51,322 nucleotides of DNA. Origin: an uncultured Nitrospira sp. GTDB lineage: Bacteria; Nitrospirota; Nitrospiria; Nitrospirales; Nitrospiraceae. Of this stretch, positions 1 through 51,322 are shown in pieces. The stretch covers positions 1 through 51,322 of the forward strand of contig CABVSR010000027.1 of assembly GCA_902500995.1 (NCBI GenBank), in the 5' to 3' direction. Made by a program: the position numbers and the translations under genes. Within the stretch, counting starts at the first letter, position 1; each line of letters starts with the position of its first letter. A model generated the notes under the pieces. That model did not search any database, was not told where the DNA came from, and saw only the letters and a program-made list of their open reading frames with translations.

Positions 1-2
1 GG

Positions 3-287
3 CTCAATATCAAACAATCCACGCTCTATCTCTGGGTCTCACAGAACAAGATTCCTTGCCATCGCATCCATGGCCTGATCCGATTCGATCCTGATGCCAT
101 CCAGGCATGGCTGAAGGGCTTTGGGACCAATCCCGTCAAGCCTTTCCTGCTGCCGGTTCATGACGATACCCGCGATTTGAACCAGCTCATTGAAGCCGCG
201 AAAACCGAGGTCTATACTTCCCGCCACGGGGAAACTAGACCGAAATCAGGCCTCATCCAGAAGGAGGATGCAGATGGGGCTGTTTAA
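3..287 (+). CDS. HTH (AlpA/excisionase-type) DNA-binding protein, 5' partial
   Basis: The start lies outside the window; 94 codons are visible up to the TAA at 285. The first ~35 visible residues (QSTLYLWVSQNKIPCHRIHG, then IRFDPDAIQAWL) match the winged helix-turn-helix of the excisionase/AlpA/MerR-like family, in which the helix chooses the site and a following Phe-Asp hairpin forms the wing. The rest of the protein looks unstructured. It overlaps the start of the integrase gene by 14 bases, so the two are probably cotranscribed and translationally coupled. Such proteins act as recombination directionality factors or regulators of integrated elements. Xis function is inferred from the domain and the neighbour, not shown. 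Confidence 0.75.
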   Translation, partial: LNIKQSTLYLWVSQNKIPCHRIHGLIRFDPDAIQAWLKGFGTNPVKPFLLPVHDDTRDLNQLIEAAKTEVYTSRHGETRPKSGLIQKEDADGAV

Positions 288-1350
288 GCGCAACAAAGTG
301 TGGTGGATGACGTTTGTCTATCAGGGGCGGCAAATCCGGCGGAGTACCGAATGTACGGACCGCCGACTCGCAGAAGCGGTGCTCGGAAAGATCAAGGTCA
401 AGTTGGTCGAAGGTCGCTATTTCGACCGGCTCGAAGAACAAGAACGGACCTTTGAAGAGATGGTCGAGCGTTACGTGGCTGAGCGAGTCGTGGGAGCGAG
501 CCGTCATGGCGAACGACGGGCGCGAAGCGTCCTGGCTCACCTTCTGCCGGTGTTTGGCAAAAAGACCTTGGTTCAGGTCACACCGAAGGAGATTGCCGCG
601 TATAAGTGGAAACGGCAACAAGCGGGAGCCGCACCGGCCACGATCGTGAAGGAATTGGCCTTGATGAAGACCGCCTTCAATATCGCCATTCGAGAATGGG
701 AATGGTGCCGCGACAATCCGGTGTGCCGGGTGTCGATGGGCAAGGTGAACAATGCACGCGTCCGGTACTGTGATGATGAGACGTTGGCGAGGATTTACCA
801 AGCCTGTCCGACCTGGCTGCAACCGATCGTGATGGTCGCCCGCTATACCGGCCTTCGCCGGGAGAACGTGGTGTGCCTGCAGTGGGAGCAAGTCGATATG
901 GCTCGGGGGCTCATCATTCTTGATCACACTAAGAACGGGGATCGTTTAGGGATTCCGTTGTGTGATCCCGCGATGAAGACCTTGGAAGCCGTGAGACCCT
1001 CCCGACCGCTCGCAAGCGGCCCTGTGTTCCTGCAACACACCGAGCAGAGAGAACCGGTGACGCCGGATATGGTCACGACGGCCTTTCGGCGCGCTTGCGA
1101 GTCCGTAGGCGTGACGAACTTTCGCTTTCACGACCTGCGGCATACCTTCGCCTCCGCGCTCGTGCAGAAGGGCGTGGATCTCTATCGGGTGCAACGGTTG
1201 CTCGGTCACCGCGATGGGCGTATGACGCAACGGTATGCGCATCTCGCACCGGAGAATTTGCGGGAAGCGGTGCAGGTGTTTAAGGACGACTATCACAAAT
1301 TTAGCACAATGCCGGGGGTGGGTCCGACCCGGCTTGTGCTAACTGCCTGA
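274..1350 (+). CDS. Tyrosine-type site-specific integrase
   Basis: A 358-residue phage-integrase-family recombinase that would cut and rejoin DNA at attachment sites. The start is the ATG at 274, which has AAGGAGG at 261-267 six bases upstream; the ATG at 268 abuts the SD, and the frame opens further upstream without a ribosome site. The N-terminal ~60 residues form the arm-binding region, ~65-150 the SAM-like core-binding domain, and ~170-330 the catalytic domain. The catalytic set is complete: Arg195 (TGLRRENV), His286-x-x-Arg289 (HDLRHTFAS), His312 (LGHRD) and Tyr321 (TQRYAHL). It reads toward a tRNA-Glu gene whose 3' end is only 6 bases past its stop, the classic arrangement for an element inserted in a tRNA 3' end. 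The last 14 codons form a strong inverted repeat. Confidence 0.93.
   Translation: MGLFKRNKVWWMTFVYQGRQIRRSTECTDRRLAEAVLGKIKVKLVEGRYFDRLEEQERTFEEMVERYVAERVVGASRHGERRARSVLAHLLPVFGKKTLVQVTPKEIAAYKWKRQQAGAAPATIVKELALMKTAFNIAIREWEWCRDNPVCRVSMGKVNNARVRYCDDETLARIYQACPTWLQPIVMVARYTGLRRENVVCLQWEQVDMARGLIILDHTKNGDRLGIPLCDPAMKTLEAVRPSRPLASGPVFLQHTEQREPVTPDMVTTAFRRACESVGVTNFRFHDLRHTFASALVQKGVDLYRVQRLLGHRDGRMTQRYAHLAPENLREAVQVFKDDYHKFSTMPGVGPTRLVLTA
1301..1342. repeat. Strong inverted repeat at the integrase 3' end
   Basis: TTAGCACAA at 1301-1309 pairs with TTGTGCTAA at 1334-1342, and GCCGGG at 1311-1316 pairs with CCCGGC at 1328-1333, giving a 15-bp stem with one bulged base and an 11-base loop. It lies inside the integrase coding sequence, just before its stop and 14 bases from the tRNA-Glu 3' end. 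There is only a weak T run on either side. It could terminate the tRNA transcript arriving from the right, stabilise the int mRNA, or be part of the attachment-site architecture; the sequence does not decide. Confidence 0.6.
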
Positions 1351-1356
1351 AAAGGT

Positions 1357-1434
1357 TGGTGGTCCCAACGGGATTTGAACCCGTGTCTGAGCCTTGAGAG
1401 GGCTCCGTCCTAGGCCAAGCTAGACGATGGGACC
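1357..1434 (-). tRNA. tRNA-Glu (CUC)
   Basis: Read on the minus strand, a 7-bp acceptor stem (GGTCCCA with TGGGACC), an anticodon stem GAGCC/GGCTC with loop CTCTCAA (anticodon CTC), a GGTTCAAATCC T-arm and an encoded CCA end can all be seen. The 3' end faces the integrase gene and is the likely attB/attachment site of the element on the left. The gene itself looks intact. Confidence 0.95.
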
Positions 1435-1620
1435 GGAGAGGTCAATCACCTGCAGCGGAAAGAAGCGGACTATACCACAGCGAGTTTTAGCATTTCAAAC
1501 AGCAAGTCAGCAGGGGTGAACCTGCCGTCACAGTGGTCGGCCTCAAGAACAGGCAGGAGTCAGGGGTGGTCCGGGGCACAAAGCCTTGCAGAGGCCTTTG
1601 AATTAGCCTACAGTACAGAG

Positions 1621-2049
1621 ATGCCTAGTCGTCATTGCAGAAGCGTGTTGGTTGCGGGATTGCTACCTGCCCTGCTCACCTTGGCCGGCTGCGGAGCCAG
1701 CTTTCTCGAAGGAACCATTGCTCCACCCAATTCCAGTGCCTGGACGAAGTGCGGGCATACGACCACACTGCGTGTGAAACCGCCCAAATCCACGATCACC
1801 GTCGCCTATACCGAGCCCACCACCGGCACAGACGGCAAGCCCTTGACCAATCTGGCCTACACCACCATTTACTACAATGCCGGGGAAGGCCCTGTCATCG
1901 CGAAGGTGGTGCCGGCCTCACAGAAGACCGGGGGGGCGAACGTCTCTCAAGTGATCACCATACCCATGCCGAGCCAGGCGGAGCAGGAGGTGACCGTCTG
2001 CGTCACGGCCACCGACTCCGACGACCGTGAAGGCCCCGCCACGCCCTAG
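1621..2049 (+). CDS. Putative lipoprotein of unknown function
   Basis: A 142-residue protein. The frame is open from 1516, but the ATG at 1621 is chosen because it places a lipoprotein signal at the N-terminus: Arg-rich start, hydrophobic stretch, then the lipobox LAGC with Cys at about residue 21. The mature part is rich in Thr, Pro and beta-branched residues (SQVITIPMP, EQEVTVCVTATDS) and looks like a single fibronectin-type-III/Ig-like beta sandwich. I do not recognise a named family. It probably sits in the inner or outer membrane facing the periplasm. The neighbouring 1435-1620 stretch holds no other gene that I can see. Confidence 0.7.
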   Translation: MPSRHCRSVLVAGLLPALLTLAGCGASFLEGTIAPPNSSAWTKCGHTTTLRVKPPKSTITVAYTEPTTGTDGKPLTNLAYTTIYYNAGEGPVIAKVVPASQKTGGANVSQVITIPMPSQAEQEVTVCVTATDSDDREGPATP

Positions 2050-2178
2050 AGTGCCCGCTAGAACAGACTTGACAGCGCTCCGCTAAGGGCCTACCTTGCA
2101 TCCCACTTGCTCAGGTCGGCACAGATGGCCGGATGCGTCGCCCAACCGACCCTCGGGTCGCCCGAGATTTTTCTACGC

Positions 2179-2700
2179 ATGGAACTTCGCAAACCTGACG
2201 CATCACCTTCTCGCGAGGGCGAATCAGAGCGGCACAGCCACCGCTTGGAGATTCGGCTCGGTTCGAATATTTTTCGCAACACCAACGGCGTAATCCGGGT
2301 TCAAGGGAAGGAACAACTCGTTCTGGAACTGGCGCCGGAGCACGACCGCATTCTGCTCACCATCGATTTATACGACGGGAGCGGCAACCATGTGGCGCAT
2401 CTCCGCCGCAATCGCTGGGCTTTTAACGACGGCAACCGCTTCTCGCTCAACACCAGCGACTCCCCGCCGACCTTGTTTCCCAATCTTCCCTGGCTCAAGG
2501 TGACGGATCAGGAAACCGGCGACACGGTGCTGGAGGCCGCGGTCGCCCCGGGGGAAAAGATTCAAGTGGCCACGGGCAAGTTTTATTCGCATCGCGGCCA
2601 ACTCATCGAGATCACCTCCCACTTCTGCCGCGTCGGATCGACGCACACGCTGTTCGGTGATGTGTTCGAAGCGCGCGGCGGAACAGCCGTCCTGGGATAG
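2179..2700 (+). CDS. Conserved protein of unknown function
   Basis: 173 residues from the ATG at 2179; earlier in-frame starts at 2107 (TTG) and 2125 exist but their N-terminus is not convincing and none has a clear ribosome site. The body alternates beta strands (LEIRLGSNIFRN, ILLTIDLYDGSGNHVAHLRR, VLEAAVAPGEKIQVATGKFY) and ends in a short C-terminal Gly-rich tail. No catalytic motif, membrane segment or signal is visible. It resembles small all-beta proteins that carry a structural rather than enzymatic role, but I do not recognise the family. It lies 15 bases before the next gene and may be cotranscribed with it. Confidence 0.65.
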   Translation: MELRKPDASPSREGESERHSHRLEIRLGSNIFRNTNGVIRVQGKEQLVLELAPEHDRILLTIDLYDGSGNHVAHLRRNRWAFNDGNRFSLNTSDSPPTLFPNLPWLKVTDQETGDTVLEAAVAPGEKIQVATGKFYSHRGQLIEITSHFCRVGSTHTLFGDVFEARGGTAVLG

Positions 2701-2715
2701 GCTGCCCTCATCCTC

Positions 2716-3129
2716 ATGACGGACAATCCGACGCCCAGCATTCAAGCGTTCCTGGTGTGCGACTCCGTCATCGAAGACAGCCTCACCAAGAAAAAGTCCC
2801 TCATCGGCATTTTTACCCACTTGCAGGCGGTCGCCTTTCCATTCCAGCACCACCAGGTGGGCCTGTACTTCTGCCTGACCGATGCTGAAGGGACGTACCA
2901 TTTGGAGATCGATCTGGTCTATGTGAACACCGATCAGCTGGTCTGCCGCGCGTCGCTTCCCGACATCGCCATCAACGATCGTCTTCAGATCGCTGATTTC
3001 GGCATCAACATCCCCGCCCTCCTCTTTCCCGCGCCGGGTCGTTACGAGTTTCGCCTGCGCATGAACCACCGCGTGATTGCGCAAAAAGACTTCACCGTCA
3101 TTCAGCGCGAAGCCCCGCCCGGCGCGTAG
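2716..3129 (+). CDS. Conserved beta-rich protein, DUF6941-like
   Basis: 137 residues. The opening (QAFLVCDSVIEDSLTKKKSL followed by IGIFTHLQA) is the recognisable signature of a widespread small family of unknown function that I associate with DUF6941; the assignment is from memory. The remainder reads as a beta sandwich (GLYFCLTDAEGTYHLEIDLV, FGINIPALLFPAPGRYEFRL) with a typical Pro-Gly-x-Tyr turn before a final strand. There is no signal peptide, so it is probably cytoplasmic. It follows the preceding unknown gene by 15 bases, suggesting a two-gene unit. Confidence 0.75.
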   Translation: MTDNPTPSIQAFLVCDSVIEDSLTKKKSLIGIFTHLQAVAFPFQHHQVGLYFCLTDAEGTYHLEIDLVYVNTDQLVCRASLPDIAINDRLQIADFGINIPALLFPAPGRYEFRLRMNHRVIAQKDFTVIQREAPPGA

Positions 3130-3271
3130 GCGACCGTTCACCATCCGGTGAAGGTGTCTGCAACCGGGATAGGTCAGGCCGCCGAACCTATCACCGCCCA
3201 CGGACAGTTCAGGTATTTCGAACAGGGGTATTGCGGAAGGTTCGTCGGGAGGTCACGAGGAGACGCGGGGG

Positions 3272-4417
3272 CTAAAAGGCCGTGGCAGTGGCGAGGCAAG
3301 CGTCGACATATTCGTTTTCGCCGCGATGGCAGGCCTGGACACGCTTATTCTGATTGTCGAACAGCGGCACCACCATCTCACCGACCGTGGCATAACAGTC
3401 TCGTTTGAATGGGCCATCCAGGCTGCGGCACAAGGCCAGGCCGGGATCGGGATTGGCGTCCGTCAGAATGAAGTCTTTCACCGCGCCGATGAAGCATTGT
3501 TTAACCTGATCGCCCTGTCCCAGTCGGCACAAGGCATTCACTTGCTGGGCATCGCGCAGCGTGTAGCCGCTGATGTCGCGCCCCAAACTCCGGTAACAGG
3601 TGGTCTGATGCTCGCCCTCTACCCGGGCGCATTGCGTGAACGCCTGCGCGAAATCGTAGTTCAAAAAGGTCAGCACGGCGGAGGTTTGCATCAGGTAACA
3701 GGCGCGCAAATATTTTTCCGTCAGCACGGAGCAGGGATACAACAGATCTTGAGGATTCAAAAAGCTGGTCGCCTCATGATGATGCCCGCCGGCCTGAGGC
3801 GCGCGGCGCGCTTGCTGAAACGTCACGATGTTCTCCATGAACACGCCACCGTAGCAGGACTCACGGTCCCAACTCCCCGGCAATGCGTCACAAAAGGCGA
3901 GGCTCTTCAGGACGTCGTAACGGAATTGAATGGTCAGGCCATGACCCAATCCATGGAGACAGTTGTATCGCTGAAACGAATAGGCGGAGACCGTTTCGCT
4001 GGTGGGGCAGAGGGGCAGGATATGCTCGGGCTCCACGGAGGGCAGACTGCTTAAAAATGCCTGCAATACGCCATGGTAACAGCCGGACCAAAACACATCC
4101 CGACAATGGGACATGGCAAGCGGGGCCGTTCCGTAGCGCAGAAACGACTGTTGGCCCACACGATGGACGAGCGGATGCGCCTCGCGCAGAGCGTCTGGAT
4201 CTTGCGCGGTGATCTGTTCGAGAGCCGTCAATGCCTGCTCCGTGCCTTCGGCCGCCAAGATTGTTTCCAGGTGCGTCTGGTAGCACGGCATTTTGGCTTC
4301 AAAGGGCTGGGTGCGGCAGGCCTCCGGCGACAGCGGCTCTCCCGCTTGGAGCCCGCCTGCCCATAAGAGGCCAAGAAGCACGACACCTACCTGCACCAGC
4401 CGATGAGCACGCATCAT
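3272..4417 (-). CDS. Exported cysteine-rich protein with HGLGHG motif
   Basis: 381 residues starting at the first of two adjacent ATGs (4417), preceded by GAGGAGAGAGG. Residues 1-25 are a clear Sec signal ending in LQAGE. The mature protein has about 20 cysteines, many in recurring short units of the type Cys-Tyr or Cys-Arg (HCRDVFWSGCYHG, NCLHGLGHG, SCYGGVFMEN, TCYRSLGRD, DCYATVGE). This spacing suggests repeated helical units locked by disulfides in the periplasm; the His-Gly-x-Gly-His-Gly patch could bind a metal or haem, although no CxxCH haem site is present. I recognise the general look from hypothetical proteins of environmental bacteria but no function. It is convergent with the preceding gene. 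Confidence 0.8.
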   Translation of the reverse strand: MMRAHRLVQVGVVLLGLLWAGGLQAGEPLSPEACRTQPFEAKMPCYQTHLETILAAEGTEQALTALEQITAQDPDALREAHPLVHRVGQQSFLRYGTAPLAMSHCRDVFWSGCYHGVLQAFLSSLPSVEPEHILPLCPTSETVSAYSFQRYNCLHGLGHGLTIQFRYDVLKSLAFCDALPGSWDRESCYGGVFMENIVTFQQARRAPQAGGHHHEATSFLNPQDLLYPCSVLTEKYLRACYLMQTSAVLTFLNYDFAQAFTQCARVEGEHQTTCYRSLGRDISGYTLRDAQQVNALCRLGQGDQVKQCFIGAVKDFILTDANPDPGLALCRSLDGPFKRDCYATVGEMVVPLFDNQNKRVQACHRGENEYVDACLATATAF

Positions 4418-4556
4418 TCCCTCTCTCCTCGATCAATTCGCGATGTGGCGTTGAAGCCTGTGACGGAGGCTTGATTCTAAGGTAGCCGCGCGGATCGATC
4501 CAGAGAAAATCAACTCGGCACGCGCGGCACACGAAGCCCTCTTCTCCAGCCAGCCG

Positions 4557-4569
4557 TTCTATGATAGAA
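4557..4569 (+). promoter_or_regulatory. Perfect palindrome with -10-like core upstream of glnS
   Basis: TTCTATGATAGAA is a perfect 6-1-6 palindrome 46 bases before the glnS start. It contains TATGAT, a good -10 element; no convincing -35 is seen at the right distance. It may be the glnS promoter, or an operator overlapping it. Confidence 0.4.
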
Positions 4570-4615
4570 CCAAGCGCGCTCGATCATCTCTGTTCACAAC
4601 GGAATAGCAACGACC

Positions 4616-6319
4616 ATGTCCACGGCCCCGGAACCTCCTGTACGCTCTGACTTCATCCGCGAGATCGTCGCGGCCGACCGCGCTGCCGGCAAACACGGCG
4701 GCCGCGTCGTGACCCGCTTCCCGCCGGAACCGAACGGCTACCTCCATATCGGCCATGCCAAATCGATTTGCCTGAACTTTGGCATTGCCAACGAGCAGCC
4801 AGGCGGAATCTGCCATCTCCGCATGGATGACACCAACCCGACGACGGAAGATCCTGAATACGTACAGGCCATTCAAGAAGATGTTCGCTGGCTCGGATTT
4901 GACTGGCGCGACAAGATGTTCTTCGCCTCAGACTACTTCGAGCGGCTCTATGACTTTGCGGTCGTCCTTATCAAGAAAGGCCTCGCGTATGTCGATAGCC
5001 TGACGGCCGATGAGATGCGCCGGTATCGCGGAACCCTCACGGAGCCGGGGCAGCCCAGCCCCCATCGTACCCGTAGCATTGAGGAAAACCTGGACCTCTT
5101 TCGCCGGATGCGGGCGGGGGAATTTGCCGACGGCACACATGTGCTCCGCGCCAAGATCGACATGGCCTCGCCCAACATCAACCTCCGCGATCCGGTGCTG
5201 TACCGCATCCGGCACGTGGCTCATTACCGCACGGGCACCTCCTGGTGCATGTATCCGTCGTACGATTTCGCCCATCCGCTGTCCGACGCCATCGAAGGCA
5301 TCACGCATTCGATCTGCACCTTGGAATTCGAAGACCACCGGCCGTTGTATGATTGGGTGGTGGAGCAATGCGAGACGCCCCGGCGGCCACAGCAAATTGA
5401 ATTTGCCAGACTGAATGTGACGTTCACGGTCATGAGCAAGCGCAAATTACTCGATCTGGTCGAACGCAAGCTGGTCAACGGCTGGGATGACCCCCGGCTG
5501 CCGACGCTCAAGGGGCTCCGCCGCCGCGGCTTCACTCCCGAAGCGCTGCGCGCCTTTTGCGAAGCCATCGGCGTGGCCAAACGGGATGCCACCGTCGAAA
5601 TGCAGCTGCTGGAGCACTTTGTCCGGGAAGACCTGAACAAGCGCGCCCCCCGCGTGATGGCCGTGCTCCGCCCCTTGCGCCTCGTGATCGAGAATTATCC
5701 CGATGGCCAGGTCGAGCAGCTCGAGGCCGTCAACAATCCGGAAGATGCTTCCGCCGGAACTCGCCGGATACCCTTTTCCCGTGTCCTTTATATTGACCAG
5801 GAAGATTTCAAAGAAGATCCGCCCAAGCAGTTCTTCCGCCTGGCGCCAGGACGCGAAGTGCGATTGCGATATGCCTACATCATCACCTGTATCGGTGTTG
5901 TCAAAGACCCGAACACCGGCGAGATCACGGAACTCCGCTGCACCTACGATCCCGAAACGAAAAGCGGCGGAGCGCAGGCGCAGAGAAAAGTGAAGGCAAC
6001 AATCCATTGGGTGTCTGCGGCCCATGCCGTCGATGCGGAAATCCGGCTGTATGAGAATCTCCTGCTGACCGATCCGGCCAAGATCCCGGCCGATCAGGAT
6101 TGGACGCAGCATCTGAATCCGCGTTCGCTGGAACGGCTGCCATCCTGTAAAGTGGAACCGGGCCTCGCTTCGATCGCTCCCGGCACCAGCGTCCAATTCG
6201 AACGCGTGGGCTACTTCTGCGCAGACCCCGATTCGAAGCCCAATCAGCTCGTGTTCAATCGAACCGTTACGCTCAAAGACGCCTGGGCCAAGCTCGAAAA
6301 GGCACAGACCCCGCGCTGA
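4616..6319 (+). CDS. glnS: Glutamine-tRNA ligase
   Basis: A 567-residue class I aminoacyl-tRNA synthetase charging tRNA-Gln with glutamine in the cytoplasm, close to the usual bacterial GlnRS length (~550). The Rossmann catalytic domain has [16 protein letters not shown] (HIGH at 44-47) and the KMSKS-type loop VMSKRKLL at ~272-279; GlnRS-specific sequences include RMDDTNP and [18 protein letters not shown]. From ~340 on it has the two beta-barrel anticodon-binding domains (ending [21 protein letters not shown]). The start is the ATG at 4616. A direct GlnRS means the cell need not depend on transamidation for Gln-tRNA. Two tRNA-Gln genes lie ~2.5 kb downstream. Confidence 0.97.
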
Positions 6320-6468
6320 TCCCTTCATTCCGGCTTCCATCAGCCTGATTCCACCGCAAAGTACTGGGCCTCCAACCTTCTGCCGTCTTGAACCTTCCGC
6401 GGTCGATGAACGAGAATCGCGCCTCATTGCAGTTCGTCAATTCATGACCAACAACCGGAGTGACGGCG

Positions 6469-6804
6469 ATGGGGACAGAATCGGGCAGCCAAGATCAGCA
6501 GGCAGAACGCGGTTCGTTCCGGGAGCGACTCATGCGTCTCGAAGCCGCCATCCCCGGCGCGGCGACCAGCGCTCAACCACTCCTCGTGAGTATTCACCGC
6601 TCCGTCCGCCGGCTCCACGACCAACTTCAGCGCATCGATGTGACGCCGGTCCTCCCTCGCACCCTCGTCAGCCGCATCCGCTGCTTCGATTGCGGCACGA
6701 CGAACATGGACTCGTTTCATACCTCGACACAAGGCGGCTACGATCTCTGCCCACCCTGCTTTCAGCATCGCCTTCGCACCGGGCGCGCCAAGACCGCGCA
6801 TTGA
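6469..6804 (+). CDS. Small zinc-ribbon protein of unknown function
   Basis: 111 residues from the ATG at 6469, chosen over the GTG at 6460 because a CGGAG sits 8 bases upstream of the ATG. The first ~65 residues are polar and helical; the C-terminal half carries a Cys4 zinc-binding pattern, RCFDCGTTNMD and then YDLCPPCFQHR about 20 residues later. Such ribbons bind nucleic acid or protein, but I do not recognise the family. It lies between glnS and uup on the same strand with about 150 bases on each side, so an operon is possible but not evident. Confidence 0.7.
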   Translation: MGTESGSQDQQAERGSFRERLMRLEAAIPGAATSAQPLLVSIHRSVRRLHDQLQRIDVTPVLPRTLVSRIRCFDCGTTNMDSFHTSTQGGYDLCPPCFQHRLRTGRAKTAH

Positions 6805-6960
6805 CCTTCACACCAGCCCCTTGCCCACCAGCCTATTGAGTTGGGTCAATTTCTCCCTCAGCCGGCATGGCGATTCGCGGCACCTCGTTCGGCTAGCCTC
6901 CAACTGTTCCCGCACCGTATACTCCAGACTTTGATTTTCACGAGAGAGGTACCCTGGGTT

Positions 6961-8808
6961 ATGGCCCCGAATATTCTGTTGAGTTGCGAATCAATCAGTA
7001 AGAGCTATGGCGTGCGAGCCCTCTTTGCCAATCTCACCCTGGCTCTCTACGAGGGCGATCACGTCGGACTGATCGGCCCGAACGGGTCCGGCAAATCGAC
7101 GCTGTTGAAGATTCTCGCCGGAATCGAATCGCCCGACCAAGGCACGCGCACCCTACGTGGGCATACCCGCGTCGGATATGTGCCGCAGGAGCCGAGCTTC
7201 CCCACCGATTCCACCATCGACCAGGTTCTGCAGCAAACCCTGAGCGACGCCGGCCGGGATCCGCATGAAGAAGGCGGCCGGATCGCCCGGGCGCTCAGCA
7301 TCGGCACCTTTCCCGATCCTGAGCACAGCGTCGACAGTCTCTCAGGAGGCTGGCGCAAACGACTTGCCATCACGCAGGCCTTGCTGCTGGAGCCGGACGT
7401 GCTGCTGATGGACGAACCCACCAACCACCTGGATGTGGAAGGCATTCTCTGGCTGGAACGGCTGCTGAAACATCGCGCGAAGGCCTTTCTCGTCATCAGT
7501 CACGACCGGCGCTTTTTGGAATCGATCGCTACGCGCATGGTGGAACTCAATCGCTGTTATTCCGAGGGGCGCTTTGAAGCGAAAGGTCGGTATAGCGACT
7601 TTTTGGAACAACGCGATGCCGTGCTCCAGGCCCAGGCCGACTATCAATCGTCGCTGGCCAATCGCGTGCGGCGTGAAGTGGAGTGGCTGCGCCGAGGCCC
7701 CAAAGCCCGCACGACCAAAGCCAAGGGGCGCATTCAGTCAGCCGGCAAACTGATCGATGAACTCGACCAGGTTGAATCCCGCTCGGCGCAGTCGTCGATC
7801 GATATCGACTTTTCCGCATCGGGCCGAAAGTCCAAACAATTGCTGGTCGCGAAAGAGGTGACGAAACGCTTCAGCGGCAAACCGGTCGTCACGAATCTTG
7901 AACTGCTCCTCGGCCCCGGCCAACGACTCGGCCTCCTCGGTCCCAACGGGAGCGGCAAAACCACACTGCTTCGATTGTTGGCCGGCACGCTGGAACCGGA
8001 CTCCGGCACGATTGTGCGGGCAGACGGTCTGCGCACCGTCTCCTTCGAACAACATCGCGACTCCTTGGATCAGTCCGCCAGCTTACGGCGGGCGCTGGCT
8101 CCGAGCGGGGATGCGGTCATCTATCAAGGTCGTGCAGTACATCTGGCCTCCTGGGCCAAACGCTTCCTCTTTCGGCCTGAACAGCTCGACCTGCCGGTCT
8201 CGCGACTCTCCGGCGGTGAACAGGCACGGCTGATGATCGCACAACTGATGCTGCAGCCGGCGGACTTGCTCATTCTCGACGAGCCCACCAATGATTTGGA
8301 TATTCCGACGCTCGATGTGCTGGAAGACAGCCTGCTCGAATTCCCCGGCGCGCTCGTGCTCGTCACCCATGACCGGTGGTTGCTGGATCGTGTCTCGACC
8401 ATCCTGCTGGCGCTCGACGGCACCGGCCGCCTGGAATGGTTCGCCGACTATGCCCAGTGGGAAAGCGCGCAGGAACGGGCTGCCGGTTCTGAAATTGGTG
8501 TGAACGAGGGCCCCCCCGCCTCAGGCACGACCGACGAAGAGACCGCAACTGCCACGATTCGCAAGCCCAAGAAACTCAGCTATCGGGAGCAGAAGGAATG
8601 GGGCAGCATTGAAGATTCGATCCTAAAAGCCGAGGAACAGGTTTGCGCCTGCCAGACAGCCATGCAGGATCCGGCGGTGGTATCGGATGCGGCGGCACTC
8701 CAGGAGCGAAGCCAGGCGTTGGTGGCGGCGCAGGCTGAGGTGGACCGGCTCTACGCCCGCTGGGCCGAGCTGGATGAGAAACGCGCCCAGATCGTGCAAA
8801 GTTCTTGA
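6961..8808 (+). CDS. uup: ABC-F ATPase, Uup-type
   Basis: 615 residues from the ATG at 6961 (GAGAGGT about 12 bases upstream); the frame is open further upstream but that part lacks conserved character. It has two ABC cassettes without membrane domains: Walker A GPNGSGKST at 39-47 and GPNGSGKTT at ~327, signature motifs LSGGW and LSGGE, and Walker B LLMDEPTNHLD and LILDEPTNDLD. A charged linker with RRGPKART separates them. The C-terminal ~90 residues form the coiled-coil domain (KKLSYREQKEW...) diagnostic of Uup rather than EttA. ABC-F proteins act on the ribosome, and Uup also affects replication and transposon excision. Confidence 0.92.
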   Translation: MAPNILLSCESISKSYGVRALFANLTLALYEGDHVGLIGPNGSGKSTLLKILAGIESPDQGTRTLRGHTRVGYVPQEPSFPTDSTIDQVLQQTLSDAGRDPHEEGGRIARALSIGTFPDPEHSVDSLSGGWRKRLAITQALLLEPDVLLMDEPTNHLDVEGILWLERLLKHRAKAFLVISHDRRFLESIATRMVELNRCYSEGRFEAKGRYSDFLEQRDAVLQAQADYQSSLANRVRREVEWLRRGPKARTTKAKGRIQSAGKLIDELDQVESRSAQSSIDIDFSASGRKSKQLLVAKEVTKRFSGKPVVTNLELLLGPGQRLGLLGPNGSGKTTLLRLLAGTLEPDSGTIVRADGLRTVSFEQHRDSLDQSASLRRALAPSGDAVIYQGRAVHLASWAKRFLFRPEQLDLPVSRLSGGEQARLMIAQLMLQPADLLILDEPTNDLDIPTLDVLEDSLLEFPGALVLVTHDRWLLDRVSTILLALDGTGRLEWFADYAQWESAQERAAGSEIGVNEGPPASGTTDEETATATIRKPKKLSYREQKEWGSIEDSILKAEEQVCACQTAMQDPAVVSDAAALQERSQALVAAQAEVDRLYARWAELDEKRAQIVQSS

Positions 8809-8816
8809 AAGGAAAT

Positions 8817-8890
8817 TGGCTGGGGGACTAGGAATCGAACCTAGGTAGCCAGCTCCAAAGGCTGGCGTCCTACCGCTAGACGATCCCCCA
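8817..8890 (-). tRNA. tRNA-Gln (UUG)
   Basis: On the minus strand: acceptor TGGGGGA/TCCCCCA, anticodon stem CCAGC/GCTGG with loop CTTTGGA (anticodon TTG), T-arm GGTTCGATTCC and encoded GCCA end. It ends 8 bases after the uup stop, on the opposite strand. It lies downstream of the second tRNA-Gln and probably shares its transcript. Confidence 0.95.
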
Positions 8891-8943
8891 GCGCGGTACG
8901 GAACCGAGACATCGAGCTGAAGAGCAGGGCGTGGAGAAGATTT

Positions 8944-9017
8944 TGGCTGGGGGACTAGGAATCGAACCTAGGTAGTCAGATCCAGAGACTGACGTCCTAC
9001 CGCTAGACGATCCCCCA
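8944..9017 (-). tRNA. tRNA-Gln (CUG)
   Basis: Almost identical in sequence to its neighbour 53 bases away but with anticodon loop CTCTGGA (anticodon CTG) and anticodon stem TCAGT/TCTGA-type pairing. Encoded CCA end. It lies just downstream of gltX on the same strand, so gltX and the two tRNA-Gln genes may be transcribed together. Confidence 0.95.
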
Positions 9018-9086
9018 ACCGGCCCCCCACAGTAATATAAGCTTCTCTATTGCGTCAAGATCGAGCGTGTTTCTCGGTCGGCTCCA

Positions 9087-10502
9087 TCAAGATCCGGCGG
9101 CCTGCTCGATGGCCTTGCGCAGTCGAAACAAGGTACGTTCCCGGCCGAGCACTTCCATCACCTCGAACAGACCGGGGCTCGCTGTCCGGCCGGTTAACGC
9201 GACTCGCACCGGCTGCGCCAGCTGCCCCATCTTGACGCCTTCCTCCTCGACCACCTTCTTGAACGCCTCTTCCCACACCTGCTTGGCGAATGAGGGAAAG
9301 GATTCAAATCGCACGGTCAACTTGGTCAACATCGGGGCCTGAGCCGGCGTGAGGAACTTCTTCGCTGCCTCTTCCTCGATCACGACGGTCTCGCCGAAAT
9401 AGGGCCTCACCCAATGGACCATTTCGACAAGCGTTTTGGTGCGTTCTTTCACGAGCACCACCAATGCAGCAAGCCATTCAATCGACACTCCGCGGACCTG
9501 GTCCTTGAGGTCAGTTTGTTCGAGCAGCGGCACCAGCGCCGCCGCCACCTGCTCGGGCGGATTGGTCTTGAGATATTCGGCATTGAGCCATAGCAACTTG
9601 TCCGGGTTGAAGACGGCCGGAGAGGTCTGGACATTCTTCCAGGAGAACTTTTCAATCAGCTCCTGCCGAGAAAACACCTCCTGGTCCCCGTGAGACCAGC
9701 CAAGACGGACCAGATAGTTGACCATGGCATCAGGCAGGTAGCCCATGTCTTTGTAGGCCATGATGGAGGTCGCGCCGTGCCGTTTTGAGAGCCGGGTTTT
9801 GTCGGAGCCCAGAATCATCGGTAAGTGGCCGAAGCGCGGCAATGGGAACCCCAGCGCCTGAAAAATGGGAATCTGGCGCGGCGTATTCGTGAGGTGGTCA
9901 TCTCCCCGTATGACATGCGTGATGCCCATCAGCGCATCATCCACCACCACGGAAAAGTTATAGGTGGGAAAGCCGTTCGATCTGAGAATGATGACGTCGT
10001 CCAGGATCTGATGGTCGAACACCACCCGACCTTTGATCAGATCGTCGACGACCGTCTGGCCGTCCTGCGGCGCTTTGAAACGGAGCGCCGCATCACCGGT
10101 GGGCTTCGACAGGCCCAGCGCGCGGCACCGACCGTCATATCTCGGGGATCCGCCTTTGGCTTCAGCTTCCTTCCGGCGAGCCTCAAGTTCCTCCGGTGTA
10201 CACATGCACCAGTAGGCATGGCCTTCCTCGAACAACCGCATGGCATGACTTCGATAGAAATCCATGCGTTCAGTCTGCCGGAACGGCCCTTCATCCCAGT
10301 CCAGCTTGACCCAGCGCATGCCATCGAGAATGGCTTGAATCGATTCGTCAGTGGAACGGCCTTGATCGGTGTCTTCAATCCGGAGAATAAAGACCCCGTT
10401 CTGCTGCCGGGCAAACAGCCAGTTGAACAGCGCCGTCCGCACCCCGCCGATATGGAGGAAGCCCGTCGGACTGGGCGCAAATCGGACCCTGACCTGACTC
10501 AT
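9087..10502 (-). CDS. gltX: Glutamate-tRNA ligase
   Basis: A 471-residue class I synthetase that charges tRNA-Glu. The N-terminus RFAPSPTGFLHIGGVRTAL carries the HIGH-type motif (HIGG at 17-20), followed by LRIEDTDQGRS; the KMSKS loop is RLSKRHGATS at roughly 240-250. The remaining helical C-terminal half is the bacterial alpha-helical anticodon-binding domain. Length is typical (~470-490). The GTG/ATG choice is simple: the ATG at 10502 begins the conserved strand. Its 5' region is shared with the divergent flavoprotein gene at 10618. As glnS is present, discrimination of tRNA-Glu from tRNA-Gln is expected, but this cannot be judged by eye. Confidence 0.97.
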   Translation of the reverse strand: MSQVRVRFAPSPTGFLHIGGVRTALFNWLFARQQNGVFILRIEDTDQGRSTDESIQAILDGMRWVKLDWDEGPFRQTERMDFYRSHAMRLFEEGHAYWCMCTPEELEARRKEAEAKGGSPRYDGRCRALGLSKPTGDAALRFKAPQDGQTVVDDLIKGRVVFDHQILDDVIILRSNGFPTYNFSVVVDDALMGITHVIRGDDHLTNTPRQIPIFQALGFPLPRFGHLPMILGSDKTRLSKRHGATSIMAYKDMGYLPDAMVNYLVRLGWSHGDQEVFSRQELIEKFSWKNVQTSPAVFNPDKLLWLNAEYLKTNPPEQVAAALVPLLEQTDLKDQVRGVSIEWLAALVVLVKERTKTLVEMVHWVRPYFGETVVIEEEAAKKFLTPAQAPMLTKLTVRFESFPSFAKQVWEEAFKKVVEEEGVKMGQLAQPVRVALTGRTASPGLFEVMEVLGRERTLFRLRKAIEQAAGS

Positions 10503-10575
10503 CGCGTCACCGTAGTTGAATGGGGGAAATGAACGGGGGCCATCTATAACACGGCACCCACACGTTGTACAGAAC

Positions 10576-10618
10576 TGGGCTGTTTCATTCTGAATCTGTT
10601 TTTGTTAAGAACAGCCCA
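10576..10618 (+). promoter_or_regulatory. Inverted repeat abutting a start codon
   Basis: TGGGCTGTT at 10576-10584 and AACAGCCCA at 10610-10618 form a perfect 9-bp dyad with a 25-base loop; its right arm includes the A of the ATG of the following gene. There is no clear Shine-Dalgarno in front of that ATG. It could be a translation-blocking hairpin or an operator in the gltX/flavoprotein divergent promoter region. Confidence 0.4.
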
Positions 10619-11316
10619 TGGCTGAACCAACACAACTCGCTGAAATCGTCTCGCTCACTGCGTTGACACCGCACACCACAGAACTCGTGCTCCGCCCCGT
10701 CGAGTCGCCACTACCCTTCACACCAGGCCAGTGGATCTCGCTTCAGTTGCCGGTCGGAGATCATCCGCCGTTGAATCGCGCTTATTCGCTGGCCGAGCCG
10801 CCTGCGCCGAGCGGGCATCTCACGCTGGTCTTTGATCATGTCCCTGGAGGCAAAGGCTCAGGCTATCTCTCCACACTCAAGCCGGGCGACCGCATTCCGC
10901 TCACCGGTCCCTACGGTCACTTCGTGCTCCCCGAGGCCAAGACGCAACATCTGTTGTTGATCGGCCGTTATTCAGGCCTGGTCCCGCTGCGCTGCATGAT
11001 TCGCTCACTGGCAAAGCAGGACACATTACCCTCGACCACCTTGATTGCCCATGCCCCAACCCCCAGCGAGCAGTTGTATCACGAAGAATTCACCGCCTTG
11101 GCCGCCAGCCAATCCAACTTTCGCTATCTGCCGTTTGTCAGTGAAAGTGCTGATGCCCCTGTAGGCACAGTGGAGGTGATCAAACAACTGGCCGGAAACG
11201 GCCGCCGCGTGACGCCCATGATCGCAGGAATCAAGGCCTTCGCCCGGCCGCTACGTAGCCTCTTTATGGACCTGGGGTTCGATCGACGGGAAGTGAAGCT
11301 CGAAACGTACGACTAG
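10618..11316 (+). CDS. Ferredoxin-NADP reductase-like FAD oxidoreductase
   Basis: 232 residues of the ferredoxin-reductase flavoprotein family without a fused ferredoxin domain. The FAD-binding barrel shows FTPGQWISLQLP and the RxYS motif NRAYSLAEPP, then GxGSGYLSTLKPGDR and the GPYGHF loop. The nucleotide domain begins near residue 115 but its usual GGGTGIAP turn reads GRYSGLVPLRCMIRSL, so Arg replaces a conserved glycine and NAD(P)H binding may be altered; the usual C-terminal CG motif is replaced by AGIKAF. Its stop is 27 bases from the stop of the convergent fdx gene, which suggests it could reduce that ferredoxin. The pairing is inference. Confidence 0.8.
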   Translation: MAEPTQLAEIVSLTALTPHTTELVLRPVESPLPFTPGQWISLQLPVGDHPPLNRAYSLAEPPAPSGHLTLVFDHVPGGKGSGYLSTLKPGDRIPLTGPYGHFVLPEAKTQHLLLIGRYSGLVPLRCMIRSLAKQDTLPSTTLIAHAPTPSEQLYHEEFTALAASQSNFRYLPFVSESADAPVGTVEVIKQLAGNGRRVTPMIAGIKAFARPLRSLFMDLGFDRREVKLETYD

Positions 11317-11343
11317 GTCTGTTCGGGATTCCCGTACTCCGGA

Positions 11344-11760
11344 TCAATGGCCTTCCTTGGCCAGATTCTTATTGATGGCGGGAATCTCCACAGTCACATC
11401 CGTCGTGCCGTTCGGCACACACTGGCATCCGAGCCTGGACTGCAAGGTCGTCGCAGGAGCTTCGTCTAATTGGTCGAACTCATCGTCCGTCCCCTCGTTA
11501 CACGTCTCCAAGCCCTTCTTCACCATGACATGGCACGTGGAGCAGGCGCAGACCCCTCCGCAGACATGCTCGAGGTCAATGTCATTCCCCATGGCGATAT
11601 CCAAAATACTGCCCGGTAACCCCGTCGGACCATAGGGAATCTTGTCCGGCTGCACCGCCACTTTCTTTTCGGTCTTGTCGGGGAAAATGAAGGTCACTGT
11701 ATAGGCCTTCGACGGTAACTCCACGTCGGCTTTTTCAATATAGGGATTGGTTCCACCCAT
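11344..11760 (-). CDS. fdx: 2Fe-2S ferredoxin, ISC/adrenodoxin type
   Basis: 138 residues. The cluster ligands are visible in DLEHVCGGVCACSTCHVMV and, later, SRLGCQCVP, the Cys-x5-Cys-x2-Cys ... Cys pattern of vertebrate-type (adrenodoxin-like) ferredoxins. The acidic stretch EGTDDEFDQLDEAP lies where partner proteins bind. Ferredoxins of this type donate electrons to IscS-IscU cluster assembly. In E. coli fdx sits inside the isc operon; here it is upstream and divergent from iscR, with ~220 bases between them. The N-terminal ~20 residues before the beta-grasp core are longer than usual. Start ATG at 11760. Confidence 0.93.
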   Translation of the reverse strand: MGGTNPYIEKADVELPSKAYTVTFIFPDKTEKKVAVQPDKIPYGPTGLPGSILDIAMGNDIDLEHVCGGVCACSTCHVMVKKGLETCNEGTDDEFDQLDEAPATTLQSRLGCQCVPNGTTDVTVEIPAINKNLAKEGH

Positions 11761-11891
11761 GTTGCTCAGCCCCTTTTCTTTTCAGCTGCGTCCCTGAGAT
11801 ATGGAAGATCTTGGATGATGATATGTGCCTGTCGATTACGCAATCCGTTCATGCCCCGAGCCGCCTGTTCCTATCCTGAGCCTCGTCGCCC

Positions 11892-11961
11892 TTGACAGTC
11901 TGAAAGATCACATGATAGCCTTTGTACGACTCATTTGATCGGAGATCATTATAGTCTCCGA
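11892..11961 (+). promoter_or_regulatory. Candidate iscR promoter and operator
   Basis: TTGACA at 11892-11897 followed after 15 bases by TGATAG gives a plausible sigma-70 promoter. Downstream, TCGGAGA at 11939-11945 and TCTCCGA at 11955-11961 form a 7-bp inverted repeat with a 9-base spacer, ending 22 bases before the iscR start. A dyad of this size at this place is a good candidate for IscR autoregulation, though it does not copy the E. coli IscR consensus. Confidence 0.5.
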
Positions 11962-11983
11962 CTTTAAAGATCGGCAATAGGCC

Positions 11984-12463
11984 ATGTTGAAATTATCAAA
12001 AAAGGCAGATTACGGCTTGATGGCATTACAGCACATTGCTTCCAATCAATATGGTGATGTTGCTCATGCCCGCGTGGTGAACACCAAAGAAATCGCCGAG
12101 GAATACCATATTCCCGTCGAATTGCTGGCGAAAGTTCTACAAACCCTCTCCAAGAGCGGCATCATTGAAAGTCATAACGGCCCCAAGGGTGGTTATTTAC
12201 TCGGAAAAAATCCCCGGGAGATCACCATTGCCCACGTGCTCGAAAGTTTGGAAGGGCCGCTCGGCATCATGGACTGCTCCCATGAGAAAGATGGTGATGC
12301 CTGTATGCAGCGCGAGCACTGTAACATCCGGACCCCGCTTCTGAAAATCCAGAACAGCATTTATCAACTTCTGAATAACATGACATTGCAAGATATGCTG
12401 GGAGGGACCCCTCTCATCACCATTCAATCCGTTGCGACGGAACAACAAGGAGTCGAGCGATGA
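11984..12463 (+). CDS. iscR: Rrf2-family regulator IscR
   Basis: A 159-residue winged-helix repressor that senses the cell's Fe-S status by binding a 2Fe-2S cluster. The N-terminal wHTH ([42 protein letters not shown]) is typical Rrf2. The cluster ligands Cys98, Cys107 and Cys113 ([17 protein letters not shown]) match the three-Cys pattern of IscR. It heads the isc operon and its TGA overlaps the iscS ATG (ATGA), so the two are translationally coupled. Autoregulation through the palindrome just upstream is likely. Confidence 0.95.
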
Positions 12464-13677
12464 AGTTTCCGATCTACCTGGATAACCATGCGACCACCCC
12501 GATGGATCCTCGGGTACTGGAAGCGATGCTGCCGTATTTCACGGAAAAGTTCGGCAACGCCGCCAGCCGCAACCACGCGTTCGGCTGGGAGGCTGAAGAA
12601 GGGGTGGAAACCGCGCGCAAACAGATCGCCAAGTTGATTCACGCGGACGCCAAAGAAATCGTGTTCACCAGTGGCGCCACCGAATCCAACAACCTGGCCC
12701 TCAAGGGCGTGGTGGAAATGTACCATGAGAAGGGGGACCACATTATCACCTCGTCGACCGAGCATCGTGCGGTCCTGGATACCGCGAAGACGCTCGAAAC
12801 GAAGCGCGGCGTGAAGGTCACCTACCTCCCGGTCGACAAGTTCGGCATGGTGAGCCCGAAGGACGTCCGTGACGCGATCACCGACAAGACGATCTTAATT
12901 TCCGTCATGTTTGCAAACAACGAAATCGGAACCATCAATCCGATCAAGGAAATTGGGAAGATCGCCAAAGAAAAAGGCATCCTCTTTCACTGCGATGCTA
13001 CCCAAGGCGTGGGAAAAGTCCCGGTCGACGTGCAGGAGATGGGCATCGACCTCATGTCCTTTAGTGCCCACAAGATTTACGGGCCTAAGGGCATCGGCGC
13101 CCTGTATGTGAGAAAAAAGAATCCCCGCGTCCGCATCGCGGCGCAAATGGACGGGGGCGGGCACGAGCGTGGCATGCGATCCGGCACGCTGGCCGTGCCC
13201 CTGATCGTGGGATTTGGGAAAGCCTGTGAACTCTGCGAGCAGGAAATGGCCGCCGATGCCGCACGGCTCTCGGTCATGCGCGACCGGCTGCATGCGACCA
13301 TTACCAAGGCGCTGGAGGAAGTGTACTTGAACGGCCACCCCACGGAACGGCTCCCGCACAATCTGAATATTTCGTTTGCCTATGTCGAAGGAGAATCGTT
13401 GCTGATGGGGTGCAAAGAAATCGCCCTCTCTTCCGGTTCGGCCTGCACCTCGGCGACACTGGAACCTTCCTATGTTCTACGGGCCTTGGGGGTGGGAGCC
13501 GAGCTGGCGCATTCTTCGATCAGGTTCGGTCTGGGGCGCTTCACGCTCGACGAAGAGGTTGACTATGCCGCGAAGAAGATTATCGAAACTGTGACGAAGC
13601 TACGCGAAATGTCTCCGCTCTATGAAATGGCCAAAGAAGGCATCGACCTGAAGACCGTGCAATGGGCCGCGCATTAA
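12460..13677 (+). CDS. iscS: Cysteine desulfurase
   Basis: A 405-residue PLP enzyme that takes sulfur from cysteine and passes it as persulfide to IscU. The N-terminus [19 protein letters not shown] is diagnostic of group I NifS/IscS. The PLP lysine is Lys205 ([12 protein letters not shown]) and the active-site cysteine is Cys329 in the SSGSACTS loop, matching E. coli IscS (Lys206, Cys328). Other sites visible are [11 protein letters not shown] and the HGGGHE-like MDGGGHERG. It overlaps iscR by 4 bases and is followed 43 bases later by iscU. Confidence 0.98.
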
Positions 13678-13720
13678 CCTGCAACCATCACTAATTGATT
13701 GATACAGTCCGGAGGACACC

Positions 13721-14104
13721 ATGGCCTACAGCGAAAAAGTCGTCGATCATTTCAACAATCCCCGCAATATGGGCAGCTTCAAGAAGGAAGAAGATGGGGT
13801 GGGGACGGGTATCGTCGGCGCCCCTGAGTGCGGGGATGTCATGAAACTTCAAATCAAGGTCCAGAACGACACGATCGTGGACGCGAAGTTTAAAACCTTC
13901 GGATGCGGCTCCGCTATCGCCAGTTCCAGCCTGGCCACCGAGTGGCTCAAAGGGAAAACGGTGGAGGAAGCCGGCAAGATCAAGAACACGGACATCGTCC
14001 AGGAACTCAATCTGCCTCCGGTGAAGATTCATTGCTCGGTCTTGGCGGAAGATGCCATTAAGGCGGCCCTCGCCGACTATCAAAAGAAAGCCGACTCGAA
14101 GTAA
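13721..14104 (+). CDS. iscU: Fe-S cluster assembly scaffold IscU
   Basis: 127 residues, the standard IscU length. The three cluster-ligand cysteines are seen in GAPECGDVMKLQ, FGCGSAIASSS and PPVKIHCSVLAEDA, together with the conserved Asp of ECGDV. The HscA-recognition motif LPPVK is present (LNLPPVKIHC). The protein builds 2Fe-2S clusters with sulfur from IscS and gives them up with help of HscA/HscB. RBS GGAGG lies about 7 bases upstream of the ATG. Confidence 0.98.
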   Translation: MAYSEKVVDHFNNPRNMGSFKKEEDGVGTGIVGAPECGDVMKLQIKVQNDTIVDAKFKTFGCGSAIASSSLATEWLKGKTVEEAGKIKNTDIVQELNLPPVKIHCSVLAEDAIKAALADYQKKADSK

Positions 14105-14124
14105 CCGACAGGAAGGAGCGCACT

Positions 14125-14484
14125 ATGGACGTCACCACGAATGCCGAAGCTCAAGCCCCAGTCATTACTCTGAGCGATGCCGCCCTCAAGGAGGTGAAGC
14201 GTCTCATCAATGTCCAAGGCATTGAAGAAGGCGGCCTTCGCCTGGGCGTCAAGGGAGGCGGCTGTTCCGGGCTGAGCTACACCATCAACTTCGATGAGAA
14301 GATCGGTCAGTATGACCAGGTGTACGAATTCGACGGGGTGAAGGTCATCGTCGATGCCAAGAGCGCCATCTATTTGCAAGGCACTCAACTGGACTTCCAG
14401 AAGGACTTGATGGGCGGGAACTTCAAATTCGTCAACCCGAATGCCAACAAAACCTGCGGCTGCGGCGAATCGTTTTCAGCCTGA
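14125..14484 (+). CDS. iscA: A-type Fe-S carrier IscA
   Basis: 119 residues. It has the HesB/IscA signature with the three conserved cysteines in GGGCSGLSY and the C-terminal CGCGESF. The N-terminal ~12 residues are an extra polar tail. A-type carriers accept clusters from IscU and deliver them to 4Fe-4S targets. It follows iscU by 20 bases (GGAAGGAG before the ATG), inside the isc operon. By sequence alone IscA and ErpA cannot be told apart with certainty; position argues for IscA. Confidence 0.95.
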   Translation: MDVTTNAEAQAPVITLSDAALKEVKRLINVQGIEEGGLRLGVKGGGCSGLSYTINFDEKIGQYDQVYEFDGVKVIVDAKSAIYLQGTQLDFQKDLMGGNFKFVNPNANKTCGCGESFSA

Positions 14485-14494
14485 GCGAGCGCAC

Positions 14495-15211
14495 ATGAGC
14501 GGACATACCCATAACACCGACGATCGCCGCCAGCTGCAGATGGCTCGCAGCATGTGCTGGCACTGCCAGTCTGAAATGGCCGGCGAGTACTTTTGCGACC
14601 GCTGCGTGAAAGTCCAGCCGGTATCCAAAGATGTCGACTACTTCACTTGCTTCGGGCTTCCCCGCCGCCTCGCCATCGATACGCGAGTGCTGGAAGCGAA
14701 GTTCTATGAATTAAGCCGGGCGTTCCATCCTGACTTCTACCAAAATAAAAGCGACGCGGAACAGTCCATCAGCCTGGGCAATTCGGCCATGCTGAATACC
14801 GCCTATCGCACCTTGCGAGACCCGATTCAGCGCGCCGAATATCTGCTGGATCTCGAAGCCGGCTCGGTGAAAGACATCCGCACCTCACCCCCTGCCGATC
14901 TGTTCGAAGAAATCCTTGAGCTGCAGGAGACGCTCGATGAATTCCGCGAGAGCGATCGCGCCTCAGAACAGGCGTCCACTCTCCGGGCGAAACTCCATGC
15001 CGATCGGACGAATCTCGAGGAACGGCAGCGGGAGATGGAAACCAGGCTCCACCAGCTGTTCAGCCGCTGGGATGCCTTACAGGATCGCGGCGAAGCCACG
15101 GAAGAAGCACGAACTGAACGAAGTAGCATCCTCAAAGACATGCGGAATATTTTGTCCAACCGCACCTATGTCAAGAACATCGTTAACGATCTCGTCGAAA
15201 CGATCGCCTAA
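14495..15211 (+). CDS. hscB: Co-chaperone HscB with N-terminal Cys4 domain
   Basis: 238 residues from the ATG at 14495. After ~20 residues there is a Cys4 zinc-type motif (MCWHCQSEM and YFCDRCVKVQ; Cys21, 24, 34, 37), then the J domain with the HPD tripeptide at 78-80 (AFHPDFYQNKS) and the C-terminal helical bundle that binds IscU. E. coli HscB (~171 residues) lacks the cysteine domain; eukaryotic HSC20 has one. The HscB C-terminus here is extended by a charged coiled region (~160-215). It stimulates the HscA ATPase; hscA follows after 5 bases. Confidence 0.94.
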   Translation: MSGHTHNTDDRRQLQMARSMCWHCQSEMAGEYFCDRCVKVQPVSKDVDYFTCFGLPRRLAIDTRVLEAKFYELSRAFHPDFYQNKSDAEQSISLGNSAMLNTAYRTLRDPIQRAEYLLDLEAGSVKDIRTSPPADLFEEILELQETLDEFRESDRASEQASTLRAKLHADRTNLEERQREMETRLHQLFSRWDALQDRGEATEEARTERSSILKDMRNILSNRTYVKNIVNDLVETIA

Positions 15212-15216
15212 GTCCT

Positions 15217-17037
15217 ATGGCACGTATAGTCGGCATCGATCTCGGCACCACCAACTCTCTTGTCGCCTATATGGACAAGGGAACCCCACGCATTATTGCG
15301 TCTCGTCACGAACGCGCCATGGTCCCCTCCGTCGTCGCGCTGACCGACAACGGACTGATCGTCGGTGATCCGGCCAAAGAGCATCTGACAAGACATCCTG
15401 AACGCACGGTCTATTCCGTCAAACGCTTCATGGGCAAGAGTCTGGCCGATGTGCAAGGCGAACTGGCCTATTTTCCTTACGCCCTCACCGAGAAGGGCGG
15501 GGTGATCCGGATTCAGTTGGGAGAGAAGTCGTACTCACCGCCGCAGATTTCCGCGATGATTCTCAAGGAACTCAAACTTCGCGCCGAAGCCTTTCTGGGG
15601 GAAAGCATCACGAAAGCCGTGATCACCGTGCCGGCCTATTTCAACGATAGCCAGCGGCAGGCCACAAAAGACGCCGGCATGATCGCGGGCTTGGAAGTAT
15701 TGCGCATCATCAATGAGCCGACCGCCGCCTCACTGGCGTACGGCCTCCAGGAGAAGACGCAGGGCACCATCGCCGTCTACGATCTGGGCGGCGGCACGTT
15801 CGATATTTCGATCCTGAAGTTGAAGAACGGCATTTTTGAGGTGCTGGCCACAAACGGCGATACGCATCTTGGCGGAGACGACTTCGATCAGTTAGTTGCC
15901 GATCTCCTCCTGAAAGAGATCAAGGCGCAACAGGGCCTCGATCTGAGCGCCCATCCCGATCATATGCAGGCTGTGCGCCTGCAAGCGGAGCGCGCCAAGA
16001 TTCGCCTGTCGGAAGAACTCAAAACCACTGTCTGCCTTGACCTCCCGAACGGACAAGGCCAATTCACGCGCGAGCTGACGCGCGACCAACTCGAAGCACT
16101 CTGCGGTCCCTTGGTCGAGCGATCTCTGGGGCCCTGCCGACTGGCCCTGAAAGATTCCGGGCTGAATCCGACAGAGATCGATGAAGTCGTGCTCGTAGGC
16201 GGATCGACGCGTATGCCGCTGGTCCGCCAACGTGTACAGGCACTCTTCGGCAAACAACCGCACTGCGATTTGAACCCTGACGAAGTGGTCGCGCTCGGCG
16301 CTGCCGTGCAAGCCGATATTCTGAGCGGCGGCACCACCGATATGCTGCTGCTCGACGTGACGCCGCTCTCCTTGGGCATCGAAACCATGGGCGGGGTCAT
16401 GAGCAGCTTGATCAGACGAAACACCACCATTCCCGCAAGCGCCAAGGAAATGTTCACCACCTATGTTGACGGCCAAACCGGTGTGGACATCCACATTCTC
16501 CAGGGAGAGCGCGAGCTGGCAAAGGACAACCGCAGCTTGGCCCGTTTTCGCCTCAAGATTCCGCCGTTGCCGGCAGGAGTTCCTCGCATCGAAGTGACGT
16601 TCCTGATCGATGCCAACGGCATTCTCAATGTCATGGCCAAGGATATGCGGACCGGAGAGACCCAGTCGATCGAAGTCAAACCGTCGTACGGATTGTCGGA
16701 TCAAGAAGTCGAGCGGATGATCGAAGACTCATTCAAATTCGCGGCGGACGATGTCAGCGCTCGAAAAGTCATTGAAGCGCGGTTGGACGCAGGAGCGCTG
16801 ATAACCACGACCGAGAAATCATTGGCTGACGGCGGACATCTCGTCGCCGCAGGGGAGGTCGCGACCATTCGTGCCGCGCTCTCCGCCCTGGCGTCCGCCA
16901 AAGAAGGCAGCGATCCCCGCGCTATTCGCGCACGGATGGCCGATCTCGAACAGGCGGCCAAAGGCCTCACTGTGGCCATGCTCGACGACTCCTTGAAACA
17001 AGGGCTGCAAGGCAAAAAAATCTCGGATGTGACGTGA
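15217..17037 (+). CDS. hscA: Hsp70-type Fe-S chaperone HscA
   Basis: 606 residues with the DnaK-family ATPase domain (GIDLGTTNSLVAY at the start, YDLGGGTFDISIL, EVVLVGGSTRMPLVRQ) and a substrate domain beginning with LLDVTPLSLGIET. The C-terminal lid is short, as in HscA. Together with HscB it drives transfer of clusters from IscU. Operon position between hscB (5 bases) and iscX (22 bases) separates it from a general DnaK. Near full length, no missing motif noticed. Confidence 0.96.
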   Translation: MARIVGIDLGTTNSLVAYMDKGTPRIIASRHERAMVPSVVALTDNGLIVGDPAKEHLTRHPERTVYSVKRFMGKSLADVQGELAYFPYALTEKGGVIRIQLGEKSYSPPQISAMILKELKLRAEAFLGESITKAVITVPAYFNDSQRQATKDAGMIAGLEVLRIINEPTAASLAYGLQEKTQGTIAVYDLGGGTFDISILKLKNGIFEVLATNGDTHLGGDDFDQLVADLLLKEIKAQQGLDLSAHPDHMQAVRLQAERAKIRLSEELKTTVCLDLPNGQGQFTRELTRDQLEALCGPLVERSLGPCRLALKDSGLNPTEIDEVVLVGGSTRMPLVRQRVQALFGKQPHCDLNPDEVVALGAAVQADILSGGTTDMLLLDVTPLSLGIETMGGVMSSLIRRNTTIPASAKEMFTTYVDGQTGVDIHILQGERELAKDNRSLARFRLKIPPLPAGVPRIEVTFLIDANGILNVMAKDMRTGETQSIEVKPSYGLSDQEVERMIEDSFKFAADDVSARKVIEARLDAGALITTTEKSLADGGHLVAAGEVATIRAALSALASAKEGSDPRAIRARMADLEQAAKGLTVAMLDDSLKQGLQGKKISDVT

Positions 17038-17059
17038 TTCCCCGACGCGAGGAGTTCTG

Positions 17060-17272
17060 ATGGATTTGAAATGGCAGGATGCGGAAGAGATTGCAATTCG
17101 TCTGGTGGAGGAACACCCGGATGCTGATCCGCTGACCATCCGCTTTACAGATATGCACGCCTGGATCGTCGCCCTCCCGGAGTTCAAAGACGATCCCAAG
17201 AAATCAAACGAGAAAATCCTCGAATCCATCCAGATGGCCTGGCACGAGGAATATCAGGATTCCCGCTCCTGA
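17060..17272 (+). CDS. iscX: Fe-S assembly protein IscX
   Basis: 70 residues, the family's usual size (~66). The conserved WQDAEEIAIRL, the central DPLTIRFTDMHAWIV and the C-terminal SNEKILESIQMAWHEE are characteristic. IscX (YfhJ) is a small acidic winged-helix protein that binds IscS and iron and tunes assembly. It closes the isc operon, as in gammaproteobacteria. GAGGAG lies in front of the ATG. Confidence 0.95.
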   Translation: MDLKWQDAEEIAIRLVEEHPDADPLTIRFTDMHAWIVALPEFKDDPKKSNEKILESIQMAWHEEYQDSRS

Positions 17273-17387
17273 TCGCTCCCCCACCGTCGCGTGACCCGAA
17301 TCCCAACCAACGCCGCAAGAGCACTCCCCTCGCGAAGGCCTATCCGCCGGCCCTTGGCGACCGGGCTGCTACAGCGTGATTGCTCTG

Positions 17388-19778
17388 CTACGGCTCGGCG
17401 GGAGGAGGAGCACTCTCCTGGCCTTGATCCAGCCTGTAAAATTCGGTGGGATCGATCTTGGACCCGGCGCTTCTTGTCGGCTCCGTGCCCTTGGTAAACA
17501 GTTCCACTGTGCCACGCTGTTCATCTTGGTCGGTGAGGAGCGCCGTCGAGGGATCGACCTTCACGAACATGACACCTTCGGGAATTTCAAAGGGCACGAC
17601 CGGCAGTTGCTTGAGCGCCTCCTTCATGAAGGCGATCCAAATCGGCAAGGCCGCGTGCGCGCCTGACTCGGTTTCACCCAAGGGACGCCGGTCGTCGAAT
17701 CCTACCCATGCGCCGGTTGCCAGATTGGGCGTGGAGCCGATGAACCAGGCATCGGTAAAGTCGTTGGTGGTACCGGTCTTTCCTGCGACGGGCCGGTCAA
17801 TCACCGCTTTGGCGGCGATGCCCGTGCCGCGCTGGATCACATCTTCCATCATGTTCGTAATGAGGTACGCCGTCTCACGGGACACCACCTGCCGCGGCTG
17901 AATCGCCGCTTGGTCCAATGTGCGTCCCCCGCTGTCCTGCACGCTGGCCACGGCATAGGGCTCCACACGCACGCCCTGATTGGCAAACACTCCGTAGACT
18001 GACACGAGCTCCGTCAAGCCGACGCTGGAAGAGCCCAAGGCGAGAGAAAGATCCGCGGCCAGCGGACTGACGACGCCCACGGTCCGCGAGAAATCGATCA
18101 CATTTCGTATCCCGACTTTGTCCAGAAGGCGGACCGTCGCGAGATTGTGCGAATGGATCAAGGCTTCCCGCAGGCTGACGATGCCGTGAAAACGCTTGCC
18201 GTAGTTCTCAGGCTTCCAGGTCTTGTCTTCTTCCTCTTGCTCATACACCACCGGCGCATCCAAGACGACGGTCGCCGGACTCATGCCCTGATTCATGGCC
18301 GTCGCATAGATAATCGGTTTAAACGACGAGCCCGGCTGGCGGCGGGCAAGGACCGCACGATTATATTCGCTGCGCGCGAAATCATACCCGCCGACCATCG
18401 CACGAATCGCGCCGGTTTTAGGATCGACGGCGACCAGCGCCCCTTCCACCACCGGTGTCTGTTCCAGCCGCAGATGCACGACGTCTTTGTCCAGCTTCTT
18501 CACCCCGACTTCGATCACGTCCCCGGGCGTGAGCAGCTGCTTGACGTTCTTCACGGGGACGGCGTCCTTCGTGGGATCTTTGCCTTTGAGATATTTGGTA
18601 GCCCAGGCCATATCGTCGAAGGACAGCCGACCGGTGCTGGCGCCGATCTGGACCAGCACGTGATCTTTGGCAACCTTCGTCACGACCCCTTCCATCATAT
18701 CCCCTTCGGCAAGTTTGACCGCGGGATCGGCAGCCGGAACCTCCAACGTCGCCGGATCGACCGTACGGAGAGGCCCCCGCCAGCCCTGGCGCTTGTCCAC
18801 TTCCCGCAAGCCGTTGAACACCGCCGCTTCCGCCGCCTTCTGCATGTCGGCGTTCAGCGTGGTGAAGACTTCCAGCCCGCCCTTGTACACCATGGTCTCG
18901 CCGAACTTGGCCACCAGGAGCTGGCGAATGTATTCCACAAAATACGGGCCGAGATGTTCGCTCCCGGGGCGGCGGAAATTCAGCTTTTCCGCGATGGCCT
19001 GATCGCGGTCGGCGGCACTGATGAACCCCGCCTCTGCCATGCGGCTCAACACATGCTCCTGCCGCTTCTTGGCCCGGTCATAGGCCTTGAACGGCGAGTA
19101 GTGGCTGGGTGATTTGGGAAGCCCGGCCAGGAACGCCGATTCAGCCAACGTCAACTTCGACAGTTCCTTCCCGAAATAGGTCTGCCCGGCCGCCGCGACG
19201 CCGTAGGCGCCCTGCCCGAAATAGATCTGGTTCAGATACATCTCCAGAATCTGTTCCTTCGTCAGGACCAACTCCATCTTGTAGGCCAAGATGAGTTCGC
19301 GCACCTTGCGATCAAACGTCCGCTCCGCCGAAAGGAACAGGGACCGCGCCAACTGCTGGGTGATCGTACTGGCGCCTTCGACCTTCCGCCCGCCATGCCG
19401 GAGATTGGTCCAGGCTGCCCGAAGAATGCCTACGATATCCAAGCCGGGGTGCTCAAAGAACCTCGTATCTTCGGTCGCAATGACGGCCTGAGTCAGGCTC
19501 TTAGGCATGTCTTGGATGGGTTTGAGAAAGCGCCGTTCAATGAAAAACTGGCCGATGACCTGCCGATCGTCCGAATAGACGCGCGTGACCAAACTCGGCT
19601 GATAGTTCTGGAGCGGATCGAGTGAAGGCAGATCTTGAGAAAAATACCAGAGCGTTCCGGCGGCTCCCCCGCCGCCCAGCACTATGGCGAGCAGCAGGCC
19701 GATCAGGATGATTTTCCACCAGCGCCGGCGACGACGTGGCTTCTCCGGCTTATCGAGCAAGTGATCGAGTTCGGACAT
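17388..19778 (-). CDS. mrcA: PBP1A-family bifunctional peptidoglycan synthase
   Basis: 796 residues. A cytoplasmic basic stretch (KPRRRRRWWK) and one membrane segment (~22-45) anchor it in the inner membrane. The transglycosylase domain shows ATEDTRFFEHPGLD (catalytic Glu), GASTITQQLARSLFL, KVRELILAYKMEL and IYFGQGAYGVAAAG. An OB-like insert lies between (~330-420), then the transpeptidase with SxxK in QPGSSFKPIIYATA, SHN in IHSHNLATV and KTGTTNDF. It polymerises and cross-links peptidoglycan. The C-terminus ends in a Pro-rich tail. Family membership is safe; the gene name follows the usual PBP1A convention. Confidence 0.94.
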   Translation of the reverse strand: MSELDHLLDKPEKPRRRRRWWKIILIGLLLAIVLGGGGAAGTLWYFSQDLPSLDPLQNYQPSLVTRVYSDDRQVIGQFFIERRFLKPIQDMPKSLTQAVIATEDTRFFEHPGLDIVGILRAAWTNLRHGGRKVEGASTITQQLARSLFLSAERTFDRKVRELILAYKMELVLTKEQILEMYLNQIYFGQGAYGVAAAGQTYFGKELSKLTLAESAFLAGLPKSPSHYSPFKAYDRAKKRQEHVLSRMAEAGFISAADRDQAIAEKLNFRRPGSEHLGPYFVEYIRQLLVAKFGETMVYKGGLEVFTTLNADMQKAAEAAVFNGLREVDKRQGWRGPLRTVDPATLEVPAADPAVKLAEGDMMEGVVTKVAKDHVLVQIGASTGRLSFDDMAWATKYLKGKDPTKDAVPVKNVKQLLTPGDVIEVGVKKLDKDVVHLRLEQTPVVEGALVAVDPKTGAIRAMVGGYDFARSEYNRAVLARRQPGSSFKPIIYATAMNQGMSPATVVLDAPVVYEQEEEDKTWKPENYGKRFHGIVSLREALIHSHNLATVRLLDKVGIRNVIDFSRTVGVVSPLAADLSLALGSSSVGLTELVSVYGVFANQGVRVEPYAVASVQDSGGRTLDQAAIQPRQVVSRETAYLITNMMEDVIQRGTGIAAKAVIDRPVAGKTGTTNDFTDAWFIGSTPNLATGAWVGFDDRRPLGETESGAHAALPIWIAFMKEALKQLPVVPFEIPEGVMFVKVDPSTALLTDQDEQRGTVELFTKGTEPTRSAGSKIDPTEFYRLDQGQESAPPPAEP

Positions 19779-19906
19779 GAAGTTGGATGGTTGCGAGGAA
19801 AGAGGTCAACCCGCGACAACCCCACCATACAATGCGCACCGGACAAACTCAAGCAAGGCGCGAATCGCCGTTGCAAGAACTTTCCGCTGCACATTCCACA
19901 ATCAGC

Positions 19907-19977
19907 TTGCCGGAAGCTCATTCAATCGGGTATAGTCCATAGGCTTAGACGCCTTCATAGGAAGGCGTCTTTTTTTT
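19907..19977 (+). terminator. typA leader: promoter followed at once by a terminator-like hairpin
   Basis: TTGCCG at 19907-19912 and TATAGT at 19931-19936 (18-base spacer) form a plausible promoter with transcription starting near 19943. AGACGCCTTC at 19947-19956 and GAAGGCGTCT at 19961-19970 make a perfect 10-bp stem with a 4-base loop followed by eight T residues, a textbook intrinsic terminator on the plus strand. No plus-strand gene precedes it; the neighbour mrcA is divergent. It therefore lies in the 5' leader of typA, or ends an unseen short RNA. Confidence 0.7.
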
Positions 19978-20001
19978 GGCCCTTTCACGGCATTGGAGAC
20001 T

Positions 20002-21885
20002 ATGAACAGCTCAGCGTCCTCATCCACCACAGGTTTGCACGCGCCGAAAGGTCGTCGGACCGACATTCGCAACATCGCCATCATCGCCCACGTCGATCAC
20101 GGGAAAACGACACTCGTCGATGCCGTGCTGCGGCAGACCCACGTGCATCGCAAGATCGATGACATGGGCGAGCGCATCATGGACTCAATGGATCAGGAGC
20201 GCGAGCGCGGCATCACCATCCGGGCCAAGAATGCCAGCGTGACCTATAAAGGGGTGAAGATCAATATTGTCGATACGCCGGGACACGCCGACTTCGGCGG
20301 CGAAGTCGAGCGCACGCTCCGCATGGTGGACGGCGTTCTCATCCTCGTCGATGCCAAAGAAGGCCCCATGCCGCAAACCACGTTTGTCCTGCGGAAAGCG
20401 TTGGCCCTCGGGCACAAAGCCATCGTCGTCGTCAATAAGATCGATCGCCCGGACGCCGTGATCGATGACGTGGTCAATCGCACGTTCGATTTATTCGTGC
20501 ATCTGGGCGCGACCGACGACCAACTGGATTTCCCCATCGTCTACGCCTCCGCCATCAAAGGTATCGCGACGCTCGACCTCAAACAGCCGGGGACGGATAT
20601 CTCCCCGCTGCTGGAAACCATTCTCGACAAGATCCCCGCACCGGCTATCAACCGCGACGATCCCTTCCAGCTCCTGGTGCTGGCGCTTGCGCAGGACTCC
20701 TATAAGGGCAAGATGGGAATCGGCAAGATTCAATCCGGCTCGATCGCTCGTCGCCAGAATGTGGTGACGCTCACCAAGGACGGCGGCCAAGTCCCCGGCA
20801 AAATTTCCGACCTGGCCGTATTCTCCGGGCTTGAGCGCAGCGACGTGGAATCCGCAGAAGCCGGTGAAATCGTCGCCATTTCGGGACTTGATGAAGTGAA
20901 CATCGGCGATACCATTGCCGATCCGGCCAATCCTGTCGCGCTGCCTCGCGTCACGATCGATGAACCGACCGTGCAAATGACCTTTTCCGTGAACAACAGC
21001 CCCTTTGCCGGCCGCGACGGGAAATACCTGACGTCTCGCCACCTGCGCGAACGCTTGTTCAAGGAATTGGAAACCAACGTGTCCTTGCGGGTGCAGGAAA
21101 CCGATAGCGCCGACCGGTTTCTCGTGGCCGGCCGGGGAGAGCTTCATCTCGGGGTGCTCATCGAACAAATGCGGCGTGAAGGGTATGAGCTGCAAATCTC
21201 CCAACCGGAAGTCATTCTGCATCGAGACGGGGAGACGGTCACGGAACCGTTTGAGGAACTGACGATCCAGGTTCCTTCGGAATATCAAGGCCCGGTGATC
21301 GAGGAAATCGGCAAACGGCGCGGCGAACTGCGCCATATGAAACTCGTCCATTCTGAGGGCACCTCCAGCGAGATGCACATCGAGTATCACATTCCGACAC
21401 GCGGCATCATCGGCCTCAAAAATATCCTGCTCGCGAAGACACGGGGCACCATCATCATGCACCACGTGTTTTCTGGCTATGCCCCGGCCGACGAAAAAGC
21501 GCTCCTCGTGGCGCCCCATGGCTCGCTGGTGGCGTTCGAGGCCGGAACCAGTACGGCCTACGCGCTCTTCATGACCCAGGAACGCGGTGAATTGTTCATT
21601 GGCGCGTCGGTCGAGGTGTATCAGGGGATGGTCGTCGGGCAAAACAGCCGTGATGAAGACCTGGATGTCAATGTCTGCAAGCAGAAGCAATTGAGCAACA
21701 TGCGAGCCGCCGGCACCGACGAAGCGCTGGTGCTCACGCCGCCGCGTGAAATGTCGCTCGAATTCGCGATGGAATATATCGGTCAGGACGAATTGGTCGA
21801 GGTCACCCCGAAGTATCTGCGCCTCCGCAAGCGGATGCTTAACCCGGAGGACCGCCGGAAGGCAAAGAAGAGCGCGAAAGCGTAG
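20002..21885 (+). CDS. typA: Ribosome-associated GTPase TypA/BipA
   Basis: 627 residues from the ATG at 20002 (GGAG just upstream). The N-terminal GTPase has AHVDHGKTT (G1), the switch region [26 protein letters not shown] (G3) and NKIDRPDA (G4), followed by EF-G-like domains III and V and the TypA C-terminal domain (SPREMSLEF-type region [20 protein letters not shown]). TypA acts on the 70S ribosome and matters for growth under stress such as cold. Length is about the usual 605-610 plus a 15-residue Ser/Thr-rich N-terminal extension. A terminator-like hairpin sits in its leader. Confidence 0.97.
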
Positions 21886-21918
21886 CTCCGGACCCTGGCG
21901 TTCGGCCTTGCGGACTGC

Positions 21919-22674
21919 ATGAAGATTCGGAAAAAATCCCCGAAACCTGCGCCCGCGAAGCCGCCACTCTACCTCGTCGGCTATCGGGGGATGCCGCCGT
22001 CCCTCGATGAGCTGAAAATCTGGTACGACCTCCAGTATGGAGGCCCCCTTACCTGGCTCGAACGTGCCACAGACGGCCGTGCCAATGCGGGCCACGGTCC
22101 TTGGCGAGCGCAGGTGATGCCAAGACTGCCGGATACCGAGGCGGCACAATGGCAGCAGGTCCTGTCATGGGACCATCAAGAACTCGGCGCCGTCTCCCTC
22201 TCACCCGCCACGCCGAGCACCATCGCCGACACCGTGCTGGTCGCCGCCCGCCTCGCCCGCGGCCTGGCCCTGCTCACGCAAGGCACGGCCTTCGACGTGG
22301 CCTCGCATGAATATCTCAACCCCTCGGACTGGACTGATCGTCCGTTGAATGTGTTTATGGCTGCCGACCACATCTCCGTTCAACACAATGAGACCGATGA
22401 TCCTGCTTCCGATTGGTTCTACACCCTCGGTCTCACAAAGTTCGGCCTGGATGAGTTGGAAGTGATTCAGCCGCGAGGTCTTCCCGACAGAGAGACCATC
22501 GAGCTCCTCCAGTGCGCCGCCGACGGCATCTTGCGAAAGGGGCAGAACCAAAAGGTCGGAAGCGCCATGGATCTCCATGCCGTGGCCCGCACCATTAGAT
22601 TTTTCAAGCATCGCACCGCCGCACCGACCGGCCGCATGATGGCCTTCCGGCAAATCACAACGGCCAGTGCGTGA
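21919..22674 (+). CDS. Protein of unknown function
   Basis: 251 residues, starting 33 bases after typA. The N-terminus is basic and Pro-rich (MKIRKKSPKPAPAKPP); then a mixed alpha/beta sequence with LVGYRGMPPSLDELKIWYDL and repeated Trp/Leu positions. The middle part (DTVLVAARLARGLALLTQGT, AFDVASHEYLNPSDW) and the C-terminal helix (ELLQCAADGILRK, HAVARTIRFFKH) look well packed, so it is probably a real folded cytoplasmic protein. There are no metal or nucleotide motifs that I recognise. I see no clue to function beyond its position after typA. Confidence 0.7.
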   Translation: MKIRKKSPKPAPAKPPLYLVGYRGMPPSLDELKIWYDLQYGGPLTWLERATDGRANAGHGPWRAQVMPRLPDTEAAQWQQVLSWDHQELGAVSLSPATPSTIADTVLVAARLARGLALLTQGTAFDVASHEYLNPSDWTDRPLNVFMAADHISVQHNETDDPASDWFYTLGLTKFGLDELEVIQPRGLPDRETIELLQCAADGILRKGQNQKVGSAMDLHAVARTIRFFKHRTAAPTGRMMAFRQITTASA

Positions 22675-22759
22675 TTCATCTCCTCGAGACAGCCCGCAGA
22701 TCACCGCGAAATCAATTCATTACGCGTCTTCACCGCTTCGCCTAGGCCTTCTGGCCCCG

Positions 22760-22790
22760 TTGACAAGGTTTTTCCAGGCGTGGTACCACG
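22760..22790 (+). promoter_or_regulatory. Candidate promoter with 12-bp palindrome before the peroxiredoxin gene
   Basis: TTGACA at 22760-22765 is a consensus -35 box. The perfect palindrome CGTGGTACCACG at 22779-22790 falls where the -10 element and spacer would be. A repressor or redox sensor binding there could control the peroxiredoxin-thioredoxin unit. No good TATAAT is visible, so promoter activity may require an activator. Confidence 0.4.
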
Positions 22791-22834
22791 AATGAGTTTG
22801 TGCCGTTCCGCAGGTCTAACCTAGGAGGATTTCA

Positions 22835-23305
22835 ATGAGTGATGTGGCCGCAGAAATTAAAGTCGGCGATACCGCGCCGGATTTTACCTTAAAGGATCAG
22901 GATCAAAAGGACGTCAAGTTGAGCGACTATCGAGGGAAGAGCAATGTCGTGCTCGCGTTCTACCCGCTCGACTGGAGCCCGGTTTGTCAGGGAGAAAATA
23001 AGTGCCTGACCGACGACTTCCCCAAGTTCCAGAGTGCCCATGCGGAATTGTTCGGCGTCAGCTGCGACAGTTTCTTCTCTCACAAGGCCTGGGCGGATTC
23101 GCTGGACCTGAAGCACCGCCTCCTGTCCGACTTCAACCGCGAAGTCGTCAAGAAGTACGGGCTGTATTTTGAGCCGCTGAATTGCGGCAAGCGCGCCACG
23201 GTCATCGTCGACAAGAACGGCAAAGTGGCGTACGTCAAGGTTCAGGAAATCAAGGTCGCGCGGGAAGACAAAGATATTCTCGCCGCCCTCGCGAAACTGA
23301 GCTAA
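22835..23305 (+). CDS. Peroxiredoxin (AhpC/TSA family)
   Basis: 156 residues. Thioredoxin-fold peroxidase reducing H2O2 and organic peroxides. The N-terminus [11 protein letters not shown] and the active-site segment [13 protein letters not shown] place the peroxidatic Cys at residue 51; Cys57 six residues on and Cys in PLNCGKR are candidate resolving residues. Trp47 and Ser48 replace the more common Phe-Thr, as in some AhpE-like members. AGGAGGA lies 5-6 bases before the ATG. A thioredoxin-like gene follows 74 bases later and could recycle it. Confidence 0.92.
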
Positions 23306-23379
23306 GTACCAGCACGGAGACCGGGGGAAGGGCCTTGAGAGGCTCTCCCCCAGTCATCCCTCCCGCAGGAGAAGATCCC

Positions 23380-23712
23380 ATGACCGGCACAGTCCAAGAC
23401 GTTCGGGACGAAAACTATAAAGAATTCACCGAAAGTGCCGGTGCAGTCGTCGCCTATGGCCTGGCTACCTGCGAGCCCTGCAAGCAGTATGATCCCATTC
23501 TGGAAGAAACCGCGGCGAAGTTTCCGACCATCAAGATCGGCAAGGCCAAGATGCATGTGCCCGGCCGTTGCCGCGAGATCAAGAAAGCGCATACGTTTGA
23601 GACCTACCCCACGACACACTTCTTTGCCCAGGGCAAACTCCTGCTGACTCGTGAAGGCGTGATTGAGCCGACCGAGCTGGCAGCCCTCATTTCCGACCAT
23701 TTGCTGAAGTAA
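23380..23712 (+). CDS. Thioredoxin-like protein
   Basis: 110 residues from the ATG at 23380 (GCAGGAGAAG upstream). The fold is thioredoxin-like with active site ATCEPCKQYDP (Cys31-x-x-Cys34), then a strand KIGKAKMHV and the cis-Pro region TFETYPTTHFFAQGKLL. The CEPC pair differs from CGPC of thioredoxin, and there is no signal peptide, so it is a cytoplasmic thiol-disulfide protein. It follows the peroxiredoxin directly and is likely its electron donor; that is inference from adjacency. Confidence 0.88.
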   Translation: MTGTVQDVRDENYKEFTESAGAVVAYGLATCEPCKQYDPILEETAAKFPTIKIGKAKMHVPGRCREIKKAHTFETYPTTHFFAQGKLLLTREGVIEPTELAALISDHLLK

Positions 23713-23892
23713 GCTTTCCGACCGGCCCGCATCTCGATCCCACCGCACAGCTCCATCAGTCCGCTCAGAGACGAAGGCTGCTATTCAGCTCCAAGCATTG
23801 CGCCCCATCCCACTTCCCGACAGAGACAGGATACAATGGATGCATGCAGACCAACCGTCTGAATGGAATGATTGCGGGCTAGCGTTCAACCG

Positions 23893-24744
23893 ATGCACCC
23901 TTTGTCTTGGCTCCTGCTTGCTCTCGCCGGTCTACTCCGGCTCGTGATACCCGAAATCAGCAGCGGACAAGGCATCCCGTCAAGCGCCTTTCCAGCCGCC
24001 AGCCATACTGAATTCGGCGCCATCACAATCAAGGCTCCCCAAAGCGCGCCGATGGCCTTGATCCCCGCCGGCGAGTTCGCCATGGGCAGTGACCGCGGCC
24101 AGGACGACGAGCAGCCGGTGCATCGCGTCTCCGTGAAGGCGTTTTATTTGGATACACAAGAAGTGACGGTCTCGCGTTACGCCGAGTTTCTCGTCTCACA
24201 AAAACCAGATCCGCCCTTCAAGTGGAACGAAGCCACCAGCGGATCCCATGAAAATAAACCGGTGGTGGGCGTCAATTGGTACGACGCGCGCGACTACTGC
24301 CGATGGGTCGGAAGACGATTGCCCACGGAAGCCGAATGGGAGCTGGCTGCACGCGGCACGGAGGGGCGGAGGTACCCCTGGGGAGACGCGCATCCCACGA
24401 GAGGTCACGCCAACGCCGGGCAGACCAAATGGCGCGGTTACGACACCATGACCAACGTGGGCCGATTCGAATTAGGCAAGACGCCCGACGGAGTCTACGA
24501 CTTGGCCGGAAATCTGTGGGAATGGGTCGCCGACTGGTACGAGCCCACCTACTATCAGTTTAGCCCTCGGGAGAACCCCTCCGGTCCTCGGATAGGCCCG
24601 CTCAGGGGATTGCGGGGCGGAGCGTGGAATAATGACGCCCAGACCATTCGCTCCGCCAATCGCGCCGGGTATGCGCCGGATGCGCGAAGAAATGATGTGG
24701 GATTTCGCTGCGCCAAGGATGCGCCGCCATCGAACGGGCGCTAG
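23893..24744 (+). CDS. Exported SUMF1/FGE-fold protein without catalytic Cys
   Basis: 283 residues from the ATG at 23893, which starts a hydrophobic signal segment (LSWLLLALAGLLRLVIP). The mature part is the formylglycine-generating-enzyme fold: ALIPAGEFAMGSDRG, EQPVHRVSVKAFYLD, TQEVTVSRYAEFL, GVNWYDARDYCRWVGRRLPT, EAEWELAARG, LWEWVADWYEP, LRGGAWNND and GFRCAKD. In true FGEs two cysteines follow the RGGS-type motif; here GGAWNNDAQTIRSANRAG has none, so sulfatase activation is unlikely and a binding or structural role is more likely. Its TAG stop and that of the minus-strand neighbour share one CTAG. Confidence 0.88.
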   Translation: MHPLSWLLLALAGLLRLVIPEISSGQGIPSSAFPAASHTEFGAITIKAPQSAPMALIPAGEFAMGSDRGQDDEQPVHRVSVKAFYLDTQEVTVSRYAEFLVSQKPDPPFKWNEATSGSHENKPVVGVNWYDARDYCRWVGRRLPTEAEWELAARGTEGRRYPWGDAHPTRGHANAGQTKWRGYDTMTNVGRFELGKTPDGVYDLAGNLWEWVADWYEPTYYQFSPRENPSGPRIGPLRGLRGGAWNNDAQTIRSANRAGYAPDARRNDVGFRCAKDAPPSNGR

Positions 24745-25493
24745 AACAGTCGGGAACTGAAGGCGGGAGATTCGAGCGGCCGCATGGCCTGATTCAGCTC
24801 CGCCGGTCGATCTGTGGAGCGTAACCGGATCTTAAAGACTACGCGCCGGCTTTTGTCCCGGTCGAGCACCCGCAATTGATCCACGACCAAATCCTGCCGG
24901 CCCCGGCCGCTGGCCGACGTTTTTTCATGAAAGCAACGATAGGCCCAGGGCGCTGAGTCTTTGATCACTTCCAGCCCCTTGACCATGACGTTCAATGATC
25001 GTTCTTGGCTGAGCTTCAAATTGTAAATGTCCGACCCGCGATCGTCGGTATGCCCTTCGATGACCAGCGAATCGATACGGTCACGCATGGCCCCGCACAG
25101 GAGCGCGGCATAGGTGGGCATGGCCTCTGCCAGGAAGTGATCCGCGACGGAGGAGAGCGTTCCCTTCCCGAACTCGAAGTTCAGCAAGGCGTCGGGCACG
25201 ACAATCCGGACCACGTTGGGGTCCGCAGGGTCGGCGTCCAACGACAGATCGAACCGCTGGAAGTGGTCGCGGAGAACGCCCTTCATATCCTCTGTGGTGC
25301 TGGTCGCGGCATTGCGCTCGGGCGCCTGCACGGGAAGCTTGACCGTCGCTTGCACTTCCGCTTCAGACACCTTGGTGACGTAGGCACTGAAGAGCAGGAT
25401 AAAAATGACCGCCAGCGAGGTCATCAAATCGGTGATCCCGATGGTGAGCGCCGAGGACTGTTCAGTCGATTCCGGCGAATGGTGAGAGCGCAT
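24741..25493 (-). CDS. ZorB/MotB-like OmpA-domain motor protein
   Basis: 250 residues from the ATG at 25493, two bases after the stop of the upstream gene. It has a short cytoplasmic N-terminus, one membrane helix LMTSLAVIFILLFSAYV preceded by Asp22, the position of the ion-binding Asp in MotB/ExbD/ZorB. After a linker comes an OmpA-like peptidoglycan-binding domain (LNFEFGKGTLSSVADHFL, LVIEGHTDDRGSDIYNLK, LSQERSLNVMV). Together with the upstream protein it would form an ion-driven stator anchored to the wall. There are no flagellar genes nearby. Confidence 0.85.
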   Translation of the reverse strand: MRSHHSPESTEQSSALTIGITDLMTSLAVIFILLFSAYVTKVSEAEVQATVKLPVQAPERNAATSTTEDMKGVLRDHFQRFDLSLDADPADPNVVRIVVPDALLNFEFGKGTLSSVADHFLAEAMPTYAALLCGAMRDRIDSLVIEGHTDDRGSDIYNLKLSQERSLNVMVKGLEVIKDSAPWAYRCFHEKTSASGRGRQDLVVDQLRVLDRDKSRRVVFKIRLRSTDRPAELNQAMRPLESPAFSSRLF

Positions 25494-25495
25494 GA

Positions 25496-26743
25496 TCAGG
25501 CCGCGCCTTTCATCGAGACGCCTTGCCGCCAATTCGCAAACCATCGCAGCCCCAGCATACTACCATCAGGCTCAACTTCCTGTGGGACTTCCTGTTCCAG
25601 TCCCACCGTCGGCACCTCGTCCAACGATTCGAATTCAAATTCGTCCGAAACCGGTTGAAGGCTTCGATCCCGTTTCAACTCTTCTACCGAGCGGGCGAGC
25701 GTCTGAATGGCCTGATTCAATTCCTGAATCGGTGCCGCCATCGTCTGCTGCATGACCCGTGACAGTTCCTCTGCCAGCCGGTCAGGAGCCGCTGCGCGAC
25801 TGCCCTGCTCACGCCTGGACAACACCTCCACCGCCTCCCGGAGGGCAGTCACCGTCGGGCTTAATCGATCGCTCAGACTGCCCGCCAGCCGATCGCCCAG
25901 ATCACCCGACACCGCACTCACTGCCGCCTGGGTTTGCGCCGGCGCCGGACCGGCCCCCGGCGTGAAATTTTCCAGCATCTGCTCCATGGTTTTGCGGGGA
26001 AACAACTCGTCCACCATCGTGACGAATTGTTGTTGGGTTCTCGCCATACGATGCATGGCCGACTTCTCAAGCAACACGAACAGGTTGGCACAGAGCAGAC
26101 CGACGATCGACGTCAGAAACTTCCCCGCCAGACCGTTGATTAAGCCCTGAATTCCGACGATATGTGATCCATCTGCATGCAGCTTACTTAAACCGATCAG
26201 GATTGCCAGAAACGTGAGCAGCAGGCCGCCGCCTGTGATGAGCGAAGGAAACTGATGATAGAACGCCAGATTCAAACGGCTGTTCAGCAGGTCGCGAGGG
26301 AAAAACTCCGCCGCCGTCCTTGTGGCGAAGACTTTCGGTTCGATAAACCAGGCTGTACGCTCGACGACGAAGGTCTTGCGAAAGTGTAGCCAGGCTTGCT
26401 CCAGGCGCGGCTCACCGCGCATGGCCTTATCCAAGGTCTGGAGATCGTCCAGGTCAATGCGCTCCGGCGGCGCGCCAGGTTGCGGCGCTTTCCTGACATC
26501 GCTGAGGCTCGGAATCTTCAACCACTCGGCTTGGAGACTTTTGCGGCTTGCGGCCAGACTGGTCAATGTCGGCCATACCCGCATGTAACAACCCTGCACG
26601 CTGGAAATGGCCGCCGATAACCGCCCTGCGTGCCATATGAACAGAGCGATCAGCCCTCCGGATCCGAGCCAACTCAACAGCGGGCTGTGGAGTTCGCCCA
26701 AGAGCGTCACATCCCGGCCTAAAAATTCCCATAGAGACATCAT
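25496..26743 (-). CDS. ZorA/MotA-like membrane channel protein with long tail
   Basis: 415 residues, ATG at 26743 with GGAGGTG about 8 bases upstream. Predicted helices: TM1 ~22-40, a cytoplasmic domain ~41-160, TM2 ~165-188 (FPSLITGGGLLLTFLAILIG) and TM3 ~203-226 (GLAGKFLTSIVGLLCANLFV), the three-helix MotA/TolQ/ExbB/ZorA channel plan. The TM2-TM3 sequence is most like ZorA of Zorya anti-phage systems in my reading. A ~190-residue C-terminal tail rich in Gln, Leu and Arg heptads (LSDRLSPTVTALREAVEVL, LARSVEELKR) is probably coiled coil. ZorC, ZorD and ZorE are not beside it. Confidence 0.8.
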   Translation of the reverse strand: MMSLWEFLGRDVTLLGELHSPLLSWLGSGGLIALFIWHAGRLSAAISSVQGCYMRVWPTLTSLAASRKSLQAEWLKIPSLSDVRKAPQPGAPPERIDLDDLQTLDKAMRGEPRLEQAWLHFRKTFVVERTAWFIEPKVFATRTAAEFFPRDLLNSRLNLAFYHQFPSLITGGGLLLTFLAILIGLSKLHADGSHIVGIQGLINGLAGKFLTSIVGLLCANLFVLLEKSAMHRMARTQQQFVTMVDELFPRKTMEQMLENFTPGAGPAPAQTQAAVSAVSGDLGDRLAGSLSDRLSPTVTALREAVEVLSRREQGSRAAAPDRLAEELSRVMQQTMAAPIQELNQAIQTLARSVEELKRDRSLQPVSDEFEFESLDEVPTVGLEQEVPQEVEPDGSMLGLRWFANWRQGVSMKGAA

Positions 26744-27116
26744 GGCGTAGCACCTCCGACTCGAAACACACCGCCGACTACTTCAGGGTCAGTGCGTTAT
26801 CAAGTTTCAGGCCAGGATGTCTGCTCAAAGAAACGGCGAGAACCTTGGAAATTTAATCGTGGTTATTTCGCTTGGACGAACGGACTCGGCAAGAATTGCC
26901 GACCTGATGAATCTTTTTGCAGTCTCCTCTTTCCCTTACCTGCCTTCGTCTACCGACGAACCAAGCCCTAGCTGGGCCCGCAATAGATCATGACGGGTGA
27001 TGGATCGAACCACCTTCCCTATATGCCGCCCCGTCATTCGACGGTGATAGATTTCAGCATCGGTGCTGTGTCATGAATAGAGACGCATCCTTTATGTGCG
27101 ATTGAGGCAGGTCTCC
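26744..27116. other. Intergenic region with small dyads
   Basis: 373 bases between divergent genes with no protein gene that I can support. TCGGCAA at 26886-26892 and TTGCCGA at 26896-26902 form a perfect 7-bp stem with a GAA loop, followed on the plus strand by TCTTTTT ten bases on. CCGTC/GACGG at ~27030-27043 is a second small hairpin. The region probably holds the divergent promoters of the motor-like pair and of the small membrane protein; no clear -35/-10 pair stands out. Confidence 0.4.
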
Positions 27117-27446
27117 ATGAGCATTCCCTGGATTGCAGCCCTGCAGATTGCCAAGAAACTGTTGCCGGTCGTCGTAGACCACGCTCCGGAATTGCTGAAA
27201 ACGATCGGGCGCATTCGCACACCTGCACCGGTGTCGGACTCGGTGCCCACCGAACAGTCGATCGCACTCCTGCAAGATCAAATCACCAGTCTGCAGCAGA
27301 CCATCTCCATTCAAACCGACAGGATCGGACAACTCCAGACGACGTTACGCGCCACGCAACGATCATTGACTCTTGCTTGGAATCTGCTTGCCGCAACCGC
27401 CATCCTCTCCATCATGGTCTTCGCCTACTTCGTCTTTCGAACCTGA
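27117..27446 (+). CDS. Small coiled-coil tail-anchored membrane protein
   Basis: 109 residues from the ATG at 27117 (GAGGCAGG upstream); the in-frame start at 27096 adds seven basic residues. An N-terminal amphipathic part (IPWIAALQIAKKLLPVVVD) is followed by a Gln-rich coiled coil (QDQITSLQQTISIQTDRIGQ, LQTTLRATQRS) and one C-terminal membrane helix (LLAATAILSIMVFAYFVF). The plan is that of a small membrane-tethered coiled-coil protein with its coil in the cytoplasm. Function unknown. It is divergent from the ZorA-like gene. Confidence 0.7.
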   Translation: MSIPWIAALQIAKKLLPVVVDHAPELLKTIGRIRTPAPVSDSVPTEQSIALLQDQITSLQQTISIQTDRIGQLQTTLRATQRSLTLAWNLLAATAILSIMVFAYFVFRT

Positions 27447-27596
27447 GCGCGAAGCCAGTGCGACTCTTTGGACCTGACTGTGGTGTGAGGGGGCGCAATG
27501 CCCTTCGTGTGCATTGAACCGGCGCGGGCACACTGAGCGTAACAAGTGAGGGTGAACCGCAGGGAAGATGGCAGTGAAGATGGGTGACGGAACGAC

Positions 27597-28349
27597 TCAG
27601 CCCGCGTATTCGTACGACAAATCGCGGGTTTGAACAAGTTTCACAAGCTGAAGGCGGCCTGTCGGGACGACCGAATAGATGCGCTCCCATACGGCCTTGG
27701 CGAGATATTCGCCTGTGACGGACGGAGTGGCCAACACCCTGCGGAGATCTTGTCCTTCAAAAGGAAGTAGGACCAGCTCTTTGACCAGGCGATCCAGCGC
27801 GACGATATCGGTCACCATCCCGGTCTCGGGGTGAATCGGCCCATGCACGGATACAAAGAGATCCCAGGTATGGCCGCGATGACCGTCGTGTACCGCCGTA
27901 AATGAGTACCGCCTGGTGACCGACGCGACATCCAATCCGGCTTCAGCCGTGAGGTCGGCGCAGAGATCCTCGTCCTCATACAAAGACAGCCGTTGAAGCG
28001 TACCGATGTCAGGTTGGGCTTGGAGTTTGTTCCAGAGGACACGCGCCAGGTTCTCGGAAGTAGGAATGTGGCGATCAAAGTAGGGCAGGTCCAAATTCAA
28101 GTGCTTATGATCAAACTCTTCGAGTACTTGCAGCAACACACGCTTGAGATCGAAGAGGTTCACCACCATGCCGGTTCGAGGATCGACCTCTCCTTGGACG
28201 GTGACTTCCAACATATAGTTGTGCCCGTGCCCGGGATCGTTGTTGCACGCGCCGAACATGGCACGATTCTTAGCCGCGTCCCACTCCGGTTTGTGATAGC
28301 GGTGGGACGCGCAAAACTCGATACGCTTATTCAAAAGGACAGAGGCCAT
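27597..28349 (-). CDS. Tandem-domain PTPS/QueD-family protein
   Basis: 250 residues with two 6-pyruvoyl-tetrahydropterin-synthase-type domains. Domain 1 (~1-125) has a zinc His in CASHRYH, the catalytic Cys35 in FGACNNDPGHGHNYMLEV with two further zinc His (41, 43), and FDHKHLNLDLP and PTSENLA. Domain 2 (~140-250) follows the same order (RRYSFTAVHDGHRGHTWDLF, HPETGMVTDIVALDR, TGEYLAKAVWERI) but lacks the catalytic Cys. Single-domain QueD proteins are ~120-150 residues. Reaction may be 6-carboxytetrahydropterin synthesis for queuosine, or a related pterin step. It lies 92 bases downstream of the DUF3501 gene on the same strand. Confidence 0.85.
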   Translation of the reverse strand: MASVLLNKRIEFCASHRYHKPEWDAAKNRAMFGACNNDPGHGHNYMLEVTVQGEVDPRTGMVVNLFDLKRVLLQVLEEFDHKHLNLDLPYFDRHIPTSENLARVLWNKLQAQPDIGTLQRLSLYEDEDLCADLTAEAGLDVASVTRRYSFTAVHDGHRGHTWDLFVSVHGPIHPETGMVTDIVALDRLVKELVLLPFEGQDLRRVLATPSVTGEYLAKAVWERIYSVVPTGRLQLVKLVQTRDLSYEYAG

Positions 28350-28441
28350 ACGTATGCAGTGATAAGTGATGCATGTTCGGTGCTGAATGCACCTGATTAT
28401 AGTTGAATTCCACCCAAAAACTCACAGCTAAAACTCAACCC

Positions 28442-29026
28442 TTATGCCCGAAGGTCAGACAACCATTCCTGCCGCATCGTCCAGGGCACCTCGGCGTCGG
28501 CCTCATATCCGGCATGGCGGACAGAGAGGGCCACTCGGACAGCCGGATCGGCGAAAGCCGTGATCATAGCCGGAGTGGGCCGAAAACGCACGAAATGCAC
28601 CGCACTGATTTTTGTTTCATGGCTGTGCCCGCCTTCGAACTCCCCGTAGACGATCTCTCCTCCGGCTCGCAGGCCGAGCTTTTGCCCATGATCCAACCCC
28701 ATGAACAGATCCAACCACTGCTTCATCGTGCCCGCATCGGTCAGTTCGATCAGGAGAGTTGCGCTGAGTTCTCCGGAAGCCGGCAGGAGGGCATTATACA
28801 CGTCGAGTTCGTCCTGCAGCTTCCGCGGGTCTAGAATCCGCTCCACGCGCGCCATTTCCTGAATTTGGAAACGGAGCGTGTCTCGATTCTCGAAGACCAG
28901 CGTGATCTTATCTCCGATCCCGATCCGCCGGCGGCGCTTGAGGTCGATGATGGACTGCCGGTATGCCTCGCGCTGGCGCTCGTATTCGTCGAATGAGAGC
29001 AGATCGTCTTGCGTCAGCTGATTCAT
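28442..29026 (-). CDS. DUF3501 family protein
   Basis: 194 residues from the ATG at 29026; the frame runs further upstream into the preceding gene, but MNQLTQDDLLSFDEYERQRE is the typical DUF3501 beginning. Next come KRRRRIGIGDKITLVFENRD, a strong EMARVERILDP, and an acidic C-terminal half. The family has no known biochemical role; in the genomes I know it sits with rubrerythrin and GlpC/HdrD-like Fe-S proteins, as here. It starts 25 bases after the stop of the Fe-S oxidoreductase gene, so the two are almost certainly cotranscribed. Cytoplasmic. Confidence 0.88.
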   Translation of the reverse strand: MNQLTQDDLLSFDEYERQREAYRQSIIDLKRRRRIGIGDKITLVFENRDTLRFQIQEMARVERILDPRKLQDELDVYNALLPASGELSATLLIELTDAGTMKQWLDLFMGLDHGQKLGLRAGGEIVYGEFEGGHSHETKISAVHFVRFRPTPAMITAFADPAVRVALSVRHAGYEADAEVPWTMRQEWLSDLRA

Positions 29027-29051
29027 GATTCTATCCGCCAAGCTGGATCTA

Positions 29052-30338
29052 TCACGAAGCCCGCGGGTCTCTTGGTAATCCATAGGCGTCGCGCACAACT
29101 TGAATGGGATGCTGCGCCACCTTCCCGCCGGCGTGGGCTCGAGCGCCGGCTTGATCCAGCTGAAGGCCTGCCAGCGGGCAATCGGAGGCCACAAGATCAG
29201 CAGGAGCTTGCTCGATCACACGTACGGCTTTCTGCGCAATCTTCATCGACAGGGGGAAAAATTCGGTTTTCGCCGACCAGGACCCGTCATGGCCGGAGCA
29301 TTTTTCGACCACGTCGACCTGCGCCCCGGCGCATTCCATCAGCTCCTTCGATTTGAAGCCGATGTTTTGGTCTCGCAAGTGGCAGGGCACGTGATAGGCC
29401 ACCCGTCCAGGCTTCTGCGTGAAATCCGTCGCCAGGCTCCCCTCCCGCTTCAGCTTCATAAGGTACTCGCAGACATCGTAGGTGCGACCAGCGACTCTTG
29501 TAGCGTCTTCGCCCGACACGAGATTCGCATATTCCCGCTTCACCATGAGGCTGCAGCTGGGAGTGGGAATCACCACATCGTACCCCTGATCGACCCAGGG
29601 CTTCAGCGAGGCAATCGTCTGCTCCGCCGCCTTCACCATGGCCGCCGTATCACCGGTATCAAAGGACGGCATACCGCAACAGGACTGATCGGGCAACACC
29701 ACGTGAATGCCGTTTTTTTCCAGCACTTGCACCGTCGCCTTGCCGACATCGGTCGCCTGATAATTGACGAGGCAGCTCGCAAACAACGCGACTTTCTTGC
29801 CTGTCGTCGCTGTGCGCTGAGACGACCGCTTGCCCCACCAACGCGTGAATGTTTCCTGCTGATAGCGCAGAACCTCTCGTTCCTGATGAACGCCCATCAT
29901 CCTTTGCATGAGACTTCTCAACCACCTCTGGCGCAAGCCCCAGTTCACCAACGGCGCAAGGGTGCTGTTGAGTCGTCCTAGGAGGTCGGTTCTGGTCAGT
30001 AACCAGTCCCGCCACCGGATCCCCCGCACAGTCGCCAGCCGCTTTTTCCAGACCGCCATTAAGAGCGGAAAATCGATCCCATATTGATGCGGCGGCGTGT
30101 AGGGGCAATGATTGTAGCAAAGTTTGCAGTAGTAACATTCGTCGACCACTCGATGATGATCGGCCGGTGTGAACTTCGTCACATCACTGTCGTACTCATC
30201 GATCCGGTCCAAGAGCGTGTTAAAGGATGGACAGAGATTGAAGCAGCGGCGGCACCCGTCGCAGACATCGTAAATCCGCAGCGTTTCCTGTTCGAGGGTG
30301 GCCGGATCCACCGGCTGGAGAAGACGCAGTTTGTTCAC
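29052..30338 (-). CDS. GlpC/HdrD-like Fe-S oxidoreductase
   Basis: 428 residues from the GTG at 30338, chosen because AAGGAA lies 9 bases upstream; another GTG at 30431 would add 31 poorly conserved residues. Two 4Fe-4S motifs are near the N-terminus ([12 protein letters not shown] and [12 protein letters not shown]). Two CCG-type domains follow: FASCLVNYQ...[10 protein letters not shown], and [10 protein letters not shown]...[10 protein letters not shown], where the second Cys-Cys pair is reduced to Cys-Ser. This is the plan of anaerobic glycerol-3-phosphate dehydrogenase subunit C and heterodisulfide reductase D. Here it probably moves electrons to rubrerythrin or its partners. Confidence 0.9.
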
Positions 30339-30447
30339 TGAAGGGAATTCCTTCTGACACGTTCCAGGAGAGTCCGGTGACTGAGGTGAGGTGGAATGCT
30401 CCACCCCACCCCATCCTGATATTCGCGACACCTGCCGGGCCGGATGG

Positions 30448-30873
30448 TTACTGCTTCAAACTATCGAGACCCTTGGTAAAGCGATTGGCGTGGGACCGCT
30501 CGGCTTTGGCCAACGTCTCAAACCATTCCGCCAATTCCGAGAACCCTTCGTCACGCGCCGTCTTCGCCATGCCCGGATACATCTGGGTATATTCGTACGT
30601 TTCCCCTTCGATGGCCGACTTCAAATTGGCTTCGGTATTGCCGATCGGCACCCCGGTGGCGGGATCGCCGACTTCTTTGAGAAAATCCAGGTGTCCAAAG
30701 GCATGGCCGGTTTCCGCCTCAGACGTGTCACGGAACAGCCCGCCCACATCGGGATATCCTTCAATGTCGGCCCGGCGGGCGAAATAGAGATACCGCCGGT
30801 TGGCTTGCGACTCTCCGGCAAACGCGTGCTTCAGATTCTCATGACTCTTGGTGCCCTTTAAACTGTTTCCCAT
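30448..30873 (-). CDS. Rubrerythrin (diiron domain only)
   Basis: 141 residues from the ATG at 30873, which has AAGGAGGAGAG upstream. The four-helix ferritin-like diiron fold is shown by [52 protein letters not shown] and [12 protein letters not shown], with the two ExxH pairs. The usual C-terminal rubredoxin domain is missing. Rubrerythrins reduce H2O2 in the cytoplasm. The gene starts inside the 3' end of the upstream regulator gene (35-base overlap), which points to translational coupling and to control by that regulator. Confidence 0.93.
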
Positions 30874-31354
30874 GCTCTCCTCCTTCAATAAATGACGGCG
30901 CCAACCTACGATGAGGCGACACGTCGCGTCTGGCCTGCTGACAACTCACACAATACCCGTAGAATTCCACTCGATGGCGCAGGACATCAAATCCTTTCGC
31001 CTGCCCGTTCGAAAGCTGCAACCGATTCAACTCATCGTCCATCACATCCATAATCTGGCCGCATCCCAGGCAGATCAGATGGTGATGCAGGCTCACGTTC
31101 CCGTCATACCGCGCCATATCATGACCGACGTTGACTTCCCGGACCAACCCCGCGGTTCGCAAGACGCCGAGTGTGTAGTACACGGTGTTGCGCGAGATCA
31201 TGGGCTGCCGGCGTTTCACGATCCGGTAGAGATCATCGGCGCTCGGATGGCTCGTCGTGGCAGCCAACGCCGCATAAATTGCCGCACGCTGGCGGGTGAG
31301 CCGTACCGCATGCCGGCGAAAACGCGCCTCAATCTCCTGCAGGGGTAGGTTCAT
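30839..31354 (-). CDS. Fur-family regulator, PerR-like
   Basis: 171 residues from the ATG at 31354. The winged helix (LTRQRAAIYAALAA, SADDLYRIVKRRQPMISRNTVYYTLGVL) is followed by the dimerisation domain with HHHLICLGCGQIMDV and a C-terminal YCVSCQQA, the two CxxC pairs of a structural zinc site. His/Asp metal-sensing residues (GHDMARYDG, SLHHH) suggest a PerR-type peroxide sensor rather than Fur; this is inferred mainly from the coupled rubrerythrin gene. The extended C-terminus (~20 residues past the Cys pair) overlaps the rubrerythrin start. Confidence 0.9.
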   Translation of the reverse strand: MNLPLQEIEARFRRHAVRLTRQRAAIYAALAATTSHPSADDLYRIVKRRQPMISRNTVYYTLGVLRTAGLVREVNVGHDMARYDGNVSLHHHLICLGCGQIMDVMDDELNRLQLSNGQAKGFDVLRHRVEFYGYCVSCQQARRDVSPHRRLAPSFIEGGEHGKQFKGHQES

Positions 31355-31371
31355 CCGTGAGTTCTCCAGCC

Positions 31372-31413
31372 AGGAATGATTCCTACATAGCACGGAGTTC
31401 CATCGCGCGGCAA
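31372..31413 (-). promoter_or_regulatory. PerR/Fur-like box inside the predicted promoter
   Basis: On the minus strand TTGCCG (31413-31408), an 18-base spacer and TATGTA (31389-31384) form a promoter. Directly after it, AGGAATGATTCCT at 31372-31384 is a perfect 6-1-6 palindrome with the central ATnAT core of PerR/Fur boxes. It would cover the start point of transcription of the regulator-rubrerythrin operon, 18 bases before the regulator's ATG, so autorepression is likely. Confidence 0.6.
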
Positions 31414-31561
31414 GGTCGCAGCAGACCCGCTTCACCCGCGTGAGCGCAAGAACAATCTTACGGCATGAGGACCGGGGAACCGATGTGAAACGGCATTGGC
31501 TACATACAGCAGGTTACGTAGCAGTCGGAGCGAAAACCGGCGGGATGAAGTGGGGGTCCGG

Positions 31562-32119
31562 CTAAGGGGCCTGATAGCGAGGCAGCTCCCCCGTCATGTC
31601 GGCGAGACATTTATACGCTTGGTCCTTGGCCGAGAGGAGCGGCGCCGTGAGGGGCCACGCGATGGCCAATTGCGGATCGTTCCAGATGATACCCCGTTCA
31701 TCCGGCGGGGAGTACACATCCGTGCACTTGTACAGAAACCCGGCCTCTTCGCTCAGGACGCAAAACCCATGCGCAAAGCCCGGAGGGATGTAGAGCTGCC
31801 GCATATTCGTCTCGGACAATTCCACACCGTACGATTGCCCGAACGTCGGTGAGCCCTGCCGAATGTCGACGGCCACATCATAGACCGTCCCTTTCACGAC
31901 CATGACCAATTTCCCCTGAGGACGCGCCAACTGATAGTGGAGTCCCCTCAATGTGCCACGGACGGACCAGGAAAAATTATCCTGCACGAAGGGCTTGGAA
32001 ATTCCTGCCGCTTCGTAGCGCGACTGGCGAAAGATTTCCACAAACTTTCCACGCGCATCTCCGAACACATCCGGCTCGATCTGGAACAGGCCGCTGAGCG
32101 GCGTCGTTATAATGTGCAT
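31562..32119 (-). CDS. rfbC: dTDP-4-dehydrorhamnose 3,5-epimerase
   Basis: 185 residues from the ATG at 32119 (AGAGGAAG upstream). RmlC cupin enzyme that converts dTDP-4-keto-6-deoxyglucose to the rhamnose-series sugar in surface polysaccharide synthesis. Signature parts visible: EPDVFGDARGKFVEIFRQ, PFVQDNFSWSVRGTLRGLHYQ (with the catalytic His of RGLHYQ), GTVYDVAVDIRQGSPTFGQ, IPPGFAHGFCVLSEEAGFLY and the nucleotide-sugar site PDERGIIWNDP. The other rml genes are not in the window. It stands alone between unrelated genes. Confidence 0.95.
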   Translation of the reverse strand: MHIITTPLSGLFQIEPDVFGDARGKFVEIFRQSRYEAAGISKPFVQDNFSWSVRGTLRGLHYQLARPQGKLVMVVKGTVYDVAVDIRQGSPTFGQSYGVELSETNMRQLYIPPGFAHGFCVLSEEAGFLYKCTDVYSPPDERGIIWNDPQLAIAWPLTAPLLSAKDQAYKCLADMTGELPRYQAP

Positions 32120-32218
32120 GACTTCCTCTTGAATGGCATGGCGTGTGACAGACGCATCATACCCTCTTCTCCACATGGGCGAAAGACGATCGCACCTATC
32201 GCACCGAGACTCGCGCGC

Positions 32219-32620
32219 CTAGTTGCGGCCCTGGGAATCGGGCGTGGGAGGAAGGTCCGGATAGAGCTTCTGCAGACGATCGATCAACGGTTCTGCGGCA
32301 GGACTGCTGGGGCGAGTGGGATCGCTGGGCGGATGGTCCCAGGTCAAGGTCGAAATGCCCGCCTCCGTAAAAAGCTGGCGAATCGTGGCCACCAAGGCGT
32401 CGAGCGTCAACTCCGTGCCGGACCGCAAATCCAACACACGTTCGCGCGCATTGGTCGGCGGAGGATCTGTACTGACCAACGCCCAACAGGCGTCGAACAC
32501 CCTGCGCCGGAGGTCTTCCGGCACATTCAGCGTTTCGAGCCCTGACGTGCACAAGGCCGCGACGACGAGCACAAATTGCAGGTCAGGCATACCCGGCCGC
32601 TGGATATTCAGGGATTGCAT
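32219..32620 (-). CDS. Hypothetical protein
   Basis: 133 residues from the ATG at 32620; the frame allows nine more residues (to 32647) and no Shine-Dalgarno helps. The first ~75 residues are helical and look folded (LQFVLVVAALCTSGLETLNV, EDLRRRVFDACWALVSTDPP), the C-terminal ~45 are Pro-rich and probably disordered. No motif recognised. It is divergent from the small beta-grasp-like gene. Confidence 0.55.
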   Translation of the reverse strand: MQSLNIQRPGMPDLQFVLVVAALCTSGLETLNVPEDLRRRVFDACWALVSTDPPPTNARERVLDLRSGTELTLDALVATIRQLFTEAGISTLTWDHPPSDPTRPSSPAAEPLIDRLQKLYPDLPPTPDSQGRN

Positions 32621-32723
32621 AATGGTAATATTAGGCGCGGCGGCCAAAGGGAGTCAATTTGGATTCCTGCGCCAATGCGCCACAATGGACAGGCAGCCGG
32701 ATCTCTCTAAGGGGAATGTGCGC

Positions 32724-32996
32724 ATGATTACGATTACGCTGATGGGACAGCTGCAAACGGAAGACGGAGAACGGGATCTGGCCTGCGAACTACCGACACC
32801 GGTGACAGTGCGGCAGGTGATTCAACGGCAGGGCCGCGGCCTTCGGCACATGCTTCAACTCTTGCGCGAGAAAAAGGTGCTGGTGACCATCAACAAGCGC
32901 ATCGCCAGCGAAGATTCGATGGTGCAGGACGGAGATGCGGTGCGTTTCGTAGGGCATGACGGTGCCGGTGGAAGCGGGCTGGCGCCGTCGTTCTAA
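32724..32996 (+). CDS. Small beta-grasp (MoaD/ThiS-like) protein
   Basis: 90 residues from the ATG at 32724 (AAGGGGA about 10 bases upstream). The order ITITLMGQL / ELPTPVTVRQVIQRQ / VLVTINKRIASEDSMVQDGDAVRFV follows MoaD/ThiS ubiquitin-like sulfur carriers, including the V-N-x-x-x and L-x-D-G-D-x-V signatures. The active C-terminal Gly-Gly is missing: the tail is GAGGSGLAPSF, so it may not form a thiocarboxylate unless it is trimmed after the internal GG. No molybdopterin or thiamine gene is adjacent. Confidence 0.7.
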   Translation: MITITLMGQLQTEDGERDLACELPTPVTVRQVIQRQGRGLRHMLQLLREKKVLVTINKRIASEDSMVQDGDAVRFVGHDGAGGSGLAPSF

Positions 32997-33039
32997 TGAA
33001 TTTTCGCGGTCCCGAACGTCACTGTGAGGGGTTCTGAAA

Positions 33040-33076
33040 ATGCCAAGGCCGGTGCCATTCACAGAAGGCACCGGCC
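33040..33076 (-). terminator. Terminator of the HU gene
   Basis: GGCCGGTGCC at 33047-33056 and GGCACCGGCC at 33067-33076 form a perfect 10-bp stem with a 10-base loop; read on the minus strand it lies 26 bases past the HU stop and is followed by TTGGCATTTTC, a moderate T run. Confidence 0.65.
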
Positions 33077-33102
33077 CTGGAATCGAAGAGGAACGAGATC
33101 GA

Positions 33103-33390
33103 TTACTTCTTTCCGAGGATCGAATCTTTGGCCATTTTCGCGACCCGGAATTTCACCACGCGCTTGGCGGGAATCTTGATCGGCTCACCGGTCTGCGGAT
33201 TCCGGCCCATACGCGCCTTGCGATTGGCAAGCACCAGCTTCCCGATGCCGGGAACCACGAAAGCATTCTTCGCTTCGCGATAGGCAAGGGCGGCGAAATC
33301 GTCCAGAAATTGGACCGCCGTTTTCTTCGTAATCCCCGCCTTTCCAGCAAGATGGTCAGCAATCTGCGATTTCGTCATCGACTTGGCCAT
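33103..33390 (-). CDS. hup: HU-family DNA-binding protein
   Basis: 95 residues, the family's usual size. MTKSQIADHLAGKAGITKK is the N-terminal helical pair, PGIGKLVLANRKARMGRNP the beta-arm base, and QTGEPIKIPAKRVVKFRVAK the DNA-intercalating arm with its proline. Histone-like proteins of this kind bend and compact the chromosome. HU and IHF subunits are not separable by eye; a single gene argues for HU. GGGAGGAAC lies before the ATG, and a strong hairpin terminator follows. The 296 bases upstream hold no other gene that I recognise. Confidence 0.93.
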   Translation of the reverse strand: MAKSMTKSQIADHLAGKAGITKKTAVQFLDDFAALAYREAKNAFVVPGIGKLVLANRKARMGRNPQTGEPIKIPAKRVVKFRVAKMAKDSILGKK

Positions 33391-33686
33391 GCGTTCCTCC
33401 CTTTGAACAACGAATGAAAGTGAACTGACTTGTGCGGTCTGCGATCTATAAACTCGTACGTACAGAGGTGGAGCCGGAAATCTGCGCGTGGTCTGCAGAG
33501 TCAGTCCGAAAACAGGGCGAGAGTGTATCCAAAGCCCCAGGGGCTGTCAAGAGCCGAAGATCGAATCATCCGCGCCCAGACTAGCGACAGGCGCGTTTGG
33601 CGCCCTTGCGCCTAAAGTGGATCACAGAGTAGAGTACGCGAACGGCTCGTCGCTCCGCGTCATACTCCTGAACAAGAGGCGTCTTC

Positions 33687-34244
33687 ATGGCCAAAGAACT
33701 TCCCATTCTCCCCTCGAATGCGCAGCCCGCTGAAGGCACCGCGCCCGAAGCCGTCATTTACTCGCGCGTCTTCTGCAAGAATGAGAATGCCCCACCCCTT
33801 CGCCTACTGATGGAGTTTTTGCAATCACGCGGCCAATCCCCGATTCTCCCCCCCGATATGGACGACTCGATGCTGGATGAATGGGCCTGGGTCCAGGTAG
33901 TTCTGGGGTACGCACGCGACCGAAAGCCGATTCAAGTGTTTTGCATTCGCGACCGAGGGACGTATCAGGATCTTTTCGAGCAGGAGCAGAAACAGTTTCG
34001 AGAAGATCTGTCCTCCCATGATGATCTCGAAGCCACCCTCGCACAGGAACACGTTACACGCGCGCGTTTCATTCTGACCACACGCATGATCGAAGCCGAC
34101 GTCACGGAAGAAGGTTACGATTTCAACGGTTGGATCCTGGAATTTTTCCAGGAGCATTGTAACGGCATCGTCCAGATCGATCGGCAAGGGTTTTTTTCTC
34201 CGAAGGGAGAACTCATCGTCGATCTCTCGCTGCCTGAAGAGTAA
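33687..34244 (+). CDS. Conserved hypothetical protein
   Basis: 185 residues. It reads as a soluble alpha/beta protein: AVIYSRVFCKNENAPPLRLL, then LDEWAWVQVVLGYARDRKPI, QVFCIRDRGTYQDLFEQEQK and a C-terminal FNGWILEFFQEHCNGIVQID. Acidic overall, no membrane segment and no known catalytic motif. Its stop is 4 bases from the ATG of the YkgJ-like gene, so the two form an operon. Start ATG at 33687 with GAGGCG-type sequence upstream. I do not recognise the family. Confidence 0.75.
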   Translation: MAKELPILPSNAQPAEGTAPEAVIYSRVFCKNENAPPLRLLMEFLQSRGQSPILPPDMDDSMLDEWAWVQVVLGYARDRKPIQVFCIRDRGTYQDLFEQEQKQFREDLSSHDDLEATLAQEHVTRARFILTTRMIEADVTEEGYDFNGWILEFFQEHCNGIVQIDRQGFFSPKGELIVDLSLPEE

Positions 34245-34248
34245 CATC

Positions 34249-34887
34249 ATGGGGACCGCCCCCTCTCCCCGATCCCCCTTACCTCTGTTTCAAGAAGCCT
34301 CACAGTGGTTCCGGCGCGCCCAAGCCTCGCTCCTCGGCGCCATTCCCTGCAGCCCAGGCTGCTGCGACTGCTGCATCGGAATCTTCCCCATCACTCGGCT
34401 CGATGTCCTGGAATTGCACCGTGGCCTCAACCTGTTACCCCCCGCCCGCAAACGCGCCATGGTGACGCGCGCGCGCGAACAGGTAGCTCGGCTCGAAACG
34501 GCCTACCCTGCCCTCCGGTCACAGCCTGGCCTCGATGGCTGGGCTGACGCCAGCGTCGATGACATGGTTGAACGTTTTGCGGACCTTCCCTGTCCAGCGC
34601 TGGAGGCCGATGGAACTTGCGGAGTGTATCAATTCCGACCTATCACCTGCCGCACCATGGGAGTGCCTGTCGAATCTGACGGCATGGTCCATGGGGCCTG
34701 CAACGTCCAGACTGCCGTACCGGTTATTCGTCCCTCGCGTAGCCTGAAAACCGACCTCGCACGACTGGCTGAAGAGGAGGCCGCGGCCCTCTCGATCCTG
34801 CGCCGGGCGGACCCGGAGGCCGGCGACGAACTGCTCCTGCCCTTTGGATTCATCGAGATTGCGGCCCAGCTCCCTAGACAGGAATAG
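34249..34887 (+). CDS. YkgJ-family cysteine cluster protein
   Basis: 212 residues. The metal-binding cysteines are in PCSPGCCDCCIGIF and in LPCPALEADGTCGVYQFRPITCRTMG, the CxxxCCxCC ... C ... C-x-Y-x-x-RP-x-x-C-R pattern of the YkgJ/zinc- or iron-binding family (UPF0153). Such proteins are thought to bind Zn or Fe-S; function is otherwise unknown. Position right after an unrecognised protein and before two tRNA genes gives no hint. A second member of the family is at 45356. Confidence 0.88.
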   Translation: MGTAPSPRSPLPLFQEASQWFRRAQASLLGAIPCSPGCCDCCIGIFPITRLDVLELHRGLNLLPPARKRAMVTRAREQVARLETAYPALRSQPGLDGWADASVDDMVERFADLPCPALEADGTCGVYQFRPITCRTMGVPVESDGMVHGACNVQTAVPVIRPSRSLKTDLARLAEEEAAALSILRRADPEAGDELLLPFGFIEIAAQLPRQE

Positions 34888-34924
34888 AAACGCTATGCTA
34901 ATGTGCCGAGTCTGACCGACGGGA

Positions 34925-35001
34925 GCGCCTGTAGCTCAGCTGGATAGAGCATCAGCCTCCGGAGCTGAGGGCCACAGGTTCAAATCCTGTCAGGCGCACC
35001 A
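34925..35001 (+). tRNA. tRNA-Arg (CCG)
   Basis: Acceptor GCGCCTG/CAGGCGC, D-arm TAGCTCAGCTGGATAGAGC, anticodon stem TCAGC/GCTGA with loop CTCCGGA (anticodon CCG), T-arm GGTTCAAATCC and encoded ACCA end. 38 bases after the YkgJ-like gene. Confidence 0.95.
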
Positions 35002-35043
35002 AGCCGTCTCGTGCAGTCAGCAGCGACAATTCAATACCCGGTG

Positions 35044-35119
<76 letters not shown>

Positions 35120-35425
35120 TTATTCCCCAACTCTCTCAAACAGTTGTATTTCTGGTCTGAGTAATTCCTCATTCCTGCCGGCGACCTCATGCTTGGCGGG
35201 AGAAGTTTCGGCTTCCCGATCGAGCCCACCGACATCGCCGGTTCTTACCTGTCACAGTGCCTGAATGATGAGGGCTTTCGCAGGCCCGGCATGTAGATAG
35301 CGGCCACAAGCCCGCAATCTGAAACTCCTGTATCCTCCCGGATCAGGAAAACAAGCATTCCCAACATCCGGTGTGGATATTAGGATGACTTTCAGCCTTT
35401 TTTTCGTCAATACAGGAGTTGACTC
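35120..35425. other. Intergenic region, no gene seen
   Basis: 306 bases between tRNA-Lys and the first tiny zinc-ribbon gene. Short open frames occur on both strands but none has coding character or a ribosome site. AT-rich words and a TTTTTTT run near 35395-35405 just before the next gene may belong to its promoter or to termination of the tRNA transcript, without a clear stem. Confidence 0.4.
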
Positions 35426-35581
35426 ATGAAAATTTATGACTGCCCGCGCTGCCGACATCACAGTCTGGTTCCAACCGGCGGGTTTTTGCACTGTGGACAA
35501 TGCGATTACGCCATTACGGCCCATGCTTTAGCCGTTGAGCAACGGACGCGAAACGTCTCGACCCACCACTCGAAACCTTGA
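35426..35581 (+). CDS. Very small zinc-ribbon protein
   Basis: 51 residues, ATG at 35426 with CAGGAG 7 bases upstream. It begins MKIYDCPRCRHHSLVPTGG and continues FLHCGQCDYAI, a compact Cys4 ribbon (CxxC-x14-CxxC) typical of small zinc proteins and of the N-terminal parts of ribosomal or transcription factors; the last 20 residues are polar. Such short genes are easily missed. Similar ribbon-only proteins recur in this neighbourhood (36102). Function unknown. Confidence 0.6.
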   Translation: MKIYDCPRCRHHSLVPTGGFLHCGQCDYAITAHALAVEQRTRNVSTHHSKP

Positions 35582-35844
35582 CTCTCCGGGTGAGGCCGCA
35601 AGGCATGTTGCGTCCTCTCTTCGTCTGGTATCCAAACGGATTCAATCTTATCGAATCGGATACAACGCCTCTATCTCACCGAGGACTGCGGGACTGTACC
35701 GCAAGTGCTCGTTAGAGAAATTCAAAGAAATTTGGCTCCCGCATCGCCTCGGATCTATTCATCCAGTGGTACGCGAGTTGCTCTTTACTAGCACATTGCA
35801 TCTCACAATGCCGTGATGGAGAGAAACAGAAGGAGGGCGTGATC

Positions 35845-35922
35845 ATGATGTGGGCTATTCTCATTGCCGGAACCTATATAGCAGGAATTTACGTTATTCG
35901 ACTGGTGTGGTGGCAGGAGTAA
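35845..35922 (+). CDS. 25-residue single-helix membrane peptide
   Basis: Open frame MMWAILIAGTYIAGIYVIRL then VWWQE, stop TAA. A strong Shine-Dalgarno AAGGAGGG at 35830-35837 lies 7 bases before the first ATG. The peptide is almost entirely one membrane helix with aromatic residues at its end, like the small accessory subunits of respiratory oxidases (CydX, CcoQ-like) or small regulatory membrane peptides. Evidence is the perfect ribosome site plus the hydrophobic pattern; conservation cannot be judged. Confidence 0.5.
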   Translation: MMWAILIAGTYIAGIYVIRLVWWQE

Positions 35923-36101
35923 TGAACTTTATGCACAGCCTGAACAACGATGTGCTCGCCGGATCGTACTGCAACCGGGGTCCAGCAGAAGGCTACAGGT
36001 CATTATGAGCGCATCTTCTGCTTGGCACTCCGACACCCCCCTCGGATGAGACCGATACCCCGGGAGTAAGGCGCCCATGTATGAGAGACCAAGGACCCGC
36101 G

Positions 36102-36275
36102 ATGCCCATCGAGATTCCCATTGTCCCCTCGCTCTGCTGTCCACGGTGTGCCGGAATCGTACGTCGTTCCGACCGCCGAGGATGGCGCGATTTTTTCTGG
36201 CATCTCCTGGGTCGATTTCCCTGGCGGTGTCGGTTCTGCGGTCATCGTTTCCACGCCGTCAATCGGCAGTCATGA
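36102..36275 (+). CDS. Small zinc-ribbon membrane-associated protein
   Basis: 57 residues from the ATG at 36102 (AAGGA six bases upstream; an ATG at 36081 would add seven residues). Cys pairs CCPRC and CRFCGHRF are separated by ~28 residues including the aromatic stretch WRDFFWHLLGRFPWRC. It looks like a short zinc ribbon with an amphipathic Trp/Phe-rich loop. Immediately upstream of the PilZ gene. Function unknown. Confidence 0.55.
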   Translation: MPIEIPIVPSLCCPRCAGIVRRSDRRGWRDFFWHLLGRFPWRCRFCGHRFHAVNRQS

Positions 36276-36333
36276 GGTTCGTCGTGCAACCGACAAGCGC
36301 CTGAAAAGAACCACGCTGGCGATTCCCCCTCCA

Positions 36334-36753
36334 ATGTGGAATGTGACGTATCCCTCCCGCCGCACTACAATGCCGCCCATGCAGTCACCGCTTTCAACAC
36401 AGGGAACGTCGCGAGTTCATCCCTCGACATCAGAAACGACCCTCTCCTTTCAACGATCCCGGGACCGCCTGGATATTCTCTGCCCCGTCATGTTCGCAGG
36501 TGCCACATTCATCAGAGAAGCGACGGCACTGAATCTATCGCTAGCTGGATGCCTTGTAGAAGGCAATCGGACAGTCTTGGAGGGCAGCTATTTGACGATA
36601 CGACTTCTCCTGCCTGACAACAGGCCCGCGTTGATCGTAGACCTCGCGGCCGTCCGCTGGGTTCGAAAGTACCACTGCGGCATCGAATTTCTTCGCGTAC
36701 CCTCGCTGGATCTCCACCGCCTTGAACATTTCTTAACTACCCACCGCCGGTAA
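36334..36753 (+). CDS. PilZ-domain protein
   Basis: 139 residues if the ATG at 36334 is used; ATGs at 36370 and 36379 are alternatives, none has a good ribosome site. The folded part is ~45-139: SFQRSRDRLDILCPVMFAG (RxxxR-type N-terminal motif, here with RSRDR), EATALNLSLAGCLVEGNRTV (the D/N-xSxxG segment, as NLSLAGC) and LLLPDNRPALIVDLAAVRWV. PilZ domains bind cyclic di-GMP, and the RxxxR and NxSxxG motifs needed for it are both recognisable. It is a stand-alone PilZ protein near several zinc-ribbon genes. Confidence 0.8.
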   Translation: MWNVTYPSRRTTMPPMQSPLSTQGTSRVHPSTSETTLSFQRSRDRLDILCPVMFAGATFIREATALNLSLAGCLVEGNRTVLEGSYLTIRLLLPDNRPALIVDLAAVRWVRKYHCGIEFLRVPSLDLHRLEHFLTTHRR

Positions 36754-36851
36754 GTCCCGCCAGGACTGCCTATCGACGGATTGCTACCCCCACAGTCTCA
36801 ACCCGCCAACACTCCAGAATCAATGTCCAGGCAGCGTGAAAGCGTTCGGCC

Positions 36852-37298
36852 TCATCTCCCCCCGAATGAACGCACATACATCAGCACTTGCCAGGCCTCT
36901 TCTTCCGTCAGGACCAATGGAATAAACGGCGCCATATCTGTCCCAGGACTGCCATTTTTGAGAATCCAAAATAATTCGCCATCTGTGCGCGCTTGTTGCC
37001 ACATCTTGTCCGTAAAGTTTCGTGGCAGGGGGCCCTTGAACGTCGAATAGTCTAGATCCATTCCCAACCCCTTCCCATCGGCTCCGTGGCACGCTCGACA
37101 AAAGGCTTTCCCTTCAAAGAGGGCCTTTCCTTTCTCACGCATGTCGGGCGTCACGGGAAATGGGTTCGTCACCGCGCGGGCCGAATCCATCTGATCGATC
37201 GGCACACGAGGGCGCAAGACTTCGGAGTCCGCCGGCCACGCTGATGTCTCCATGCCGATGACAGCCCAGGCAACAAGCACGAGATATGCAACTTTCAT
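36852..37298 (-). CDS. Periplasmic mono-haem cytochrome c
   Basis: 148 residues from the ATG at 37298 (AGAGGAAG upstream); the longer frame has no coding character. A hydrophobic signal (VAYLVLVAWAVIGMETSA) leads to the periplasm. The haem site is Cys67-x-x-Cys70-His71 (FCRACHGADGKG) and the likely axial Met is in GSPGTDMAPFIP, typical of class I cytochromes c. It would shuttle electrons in the periplasm. It is downstream of the two DUF1264 genes on the same strand (82 bases from the first) and probably shares their transcript. Confidence 0.92.
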   Translation of the reverse strand: MKVAYLVLVAWAVIGMETSAWPADSEVLRPRVPIDQMDSARAVTNPFPVTPDMREKGKALFEGKAFCRACHGADGKGLGMDLDYSTFKGPLPRNFTDKMWQQARTDGELFWILKNGSPGTDMAPFIPLVLTEEEAWQVLMYVRSFGGR

Positions 37299-37380
37299 TA
37301 CGGCGACTTCCTCTCTCCAACGGACACGGGCGGAGAGGACGCTCTGCGCGCCCCTCCGCCCGATGCCTGAGCACTCCTGT

Positions 37381-37935
37381 TTATTCCGTCCGATGCTTAT
37401 GGCCGACAGACTGTGGATGCCCCACCTCACCATTCGGCGCCTTCGCCCCGTCCGGCCAGAGATGGAAAATGATCCCGTCTGTTTTCGCCGCGACCGCGGC
37501 GACTTCTTTCGCCTGGGCGTCCGGCATGTCGAGGATCTGAACGCGCCCGGTGGCAATTTCCACCTCGTGATCGTGGTAGTACTTATTCCAGGTGTCCAGC
37601 GGGACATGCGCCCGCGACACGGACTTCGCCACGAAATATTCGATGTCGGTCAGGAGGGCATTCGAGTCCGTCGATTCGAATAACAGGCATTGCAGGATCT
37701 CGGGCGAGATGGGCTTGCAGTAATGATGATAGGGACCGTGCACCGTCCCGTCTTCGAATTTATGGGGGGCCATTACGTGAATGGTATACCCCTGTGCCGG
37801 TGTCGGCATGGCTTTCGCCGCAGTTGCGGCCGGAGCAGCGGCGGTCGACTTCATCTTTTCGTGGGACGTTTCCGCACAGCCGACGGCCGCAAAGGCCGCC
37901 GCACTCAATCCGATTATCGCAATCGCACGTCGCAT
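37381..37935 (-). CDS. DUF1264 lipoprotein
   Basis: 184 residues with a lipoprotein signal (IIGLSAAAFAAVGC, Cys ~20) and an Ala/Pro linker. The domain runs IHVMAPHKFEDGTVHGPYHH, YCKPISPEILQCLLFES, TDIEYFVAKSVSR, WNKYYHDHEVEIATGRVQIL and ends GEVGHPQSVGHKHRTE. This is DUF1264, known from plant oil-body-associated proteins and bacteria, with no proven function. His-rich patches (HHYC, HDHE, GHKH) suggest metal binding. It is ~70% similar by eye to its upstream neighbour, so a tandem duplication is clear. Start ATG at 37935. Confidence 0.88.
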   Translation of the reverse strand: MRRAIAIIGLSAAAFAAVGCAETSHEKMKSTAAAPAATAAKAMPTPAQGYTIHVMAPHKFEDGTVHGPYHHYCKPISPEILQCLLFESTDSNALLTDIEYFVAKSVSRAHVPLDTWNKYYHDHEVEIATGRVQILDMPDAQAKEVAAVAAKTDGIIFHLWPDGAKAPNGEVGHPQSVGHKHRTE

Positions 37936-37985
37936 AATGGCCTCCCTGACAAATGATTTAGAATGTCGACGCGATGAATGTCCCG

Positions 37986-38492
37986 CTATTCGGTTCGATG
38001 CTTATGTCCCACAGACGTGGGGTGGCCGACAGATCCGTCAGGAGCTTTGGCGCCCTTGGGCCATAGATGGAAAATAATGCCGTCGGTCTTGGCCGCGGCG
38101 GCAGCCACTTCCTTAGCCTGCGCATCCGACATGTCCAGCACCTGAACGCGTCCGGTGGCAATTTCGACCTCGTGATCGTGATAGAACTTATTCCACACGT
38201 CGAGCGATACCGCTGATCGTGAGACCGGCTTCGCCACAAAGTACTCCACGTCGGTCAACACGGCATTCGGCTCGGTGGATTCGAACAGCAAACACTGCAA
38301 GACCTCAGGCTTGACGGCCTTGCAGTAGTGATGGAAGGGACCGGCCACTGATCCATCTTCCATCTTGTGCGGAGCCATCACATGGATATCGAATCCATCG
38401 GCGGGACCCGGCTTCATATCCGCCGCCGATACCGGCCCGCTGATGGCCAACGCGATCGCGCCGGCACTCAGCACGTAAAAATGTCGAAACAT
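37986..38492 (-). CDS. DUF1264 periplasmic protein (paralogue)
   Basis: 168 residues from the ATG at 38492 with AAGAGGAGG upstream. Unlike its neighbour, it has a Sec signal with AxA site (LAISGPVSAAD), so it is free in the periplasm while the neighbour is lipid-anchored. The same landmarks follow: IHVMAPHKMEDGSVAGPFHH, YCKAVKPEVLQCLLFES, FYHDHEVEIATGRVQVLDM and the C-terminal GSVGHPTSVGHKHRTE. The genes are 50 bases apart. Gene order DUF1264 - DUF1264 - cytochrome c suggests a shared redox or haem-related process; that is inference. Confidence 0.88.
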   Translation of the reverse strand: MFRHFYVLSAGAIALAISGPVSAADMKPGPADGFDIHVMAPHKMEDGSVAGPFHHYCKAVKPEVLQCLLFESTEPNAVLTDVEYFVAKPVSRSAVSLDVWNKFYHDHEVEIATGRVQVLDMSDAQAKEVAAAAAKTDGIIFHLWPKGAKAPDGSVGHPTSVGHKHRTE

Positions 38493-38785
38493 ATCAGGCC
38501 TCCTCTTGGTTGGGGTTGGAATGCGTTGATGTGTCGTCACCGGCAGACCACTGACTCACACCTCTCTGGCCGTAAGAGTCATCATCGCCTGAAAAGATTC
38601 GCGATTTTTTCGGCGACAGCGGCATGCTGAACGGTATCGGCGTTCACGTCAATACTTTTGAGGACATGGCGGCAGACGTGGGGACGGGCATCCGGCGCAG
38701 ATTCCCGAATCTGATCGGGGCTTGCATGCGAAGAGAAATGTTCTCATCAGCGACTGTCGCCTGAGCAGTGAGGGCCGCAGAGGAT

Positions 38786-39379
38786 CTAGCGCACGGTAGA
38801 ACGCATGAGGCTATCGGCCTGCGGAGGAAGGAATCCCTGATAGCCTTGATGCCGTTCGGCGAGTTCCAGCACCGAAAAGGGTTGGCCGTCGATCATCTCT
38901 GGAGCGGTAAAAATCTGCCGCAGCGGTCCTCCACGCGCGCCGACGATTTCCCCGGCGAAGACGACGCCCTTGGATTTCAGTCGAAGGATCGCGTGTTCGA
39001 TATCCTCTACCCGGACCGCCACATGATGGAACACCCGATCGCCGAACTTTTCCACCCAGCGCGGAATGATGCTGGTCTGCCCCCGATCATCCGGGTAGGC
39101 CTGATCGACGAACAAGGCCGGATATCCGGCTTTCCTGAACACTTTTGCATACCAATCATCGTAGTAGATCGTTTCGTCGTACGTGTAACCGAGGGCGAGG
39201 AATTCCTCCGCCCGCTGATCGATGTCCATGGTTCTAATCGTCAGATGGTCCATCACCGGCACGAAGCCGACTCCGACTTCGTTCAATGCCTCACGAAGCA
39301 TTCCGGCCGCGCTGTTGCGCGCGAGGAAGTCGGCCGTCATTCGAGCAATCACGGCATCAAGCTCAGCAGCTTGCCCCAT
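38786..39379 (-). CDS. VOC-family (HPPD-like) dioxygenase-fold protein
   Basis: 197 residues from the ATG at 39379 (AAGGAGGACACC upstream), overlapping the ALDH gene by 17 bases. The vicinal-oxygen-chelate fold is shown by MDHLTIRTMDIDQRAEEFLA and VFHHVAVRVEDIEHAILRLK. Likely iron ligands are His45, His118 or 119, and Glu172 (FSVLELAERHQG), the two-His-one-carboxylate set. Sequence style is close to hydroxyphenylpyruvate dioxygenase and hydroxymandelate synthase half-domains, but shorter. In this operon it could act on a 2-oxo acid made from lysine (2-oxoadipate); that is inference from neighbours. Confidence 0.8.
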   Translation of the reverse strand: MGQAAELDAVIARMTADFLARNSAAGMLREALNEVGVGFVPVMDHLTIRTMDIDQRAEEFLALGYTYDETIYYDDWYAKVFRKAGYPALFVDQAYPDDRGQTSIIPRWVEKFGDRVFHHVAVRVEDIEHAILRLKSKGVVFAGEIVGARGGPLRQIFTAPEMIDGQPFSVLELAERHQGYQGFLPPQADSLMRSTVR

Positions 39380-40919
39380 GGTGTCCTCCTTCCGCCCCTC
39401 CAAACGTGATCCCCTGGGCCAACGGCAATTCAGTCCCCCAATTGATCGTCGTGGTTTGACGCCGCATATAGGCCTTCCAGGCATCAGATCCCGCCTCACG
39501 CCCGCCGCCCGTATTTTTTTCTCCGCCGAATGCGCCGCCGATTTCCGCGCCGGACGTGCCGATATTGATGTTGGCAATGCCGCAGTCGCTCCCCGCCGCC
39601 GACAGGAACGCCTCGCTACGGCGAAGGTGGGTGGTAAACAGCGCGGACGATAATCCCTGGGGAACGGCATTCTGCATCTCGATGGCCTCATCGAGTGTTC
39701 GGTAAGTCATGACATACAAGATGGGCGCAAACGTTTCCTGCTGCACAATCTCCCAGTGATTCTGAGCTCGCACGATCGTGGGCTCGACAAAAAATCCCGG
39801 CCGGGATAGGACCCGTCCCCCGTACAGCACCTCGCCACCTGCTCGTGTGACTGTATCGAGCGCCGATCGATACTGCGCCACCGCGGCCGCATCGATCAGC
39901 GGGCCCATCAGGACGTGCGGCTCAAGCGGATCCCCGATCGTTACCTGCGCATAGGCGGCAAGAAGGCGCGGCATCAGTTTGTCGAACTGGGCTTCCTGCA
40001 CGATCAACCGTCTGGTGCTGGTGCAGCGCTGCCCCGCGGTGCCGACGGCGCCAAAGACAATCGCGCTCGTGGCCAATTCGAGGTCGGCGGTCTCATCGAC
40101 GATGATGGCGTTGTTTCCGCTGAGTTCAAGCAGGCTCCGCCCCAGGCGGCGTCCAACGACCTCCCCCACGTGCCTTCCCACGGCAACTGAACCGGTAAAG
40201 GAGATCAACGGAAGCCGCTGATCGGCCACCATGCGTTCGGCCAGCTCTACGCGATCCGTGGTAACCAGCCCGAACACACCGGGATATCCGGCTTCTTCCA
40301 GGACGCGATTGCAGAGATGCTGGATGGCCACGGCGCAGAGCGGCGCCTTGGGCGAAGGTTTCCACAATACCGTATTGCCGGTCACGGCAGCGATGAAGGC
40401 ATTCCACGCCCAGACCGCAACCGGAAAGTTGAACGCGGTGATCACTCCGACCACACCCAGCGGATGCCATTGTTCGTACATCCGGTGCTGCACCCGTTCC
40501 GAATGCATGGTCTTCCCATACAACATGCGGGAAAGGCCGACGGCGAAGTCAGCCATGTCGATCATCTCTTGCACTTCGCCGGCGCCCTCGGCGTGTATCT
40601 TTCCCACTTCGAGAGCAACCAACCGGCCCAAGACCTCTTTCTGCTCTCTCAGCGCCTGCCCGATCCGACGAATCACCTCGCCTCGTTTGGGAGCCGGCAC
40701 CGTCCGCCAGGACCGCTGTGTCCGTTGCAAGTCGGTCACCAGGACGTCGTAGTCCTTATCGGAGCATCCATGAACGCGAGCCAGCGCCAGTCCTGTCGAC
40801 GGATTCTGCGATTCGATGACTCCCGCCTGCGTCGTGCGCTCCCACGTAGCGGAAGAACAGCGCGATCCAAACTGTTCATCGGCCAGCCCCAGCCGTGTAA
40901 ATAGTTCTTCTGTCGTCAT
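39363..40919 (-). CDS. ALDH7-like aminoadipate-semialdehyde dehydrogenase
   Basis: 518 residues from the ATG at 40919, sharing ATGA with the upstream stop. NAD-dependent aldehyde dehydrogenase with AFNFPVAVWAWNAFIA, the Glu motif LLELSGNNAII and the catalytic Cys299 in VGTAGQRCTSTRR. Further ALDH landmarks are EIGGAFGGEKNTGGGREAGS and AWKAYMRRQT. The N-terminal style and the GQRCTSTRR/FGGEKNTGGG pattern match the ALDH7 (antiquitin, alpha-aminoadipic semialdehyde dehydrogenase) family. Substrate is assigned from family and operon. Confidence 0.88.
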   Translation of the reverse strand: MTTEELFTRLGLADEQFGSRCSSATWERTTQAGVIESQNPSTGLALARVHGCSDKDYDVLVTDLQRTQRSWRTVPAPKRGEVIRRIGQALREQKEVLGRLVALEVGKIHAEGAGEVQEMIDMADFAVGLSRMLYGKTMHSERVQHRMYEQWHPLGVVGVITAFNFPVAVWAWNAFIAAVTGNTVLWKPSPKAPLCAVAIQHLCNRVLEEAGYPGVFGLVTTDRVELAERMVADQRLPLISFTGSVAVGRHVGEVVGRRLGRSLLELSGNNAIIVDETADLELATSAIVFGAVGTAGQRCTSTRRLIVQEAQFDKLMPRLLAAYAQVTIGDPLEPHVLMGPLIDAAAVAQYRSALDTVTRAGGEVLYGGRVLSRPGFFVEPTIVRAQNHWEIVQQETFAPILYVMTYRTLDEAIEMQNAVPQGLSSALFTTHLRRSEAFLSAAGSDCGIANINIGTSGAEIGGAFGGEKNTGGGREAGSDAWKAYMRRQTTTINWGTELPLAQGITFGGAEGGHHGASC

Positions 40920-42016
40920 ATCGATTGAGGACGGAAACACTCTCCGAAGCGATTATCCAAGACATCCTGCAAGTGAAAATGTTCCTGCCTGATGAATCCC
41001 CGGTAAGCGGTTGGGTTGGCCATCACCAGATCGAGCACACAACACAACGAGGAGGCGGTGGTAACTTGAATGGCCGACCACATCTGTCCGAACATCGTCC
41101 GCGGATAGACTTTCTTGACGTAGGTCTCTTCAAACAACTCACCCTGCCTCGTCCCCGTCACGGCGGCATAGATCAACACCACGTCCTGATGTGTCTGCGG
41201 AATCGCTCGCTCCAGAATACGTTTTAGTGTCTCCCGGTCTTCATTCAGCTTGAGATCGTTCATAAGAAATTGGATTTTTTCGCAATGTCCGGGGTACCGT
41301 AGGGTCTTGTAATTCATCGTACGGACTCGCCCGCGATAGGTATCCGCGAGGGTCCCCAGTCCCCCCGATGTGTTGAACGCTTCGTAGAGCAGACCGTCCA
41401 ATTCGATGGTCTCGTATCCTTCCAAAGGCCGCAGATGCACTTCCTCCCCGCCTTCAATCCCCACGCAGACGTTTCCATACTCATTGAGCAACCCGTCGGT
41501 AGACCAGGTCAGGGAATACTTCAAGGCATTGCTCGGGTGGACCGGGAGGGCCCCCACCCGCATCTTCACATTGTCGATGGAATCGAAATGGCCGATGAGG
41601 TCATTCGTGACGATACTGATAAAACCGGGAGCCAATCCGCATTGAGGTAGAAATGCCCGATCGGCGCCTTCGCTGATCGCCTTGACGCGCCCGGTCACGG
41701 CCACGTCTTCAGTCAGGTCAAAATAGTGGAGATGATGTGCGCGCGCAATTTCTGCGACCGCCGGATTGTAAAAATACGGCAGACATGAAATCACCGCGTC
41801 GAAGCGATGGGACGAGACGTAGTCGACAACAGAATCGGGTCGGCGTAGGTCCAATGCGCAGGGAGTGACCGTGGAAAGCGCCAAGTCATCGATCAAGCGC
41901 TTTGGCGCATCCAGGCTGAGATCGGCCAGATGCACCTGGTACTGTGCCCTGCCCGACAGGAGCCCTGCAATGAGAGACCCGATTTTCCCGGATCCGAGTA
42001 CCAGTACCTGAGGCAT
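40916..42016 (-). CDS. Saccharopine/L-lysine 6-dehydrogenase family protein
   Basis: 366 residues. N-terminal Rossmann fold (VLVLGSGKIGSLIAGLL, VHLADLSLDAPKRLID) and the family's SCLPYFYNPAVAEIARAH, then QCGLAPGFISIVTNDLIG and the C-terminal domain with STDGLLNEYGNVCVGIEGG and LRYPGHCEKIQFLMNDL. Length and domain order fit NAD-dependent L-lysine 6-dehydrogenase or saccharopine dehydrogenase (glutamate-forming); both give aminoadipate semialdehyde. It heads an operon with an ALDH7-like gene (4-base overlap), which strongly supports lysine catabolism. Start ATG at 42016. Confidence 0.85.
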   Translation of the reverse strand: MPQVLVLGSGKIGSLIAGLLSGRAQYQVHLADLSLDAPKRLIDDLALSTVTPCALDLRRPDSVVDYVSSHRFDAVISCLPYFYNPAVAEIARAHHLHYFDLTEDVAVTGRVKAISEGADRAFLPQCGLAPGFISIVTNDLIGHFDSIDNVKMRVGALPVHPSNALKYSLTWSTDGLLNEYGNVCVGIEGGEEVHLRPLEGYETIELDGLLYEAFNTSGGLGTLADTYRGRVRTMNYKTLRYPGHCEKIQFLMNDLKLNEDRETLKRILERAIPQTHQDVVLIYAAVTGTRQGELFEETYVKKVYPRTMFGQMWSAIQVTTASSLCCVLDLVMANPTAYRGFIRQEHFHLQDVLDNRFGECFRPQSI

Positions 42017-42129
42017 CCGTCACCTCATGGTCATTATACTCTTTCAGATTCAAATCACGAGACTAAATGAACGCCACCGGCGGGTTGCGTCTCAGCAGGT
42101 GCGCAGAATAGTGCCGGAACGGCTGAAAA

Positions 42130-42885
42130 CTAGGAAGAGGCCAAGCGAGAACGAGCGGGAGTGATCAATCCGGACGATTTCGACGAAGAGGTGGCGGGCT
42201 GGCTGTCCATCGCCTCGAACAGGAGGCAACACTTGAGGCGGCCGCAGACGCCCAGCAATTTGGGATCATCGACCGGGAGGCCCAAAATCCGAGCTTGTTT
42301 CACGGTCACGGGTTTGACTTCCGTTAGGAATGCCGCGCAGCACAACACTAATCCGCAGGTATCAATCCCGCCCAGTCGGCTGGCTTCGTCCCTCACCCCC
42401 ACCTGCCGCATTTCGATCCGGCCGCCGAACCGGCGAGCGAGCAGACGCACCAGTTCACGGAAATCAATGCGGTCTTCAGCCGTATACACGAAGGTCATCT
42501 GCCGGCGGTGAAAAGAACAGAAGACTTCGACCAGTTTCATCTTGAGCCCCAGCGCGGCAGCTTGCTCCCGGCAGGCCTTCATCCCTTCGGACGCCAACCG
42601 TTCGTACCGATCAATCGTCACGACATCTTCAGCCGTGGCTTTGCGGACAATGGGCTGCAAGACACGCATGGGCGGGATAAACGGCATCGCCTGAGGAGCC
42701 CCATAGACGACTCCATAACTCAGTTCCCCGGCTACCTCGACCAAAACGCGATCGCCGACCACCAAGCCGGTTTCCCCGGCATCGAATTTCTTGACCTCGC
42801 CGCGGTCACGAATCTTCACACCCACGATGCGGACGACCGACGGGTAGGGCTTCGCAAGTTCTTGAGCGAGAAGTTTATCGACCAT
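42130..42885 (-). CDS. ricT: PSP1/RicT-like protein
   Basis: 251 residues from the ATG at 42885; a TTG at 42915 could add ten. RicT/YaaT family: VVRIVGVKIRDRGEVKKFD, FDAGETGLVVGDRVLVE, ELVRLLARRFGGRIEMRQVG, then VRDEASRLGGIDTCGLVLCC, and LLGVCGRLKCCLLFE. Conserved cysteines may carry an Fe-S cluster, as in the B. subtilis RicAFT complex that affects mRNA processing. RicA and RicF partners are not visible here. In proteobacteria-like genomes PSP1 proteins also occur alone. Confidence 0.88.
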   Translation of the reverse strand: MVDKLLAQELAKPYPSVVRIVGVKIRDRGEVKKFDAGETGLVVGDRVLVEVAGELSYGVVYGAPQAMPFIPPMRVLQPIVRKATAEDVVTIDRYERLASEGMKACREQAAALGLKMKLVEVFCSFHRRQMTFVYTAEDRIDFRELVRLLARRFGGRIEMRQVGVRDEASRLGGIDTCGLVLCCAAFLTEVKPVTVKQARILGLPVDDPKLLGVCGRLKCCLLFEAMDSQPATSSSKSSGLITPARSRLASS

Positions 42886-43109
42886 GGCCGGATAATACAC
42901 TATCCGATCTTTCAATTGAAATGCTCACCACCAACTCGGGCTCGGAAGATACGATGGGGACGGGAAAACGGCGAGATGGAATAATGACACGCAACTCCAT
43001 GAAAATCATGGCTTTTTAATCAAGGAAGACAAAAGATGAAATATGTTAGGCTATCCGGGAGCAAGAATTCGGCGCAGCGAGCGCCATAAGAAAGACAGCG
43101 AGGGGCACG

Positions 43110-43355
43110 GTGCGAATACCCAATAAAGTCGTCCTTCCATTCGGTTATCACATTATGATCCGGCAAGTTACCGATTCAGAGATGGACCGGCAGGATGCCA
43201 ACGCGGATGGGATTTGGGACAACGAAGCGAAAACGATCTATATCCGCAAGCGACTCCCCGTCACTCGACGGCGCTACATTCTCGCACACGAGCTCGGTCA
43301 TGCCTGGCTTGACTGGCAACATCGCTATTTGGACGACGGAAAGGCTCGTAGCTGA
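43110..43355 (+). CDS. Short HELGH metallopeptidase-like protein
   Basis: 81 residues from the GTG at 43110 (GAGGGG upstream). The C-terminal part RRRYILAHELGHAWLDWQH has the HExxH zinc-protease motif in the ImmA/IrrE (M78) style, preceded by IYIRKRLPVTRRR. A functional M78 protease usually has ~40 more residues after the motif with a third ligand; here the frame stops 20 residues later. Another frame continues with ERLVADLWGTDVLNEVMVPP, which could mean a frameshift or a naturally short form. Overlap of that frame with the convergent EVE gene argues against a long readthrough. Confidence 0.65.
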   Translation: MRIPNKVVLPFGYHIMIRQVTDSEMDRQDANADGIWDNEAKTIYIRKRLPVTRRRYILAHELGHAWLDWQHRYLDDGKARS

Positions 43356-43410
43356 CCTGTGGGGGACGGATGTCCTGAATGAAGTGATGGTTCCCCCTCC
43401 AGCCGCTCTT

Positions 43411-43893
43411 TCAGCCCTTATGCCTTCGTGCAAGCTGAAGGATTTCCTTCCACTCGGCCGCACTCACCGGCTGAACCGACAACCGCGAGCCTTTTCGCAG
43501 CAGCTCCATCCCCTGCAGGCTCGACTGCTCCTTGAGCAGGTTCAACGAAAGCGGCGCGGCAAATTTGCGCACAAACCGGATATCCACCACGTCCCAGCGG
43601 GGCTGGTCGGGAAGGCTCCCGGGATCATAGTGCACATCCTGCGGATCAAACTGCGTCGCATCAGGATAGGCGGTTTTGACCACTTCGGCTATTCCCACGA
43701 GGCATGGAGGCTGAGCGTTGCTGTGATAAAACAGCACCTGCTCACCGGCCTTCATCGCCCGCATGAAATTACGCGCTTGGTAGTTCCGCACCCCGTCCCA
43801 GGACGTGGTCTGCTTCGGCGAGCGAGCCAGATCGTCGATGGAAAAGGCGTTGGGCTCGGATTTCATCAGCCAATAGTGCTGTTTTTCTGCCAT
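43411..43893 (-). CDS. EVE-domain protein
   Basis: 160 residues. PUA-like EVE fold: YWLMKSEPNAFSIDDLARSP, TSWDGVRNYQARNFMRAMKAG, QVLFYHSNAQPPCLVGIAEV, PRWDVVDIRFVRKF. The pocket residues SEP, WDGVRNYQARN and FYHS are conserved. EVE proteins recognise modified bases in DNA or RNA and belong to the thymocyte nuclear protein 1 family. Cytoplasmic. Stand-alone gene with ATG at 43893. Confidence 0.92.
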   Translation of the reverse strand: MAEKQHYWLMKSEPNAFSIDDLARSPKQTTSWDGVRNYQARNFMRAMKAGEQVLFYHSNAQPPCLVGIAEVVKTAYPDATQFDPQDVHYDPGSLPDQPRWDVVDIRFVRKFAAPLSLNLLKEQSSLQGMELLRKGSRLSVQPVSAAEWKEILQLARRHKG

Positions 43894-43974
43894 GGATCCT
43901 CCTGAACACTTGGTGTCCGCTGCGCCTCCGTGTATGCTGCGCGTTCAAGCTCTTCGATCCACCGTGGAGTTCCC

Positions 43975-44793
43975 ATGGAATTGACCCCCATGTGGTTCGG
44001 CGTTTATAAGGCCTCGAAATATCTGCTGTATCCTTTGTCATGGATCATCGTATCGGCACTGGCCACCTTCTTGTTCGCTGTCCTGCCCGTGACAACGCGA
44101 CGAACCACCTGGGTCAGGCGTTTCGCCTTCAGTACCATTCTGCTCCTGCTCCTTACTGCGACTCCCATCCTGTCGAACCTCTCCATCTCGCTGCTTGAGA
44201 CACGGTATCCTCCCTTTACAGCGCCCCCTGCACCATCATTTCACGCCGTGGTTGTTCTGGCAGGGGCTGTCCTAGAAAAGGGATCCCTGCGACCAGCCGA
44301 CGAACTGTCGGAAAGTTCCCGCCAGCGTACCGCCTGCGGGGCTGAATTATGGCACCAGGGGCTGGCCCCGAAGCTGTTTCTCTCAGGGGGCGATGCCACC
44401 GTGTTTCGAAACGGACCACCGATATCCCGTGAGATGAAACGGTGGGCACTCCGCCTTGGCGTGCCGGAGTCGGTCATCCAGGTGGAGGAAACCTCCCGAA
44501 CGACATACGAAAACGCGGTGCAGACCAAGGCCCTACTAGGTCCTAGCCACATCCTGCTGGTCACCGCCGCGTATCACCTTCCTCGCGCCGTCGGGTTGTT
44601 TGAACAGCAAGGCTTTACCGTCACTCCGGTGGCCTGCGGATATGAATCCCGACACCGTCCGCGACAGGCCTGGGAACAGACCACCCTGTTCGACTTCATT
44701 CCCACGGCCCGGGCCCTTTTTCTCACCACGCAGACCATTGAGGAAGTCGCCGGCATTCTGGTCTATTGGATCACCGGGAAGTGGCAGCCCTGA
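43975..44793 (+). CDS. ElyC/SanA/YdcF-family (DUF218) membrane protein
   Basis: 272 residues from the ATG at 43975 (GTGGAG six bases upstream). Two N-terminal membrane helices (LLYPLSWIIVSALATFLFAV and FAFSTILLLLLTATPIL), then the periplasmic DUF218 domain: HAVVVLAGAVLEKG, ESSRQRTACGAELWHQG, KLFLSGGDAT, EVSRTTYENAVQT-like EETSRTTYENAVQTKALL, HILLVTAAYHLPRAVGLFEQ. The two-helix plan is that of ElyC, which acts in cell-envelope metabolism of E. coli. Confidence 0.88.
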   Translation: MELTPMWFGVYKASKYLLYPLSWIIVSALATFLFAVLPVTTRRTTWVRRFAFSTILLLLLTATPILSNLSISLLETRYPPFTAPPAPSFHAVVVLAGAVLEKGSLRPADELSESSRQRTACGAELWHQGLAPKLFLSGGDATVFRNGPPISREMKRWALRLGVPESVIQVEETSRTTYENAVQTKALLGPSHILLVTAAYHLPRAVGLFEQQGFTVTPVACGYESRHRPRQAWEQTTLFDFIPTARALFLTTQTIEEVAGILVYWITGKWQP

Positions 44794-44825
44794 GCGACAT
44801 CTGACGAGCACCCGCCAAGCCCGGA

Positions 44826-45197
44826 TTATGCTGTCTCCGCATCCGCTTCGAGATGCCTGATCAACGCCGCATAGGTCAATTCTCGAATGCGTGCCTTGGA
44901 TGAGCCCGGCGGACCAAGATTTGTTTCCAGCCAGACCTGTTCCATCACGTGGTCGCGCGCCTCGCCACAATGCCGCCACATCTCATGAAGAAACTCCAGC
45001 GGCATGCCGACTTGCAGCCCTTCCGACTCGATCCGATCGTCTAAGATCGACAGCAAATCCGCGATCGCATGATCCGGCTGATACGGAGGCGCAGAAAAGC
45101 CGAAGGCCTGCTGAGCCTGAACCTCCTGCCGGGCCTGCTCGACAAGATCGTGCATATATTCTTTCAGCAAGCCGATGATGTGGCCGGATACACGCAT
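44826..45197 (-). CDS. Hypothetical protein
   Basis: 123 residues, start ATG at 45197 without visible Shine-Dalgarno. Helical, acidic (GHIIGLLKEYMHDLVEQARQ, AIADLLSILDDRIESEGL, VGMPLEFLHEMWRHCGEARD). No motif recognised. The C-terminal tail AALIRHLEADAETA is convergent with the ElyC-like gene, 32 bases away. Probably a cytoplasmic protein; a weak call because of the start. Confidence 0.6.
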   Translation of the reverse strand: MRVSGHIIGLLKEYMHDLVEQARQEVQAQQAFGFSAPPYQPDHAIADLLSILDDRIESEGLQVGMPLEFLHEMWRHCGEARDHVMEQVWLETNLGPPGSSKARIRELTYAALIRHLEADAETA

Positions 45198-45355
45198 CGC
45201 CGACAGAGTAGCCGCAACCGTCCCTGCGGGGCAAGGCCTGAGCCCGTCTCATTGGTTGACCGCCGATTCGGTGGTTCTCTATGATGAGCAGGGACCACAT
45301 GAATAGGAGGCTTTCTCGCGCTTCCTGGCCTCAACCATGAGCAGACGCCATACCC

Positions 45356-46159
45356 ATGAGTCACCAATCACTCGTCGAACACTTCGAAATTTCTCTACAA
45401 ACCCCGGCCGGTGAGGTCTCCACGGCCGTCGGAGTTCCGACGAGCTTCGTGCCGATCACGGCCATCCTTCCCCTGATACGCGGCCTCGGCGAGGAAGTCC
45501 AGGCGCTGGAACTCGGCCAGGCGCGTGAAGCGGGTCGCACCGTGTCCTGCCACAAAGGCTGCGCGGCCTGTTGCCGGATGCTGGTGCCGATTTCCGCCCC
45601 CGAAGCTTTTGCACTCGCCAAGAGTCTCGATCGCCTGCCCTCTCAGGAGCGCGAACGGCTCCTGTCGAAAATCGATGCCGCTCATCAGCAGCTGGCCAAA
45701 GCCGGCCTGCTGAAACCGCTGTCTGCCCTGGCAGAATCTTCAGACCCGATCAGTGATGACGCCATCGAACCGTTGAACCGCGCCTATTATGCGCTTCGCA
45801 TGCCCTGCCCCTTTTTGGACAACGAAGTCTGCAGTATCTACGATGAGCGGCCGGCGGCCTGCCGCGAACTTGCCGTCACCTCACCGGCCACGGACTGCCA
45901 GGATATGACGAAGCAGACGATCCAGCCGGTTCCCGTAGCCGTGCGGATGAGCACGGCTCTGAGCCTGCTCTGGGCGGATCTCACCGGCACAGCGCCAAGA
46001 CTGGTCCCGCTGCCGCTGGCCATCGACTGGGCCAAGAAGCATCACGCGGAGCAATCGAGCCAATGGGCCGGCACAGCATTGATCGAAAAGGCGATCGAAA
46101 AAATCGGGCGTTATCTCGGGCAGGAAATGGCGAGGCGCGGAGCGTCGAATAGAAAATAG
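45356..46159 (+). CDS. YkgJ-family cysteine cluster protein (second member)
   Basis: 267 residues. Central metal-binding part VSCHKGCAACCRMLVPIS and MPCPFLDNEVCSIYDERPAA then CRELAVTSPATDC, again the CxxxCxxCC ... C-P-F-L ... C-x-I-Y ... RP-x-x-C-R pattern. It has a ~60-residue N-terminal extension and a ~90-residue helical C-terminal part not seen in the shorter member at 34249. Function of the family is unknown; metal or Fe-S binding expected. ATG at 45356. Confidence 0.85.
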   Translation: MSHQSLVEHFEISLQTPAGEVSTAVGVPTSFVPITAILPLIRGLGEEVQALELGQAREAGRTVSCHKGCAACCRMLVPISAPEAFALAKSLDRLPSQERERLLSKIDAAHQQLAKAGLLKPLSALAESSDPISDDAIEPLNRAYYALRMPCPFLDNEVCSIYDERPAACRELAVTSPATDCQDMTKQTIQPVPVAVRMSTALSLLWADLTGTAPRLVPLPLAIDWAKKHHAEQSSQWAGTALIEKAIEKIGRYLGQEMARRGASNRK

Positions 46160-46250
46160 TTTGGAGTGCTGAGTCGCGAATGTTGAATTGTGATTGAGTC
46201 GCTTCGTATTCCACTACCCACTCAGAATTCACCACTCAGAATTTGTTAAG
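46158..46250. repeat. Low-complexity repeated-word intergenic stretch
   Basis: Between the YkgJ-like gene and thrH the sequence is built of variants of CACTCAGAATT and TGCTGAGTCG (for example CCCACTCAGAATTCACCACT, and GAGTGCTGAGTC), in opposite orientation in the left and right halves. A similar AGCTGA/TGCTGTG patch is at 49667-49716. These look like degenerate tandem or palindromic repeats of unknown type. Confidence 0.4.
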
Positions 46251-46258
46251 GAGGATCG

Positions 46259-46879
46259 ATGCAAAATCCCGTCATTGTGTGCCTCGACCTGGAAGGCGTC
46301 TTGGTTCCTGAAATTTGGGTGAATTTTGCCATTAAAACCGGCATTGAAGAACTGAAGATCACCACACGTGAAATGCCGGACTATGACGCCTTGATGACGC
46401 GCCGGTTGAAGATTCTCGAGGAACATGGCTACACGCTCGCCGACATTCAAGCGGTGATCGATGCCATGGGTCCGATGAAAGGCGCGGCCGAATTCATGGC
46501 CTGGCTGCGCGAACGGGCGCAGGTCATCATCCTCTCCGATACGTTTTATGAATTTGCCTTGCCCTTGATGCGGCAACTGGGGTTTCCTACGATTTTCTGC
46601 AATCAACTGGAAATCGGCTCCAACGGCCGCATTGTCAACTACAAACTCCGGCAACCCAACCAGAAAAAACATGCGGTCGCCGCGCTGAAGGCCCTGAATT
46701 TCCACGTGATGGCCGCCGGGGATGCCTACAACGATACCGCCATGCTGGCAGAAGCTCATGCCGGGTTCTTCTTCCGCCCGCCCGATCATCTCCCGAAAGA
46801 ATTTCCGCAATTTCCCGTCACCACGACCTATCCTGAATTGCAGGAACAGTTCCGTAAAGCGGGCGGCTTGAGATCCTAG
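46259..46879 (+). CDS. thrH: Phosphoserine phosphatase / homoserine phosphotransferase
   Basis: 206 residues, ATG at 46259 with AAGGAGGAT upstream. HAD-superfamily enzyme: catalytic Asp motif VCLDLEGVLVPEIW, motif II VIILSDTFYEF, Lys motif around NQKKHAVAAL and motif III MAAGDAYNDTAML. The VPEIW segment and overall length match ThrH, first known from Pseudomonas, which has phosphoserine phosphatase and phosphoserine:homoserine phosphotransferase activity. Its stop codon TAG is the same TAG found in the left end of the repeat that follows. Confidence 0.93.
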   Translation: MQNPVIVCLDLEGVLVPEIWVNFAIKTGIEELKITTREMPDYDALMTRRLKILEEHGYTLADIQAVIDAMGPMKGAAEFMAWLRERAQVIILSDTFYEFALPLMRQLGFPTIFCNQLEIGSNGRIVNYKLRQPNQKKHAVAALKALNFHVMAAGDAYNDTAMLAEAHAGFFFRPPDHLPKEFPQFPVTTTYPELQEQFRKAGGLRS

Positions 46880-47085
46880 CAGGCCGTTGAAAAACCTTTT
46901 TGATCATCGCCGAACATACCGCTGGGACGAAGGTGAAACGACATCGAGGCAGCCCGCAGGATGGTCAAAAGGGCCGTCCAGCGCGGCCGCAGCGAGCGAA
47001 GAGGCGAATCGTACTATGAACCGTACGGTGAGCCTCTGAGCGATGCGAGAACAAAGCTGGAGGACTTTTTCAACATCCTGCTAGG
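46875..47085. mobile_element. 211-bp terminal-inverted-repeat element (MITE/REP-like)
   Basis: Left end CCTAGCAGGCCGTTGAAAAA (46875-46894) and right end, whose reverse complement is CCTAGCAGGATGTTGAAAAA (47066-47085), match at 18 of 20 positions. Inside, TTTTTGATCATC pairs with GGATGGTCAAAA, and GAGGC ... CGTAC ... GTACG ... GCCTC forms another hairpin, so almost the whole unit can fold into nested stems. No open frame of note. It looks like a non-autonomous palindromic repeat present in many copies in related genomes, in my recollection, but copy number cannot be checked here. It carries the stop codon of thrH. Confidence 0.65.
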
Positions 47086-47124
47086 AGATTGCGGAGGGAA
47101 AGCGGACATCGAGGACGGAGGTTT

Positions 47125-48978
47125 CTACCGGTAGTCGTCGTTCACGATTCCGAGCACGCGACGGCCATAGCGTTCCACCTTGACTTCGCCGATGCCGGGG
47201 ATCTGCAGCAGGGCGCTGAGCGTATCAGGTTTATGCCCGGCTATAGTGCGAAGAGTCTTATCGTGAAAAATCACGAAGGGCGCAACGCCTTCCTCCTCAG
47301 CCAACTCTTTCCGCAATTGGCGCAGCCGTTCGAACAAGTGCGGGTCCACTGACGCGGTGAGCGAGGCGGCCGCGGACTCATCCCGGCCTCCGACCGGCGA
47401 CCTCAGCGGCGAAGACGTGGCTACCGGGGTGACGTGCACGGATGCGAGGCCGTTCAAGACATTCTGCCCCCGTCGAGTGAGCTCCAGCGTGGGATATTCC
47501 AGCCCTTCCACCTGCAGATGCCCCGAGTCGATCAAGCCTCTCACCAAACGGGTCAGCGCGGTTTTCGACCAGCGTTGATACAACCCGTATCCCGGACAGT
47601 CTTCAGCGCCGGAGGCCAGCAAGGCTTTCGCGCGACTTCCGCGAAGCATCTCGACGATTCGTGTCACCCCGAATCGGCCTCCGCACCAGGACACGGCCGC
47701 TAACACAGCGTTCGCGCAGGCAGCCTCGTCATCTGCGACACTCGAAGGCAATGGCAACGGTCTCTGACAACGATCGCACAAGCCGCAAGGCCCCAAGGCT
47801 CGCTCCGCTTCATCGCTGAAATACTCCAGGATGGCGAGCTGGCGGCAGGTCGCGACCGAGACATAGTCGAGCAAGTCTTTGAGCAACGTCTTCATGCGCG
47901 CCACACGTGCCGCATTGCCGGATTCTTTCGACGCCTGCTGGATGAAATATTCCTGCGTGGCCACGTCCCGTTCATGGAATAACAGCAGACAGGCGGCCGG
48001 CTTCCCGTCACGCCCAGCGCGTCCGACTTCCTGGTAATAGGCCTCCAGGCTTCCAGGAATATCGAAATGGACCACGAGGCGAACATCCGACTTATCGATC
48101 CCCATGCCGAACGCGTTGGTCGCCGCCAGGATCCGGATCGTCCCCACGCGAAACTCTTCGTGCACCGACCGCCGCTCCTCATCCGACAGGCCCGCGTGAT
48201 AGTAGCCGACAGAGGAATGAGAGCCCCTCAGGCAGGCCGCCACGTCTTCCACCGCACGCCGCGTGGCGCAATAGATGAGCAGGGTGCCTGTCGGATAGTC
48301 ACGCACCGTCTGCGCCAATTGCGCGAGTTTCTCCTGCCGCGAACGGCAGAGGCGAACCGACAGGGCCGGATTCGGCCGCCGAAAACCCGTGACCAGCCGC
48401 AATGGATCGTGAAGCGACAGCCGCTCACAGAGATCGGCTTGCACACGCGCCGTAGCCGTGGCCGTCAGGGCCAGACAGGGAGGGTTTTCGAGTTCGCGGC
48501 GCAAGCGACCGATGTGCAGGTAGTCGGGCCTGAAATCATGTCCCCACTGCGAGATGCAATGGGCCTCATCCACCACCAGCAGCGAGACCCACAGGGATCG
48601 CAAGAGGCGCAGGAACCGCTCATGCTGCATTCGTTCAGGAGCAAGATAGAGCAGTTGAAGCCGTCTCAACTTGAGATTGAGCACAATTTTGTCCCGCTCC
48701 GGTTCAGAAAGCCCGGAGTGAAAGGCCGCGGCGGCAATGTGCCGGGCTTTCAGACTGTTCACCTGGTCCTGCATCAAGGCAATCAACGGAGAAATCACCA
48801 ACGTCAGCCCCGGCAAGATGGTAGCCGGCAGCTGATAACAGAGTGATTTCCCCTGGCCGGTAGGCATCACGGCCATGGCATCACGGCGGGACAACACGGC
48901 CTCGATCACCTCACGCTGCCCGGGGCGGAATGTCGAAAATCCGAATTGTTGACTCAGTTGCTTGCTCAGATCATCCAC
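47125..48978 (-). CDS. recQ: ATP-dependent DNA helicase RecQ
   Basis: 617 residues. Superfamily II helicase: GFSTFRPGQREVIEAVLSRR (motif 0), VMPTGQGKSLCYQLP (I), LVVDEAHCISQWGHDFRP (II and the aromatic loop), ALTATATARV (III), ATNAFGMGIDKSDVRLVVH (V) and YYQEVGRAGRDGKPA (VI). The RecQ zinc site follows (TCRQLAILEYF ... GPCGLCDRC), then the winged helix and a C-terminal HRDC domain (LFERLRQLRKELAEEEGVAP). Acts in recombination and repair at stalled forks. Length is normal. Confidence 0.96.
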   Translation of the reverse strand: MDDLSKQLSQQFGFSTFRPGQREVIEAVLSRRDAMAVMPTGQGKSLCYQLPATILPGLTLVISPLIALMQDQVNSLKARHIAAAAFHSGLSEPERDKIVLNLKLRRLQLLYLAPERMQHERFLRLLRSLWVSLLVVDEAHCISQWGHDFRPDYLHIGRLRRELENPPCLALTATATARVQADLCERLSLHDPLRLVTGFRRPNPALSVRLCRSRQEKLAQLAQTVRDYPTGTLLIYCATRRAVEDVAACLRGSHSSVGYYHAGLSDEERRSVHEEFRVGTIRILAATNAFGMGIDKSDVRLVVHFDIPGSLEAYYQEVGRAGRDGKPAACLLLFHERDVATQEYFIQQASKESGNAARVARMKTLLKDLLDYVSVATCRQLAILEYFSDEAERALGPCGLCDRCQRPLPLPSSVADDEAACANAVLAAVSWCGGRFGVTRIVEMLRGSRAKALLASGAEDCPGYGLYQRWSKTALTRLVRGLIDSGHLQVEGLEYPTLELTRRGQNVLNGLASVHVTPVATSSPLRSPVGGRDESAAASLTASVDPHLFERLRQLRKELAEEEGVAPFVIFHDKTLRTIAGHKPDTLSALLQIPGIGEVKVERYGRRVLGIVNDDYR

Positions 48979-49112
48979 GAGGAAAACTCAGGAACCGGCC
49001 ATGTTGTGCAGCGCGGACTGCCGAGTATAAGACGCCCGGCGAACCACGGGCAAGGCATGAACTCGATATGTTGCGAGCCTTAGCGCCGGACTTCCGCGAC
49101 GGCAGACCGACA

Positions 49113-49151
49113 TAAAAGAAGCCCCACCGGGGATCACCCGGCGGGGCTTCT
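49113..49151 (-). terminator. Intrinsic terminator of the small exported protein gene
   Basis: On the minus strand AGAAGCCCCGCCGG pairs with CCGGTGGGGCTTCT (one G-T pair) around a short loop and is followed by TTTTATG. It lies ~56 bases past the stop of the gene at 49207. Confidence 0.75.
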
Positions 49152-49206
49152 GGTTTCGAGACAGGCAGGGGGTCGCCCTCACGTCTCGCAAATGAGGCAC
49201 ATCAGG

Positions 49207-49635
49207 CTAGGGCGCGGTGTAGCTCCCGAACTTGGGCACCGTATCGCAGCCAGGGCCTTGATCTTGATTCGCCACGCACAAATGGCGCAAGGCCCCCTGT
49301 GCGGACAACCGGGCTTCCTTATGCAGGCGAGCCTTCCCGTAATCCACCGCCATTTTCAATTGGCGCATGGCATCGGCGCCCACTCCGCCGGACTGGGCCT
49401 TACTGAGCCCATCCTGGAGTTTTGCCGTGGCGCTGTCGATGACAGACCGGTCGGATCCCCATCGCTTCATCAGATCGACCGTGGTCCGCTTGCCGAGCCC
49501 CGGCGCATCGGTCAGCTCGACGATGGCATCGTTGACTGCTTGAATCGCATCCGCGACCTGGGCCTGCGCGGTGACCGGCTGGCTGCCGATCGCCAGCGCC
49601 GCGACACCCAGCGTGACGAACATGAGTTTCTTCAT
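49207..49635 (-). CDS. Small exported protein of unknown function
   Basis: 142 residues from the ATG at 49635. Signal peptide MKKLMFVTLGVAALAIGS ending near TAQAQ. The mature protein is helical with many Ala, Asp and Lys (DAIQAVNDAIVELTDA, DSATAKLQDGLSKAQ, MRQLKMAVDYGKARLHKEAR) and a C-terminal Cys pair in RHLCVANQDQGPGC. It may form a periplasmic helical bundle. No family recognised. A good terminator follows it. The region just upstream contains the repeated AGCTGA-type words. Confidence 0.75.
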   Translation of the reverse strand: MKKLMFVTLGVAALAIGSQPVTAQAQVADAIQAVNDAIVELTDAPGLGKRTTVDLMKRWGSDRSVIDSATAKLQDGLSKAQSGGVGADAMRQLKMAVDYGKARLHKEARLSAQGALRHLCVANQDQGPGCDTVPKFGSYTAP

Positions 49636-49718
49636 TGCGTGTCTCCTTTGTCTGGCCAGAGCCATCAGCGATCAGCACAGATGCTGTCAGCTGAATGCTG
49701 TGAGCTGATTGCCTCGTC

Positions 49719-51322
49719 CTAGAAGTTCATCCACAACGACATATACGCCCAGTGCTGATTTTGCGTCTGGTTCAAGGTGCTGGTCAAATACCCACCAGCG
49801 AAAATGGTGCCATACGCAGCCTGCAGAGCAACTTTGCCGTCGGCGAACATCCGAGTGTAGGCCACGTCGATTTCGTCGCCGATGTGGGTCTTCGTGTTAT
49901 TGGCGTTCGAGAACACGTAACAACCTTGCGCGCCCCGATACCAGCAGTCCTTCGAGTTGGCCAGGTTCAGGTTCGTGTACCAGATTTCGATATGGTCACG
50001 CGCCGAAGGACGGGCCTGCAAGTTGACCGAAGGAGACAGCATGTTCTTCCACGCTTGCACGTCCATATAGCCCATGTGGATGTGGTTCGTCGGGAAGAAG
50101 TTCTCAAAGGTGTTCGCGGTCTTACAATTGGTACCGTTGGTGCAGGTATTGTTCCGGCTGTCGCCGGAGGCGTAATCGAGATTGAAGGCCAGGCGAGTCT
50201 TCCAGGCCGTGTCATAGAACGTGTAGCCGATCCAGTTTCTGGTTGCCCAGGCGTTGATGTGCAAACACTTTTGCTCGCCTTGGCAAGCACCGGCTTGGCC
50301 CATTTGCCCGAACTGCCAGGCCGTTTCGTTGCTGAAATCGAACCCGCCCTTGCGGACTTCAATCCGGTTTCCGATCATGTGACGGGTCTGGTTGGAATGC
50401 TTGGCCGTCCCAAGACCTTGGGTCGCGTTGTCCGCCGAACCATAACGGTTCTGATACAAGACATAGAACGGCTCGATGAGCATGCCGGGAACCATCTTGA
50501 TCTGGTTGTAGAAAATGAACATGTCGGCATCGCGCTGTCCGTCCTGTCCGCCGGTACCGGCGATGTTGGCTGCACCGCTCCCGACCGGTGCCGCCTGGCC
50601 AAGATCGCTTTCTGAATTGCGGAACCAGCCGAAGTAGCTGTCCCAATTCTTAGTCTGATACGCAAGCATGACACCGTCATGCGAATAACCCGTGTTGGCC
50701 CAATCGAAGTGGCCGAACAGGGAGTGGTTGCCGAAAATCACATATTGACGACCGACTTTTAGGCTCAGGCCCTGAATATCGGCCACATTCCTAATCAACA
50801 TATAAGCCGCGCGGACACCCAAGCGGCCTCCATTACCGGCGCCTCCCGCCGACGCGCCATTGTGAGTCAGCGGATCGCCACCGTTTCCGGCATTCACCGC
50901 GCTTCCGTTGCCGCCCCAGGTGGCGCTATCGATGATTTCCACATAGAAGTTCACGTCCGGCGACAGATCGTACCCGATGCCCAAACGCATCCACTGCTGC
51001 ACAAAGAAATCGTTGCCTTTGTTGCCGTTGTTATTCACGTTAGGCGCCACACCTCGCGCATTGGCTCCCCCAAACGTGTTACAGGCGCCCGCAGCACCCA
51101 TCCCGCCGCCGAAACAGGTATTGTTCCGCATTTCCGGGCGGACACGCAGATCGGCGCGCATCCAGAGATTCTTGATGTCGAAATTCCTGCCGATGACCGG
51201 ATCGTACAGTTCGTACGCTTCCTTCTGCGGCATGTTGCGGGGGATGGCTGGGAGATTGGTGATACGTTCGCCCGGGGGAAGTTCGAATCCGGCAAAAGCC
51301 GGAACTGTCAGACACTGCAGAG
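49719..51322 (-). CDS. Alginate-export-type outer membrane porin, 5' partial
   Basis: 534 codons visible; the start is beyond the window edge. The frame continues past the internal ATG at 51233 to the edge, giving LTVPAFAGFELPPGERITNL, i.e. the end of a signal peptide with cleavage after AFA. The mature protein shows alternating beta strands (WMRADLRVRPEMRNN, LGVRAAYMLIRNV, DSYFGWFRNSESD, MIEPFYVLYQNRYG, WIGYTFYDTAWKTRLAF), Gly/Asn-rich loops, several loop Cys pairs, and ends with aromatic Phe (MSLWMNF), the outer-membrane insertion signal. The family name alginate_exp is my assignment; the substrate is unknown. Confidence 0.85.
   Translation of the reverse strand, partial: LQCLTVPAFAGFELPPGERITNLPAIPRNMPQKEAYELYDPVIGRNFDIKNLWMRADLRVRPEMRNNTCFGGGMGAAGACNTFGGANARGVAPNVNNNGNKGNDFFVQQWMRLGIGYDLSPDVNFYVEIIDSATWGGNGSAVNAGNGGDPLTHNGASAGGAGNGGRLGVRAAYMLIRNVADIQGLSLKVGRQYVIFGNHSLFGHFDWANTGYSHDGVMLAYQTKNWDSYFGWFRNSESDLGQAAPVGSGAANIAGTGGQDGQRDADMFIFYNQIKMVPGMLIEPFYVLYQNRYGSADNATQGLGTAKHSNQTRHMIGNRIEVRKGGFDFSNETAWQFGQMGQAGACQGEQKCLHINAWATRNWIGYTFYDTAWKTRLAFNLDYASGDSRNNTCTNGTNCKTANTFENFFPTNHIHMGYMDVQAWKNMLSPSVNLQARPSARDHIEIWYTNLNLANSKDCWYRGAQGCYVFSNANNTKTHIGDEIDVAYTRMFADGKVALQAAYGTIFAGGYLTSTLNQTQNQHWAYMSLWMNF

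What the first reader, a model, noticed from the sequence alone, without database searches (positions are those of the whole stretch)
19907..19977. Terminator-like hairpin at the very start of the typA leader
A perfect 10-bp stem with 4-base loop and eight T residues sits about 5 bases after the predicted start of transcription and 25 bases before the typA start. Transcription of typA must pass it. This may be attenuation control of the ribosome-associated GTPase, or the end of an unannotated small RNA transcribed opposite to mrcA.
Basis: partly seen in the sequence, partly recalled or inferred. Interest (0 to 1): 0.5.

Follow-up and report, generated by a model that had tools for sequence, protein, structure and literature searches.

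The report
Terminator hairpin starting the typA mRNA
In Nitrospira bacteria the gene for the ribosome-associated GTPase TypA is preceded by a promoter whose predicted transcript begins, within a few bases of its start, with a near-perfect stop signal; selection has preserved this arrangement, which probably throttles typA expression.

Summary
Window 19947-19977 is a 10-bp stem, 4-base loop and T run, directly 3' of a TTGCCG-18-TATAGT promoter and 24 bases before typA. It is not chance. Of 79 typA leaders with the motif, 78 have a TATAnT box 6-11 bases before the stem core. A strict terminator is on the sense strand in 79 of 80 leaders of this type, on the antisense strand in none. On a typA tree the promoter boxes and stem core change 0-1 times per column, most spacer columns 11-28 times. 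Variable stem pairs drift mainly through G-U, so the RNA stem is selected. The element stays with typA when the neighbour gene differs. It is single-copy, and unmatched at other genes in 1.2 Mb of a close relative. In other orders of the class 8 of 13 sampled leaders have a different hairpin there; one lineage has the promoter without a hairpin.

Best reading: an intrinsic terminator starting at about +1 to +5, so typA transcripts must read through it: a terminator-only attenuator, like the rimP leader. No antiterminator fits upstream; any relief must act in trans or on RNA polymerase. Main rival: a 5'-terminal mRNA-stabilising stem-loop. The small-RNA idea is not supported. Nothing was measured experimentally.

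The parts
19906..19912 (+). -35 region of the typA promoter (CTTG core 19906-19909; scored as TTGCCG 19907-19912)
   Evidence: CTTG columns need only 1 change each on the 69-tip tree, against 11-28 in most spacer columns; site listed
19931..19936 (+). -10 box TATAGT (TATACT in most relatives outside the genus)
   Evidence: 78 of 79 leaders; 0-1 changes per column; 9 at the fifth base
19943..19943 (+). predicted transcription start (inferred, +/- 2 bases; not mapped)
   Evidence: 7 bases 3' of the -10 hexamer, standard sigma-70 geometry (recalled)
19947..19956 (+). 5' arm of the terminator stem
   Evidence: pairing supported by covariation
19957..19960 (+). loop ATAG (variable among relatives)
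19961..19970 (+). 3' arm of the terminator stem
19970..19977 (+). T run of eight, flush with the stem
   Evidence: 8 T in 62 of 78 scored leaders, 7 in 9, 6 in 3, 5 in 4
20002..21885 (+). typA (bipA), translational GTPase; ATG preceded by GGAG
   Evidence: TIGR01394 864.6 bits, cut-off 757.3; translation
17388..19778 (-). mrcA-type class A penicillin-binding protein, divergent neighbour; not part of the element
   Evidence: TIGR02074 636.3 bits; element persists without it

Best explanation
The hairpin is an intrinsic (Rho-independent) terminator built into the first ~30 transcribed bases of typA. RNA polymerase starts at the conserved promoter, transcribes the stem at once, and at the U run most complexes should release a ~30-35-nt hairpin RNA; only the read-through fraction makes typA mRNA. 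It is thus a terminator-only attenuator that holds TypA, a conditionally needed ribosome assembly factor, at a low level. The stem starts at about +1 to +5, so no RNA upstream of it exists to form an antiterminator, hold a leader peptide or bind a ligand. Any relief must come from a trans factor that melts or blocks the nascent stem (a cold-shock-domain protein is a plausible candidate; two matches lie in this genome) or from the state of the polymerase. Shown: promoter boxes, hairpin, T run, strand polarity, RNA-type covariation, deep conservation, single copy, attachment to typA. Inferred: the start site, termination in the cell, its efficiency, and that read-through is regulated.
For: TATAnT box before the hairpin in 78 of 79 leaders with the motif; distance from -10 to the first G of the GACGCC equivalent 6, 7, 8 or 11 bases (18, 24, 11 and 24 leaders; one more, L048, was scored 0 because the script picked the wrong core, and reads 6). 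In 295 Nitrospirota genomes the unit pattern occurs in 70 of 79 genomes of the window's family (my count from the listing), once per genome except G063 with two. Of the 9 others, 7 have typA and carry a shortened or degenerate version and 2 have no typA match. Of 30 fetched hits 29 lie just before typA; the exception is outside the family. Stem cells 95.2% standard pairs; covariation score 0.265 against 0.135 shuffled, 0 of 500 as high. On a 69-tip tree the pair at columns 60/85 changes 12 times, 11 into a standard pair, mostly A-U to G-U, never A-C. The T run is on the typA strand only (79 sense, 0 antisense of 80). In 1.2 Mb of a close complete genome, of 90 strict terminators its T-tract score ranks 3rd and its T run is the longest; of 12 terminators in leader position only typA's has a promoter match of 8 of 12 directly 5' of it, the next best 6. 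Other orders of the class: strict terminator in 8 of 13 sense, 0 of 13 antisense, with different stems; in L178, L191, L206 and L208 a promoter match just upstream beats nearly all of 300 shuffles. Precedent: rimP-leader; CspD and other cold-shock-family proteins raise read-through of intrinsic terminators in E. coli (passages); two CSD matches in this genome; E. coli bipA is needed at low temperature (passages).
Against: No transcript ends are known here; start and termination are inferred. I found no evidence on how well an intrinsic terminator works within ~30 bases of +1 (the one search for it, listed 7 papers, none decisive by title or abstract). The exact placement of the stem at the transcript start is not required by attenuation and fits a 5'-terminal stabilising hairpin better. 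The hairpin's energy is only 24th of 90. The outermost stem pair 59/86 is unpaired in 11 sequences and breaks in 5 of 9 inferred changes; pair 66/79 breaks in 6 of 17. Two of the five covariation measures do not beat the shuffles (pairs with a double change 90 of 500, pair types 74 of 500). A subclade has only five T (CATTTTTG) and two leaders (L383, L387) a broken or short T run. In L354-L356 the same promoter is present without a hairpin. In eight of the twelve distant hairpins tested the promoter match upstream is not significant. The invariant CGCC/GGCG core (69 of 69) is more sequence conservation than a terminator needs. The cold link is an analogy: no temperature data were found.
Confidence: 0.6

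Rival explanations
1. 5'-terminal stabilising stem-loop. The mRNA starts with the stem, which blocks 5'-end-dependent decay; the U run is a single-stranded ribosome or S1 landing site. Termination is minor.
For: Stem core 6-11 bases after the -10 in the 78 leaders with a box, so almost no unpaired 5' bases; some leaders have a poor Shine-Dalgarno (by eye); 5' stem-loops stabilise several bacterial mRNAs (review passages; the 5'-end distance rule is recalled).
Against: Does not explain why the T run is flush with the stem and eight long in 62 of 78 leaders, nor why replacement hairpins in other orders also end in T runs.
Confidence: 0.2
2. DNA operator: the inverted repeat just 3' of the -10 is bound by a repressor, and the T run is incidental.
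For: Invariant CGCC/GGCG core with no changes on the tree and operator-like position.
Against: Variable pairs use G-U freely (columns 60/85: 16 G-U, 0 A-C; 65/80: 33 U-G, 0 C-A; 66/79: 11 G-U or U-G against 2 C-A and 10 G-G), which is meaningless for a DNA dyad; loop length varies; other orders have unrelated palindromes with T runs.
Confidence: 0.06
3. Ordinary terminator or insulator that stops read-through from upstream (antisense to mrcA, or the upstream gene, or an unknown small RNA), with typA polymerases passing because the site is too near the promoter.
For: In several loci the longest upstream frame reads toward typA (L043, L052 and others); position-dependent termination cannot be excluded.
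Against: In 79 loci, the window's among them, mrcA is divergent next to typA, so there is no upstream gene to terminate; insulation would not need to sit at a fixed distance after the promoter.
Confidence: 0.08
4. The product is the ~30-nt hairpin RNA, a tiny regulatory RNA; typA is expressed by leakage.
For: A conserved promoter plus terminator could define such an RNA; U8 tail as in Hfq-bound RNAs; weak Rfam similarity to suhB/mmgR (26.2 bits, gathering 41, E = 0.0015).
Against: The loop is variable so there is no conserved seed; the Rfam alignment runs back over the -10 box, which is not transcribed from this promoter; the element sits before typA in 29 of 30 fetched pattern hits.
Confidence: 0.04

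Closest known systems
rimP-leader (terminator-only leader of rimP-nusA-infB; Naville and Gautheret 2010, PMC2965389; its section on this leader read)
   Same: Short conserved intrinsic terminator before a ribosome maturation gene, highly conserved G+C motif in the stem, no visible antiterminator in most species, 4-130 nt from the start codon.
   Different: rimP motif is GGGc...gCCC, here CGCC...GGCG; the B. subtilis rimP leader is ~180 nt, here the stem begins at the predicted transcript start; gene is typA; no match to such a family in Rfam.
Classical attenuators and riboswitches (trp, T-box and others; recalled)
   Same: A terminator between promoter and start codon that must be read through.
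   Different: Those carry a sensor or antiterminator 5' of the terminator; here there are at most a few transcribed bases before the stem.
5'-terminal stabilising stem-loops (review passages; ompA-type rule recalled)
   Same: Stem within a few bases of the mRNA 5' end.
   Different: As recalled, those are not followed by a flush eight-T run.
Cold-shock-protein read-through of terminators (E. coli metY-rpsO and CspD targets; passages of PMC9765468)
   Same: A possible trans mechanism for relief.
   Different: No evidence here that a Csp acts on the typA hairpin.

Membership tests
Intrinsic (Rho-independent) terminator | G+C-rich stem, short loop, flush U run on the RNA strand | tested here: met
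Intrinsic (Rho-independent) terminator | RNA stem conserved as structure | tested here: met
   (95.2% paired, covariation score above 500 of 500 shuffles; two of five measures not above them; outermost pair often broken)
Intrinsic (Rho-independent) terminator | RNA polymerase actually terminates there | not testable with these tools
   no transcript data
Transcription attenuator | terminator lies between the gene's promoter and its start codon | tested here: met
   TATAnT box before the stem in 78 of 79 leaders; no -10 box of 5 or more of 6 between T run and first ATG in 79; promoter itself predicted, not mapped
Transcription attenuator | alternative antiterminator structure or sensor upstream | tested here: not met
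   stem core 6-11 bases after the -10 box leaves no room
Transcription attenuator | read-through varies with a signal | not testable with these tools
   needs expression data
rimP-leader (Rfam) | match to the family model | tested here: not met
   not among the 7 matches up to E = 10 in 301 bases
rimP-leader (Rfam) | located before rimP-nusA-infB | tested here: not met
   located before typA
5'-terminal stabilising stem-loop | stem within a few bases of the 5' end | tested here: inconclusive
   fits the predicted start; start not mapped
Trans-acting small RNA (suhB/mmgR and others) | match above the gathering score | tested here: not met
   26.2 bits against 41; only tRNAs reach gathering in the window
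Repeat or mobile element | several copies per genome | tested here: not met
   typA-leader hairpin once in each of 28 of 29 genus genomes; three genomes have one extra pattern hit of another sequence, two of which were read and are not before typA

The most novel reading that the evidence does not exclude
The typA promoter is a self-terminating, idling promoter: polymerase starts, terminates within ~30 bases, stays on the DNA and restarts at the same promoter (recycling of terminated polymerase is shown in vitro, abstract). This would keep polymerase poised at typA until termination is relieved, by a cold-shock-domain protein or a change in polymerase state, giving a fast burst of this ribosome-assembly GTPase. 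It would be a bacterial analogue of promoter-proximal pausing, written in sequence and conserved over a family and perhaps a class.
Probability: 0.1. Interest if true: 0.8.

Novelty: new variant of a known kind. Interest (0 to 1): 0.5.

Why it matters
As far as I recall and found, little is known of how typA (bipA) is regulated, although it is widespread and matters at low temperature and under stress. Here a conserved cis element makes that testable in a group of nitrifiers. It also isolates a simple question: what can a terminator do when nothing precedes it in the RNA, so that only polymerase state or a trans factor can tune it? Natural variants (intact, five-T, broken T run, promoter without hairpin) are a ready-made allelic series.

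Tried and rejected
Small RNA antisense to mrcA: rejected on geometry and on loci with other neighbours. Repeat element: rejected, single copy. Known Rfam family: none above threshold. DNA operator: disfavoured by wobble pairs. Spread beyond the class: Omnitrophota showed no excess (3 of 30 sense, 4 of 30 antisense); a sister family of the same order with ~52% TypA identity 2 of 15 sense, 1 of 15 antisense (14 distinct); other classes of the phylum 7 of 71 against 1 of 71. So the first impression that Omnitrophota L107 and Doudnabacteria L109 share the element was dropped. For 12 distant hairpins the promoter match just upstream was significant only in L178, L191, L206 and L208, not in L170, L171, L198, L211, L212, L217, L219 and L240, and some of these hairpins may end an upstream gene. 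An antiterminator was not looked for by folding because the geometry excludes it upstream; a GCGTC at about 20013-20018 that could pair with the 5' arm is not conserved (by eye). Of the 14 pattern hits outside the family I looked at two: L140 is not before typA, and in G145 hit and typA lie on different contigs. Literature; I saw the listed rows only (for example 20 of 197, 20 of 50, 15 of 176, 7 of 7), and no listed title or abstract describes a typA leader terminator; the library lacks most subscription journals.

Full report
What is there. At window 19947-19970 the + strand holds AGACGCCTTC-ATAG-GAAGGCGTCT followed by T to 19977, with the typA ATG at 20002. The promoter/terminator scan of 7 kb finds 10 terminator-like sites (6.4 expected), of which this has by far the most pairs, and lists TTGCCG-18-TATAGT at 19907-19936. 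The protein is TypA (TIGR01394, 864.6 bits, cut-off 757.3), and the divergent neighbour is a PBP1A-type protein (TIGR02074, 636.3 bits). No Rfam family other than tRNA passes its threshold in the window; in the leader the best sub-threshold hit is suhB/mmgR, 26.2 bits against 41, which looks like a generic terminator match.

Conservation. typA loci were gathered from the genus (27 of 29 genomes) and from GTDB genomes (80 loci kept). Four loci cut inside typA were dropped. After merging identical leaders there were 92, and a loose finder sees a terminator in 83. Of the 9 misses, L074 and L082 are also cut inside typA; L089, L094, L095, L099, L101, L106 and L108 have none. 79 leaders (the window's included) carry the GGCG...T-run motif, and 78 of these have TATAnT before it; L093 has mrcA-like coding sequence where the promoter should be (deletion or misassembly). 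From the -10 to the first G of the GACGCC equivalent there are 6 (18 leaders), 7 (24), 8 (11) or 11 (24) bases; one, L048, was scored 0 through a wrongly picked core and reads 6. The T run is 8 in 62, 7 in 9, 6 in 3 and 5 in 4. With the usual +1 seven bases after the -10 (recalled), the stem starts at about +1 to +5 (in the window's genus, where the core is 11 bases away, one or two further pairs extend the stem outward). Between the T run and the first ATG no leader of 79 has a -10 box matching 5 or more of 6; 24 have one matching 4.

Whole-genome check. In 295 Nitrospirota genomes a pattern for -10 plus hairpin plus T run hits 84; within the window's family it hits 70 of 79 by my count of the listing. 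The other nine: G251 and G299 have no typA match; seven have typA and show a five-T version (L382, L384-L386), a broken or short T run (L383, L387) or an imperfect stem (L388). Of 30 hit loci fetched, 29 lie just upstream of typA, the exception being outside the family; the other hits were not fetched. The hairpin pattern occurs at typA in 28 of 29 genus genomes, once each. Three genomes have one extra hit with another sequence (CGCCAA...); the two that I read are not before typA and look like coding sequence by eye.

Selection acts on promoter and RNA stem. On an alignment of 69 leaders, 95.2% of stem cells are standard pairs and the covariation score is 0.265 against 0.135 in shuffles (0 of 500); sliding the partner lowers it to 0.093 or less. 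Two cruder measures do not beat the shuffles (pairs with a double change, 90 of 500; pair types, 74 of 500). Columns 60/85 read A-U 49, G-U 16, G-C 3, other 1, never A-C; columns 65/80 read U-G 33, U-A 23, C-G 6, G-C 4; columns 66/79 are looser (12 not paired, 2 of them C-A) and the outermost pair 59/86 is unpaired in 11. On a 69-tip typA tree the pair 60/85 changes 12 times, 11 of them into a standard pair; 65/80 15 times (12 into standard), 66/79 17 (10), 59/86 9 (2); the four core pairs never change. The CTTG columns and the TATA.T columns change 0-1 times, while the 15 columns that follow the -35 (21-35) change 11-28 times. Tolerance of G-U argues for RNA rather than a DNA dyad. The invariance of the CGCC/GGCG core goes beyond structure and is unexplained.

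It belongs to typA, not to mrcA. mrcA lies divergently within 600 bases in 79 of 194 loci examined, none of them among the 90 distant ones (60 of which hold only some 600 bases upstream). In L041, L045, L049, L053 and L060 it is further away, and in L043, L052, L059, L066, L070 and L077 it is not found and the longest upstream frame reads toward typA; the promoter-hairpin is kept in all eleven.

Reach. Strict terminators within 195 bases, sense and antisense: Nitrospiraceae type 79 and 0 of 80 (shuffled mean 1.2); other orders of the class 8 and 0 of 13; a sister family of the order 2 and 1 of 15; other classes 7 and 1 of 71; Omnitrophota 3 and 4 of 30 (by distinct leaders 77 and 0 of 78 for the first group and 14 for the third). 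In the other orders the stem is different (for example CCCCAAG...CTTGGGG). Of 12 distant hairpins tested, four (L178, L191, L206, L208) have a promoter match just 5' of them that at most 2 of 300 shuffles reach; eight do not. In Nitrospirales L352 and L353 have TTGACT-18-TATAGT/TAGAGT plus another hairpin, while L354-L356 have the same kind of promoter and no hairpin, read as a loss because related leaders outside this group have one; no tree was made for this.

Background. In 1.2 Mb of the complete relative G016 (1017 ORFs by a simple caller) there are 90 strict terminators, 12 in leader position and 4 of these with a divergent upstream gene. Only typA has a promoter match of 8 of 12 directly 5' of the stem; the next best is 6. 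Its hairpin energy (-16.9 kcal/mol) ranks 24th and its T-tract score 3rd of 90, with the longest T run. The window's own hairpin folds at -16.5, by coincidence the mean published for 5' terminators, against -20.2 for 3' ones (PMC2965389, section read).

Mechanism. The anatomy (promoter, immediate stem, flush T run, no good promoter box before the ATG) means that typA transcription must read through a terminator. I take it as a terminator-only attenuator, probability 0.6. The first few transcribed bases leave no room for a classical antiterminator, so control, if any, is in trans or in the polymerase. Cold-shock-family proteins raise read-through of intrinsic terminators in E. coli (PMC9765468, passages), two CSD matches are in this genome, and E. 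coli bipA mutants are defective at low temperature (PMC8313970, passages). These make a cold link plausible, no more. The chief rival is a 5'-terminal stabilising stem-loop, which explains the fixed distance to +1 but not the T run; both may be true.

Known relatives and novelty. The nearest described kind is the rimP-leader: a conserved terminator with a highly conserved stem motif and, in most species, no antiterminator, before a ribosome maturation gene (PMC2965389, section read; the words typA and bipA do not occur in its main text). The typA element works like it but is not a member (other gene, other core, no model match). New here are the gene and the position of the stem at the transcript start. 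No title or abstract listed describes it.

Noticed in passing
L354, L355, L356 (same leaders as L095, L094, L099), upstream of typA: Promoter like that of L353 (TTTGACT or TTTGATT ... TTAGAGT) but no hairpin: a natural hairpin-less allele.
   Followed up: partly
L093, just upstream of typA: mrcA-like coding sequence abuts the hairpin and the promoter is missing: recent deletion or misassembly.
   Followed up: no
G016:C1 about 137755 (in the block L260-L279): Terminator in leader position before an ORF whose start looks like PurH (recalled, not searched), with a divergent upstream gene: another attenuator candidate.
   Followed up: no
alignment A1 columns 36-37 (window 19926-19927): A T and a C just upstream of the -10 change only 1 and 5 times on the tree; possibly an extended promoter element.
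   Followed up: no
L373-L381 and Omnitrophota L324-L350: TypA about 52-54% identical to that of L100 (L373-L381), often starting like NQKRRKDVRNVAIIAHVD, as in many Omnitrophota (by eye), without this leader element.
   Followed up: partly
L045, L049, L051, L053, L382, L384-L386: CATTTTTG instead of the eight-T run (some of these loci may be the same genomes), and L383/L387 with broken runs: graded weakening of the terminator.
   Followed up: partly
window 15217-17272: DnaK-like/HscA ORF followed by a small IscX-like ORF (by eye, not searched).
   Followed up: no

What the first reader, a model, noticed from the sequence alone, without database searches (positions are those of the whole stretch)
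24741..26743. ZorA/ZorB-like motor pair outside a Zorya operon
A three-helix ZorA/MotA-like channel with a ~190-residue coiled-coil tail is directly followed (2-base gap) by a one-helix OmpA-domain protein with an Asp at the ion-binding position (Asp22). This is the stator plan of Zorya anti-phage systems, but ZorC, ZorD and ZorE are not present in the 10 kb on either side. The neighbours are an exported SUMF1-fold protein and a small tail-anchored coiled-coil protein. It may be a separate ion-driven sensing or force-transmitting device, or a Zorya variant with other effectors.
Basis: partly seen in the sequence, partly recalled or inferred. Interest (0 to 1): 0.65.

Follow-up and report, generated by a model that had tools for sequence, protein, structure and literature searches.

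The report
Free-standing short-tailed ZorAB motor pair
Almost all Nitrospira bacteria sampled carry, as a permanent chromosomal gene pair, an ion-driven membrane motor of the kind known from the Zorya anti-phage system, but with a much shorter tail and none of Zorya's DNA-attacking partners, so it probably does a job of its own that nobody has described.

Summary
On the minus strand, gene A (25496-26743, 415 aa) and gene B (24741-25493, 250 aa) are a ZorA/ZorB pair. PADLOC ZorA1 and ZorB1 profiles match at 1.5e-22 and 9e-39. The predicted A fold matches solved type I ZorA at 1e-9, far ahead of TolQ, ExbB and MotA. The polar channel residues (T177, S212), ion-binding Asp (D22) and peptidoglycan-binding residues are conserved.

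It is not a Zorya system. The pair is single-copy in 29/29 genomes of the genus (that of Candidatus Nitrospira defluvii) and widespread in Nitrospirales, with no constant neighbour. ZorD occurs in at most 5 of 395 phylum genomes, none in the genus. In 80 named loci, long ZorA (tail about 436 aa) is followed by ZorC in 17/18; short ZorA (about 175 aa) in 0/50.

The Nitrospirales short pairs form one clade beside a complete Nitrospira Zorya I. They evolve under purifying selection, share an upstream operator-like array, and in this genus end in a conserved Trp-rich tail tip.

Best reading: a host-integrated, effector-less ZorA5B2-type motor coupling cell-wall state to the cytoplasm. Partner and phenotype are unknown. 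The SUMF1 and coiled-coil neighbours are not constantly linked.

The parts
25496..26743 (-). gene A: short-tailed ZorA homologue, 415 aa (MotA/TolQ/ExbB superfamily channel subunit)
   Evidence: PADLOC ZorA1 PDLC00598 1.5e-22; Foldseek best hits 8qyd/8vvn ZorA 1e-9 to 1e-6; 29/29 genus genomes
26186..26269 (-). A TM2 (residues 159-186) with polar-ring Thr177, equivalent to E. coli ZorA T147
   Evidence: AF2 helix 159-186; alignment to 8qyk chain; T177 invariant in 56 rows
26054..26152 (-). A TM3 (residues 198-230) with polar-ring Ser212, equivalent to E. coli ZorA S184; most conserved block (omega about 0.02)
25556..26053 (-). A cytoplasmic tail (residues 231-396): helical part to about 361, then fast-evolving linker 363-395
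   Evidence: helices 253-260, 280-314, 320-361; linker 39% mean identity, omega 0.38
25499..25555 (-). A tail tip (residues 397-415), conserved LRWFANWRQ..KGA in the genus; Trp/aromatic + basic tip in several other genera
   Evidence: 86% mean identity, omega 0.07
24741..25493 (-). gene B: ZorB homologue, 250 aa, one TM plus periplasmic OmpA/peptidoglycan-binding domain
   Evidence: PADLOC ZorB1 PDLC00609 9e-39 over residues 4-235; OmpA 5.1e-7; Foldseek best hits ZorB 8vvi/8vvn 2e-9
25428..25430 (-). codon of B Asp22, the ion-binding residue (equivalent to ZorB D24/D21 of solved Zorya I/II)
   Evidence: D22 invariant in 40 rows; functional role of equivalent from PMC11890865
24804..25229 (-). 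B OmpA-fold domain (residues 89-230) with H148, T149, L161, R165, R216 matching the peptidoglycan-contact residues of Zorya ZorB
   Evidence: residue list from PMC11890865; constant offset of 38 from Serratia numbering; omega 0.06
26887..26922 (-). conserved upstream element CTGCAAAAAGATTC-N7-CGGCAATTCTTGCCG, about 150 nt before A; likely operator or promoter element
   Evidence: half-sites CGGCA/TGCCG enriched upstream of short ZorA (68 vs 12.9 in shuffles) but not of Zorya ZorA (5 vs 4.2)

Best explanation
The pair is a free-standing, host-integrated ZorAB motor of the Nitrospirales, derived from the same ancestor as Zorya type I but not part of a defence operon. By homology, five A subunits surround two B transmembrane helices. 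H+ or Na+ passing the B Asp22 and the A Thr177/Ser212 ring turns A against B, while the B OmpA domains grip peptidoglycan, probably only when the wall is disturbed. The motion or conformational change runs down a short (about 110-130 residue helical) five-stranded tail to a conserved Trp-rich tip. That tip would engage a partner encoded elsewhere, or the membrane. The likely role is a chromosomal envelope-state sensor or force device, not DNA-degrading phage defence. Shown: homology, conservation of channel and wall-binding residues, single-copy core distribution in the genus, lack of ZorC/ZorD, short tail, purifying selection, conserved upstream element. Inferred: 5:2 assembly, ion flow, wall gating, tail-tip output, and the cellular role.
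For: ZorA/ZorB profiles and fold. T177, S212 and D22 invariant. 29/29 genomes of the genus carry one copy each, adjacent in nearly all, 72-93% identity; 84 family f1 and 7 family f2 genomes of the order in a 395-genome phylum sample. No constant third gene in 41 neighbourhoods. ZorD in at most 5/395 phylum genomes and 0 of the genus; absent from the N. defluvii genome while positive controls rang. Tail lengths do not overlap (149-214 vs 338-647 aa); ZorC follows 17/18 long but 0/50 short ZorA. One short clade in Nitrospirales, 97/95 support, beside a complete Nitrospira Zorya I. omega about 0.08-0.09; tail tip conserved behind a variable linker. Shared upstream half-site array.
Against: No phenotype, expression or interaction data. 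ZorAB with a different third partner (type III ZorF/ZorG) is reported to defend (PMC8565338), so a defence role with partners in trans is not excluded. The gene tree does not fully follow taxonomy (g4 groups with f2; g2 is split), so some transfer occurred. Some Nitrospirales genomes lack the pair, so it is not essential to the order. The tip is not recognisable in every genus.
Confidence: 0.6

Rival explanations
1. A defence device after all: a reduced Zorya in which ZorAB senses phage damage to the wall and either depolarises the membrane or recruits an effector encoded elsewhere in the genome.
For: Closest relatives are all Zorya I; sensing and channel residues are intact; Zorya III shows that ZorAB can work with other partners (PMC8565338).
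Against: Present in 29/29 genomes of the genus in a stable chromosomal neighbourhood, unlike the patchy Zorya in the same phylum. No constant linked effector. In Zorya I and II each component was required and the long ZorA tail was essential (PMC11890865); here it is less than half as long.
Confidence: 0.2
2. An ordinary envelope or flagellar energiser (TolQR, ExbBD, MotAB type) mis-scored as ZorAB.
For: Same 5:2 superfamily; OmpA-type B subunit as in MotB; TolQ, ExbB and MotA appear further down the fold list.
Against: PF01618 (MotA_ExbB) does not detect A, although 4 other genes in the same genome match it. Foldseek ranks ZorA 1e-9 versus TolQ 1e-2 and MotA 0.2. ZorB profile covers all of B.
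Confidence: 0.1
3. A decaying remnant of a Zorya operon that lost ZorC and ZorD.
For: Sister to a complete Zorya I in Nitrospira; the rare Acidobacteriota short pairs may be such remnants (2 of 162 genomes).
Against: omega about 0.08 across 27 species, intact in all genus genomes, conserved tip and upstream element.
Confidence: 0.03
4. A part of a linked system with the neighbouring SUMF1-fold exported protein (a GldK/PorK-like arrangement) or the divergent tail-anchored coiled-coil protein.
For: SUMF1 gene is convergent and adjacent in the genus and in one more genus, and 2-3 kb away in a few g4 genomes; weak GldK profile match (2.5e-30, below cut-off).
Against: Opposite strand, so not co-transcribed; absent from the neighbourhoods of the other genera sampled; coiled-coil gene in only part of one genus.
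Confidence: 0.07

Closest known systems
Zorya type I ZorA/ZorB (E. coli 8QYD; Shewanella 8VVN)
   Same: Gene order A-B, three-TM channel subunit with cytoplasmic tail, one-TM OmpA-domain B, conserved polar ring, Asp and peptidoglycan-binding residues; best profile, fold and tree neighbours
   Different: Tail about 175-187 aa instead of about 440-500; no ZorC or ZorD; core single-copy gene in a genus instead of patchy; own upstream element; Trp-rich tail tip
Zorya type II (ZorA2B2 + ZorE) and type III (ZorAB + ZorF, ZorG)
   Same: ZorAB core; type II ZorA is also shorter (S. kujiense about 378 aa); type III shows other partners are possible
   Different: Profiles favour type I; no ZorE/F/G gene constantly linked
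MotAB flagellar stator
   Same: 5:2 superfamily logic; B with Asp in TM and OmpA-type domain
   Different: A is not detected by PF01618 and ranks far below ZorA by fold; no flagellar genes nearby
TolQR / ExbBD / AglRQS energisers
   Same: Superfamily of ion-driven 5:2 motors
   Different: B here has an OmpA domain, not the ExbD/TolR domain; long cytoplasmic tail on A; separate TolQ/ExbB/MotA-type genes exist in the genome

Membership tests
ZorAB motor family (ZorA + ZorB) | A subunit matches ZorA profile and fold | tested here: met
   PADLOC 1.5e-22; Foldseek 1.4e-9 to 8qyd_A; NCBIfam ZorA models only below their curated cut-offs
ZorAB motor family (ZorA + ZorB) | B subunit matches ZorB over full length with TM Asp and OmpA domain | tested here: met
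   PADLOC 9e-39, residues 4-235; D22 invariant; Foldseek 1.7e-9 to ZorB
ZorAB motor family (ZorA + ZorB) | 5:2 assembly and ion conduction | not testable with these tools
   complex prediction and biochemistry not available
Zorya type I defence system | ZorC and ZorD in the same operon | tested here: not met
   absent within the 10-kb flanks and in 0/50 short loci; ZorD absent genome-wide with positive controls; genome-wide ZorC test inconclusive, control silent
Zorya type I defence system | Long ZorA tail (about 440 aa or more), shown essential for defence | tested here: not met
   149-214 aa versus 338-647 aa, no overlap; essentiality from PMC11890865
Zorya type I defence system | Phage protection | not testable with these tools
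   no assay data for this pair
Zorya type III defence system | ZorF (DUF3348) and ZorG linked | tested here: inconclusive
   DUF3348 found in 0/29 genomes, but the control genomes were silent too; no such gene conserved in the neighbourhoods
MotA/TolQ/ExbB (PF01618) energisers | A matches PF01618 | tested here: not met
   no Pfam hit for A up to E = 1; 4 other genes of the genome do match

The most novel reading that the evidence does not exclude
ZorAB is not only an immune motor. The Nitrospirales kept (or domesticated) it as a chromosomal, effector-less rotary device that reads cell-wall state and signals or pulls through a short tail with a dedicated tip: a separate functional class of 5:2 ion-driven motors, under its own regulator.
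Probability: 0.5. Interest if true: 0.75.

Novelty: new variant of a known kind. Interest (0 to 1): 0.6.

Why it matters
ZorAB has been described as the engine of a phage-defence system. A version conserved in an environmentally important group of nitrite oxidisers, without the Zorya effectors, would show that the motor works on its own, would offer a minimal ZorAB for mechanistic work, and makes the direction of evolution (defence to housekeeping, or the reverse) testable. It also warns that profile searches for ZorA and ZorB alone will report 'Zorya' in nearly every Nitrospira genome.

Tried and rejected
A viral-contig scan with A and a phage tblastn gave no match, and a plasmid tblastn with a Zorya ZorA gave none; no sign of mobility. 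Linkage to the SUMF1-fold and coiled-coil neighbours was tested and rejected as constant. The upstream element as a regulon marker: the long pattern occurs once in the genome, and the 15-mer with 2 mismatches is not enriched over its reversed control (49 vs 67); the one other exact match lies inside an ORF frame (L181). Sigma-54 was considered and rejected because the GG-GC spacing is two bases short. The upstream transcript shows no unusual RNA fold (z -0.73). E. coli ZorA calcium-site glutamates E86/E89 align to H120/K123 here but are also missing in several Nitrospirota Zorya I ZorA, so they are not diagnostic. EH_Signature and DUF3348 genome searches were uninformative because their controls were silent. 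All short ZorA as one clade was rejected by the AU test (p 7.6e-7).

Full report
What is there. The two ORFs are real and lie on the minus strand: A at 25496-26743 (415 aa) and B at 24741-25493 (250 aa), with a 2-base gap. In other genera the two genes often overlap by 4 bases, as expected of a translationally coupled pair. PADLOC gives ZorA1 (1.5e-22) and ZorB1 (9e-39, full length). NCBIfam gives ZorA and ZorB as the best families, but below their curated cut-offs. Pfam sees only the OmpA domain of B. PF01618, the MotA/TolQ/ExbB family, finds four other genes in this genome but not A.

Anatomy. The AF2 model of A (mean pLDDT 71, good in the membrane and cytoplasmic core, poor in the tail) has a long first helix 22-74, TM2 159-186 and TM3 198-247, then tail helices 280-314 and 320-361 and a tip helix 397-414. 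Foldseek ranks solved ZorA type I first (1e-9 to 1e-6), TolQ at 1e-2, ExbB at 6e-2 and MotA at 0.2. B (pLDDT 80) matches solved ZorB of types I and II first. Aligned to E. coli ZorA (8qyk), T177 and S212 correspond to T147 and S184 and are invariant in 56 homologues. B Asp22 is invariant in 40. In Serratia/Shewanella Zorya the equivalent Asp is essential, and residues H186, T187, L199, R203 and R254 form the peptidoglycan site (PMC11890865). With a constant offset of 38 these are H148, T149, L161, R165 and R216 here (H148 is Tyr in part of one genus). So the ion path and the wall grip look intact.

Distribution. A and B are present once in all 29 genomes of the genus, at 73-88% (A) and 72-93% (B) identity; one draft splits B between two contigs and a few small contigs cut the pair. 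Contig lengths identify two members as Candidatus Nitrospira defluvii FP929003.1 and Nitrospira sp. UBC2 CP092081.1. In 395 genomes of the phylum, strong B matches occur in 84 genomes of the family and 7 of a second family of the order; at least 20 family genomes lack it, including several reduced ones of 1.7-2.0 Mb (counted by hand from the listing). By contrast ZorD occurs in at most 5 of the 395, and in none of the genus. Clustering all ORFs of 41 neighbourhoods shows that only A and B are shared; every other neighbour is conserved only within a genus or close group.

Real Zorya next door. The distant B matches in the phylum (L080-L084) have ZorA of 612-703 aa and, where the contig reaches, ZorC and ZorD, confirmed by PADLOC for L080. 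A scan of 84,980 species genomes with these long ZorA returned 80 loci that fall into two sets with no overlap: tail 338-647 aa (median 436) with ZorC directly downstream in 17 of 18 that have 1 kb or more of downstream sequence, and tail 149-214 aa (median 175) with ZorC in 0 of 50. The short set is nearly all one clade, so the count is descriptive, not 50 independent cases. Whole-genome ZorD searches of N. defluvii and the two Acidobacteriota short-ZorA genomes found no full-length ZorD, while two Zorya controls rang.

History. In a tree of A core plus B (45 rows) the 21 Nitrospirales short pairs form one group (97/95) whose neighbour is the complete Zorya I of Nitrospira sp. (L080, L116). 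Two Acidobacteriota short pairs (L117, L119) sit inside the Zorya I side, and one origin for all short pairs is rejected (AU p 7.6e-7). Short stand-alone pairs therefore arose, or survived, at least twice. The Acidobacteriota form is rare (2 of 162 genomes of its order); only the Nitrospirales form is core. The root is not inferred, so Zorya-to-housekeeping is the likelier but unproven direction. Within Nitrospirales the gene tree departs from taxonomy in places, so some transfer or old duplication occurred.

Selection and regulation. Across 27 genus members omega is 0.08 (A) and 0.09 (B). In the A tail the linker 363-395 is fast (39% identity, omega 0.38), while the last 20 residues are slow (86%, omega 0.07), with the motif LRWFANWRQ..KGA; several other genera end in a Trp/aromatic plus basic tip of different sequence, and part of g2 lacks it. 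That pattern is what a tethered binding peptide looks like. Upstream of A lies a conserved palindromic element (window 26887-26901), found in nearly all genus genomes and in variant form across the order. CGGCA/TGCCG half-sites number 68 in 34 short-ZorA upstream regions against 12.9 +/- 3.4 in shuffles, but 5 against 4.2 for Zorya ZorA. In this genome the exact arrangement occurs only here.

Mechanism. The best-supported model is a ZorA5B2-type motor: B grips peptidoglycan, ions pass the Asp/Thr/Ser site, A rotates or shifts, and the short tail carries the change to its tip, where a partner encoded elsewhere (or the membrane) is engaged. In Zorya I and II the tail, the wall-binding domain, the Asp and every effector were needed for phage protection (PMC11890865), and ZorAB alone is reported not to suffice for defence (PMC8565338). 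A pair with less than half the tail, no effector and core status in a genus is therefore unlikely to be a Zorya defence system in the usual sense, though a defence role with trans partners is not excluded. No held paper was found that describes a stand-alone ZorAB, or ZorAB in Nitrospira as such (the library is partial). A 2025 survey of stator homologues left ZorAB out of its phylogeny as too remote (PMC12505986).

Noticed in passing
window 26887-26922; variants upstream of A in L060-L179: Operator-like array of CGGCA/TGCCG half-sites about 150-190 nt upstream of A, conserved across Nitrospirales genera but absent upstream of Zorya ZorA; regulator unknown.
   Followed up: partly
L080:4981-12418, L116: Complete Zorya type I operons exist in Nitrospira relatives (G262; Nitrospira sp. 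JZ-4_Bin198); their ZorAB is the nearest Zorya relative of the stand-alone pair.
   Followed up: yes
L117:2814-4732, L119:6965-8760: Independent short, stand-alone ZorAB in two Acidobacteriota (Vicinamibacterales) genomes, nested in the Zorya I tree and rare in their order.
   Followed up: partly
window 27597-28349: 250-aa protein with two PTPS (6-pyruvoyl tetrahydropterin synthase / QueD-type) domain matches, apparently a fused tandem; conserved next to A in the genus.
   Followed up: no
window 22835-23712 and 30448-31435: Oxidative-stress genes around the pair: peroxiredoxin-like and thioredoxin on one side, rubrerythrin-like and Fur/PerR-like regulator on the other (read from sequence; only the thioredoxin was profile-tested).
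   Followed up: no
L082:400-3033 (G387): Zorya-type long ZorA/ZorB next to a contig end, with only a ZorC fragment visible; completeness undecided.
   Followed up: partly
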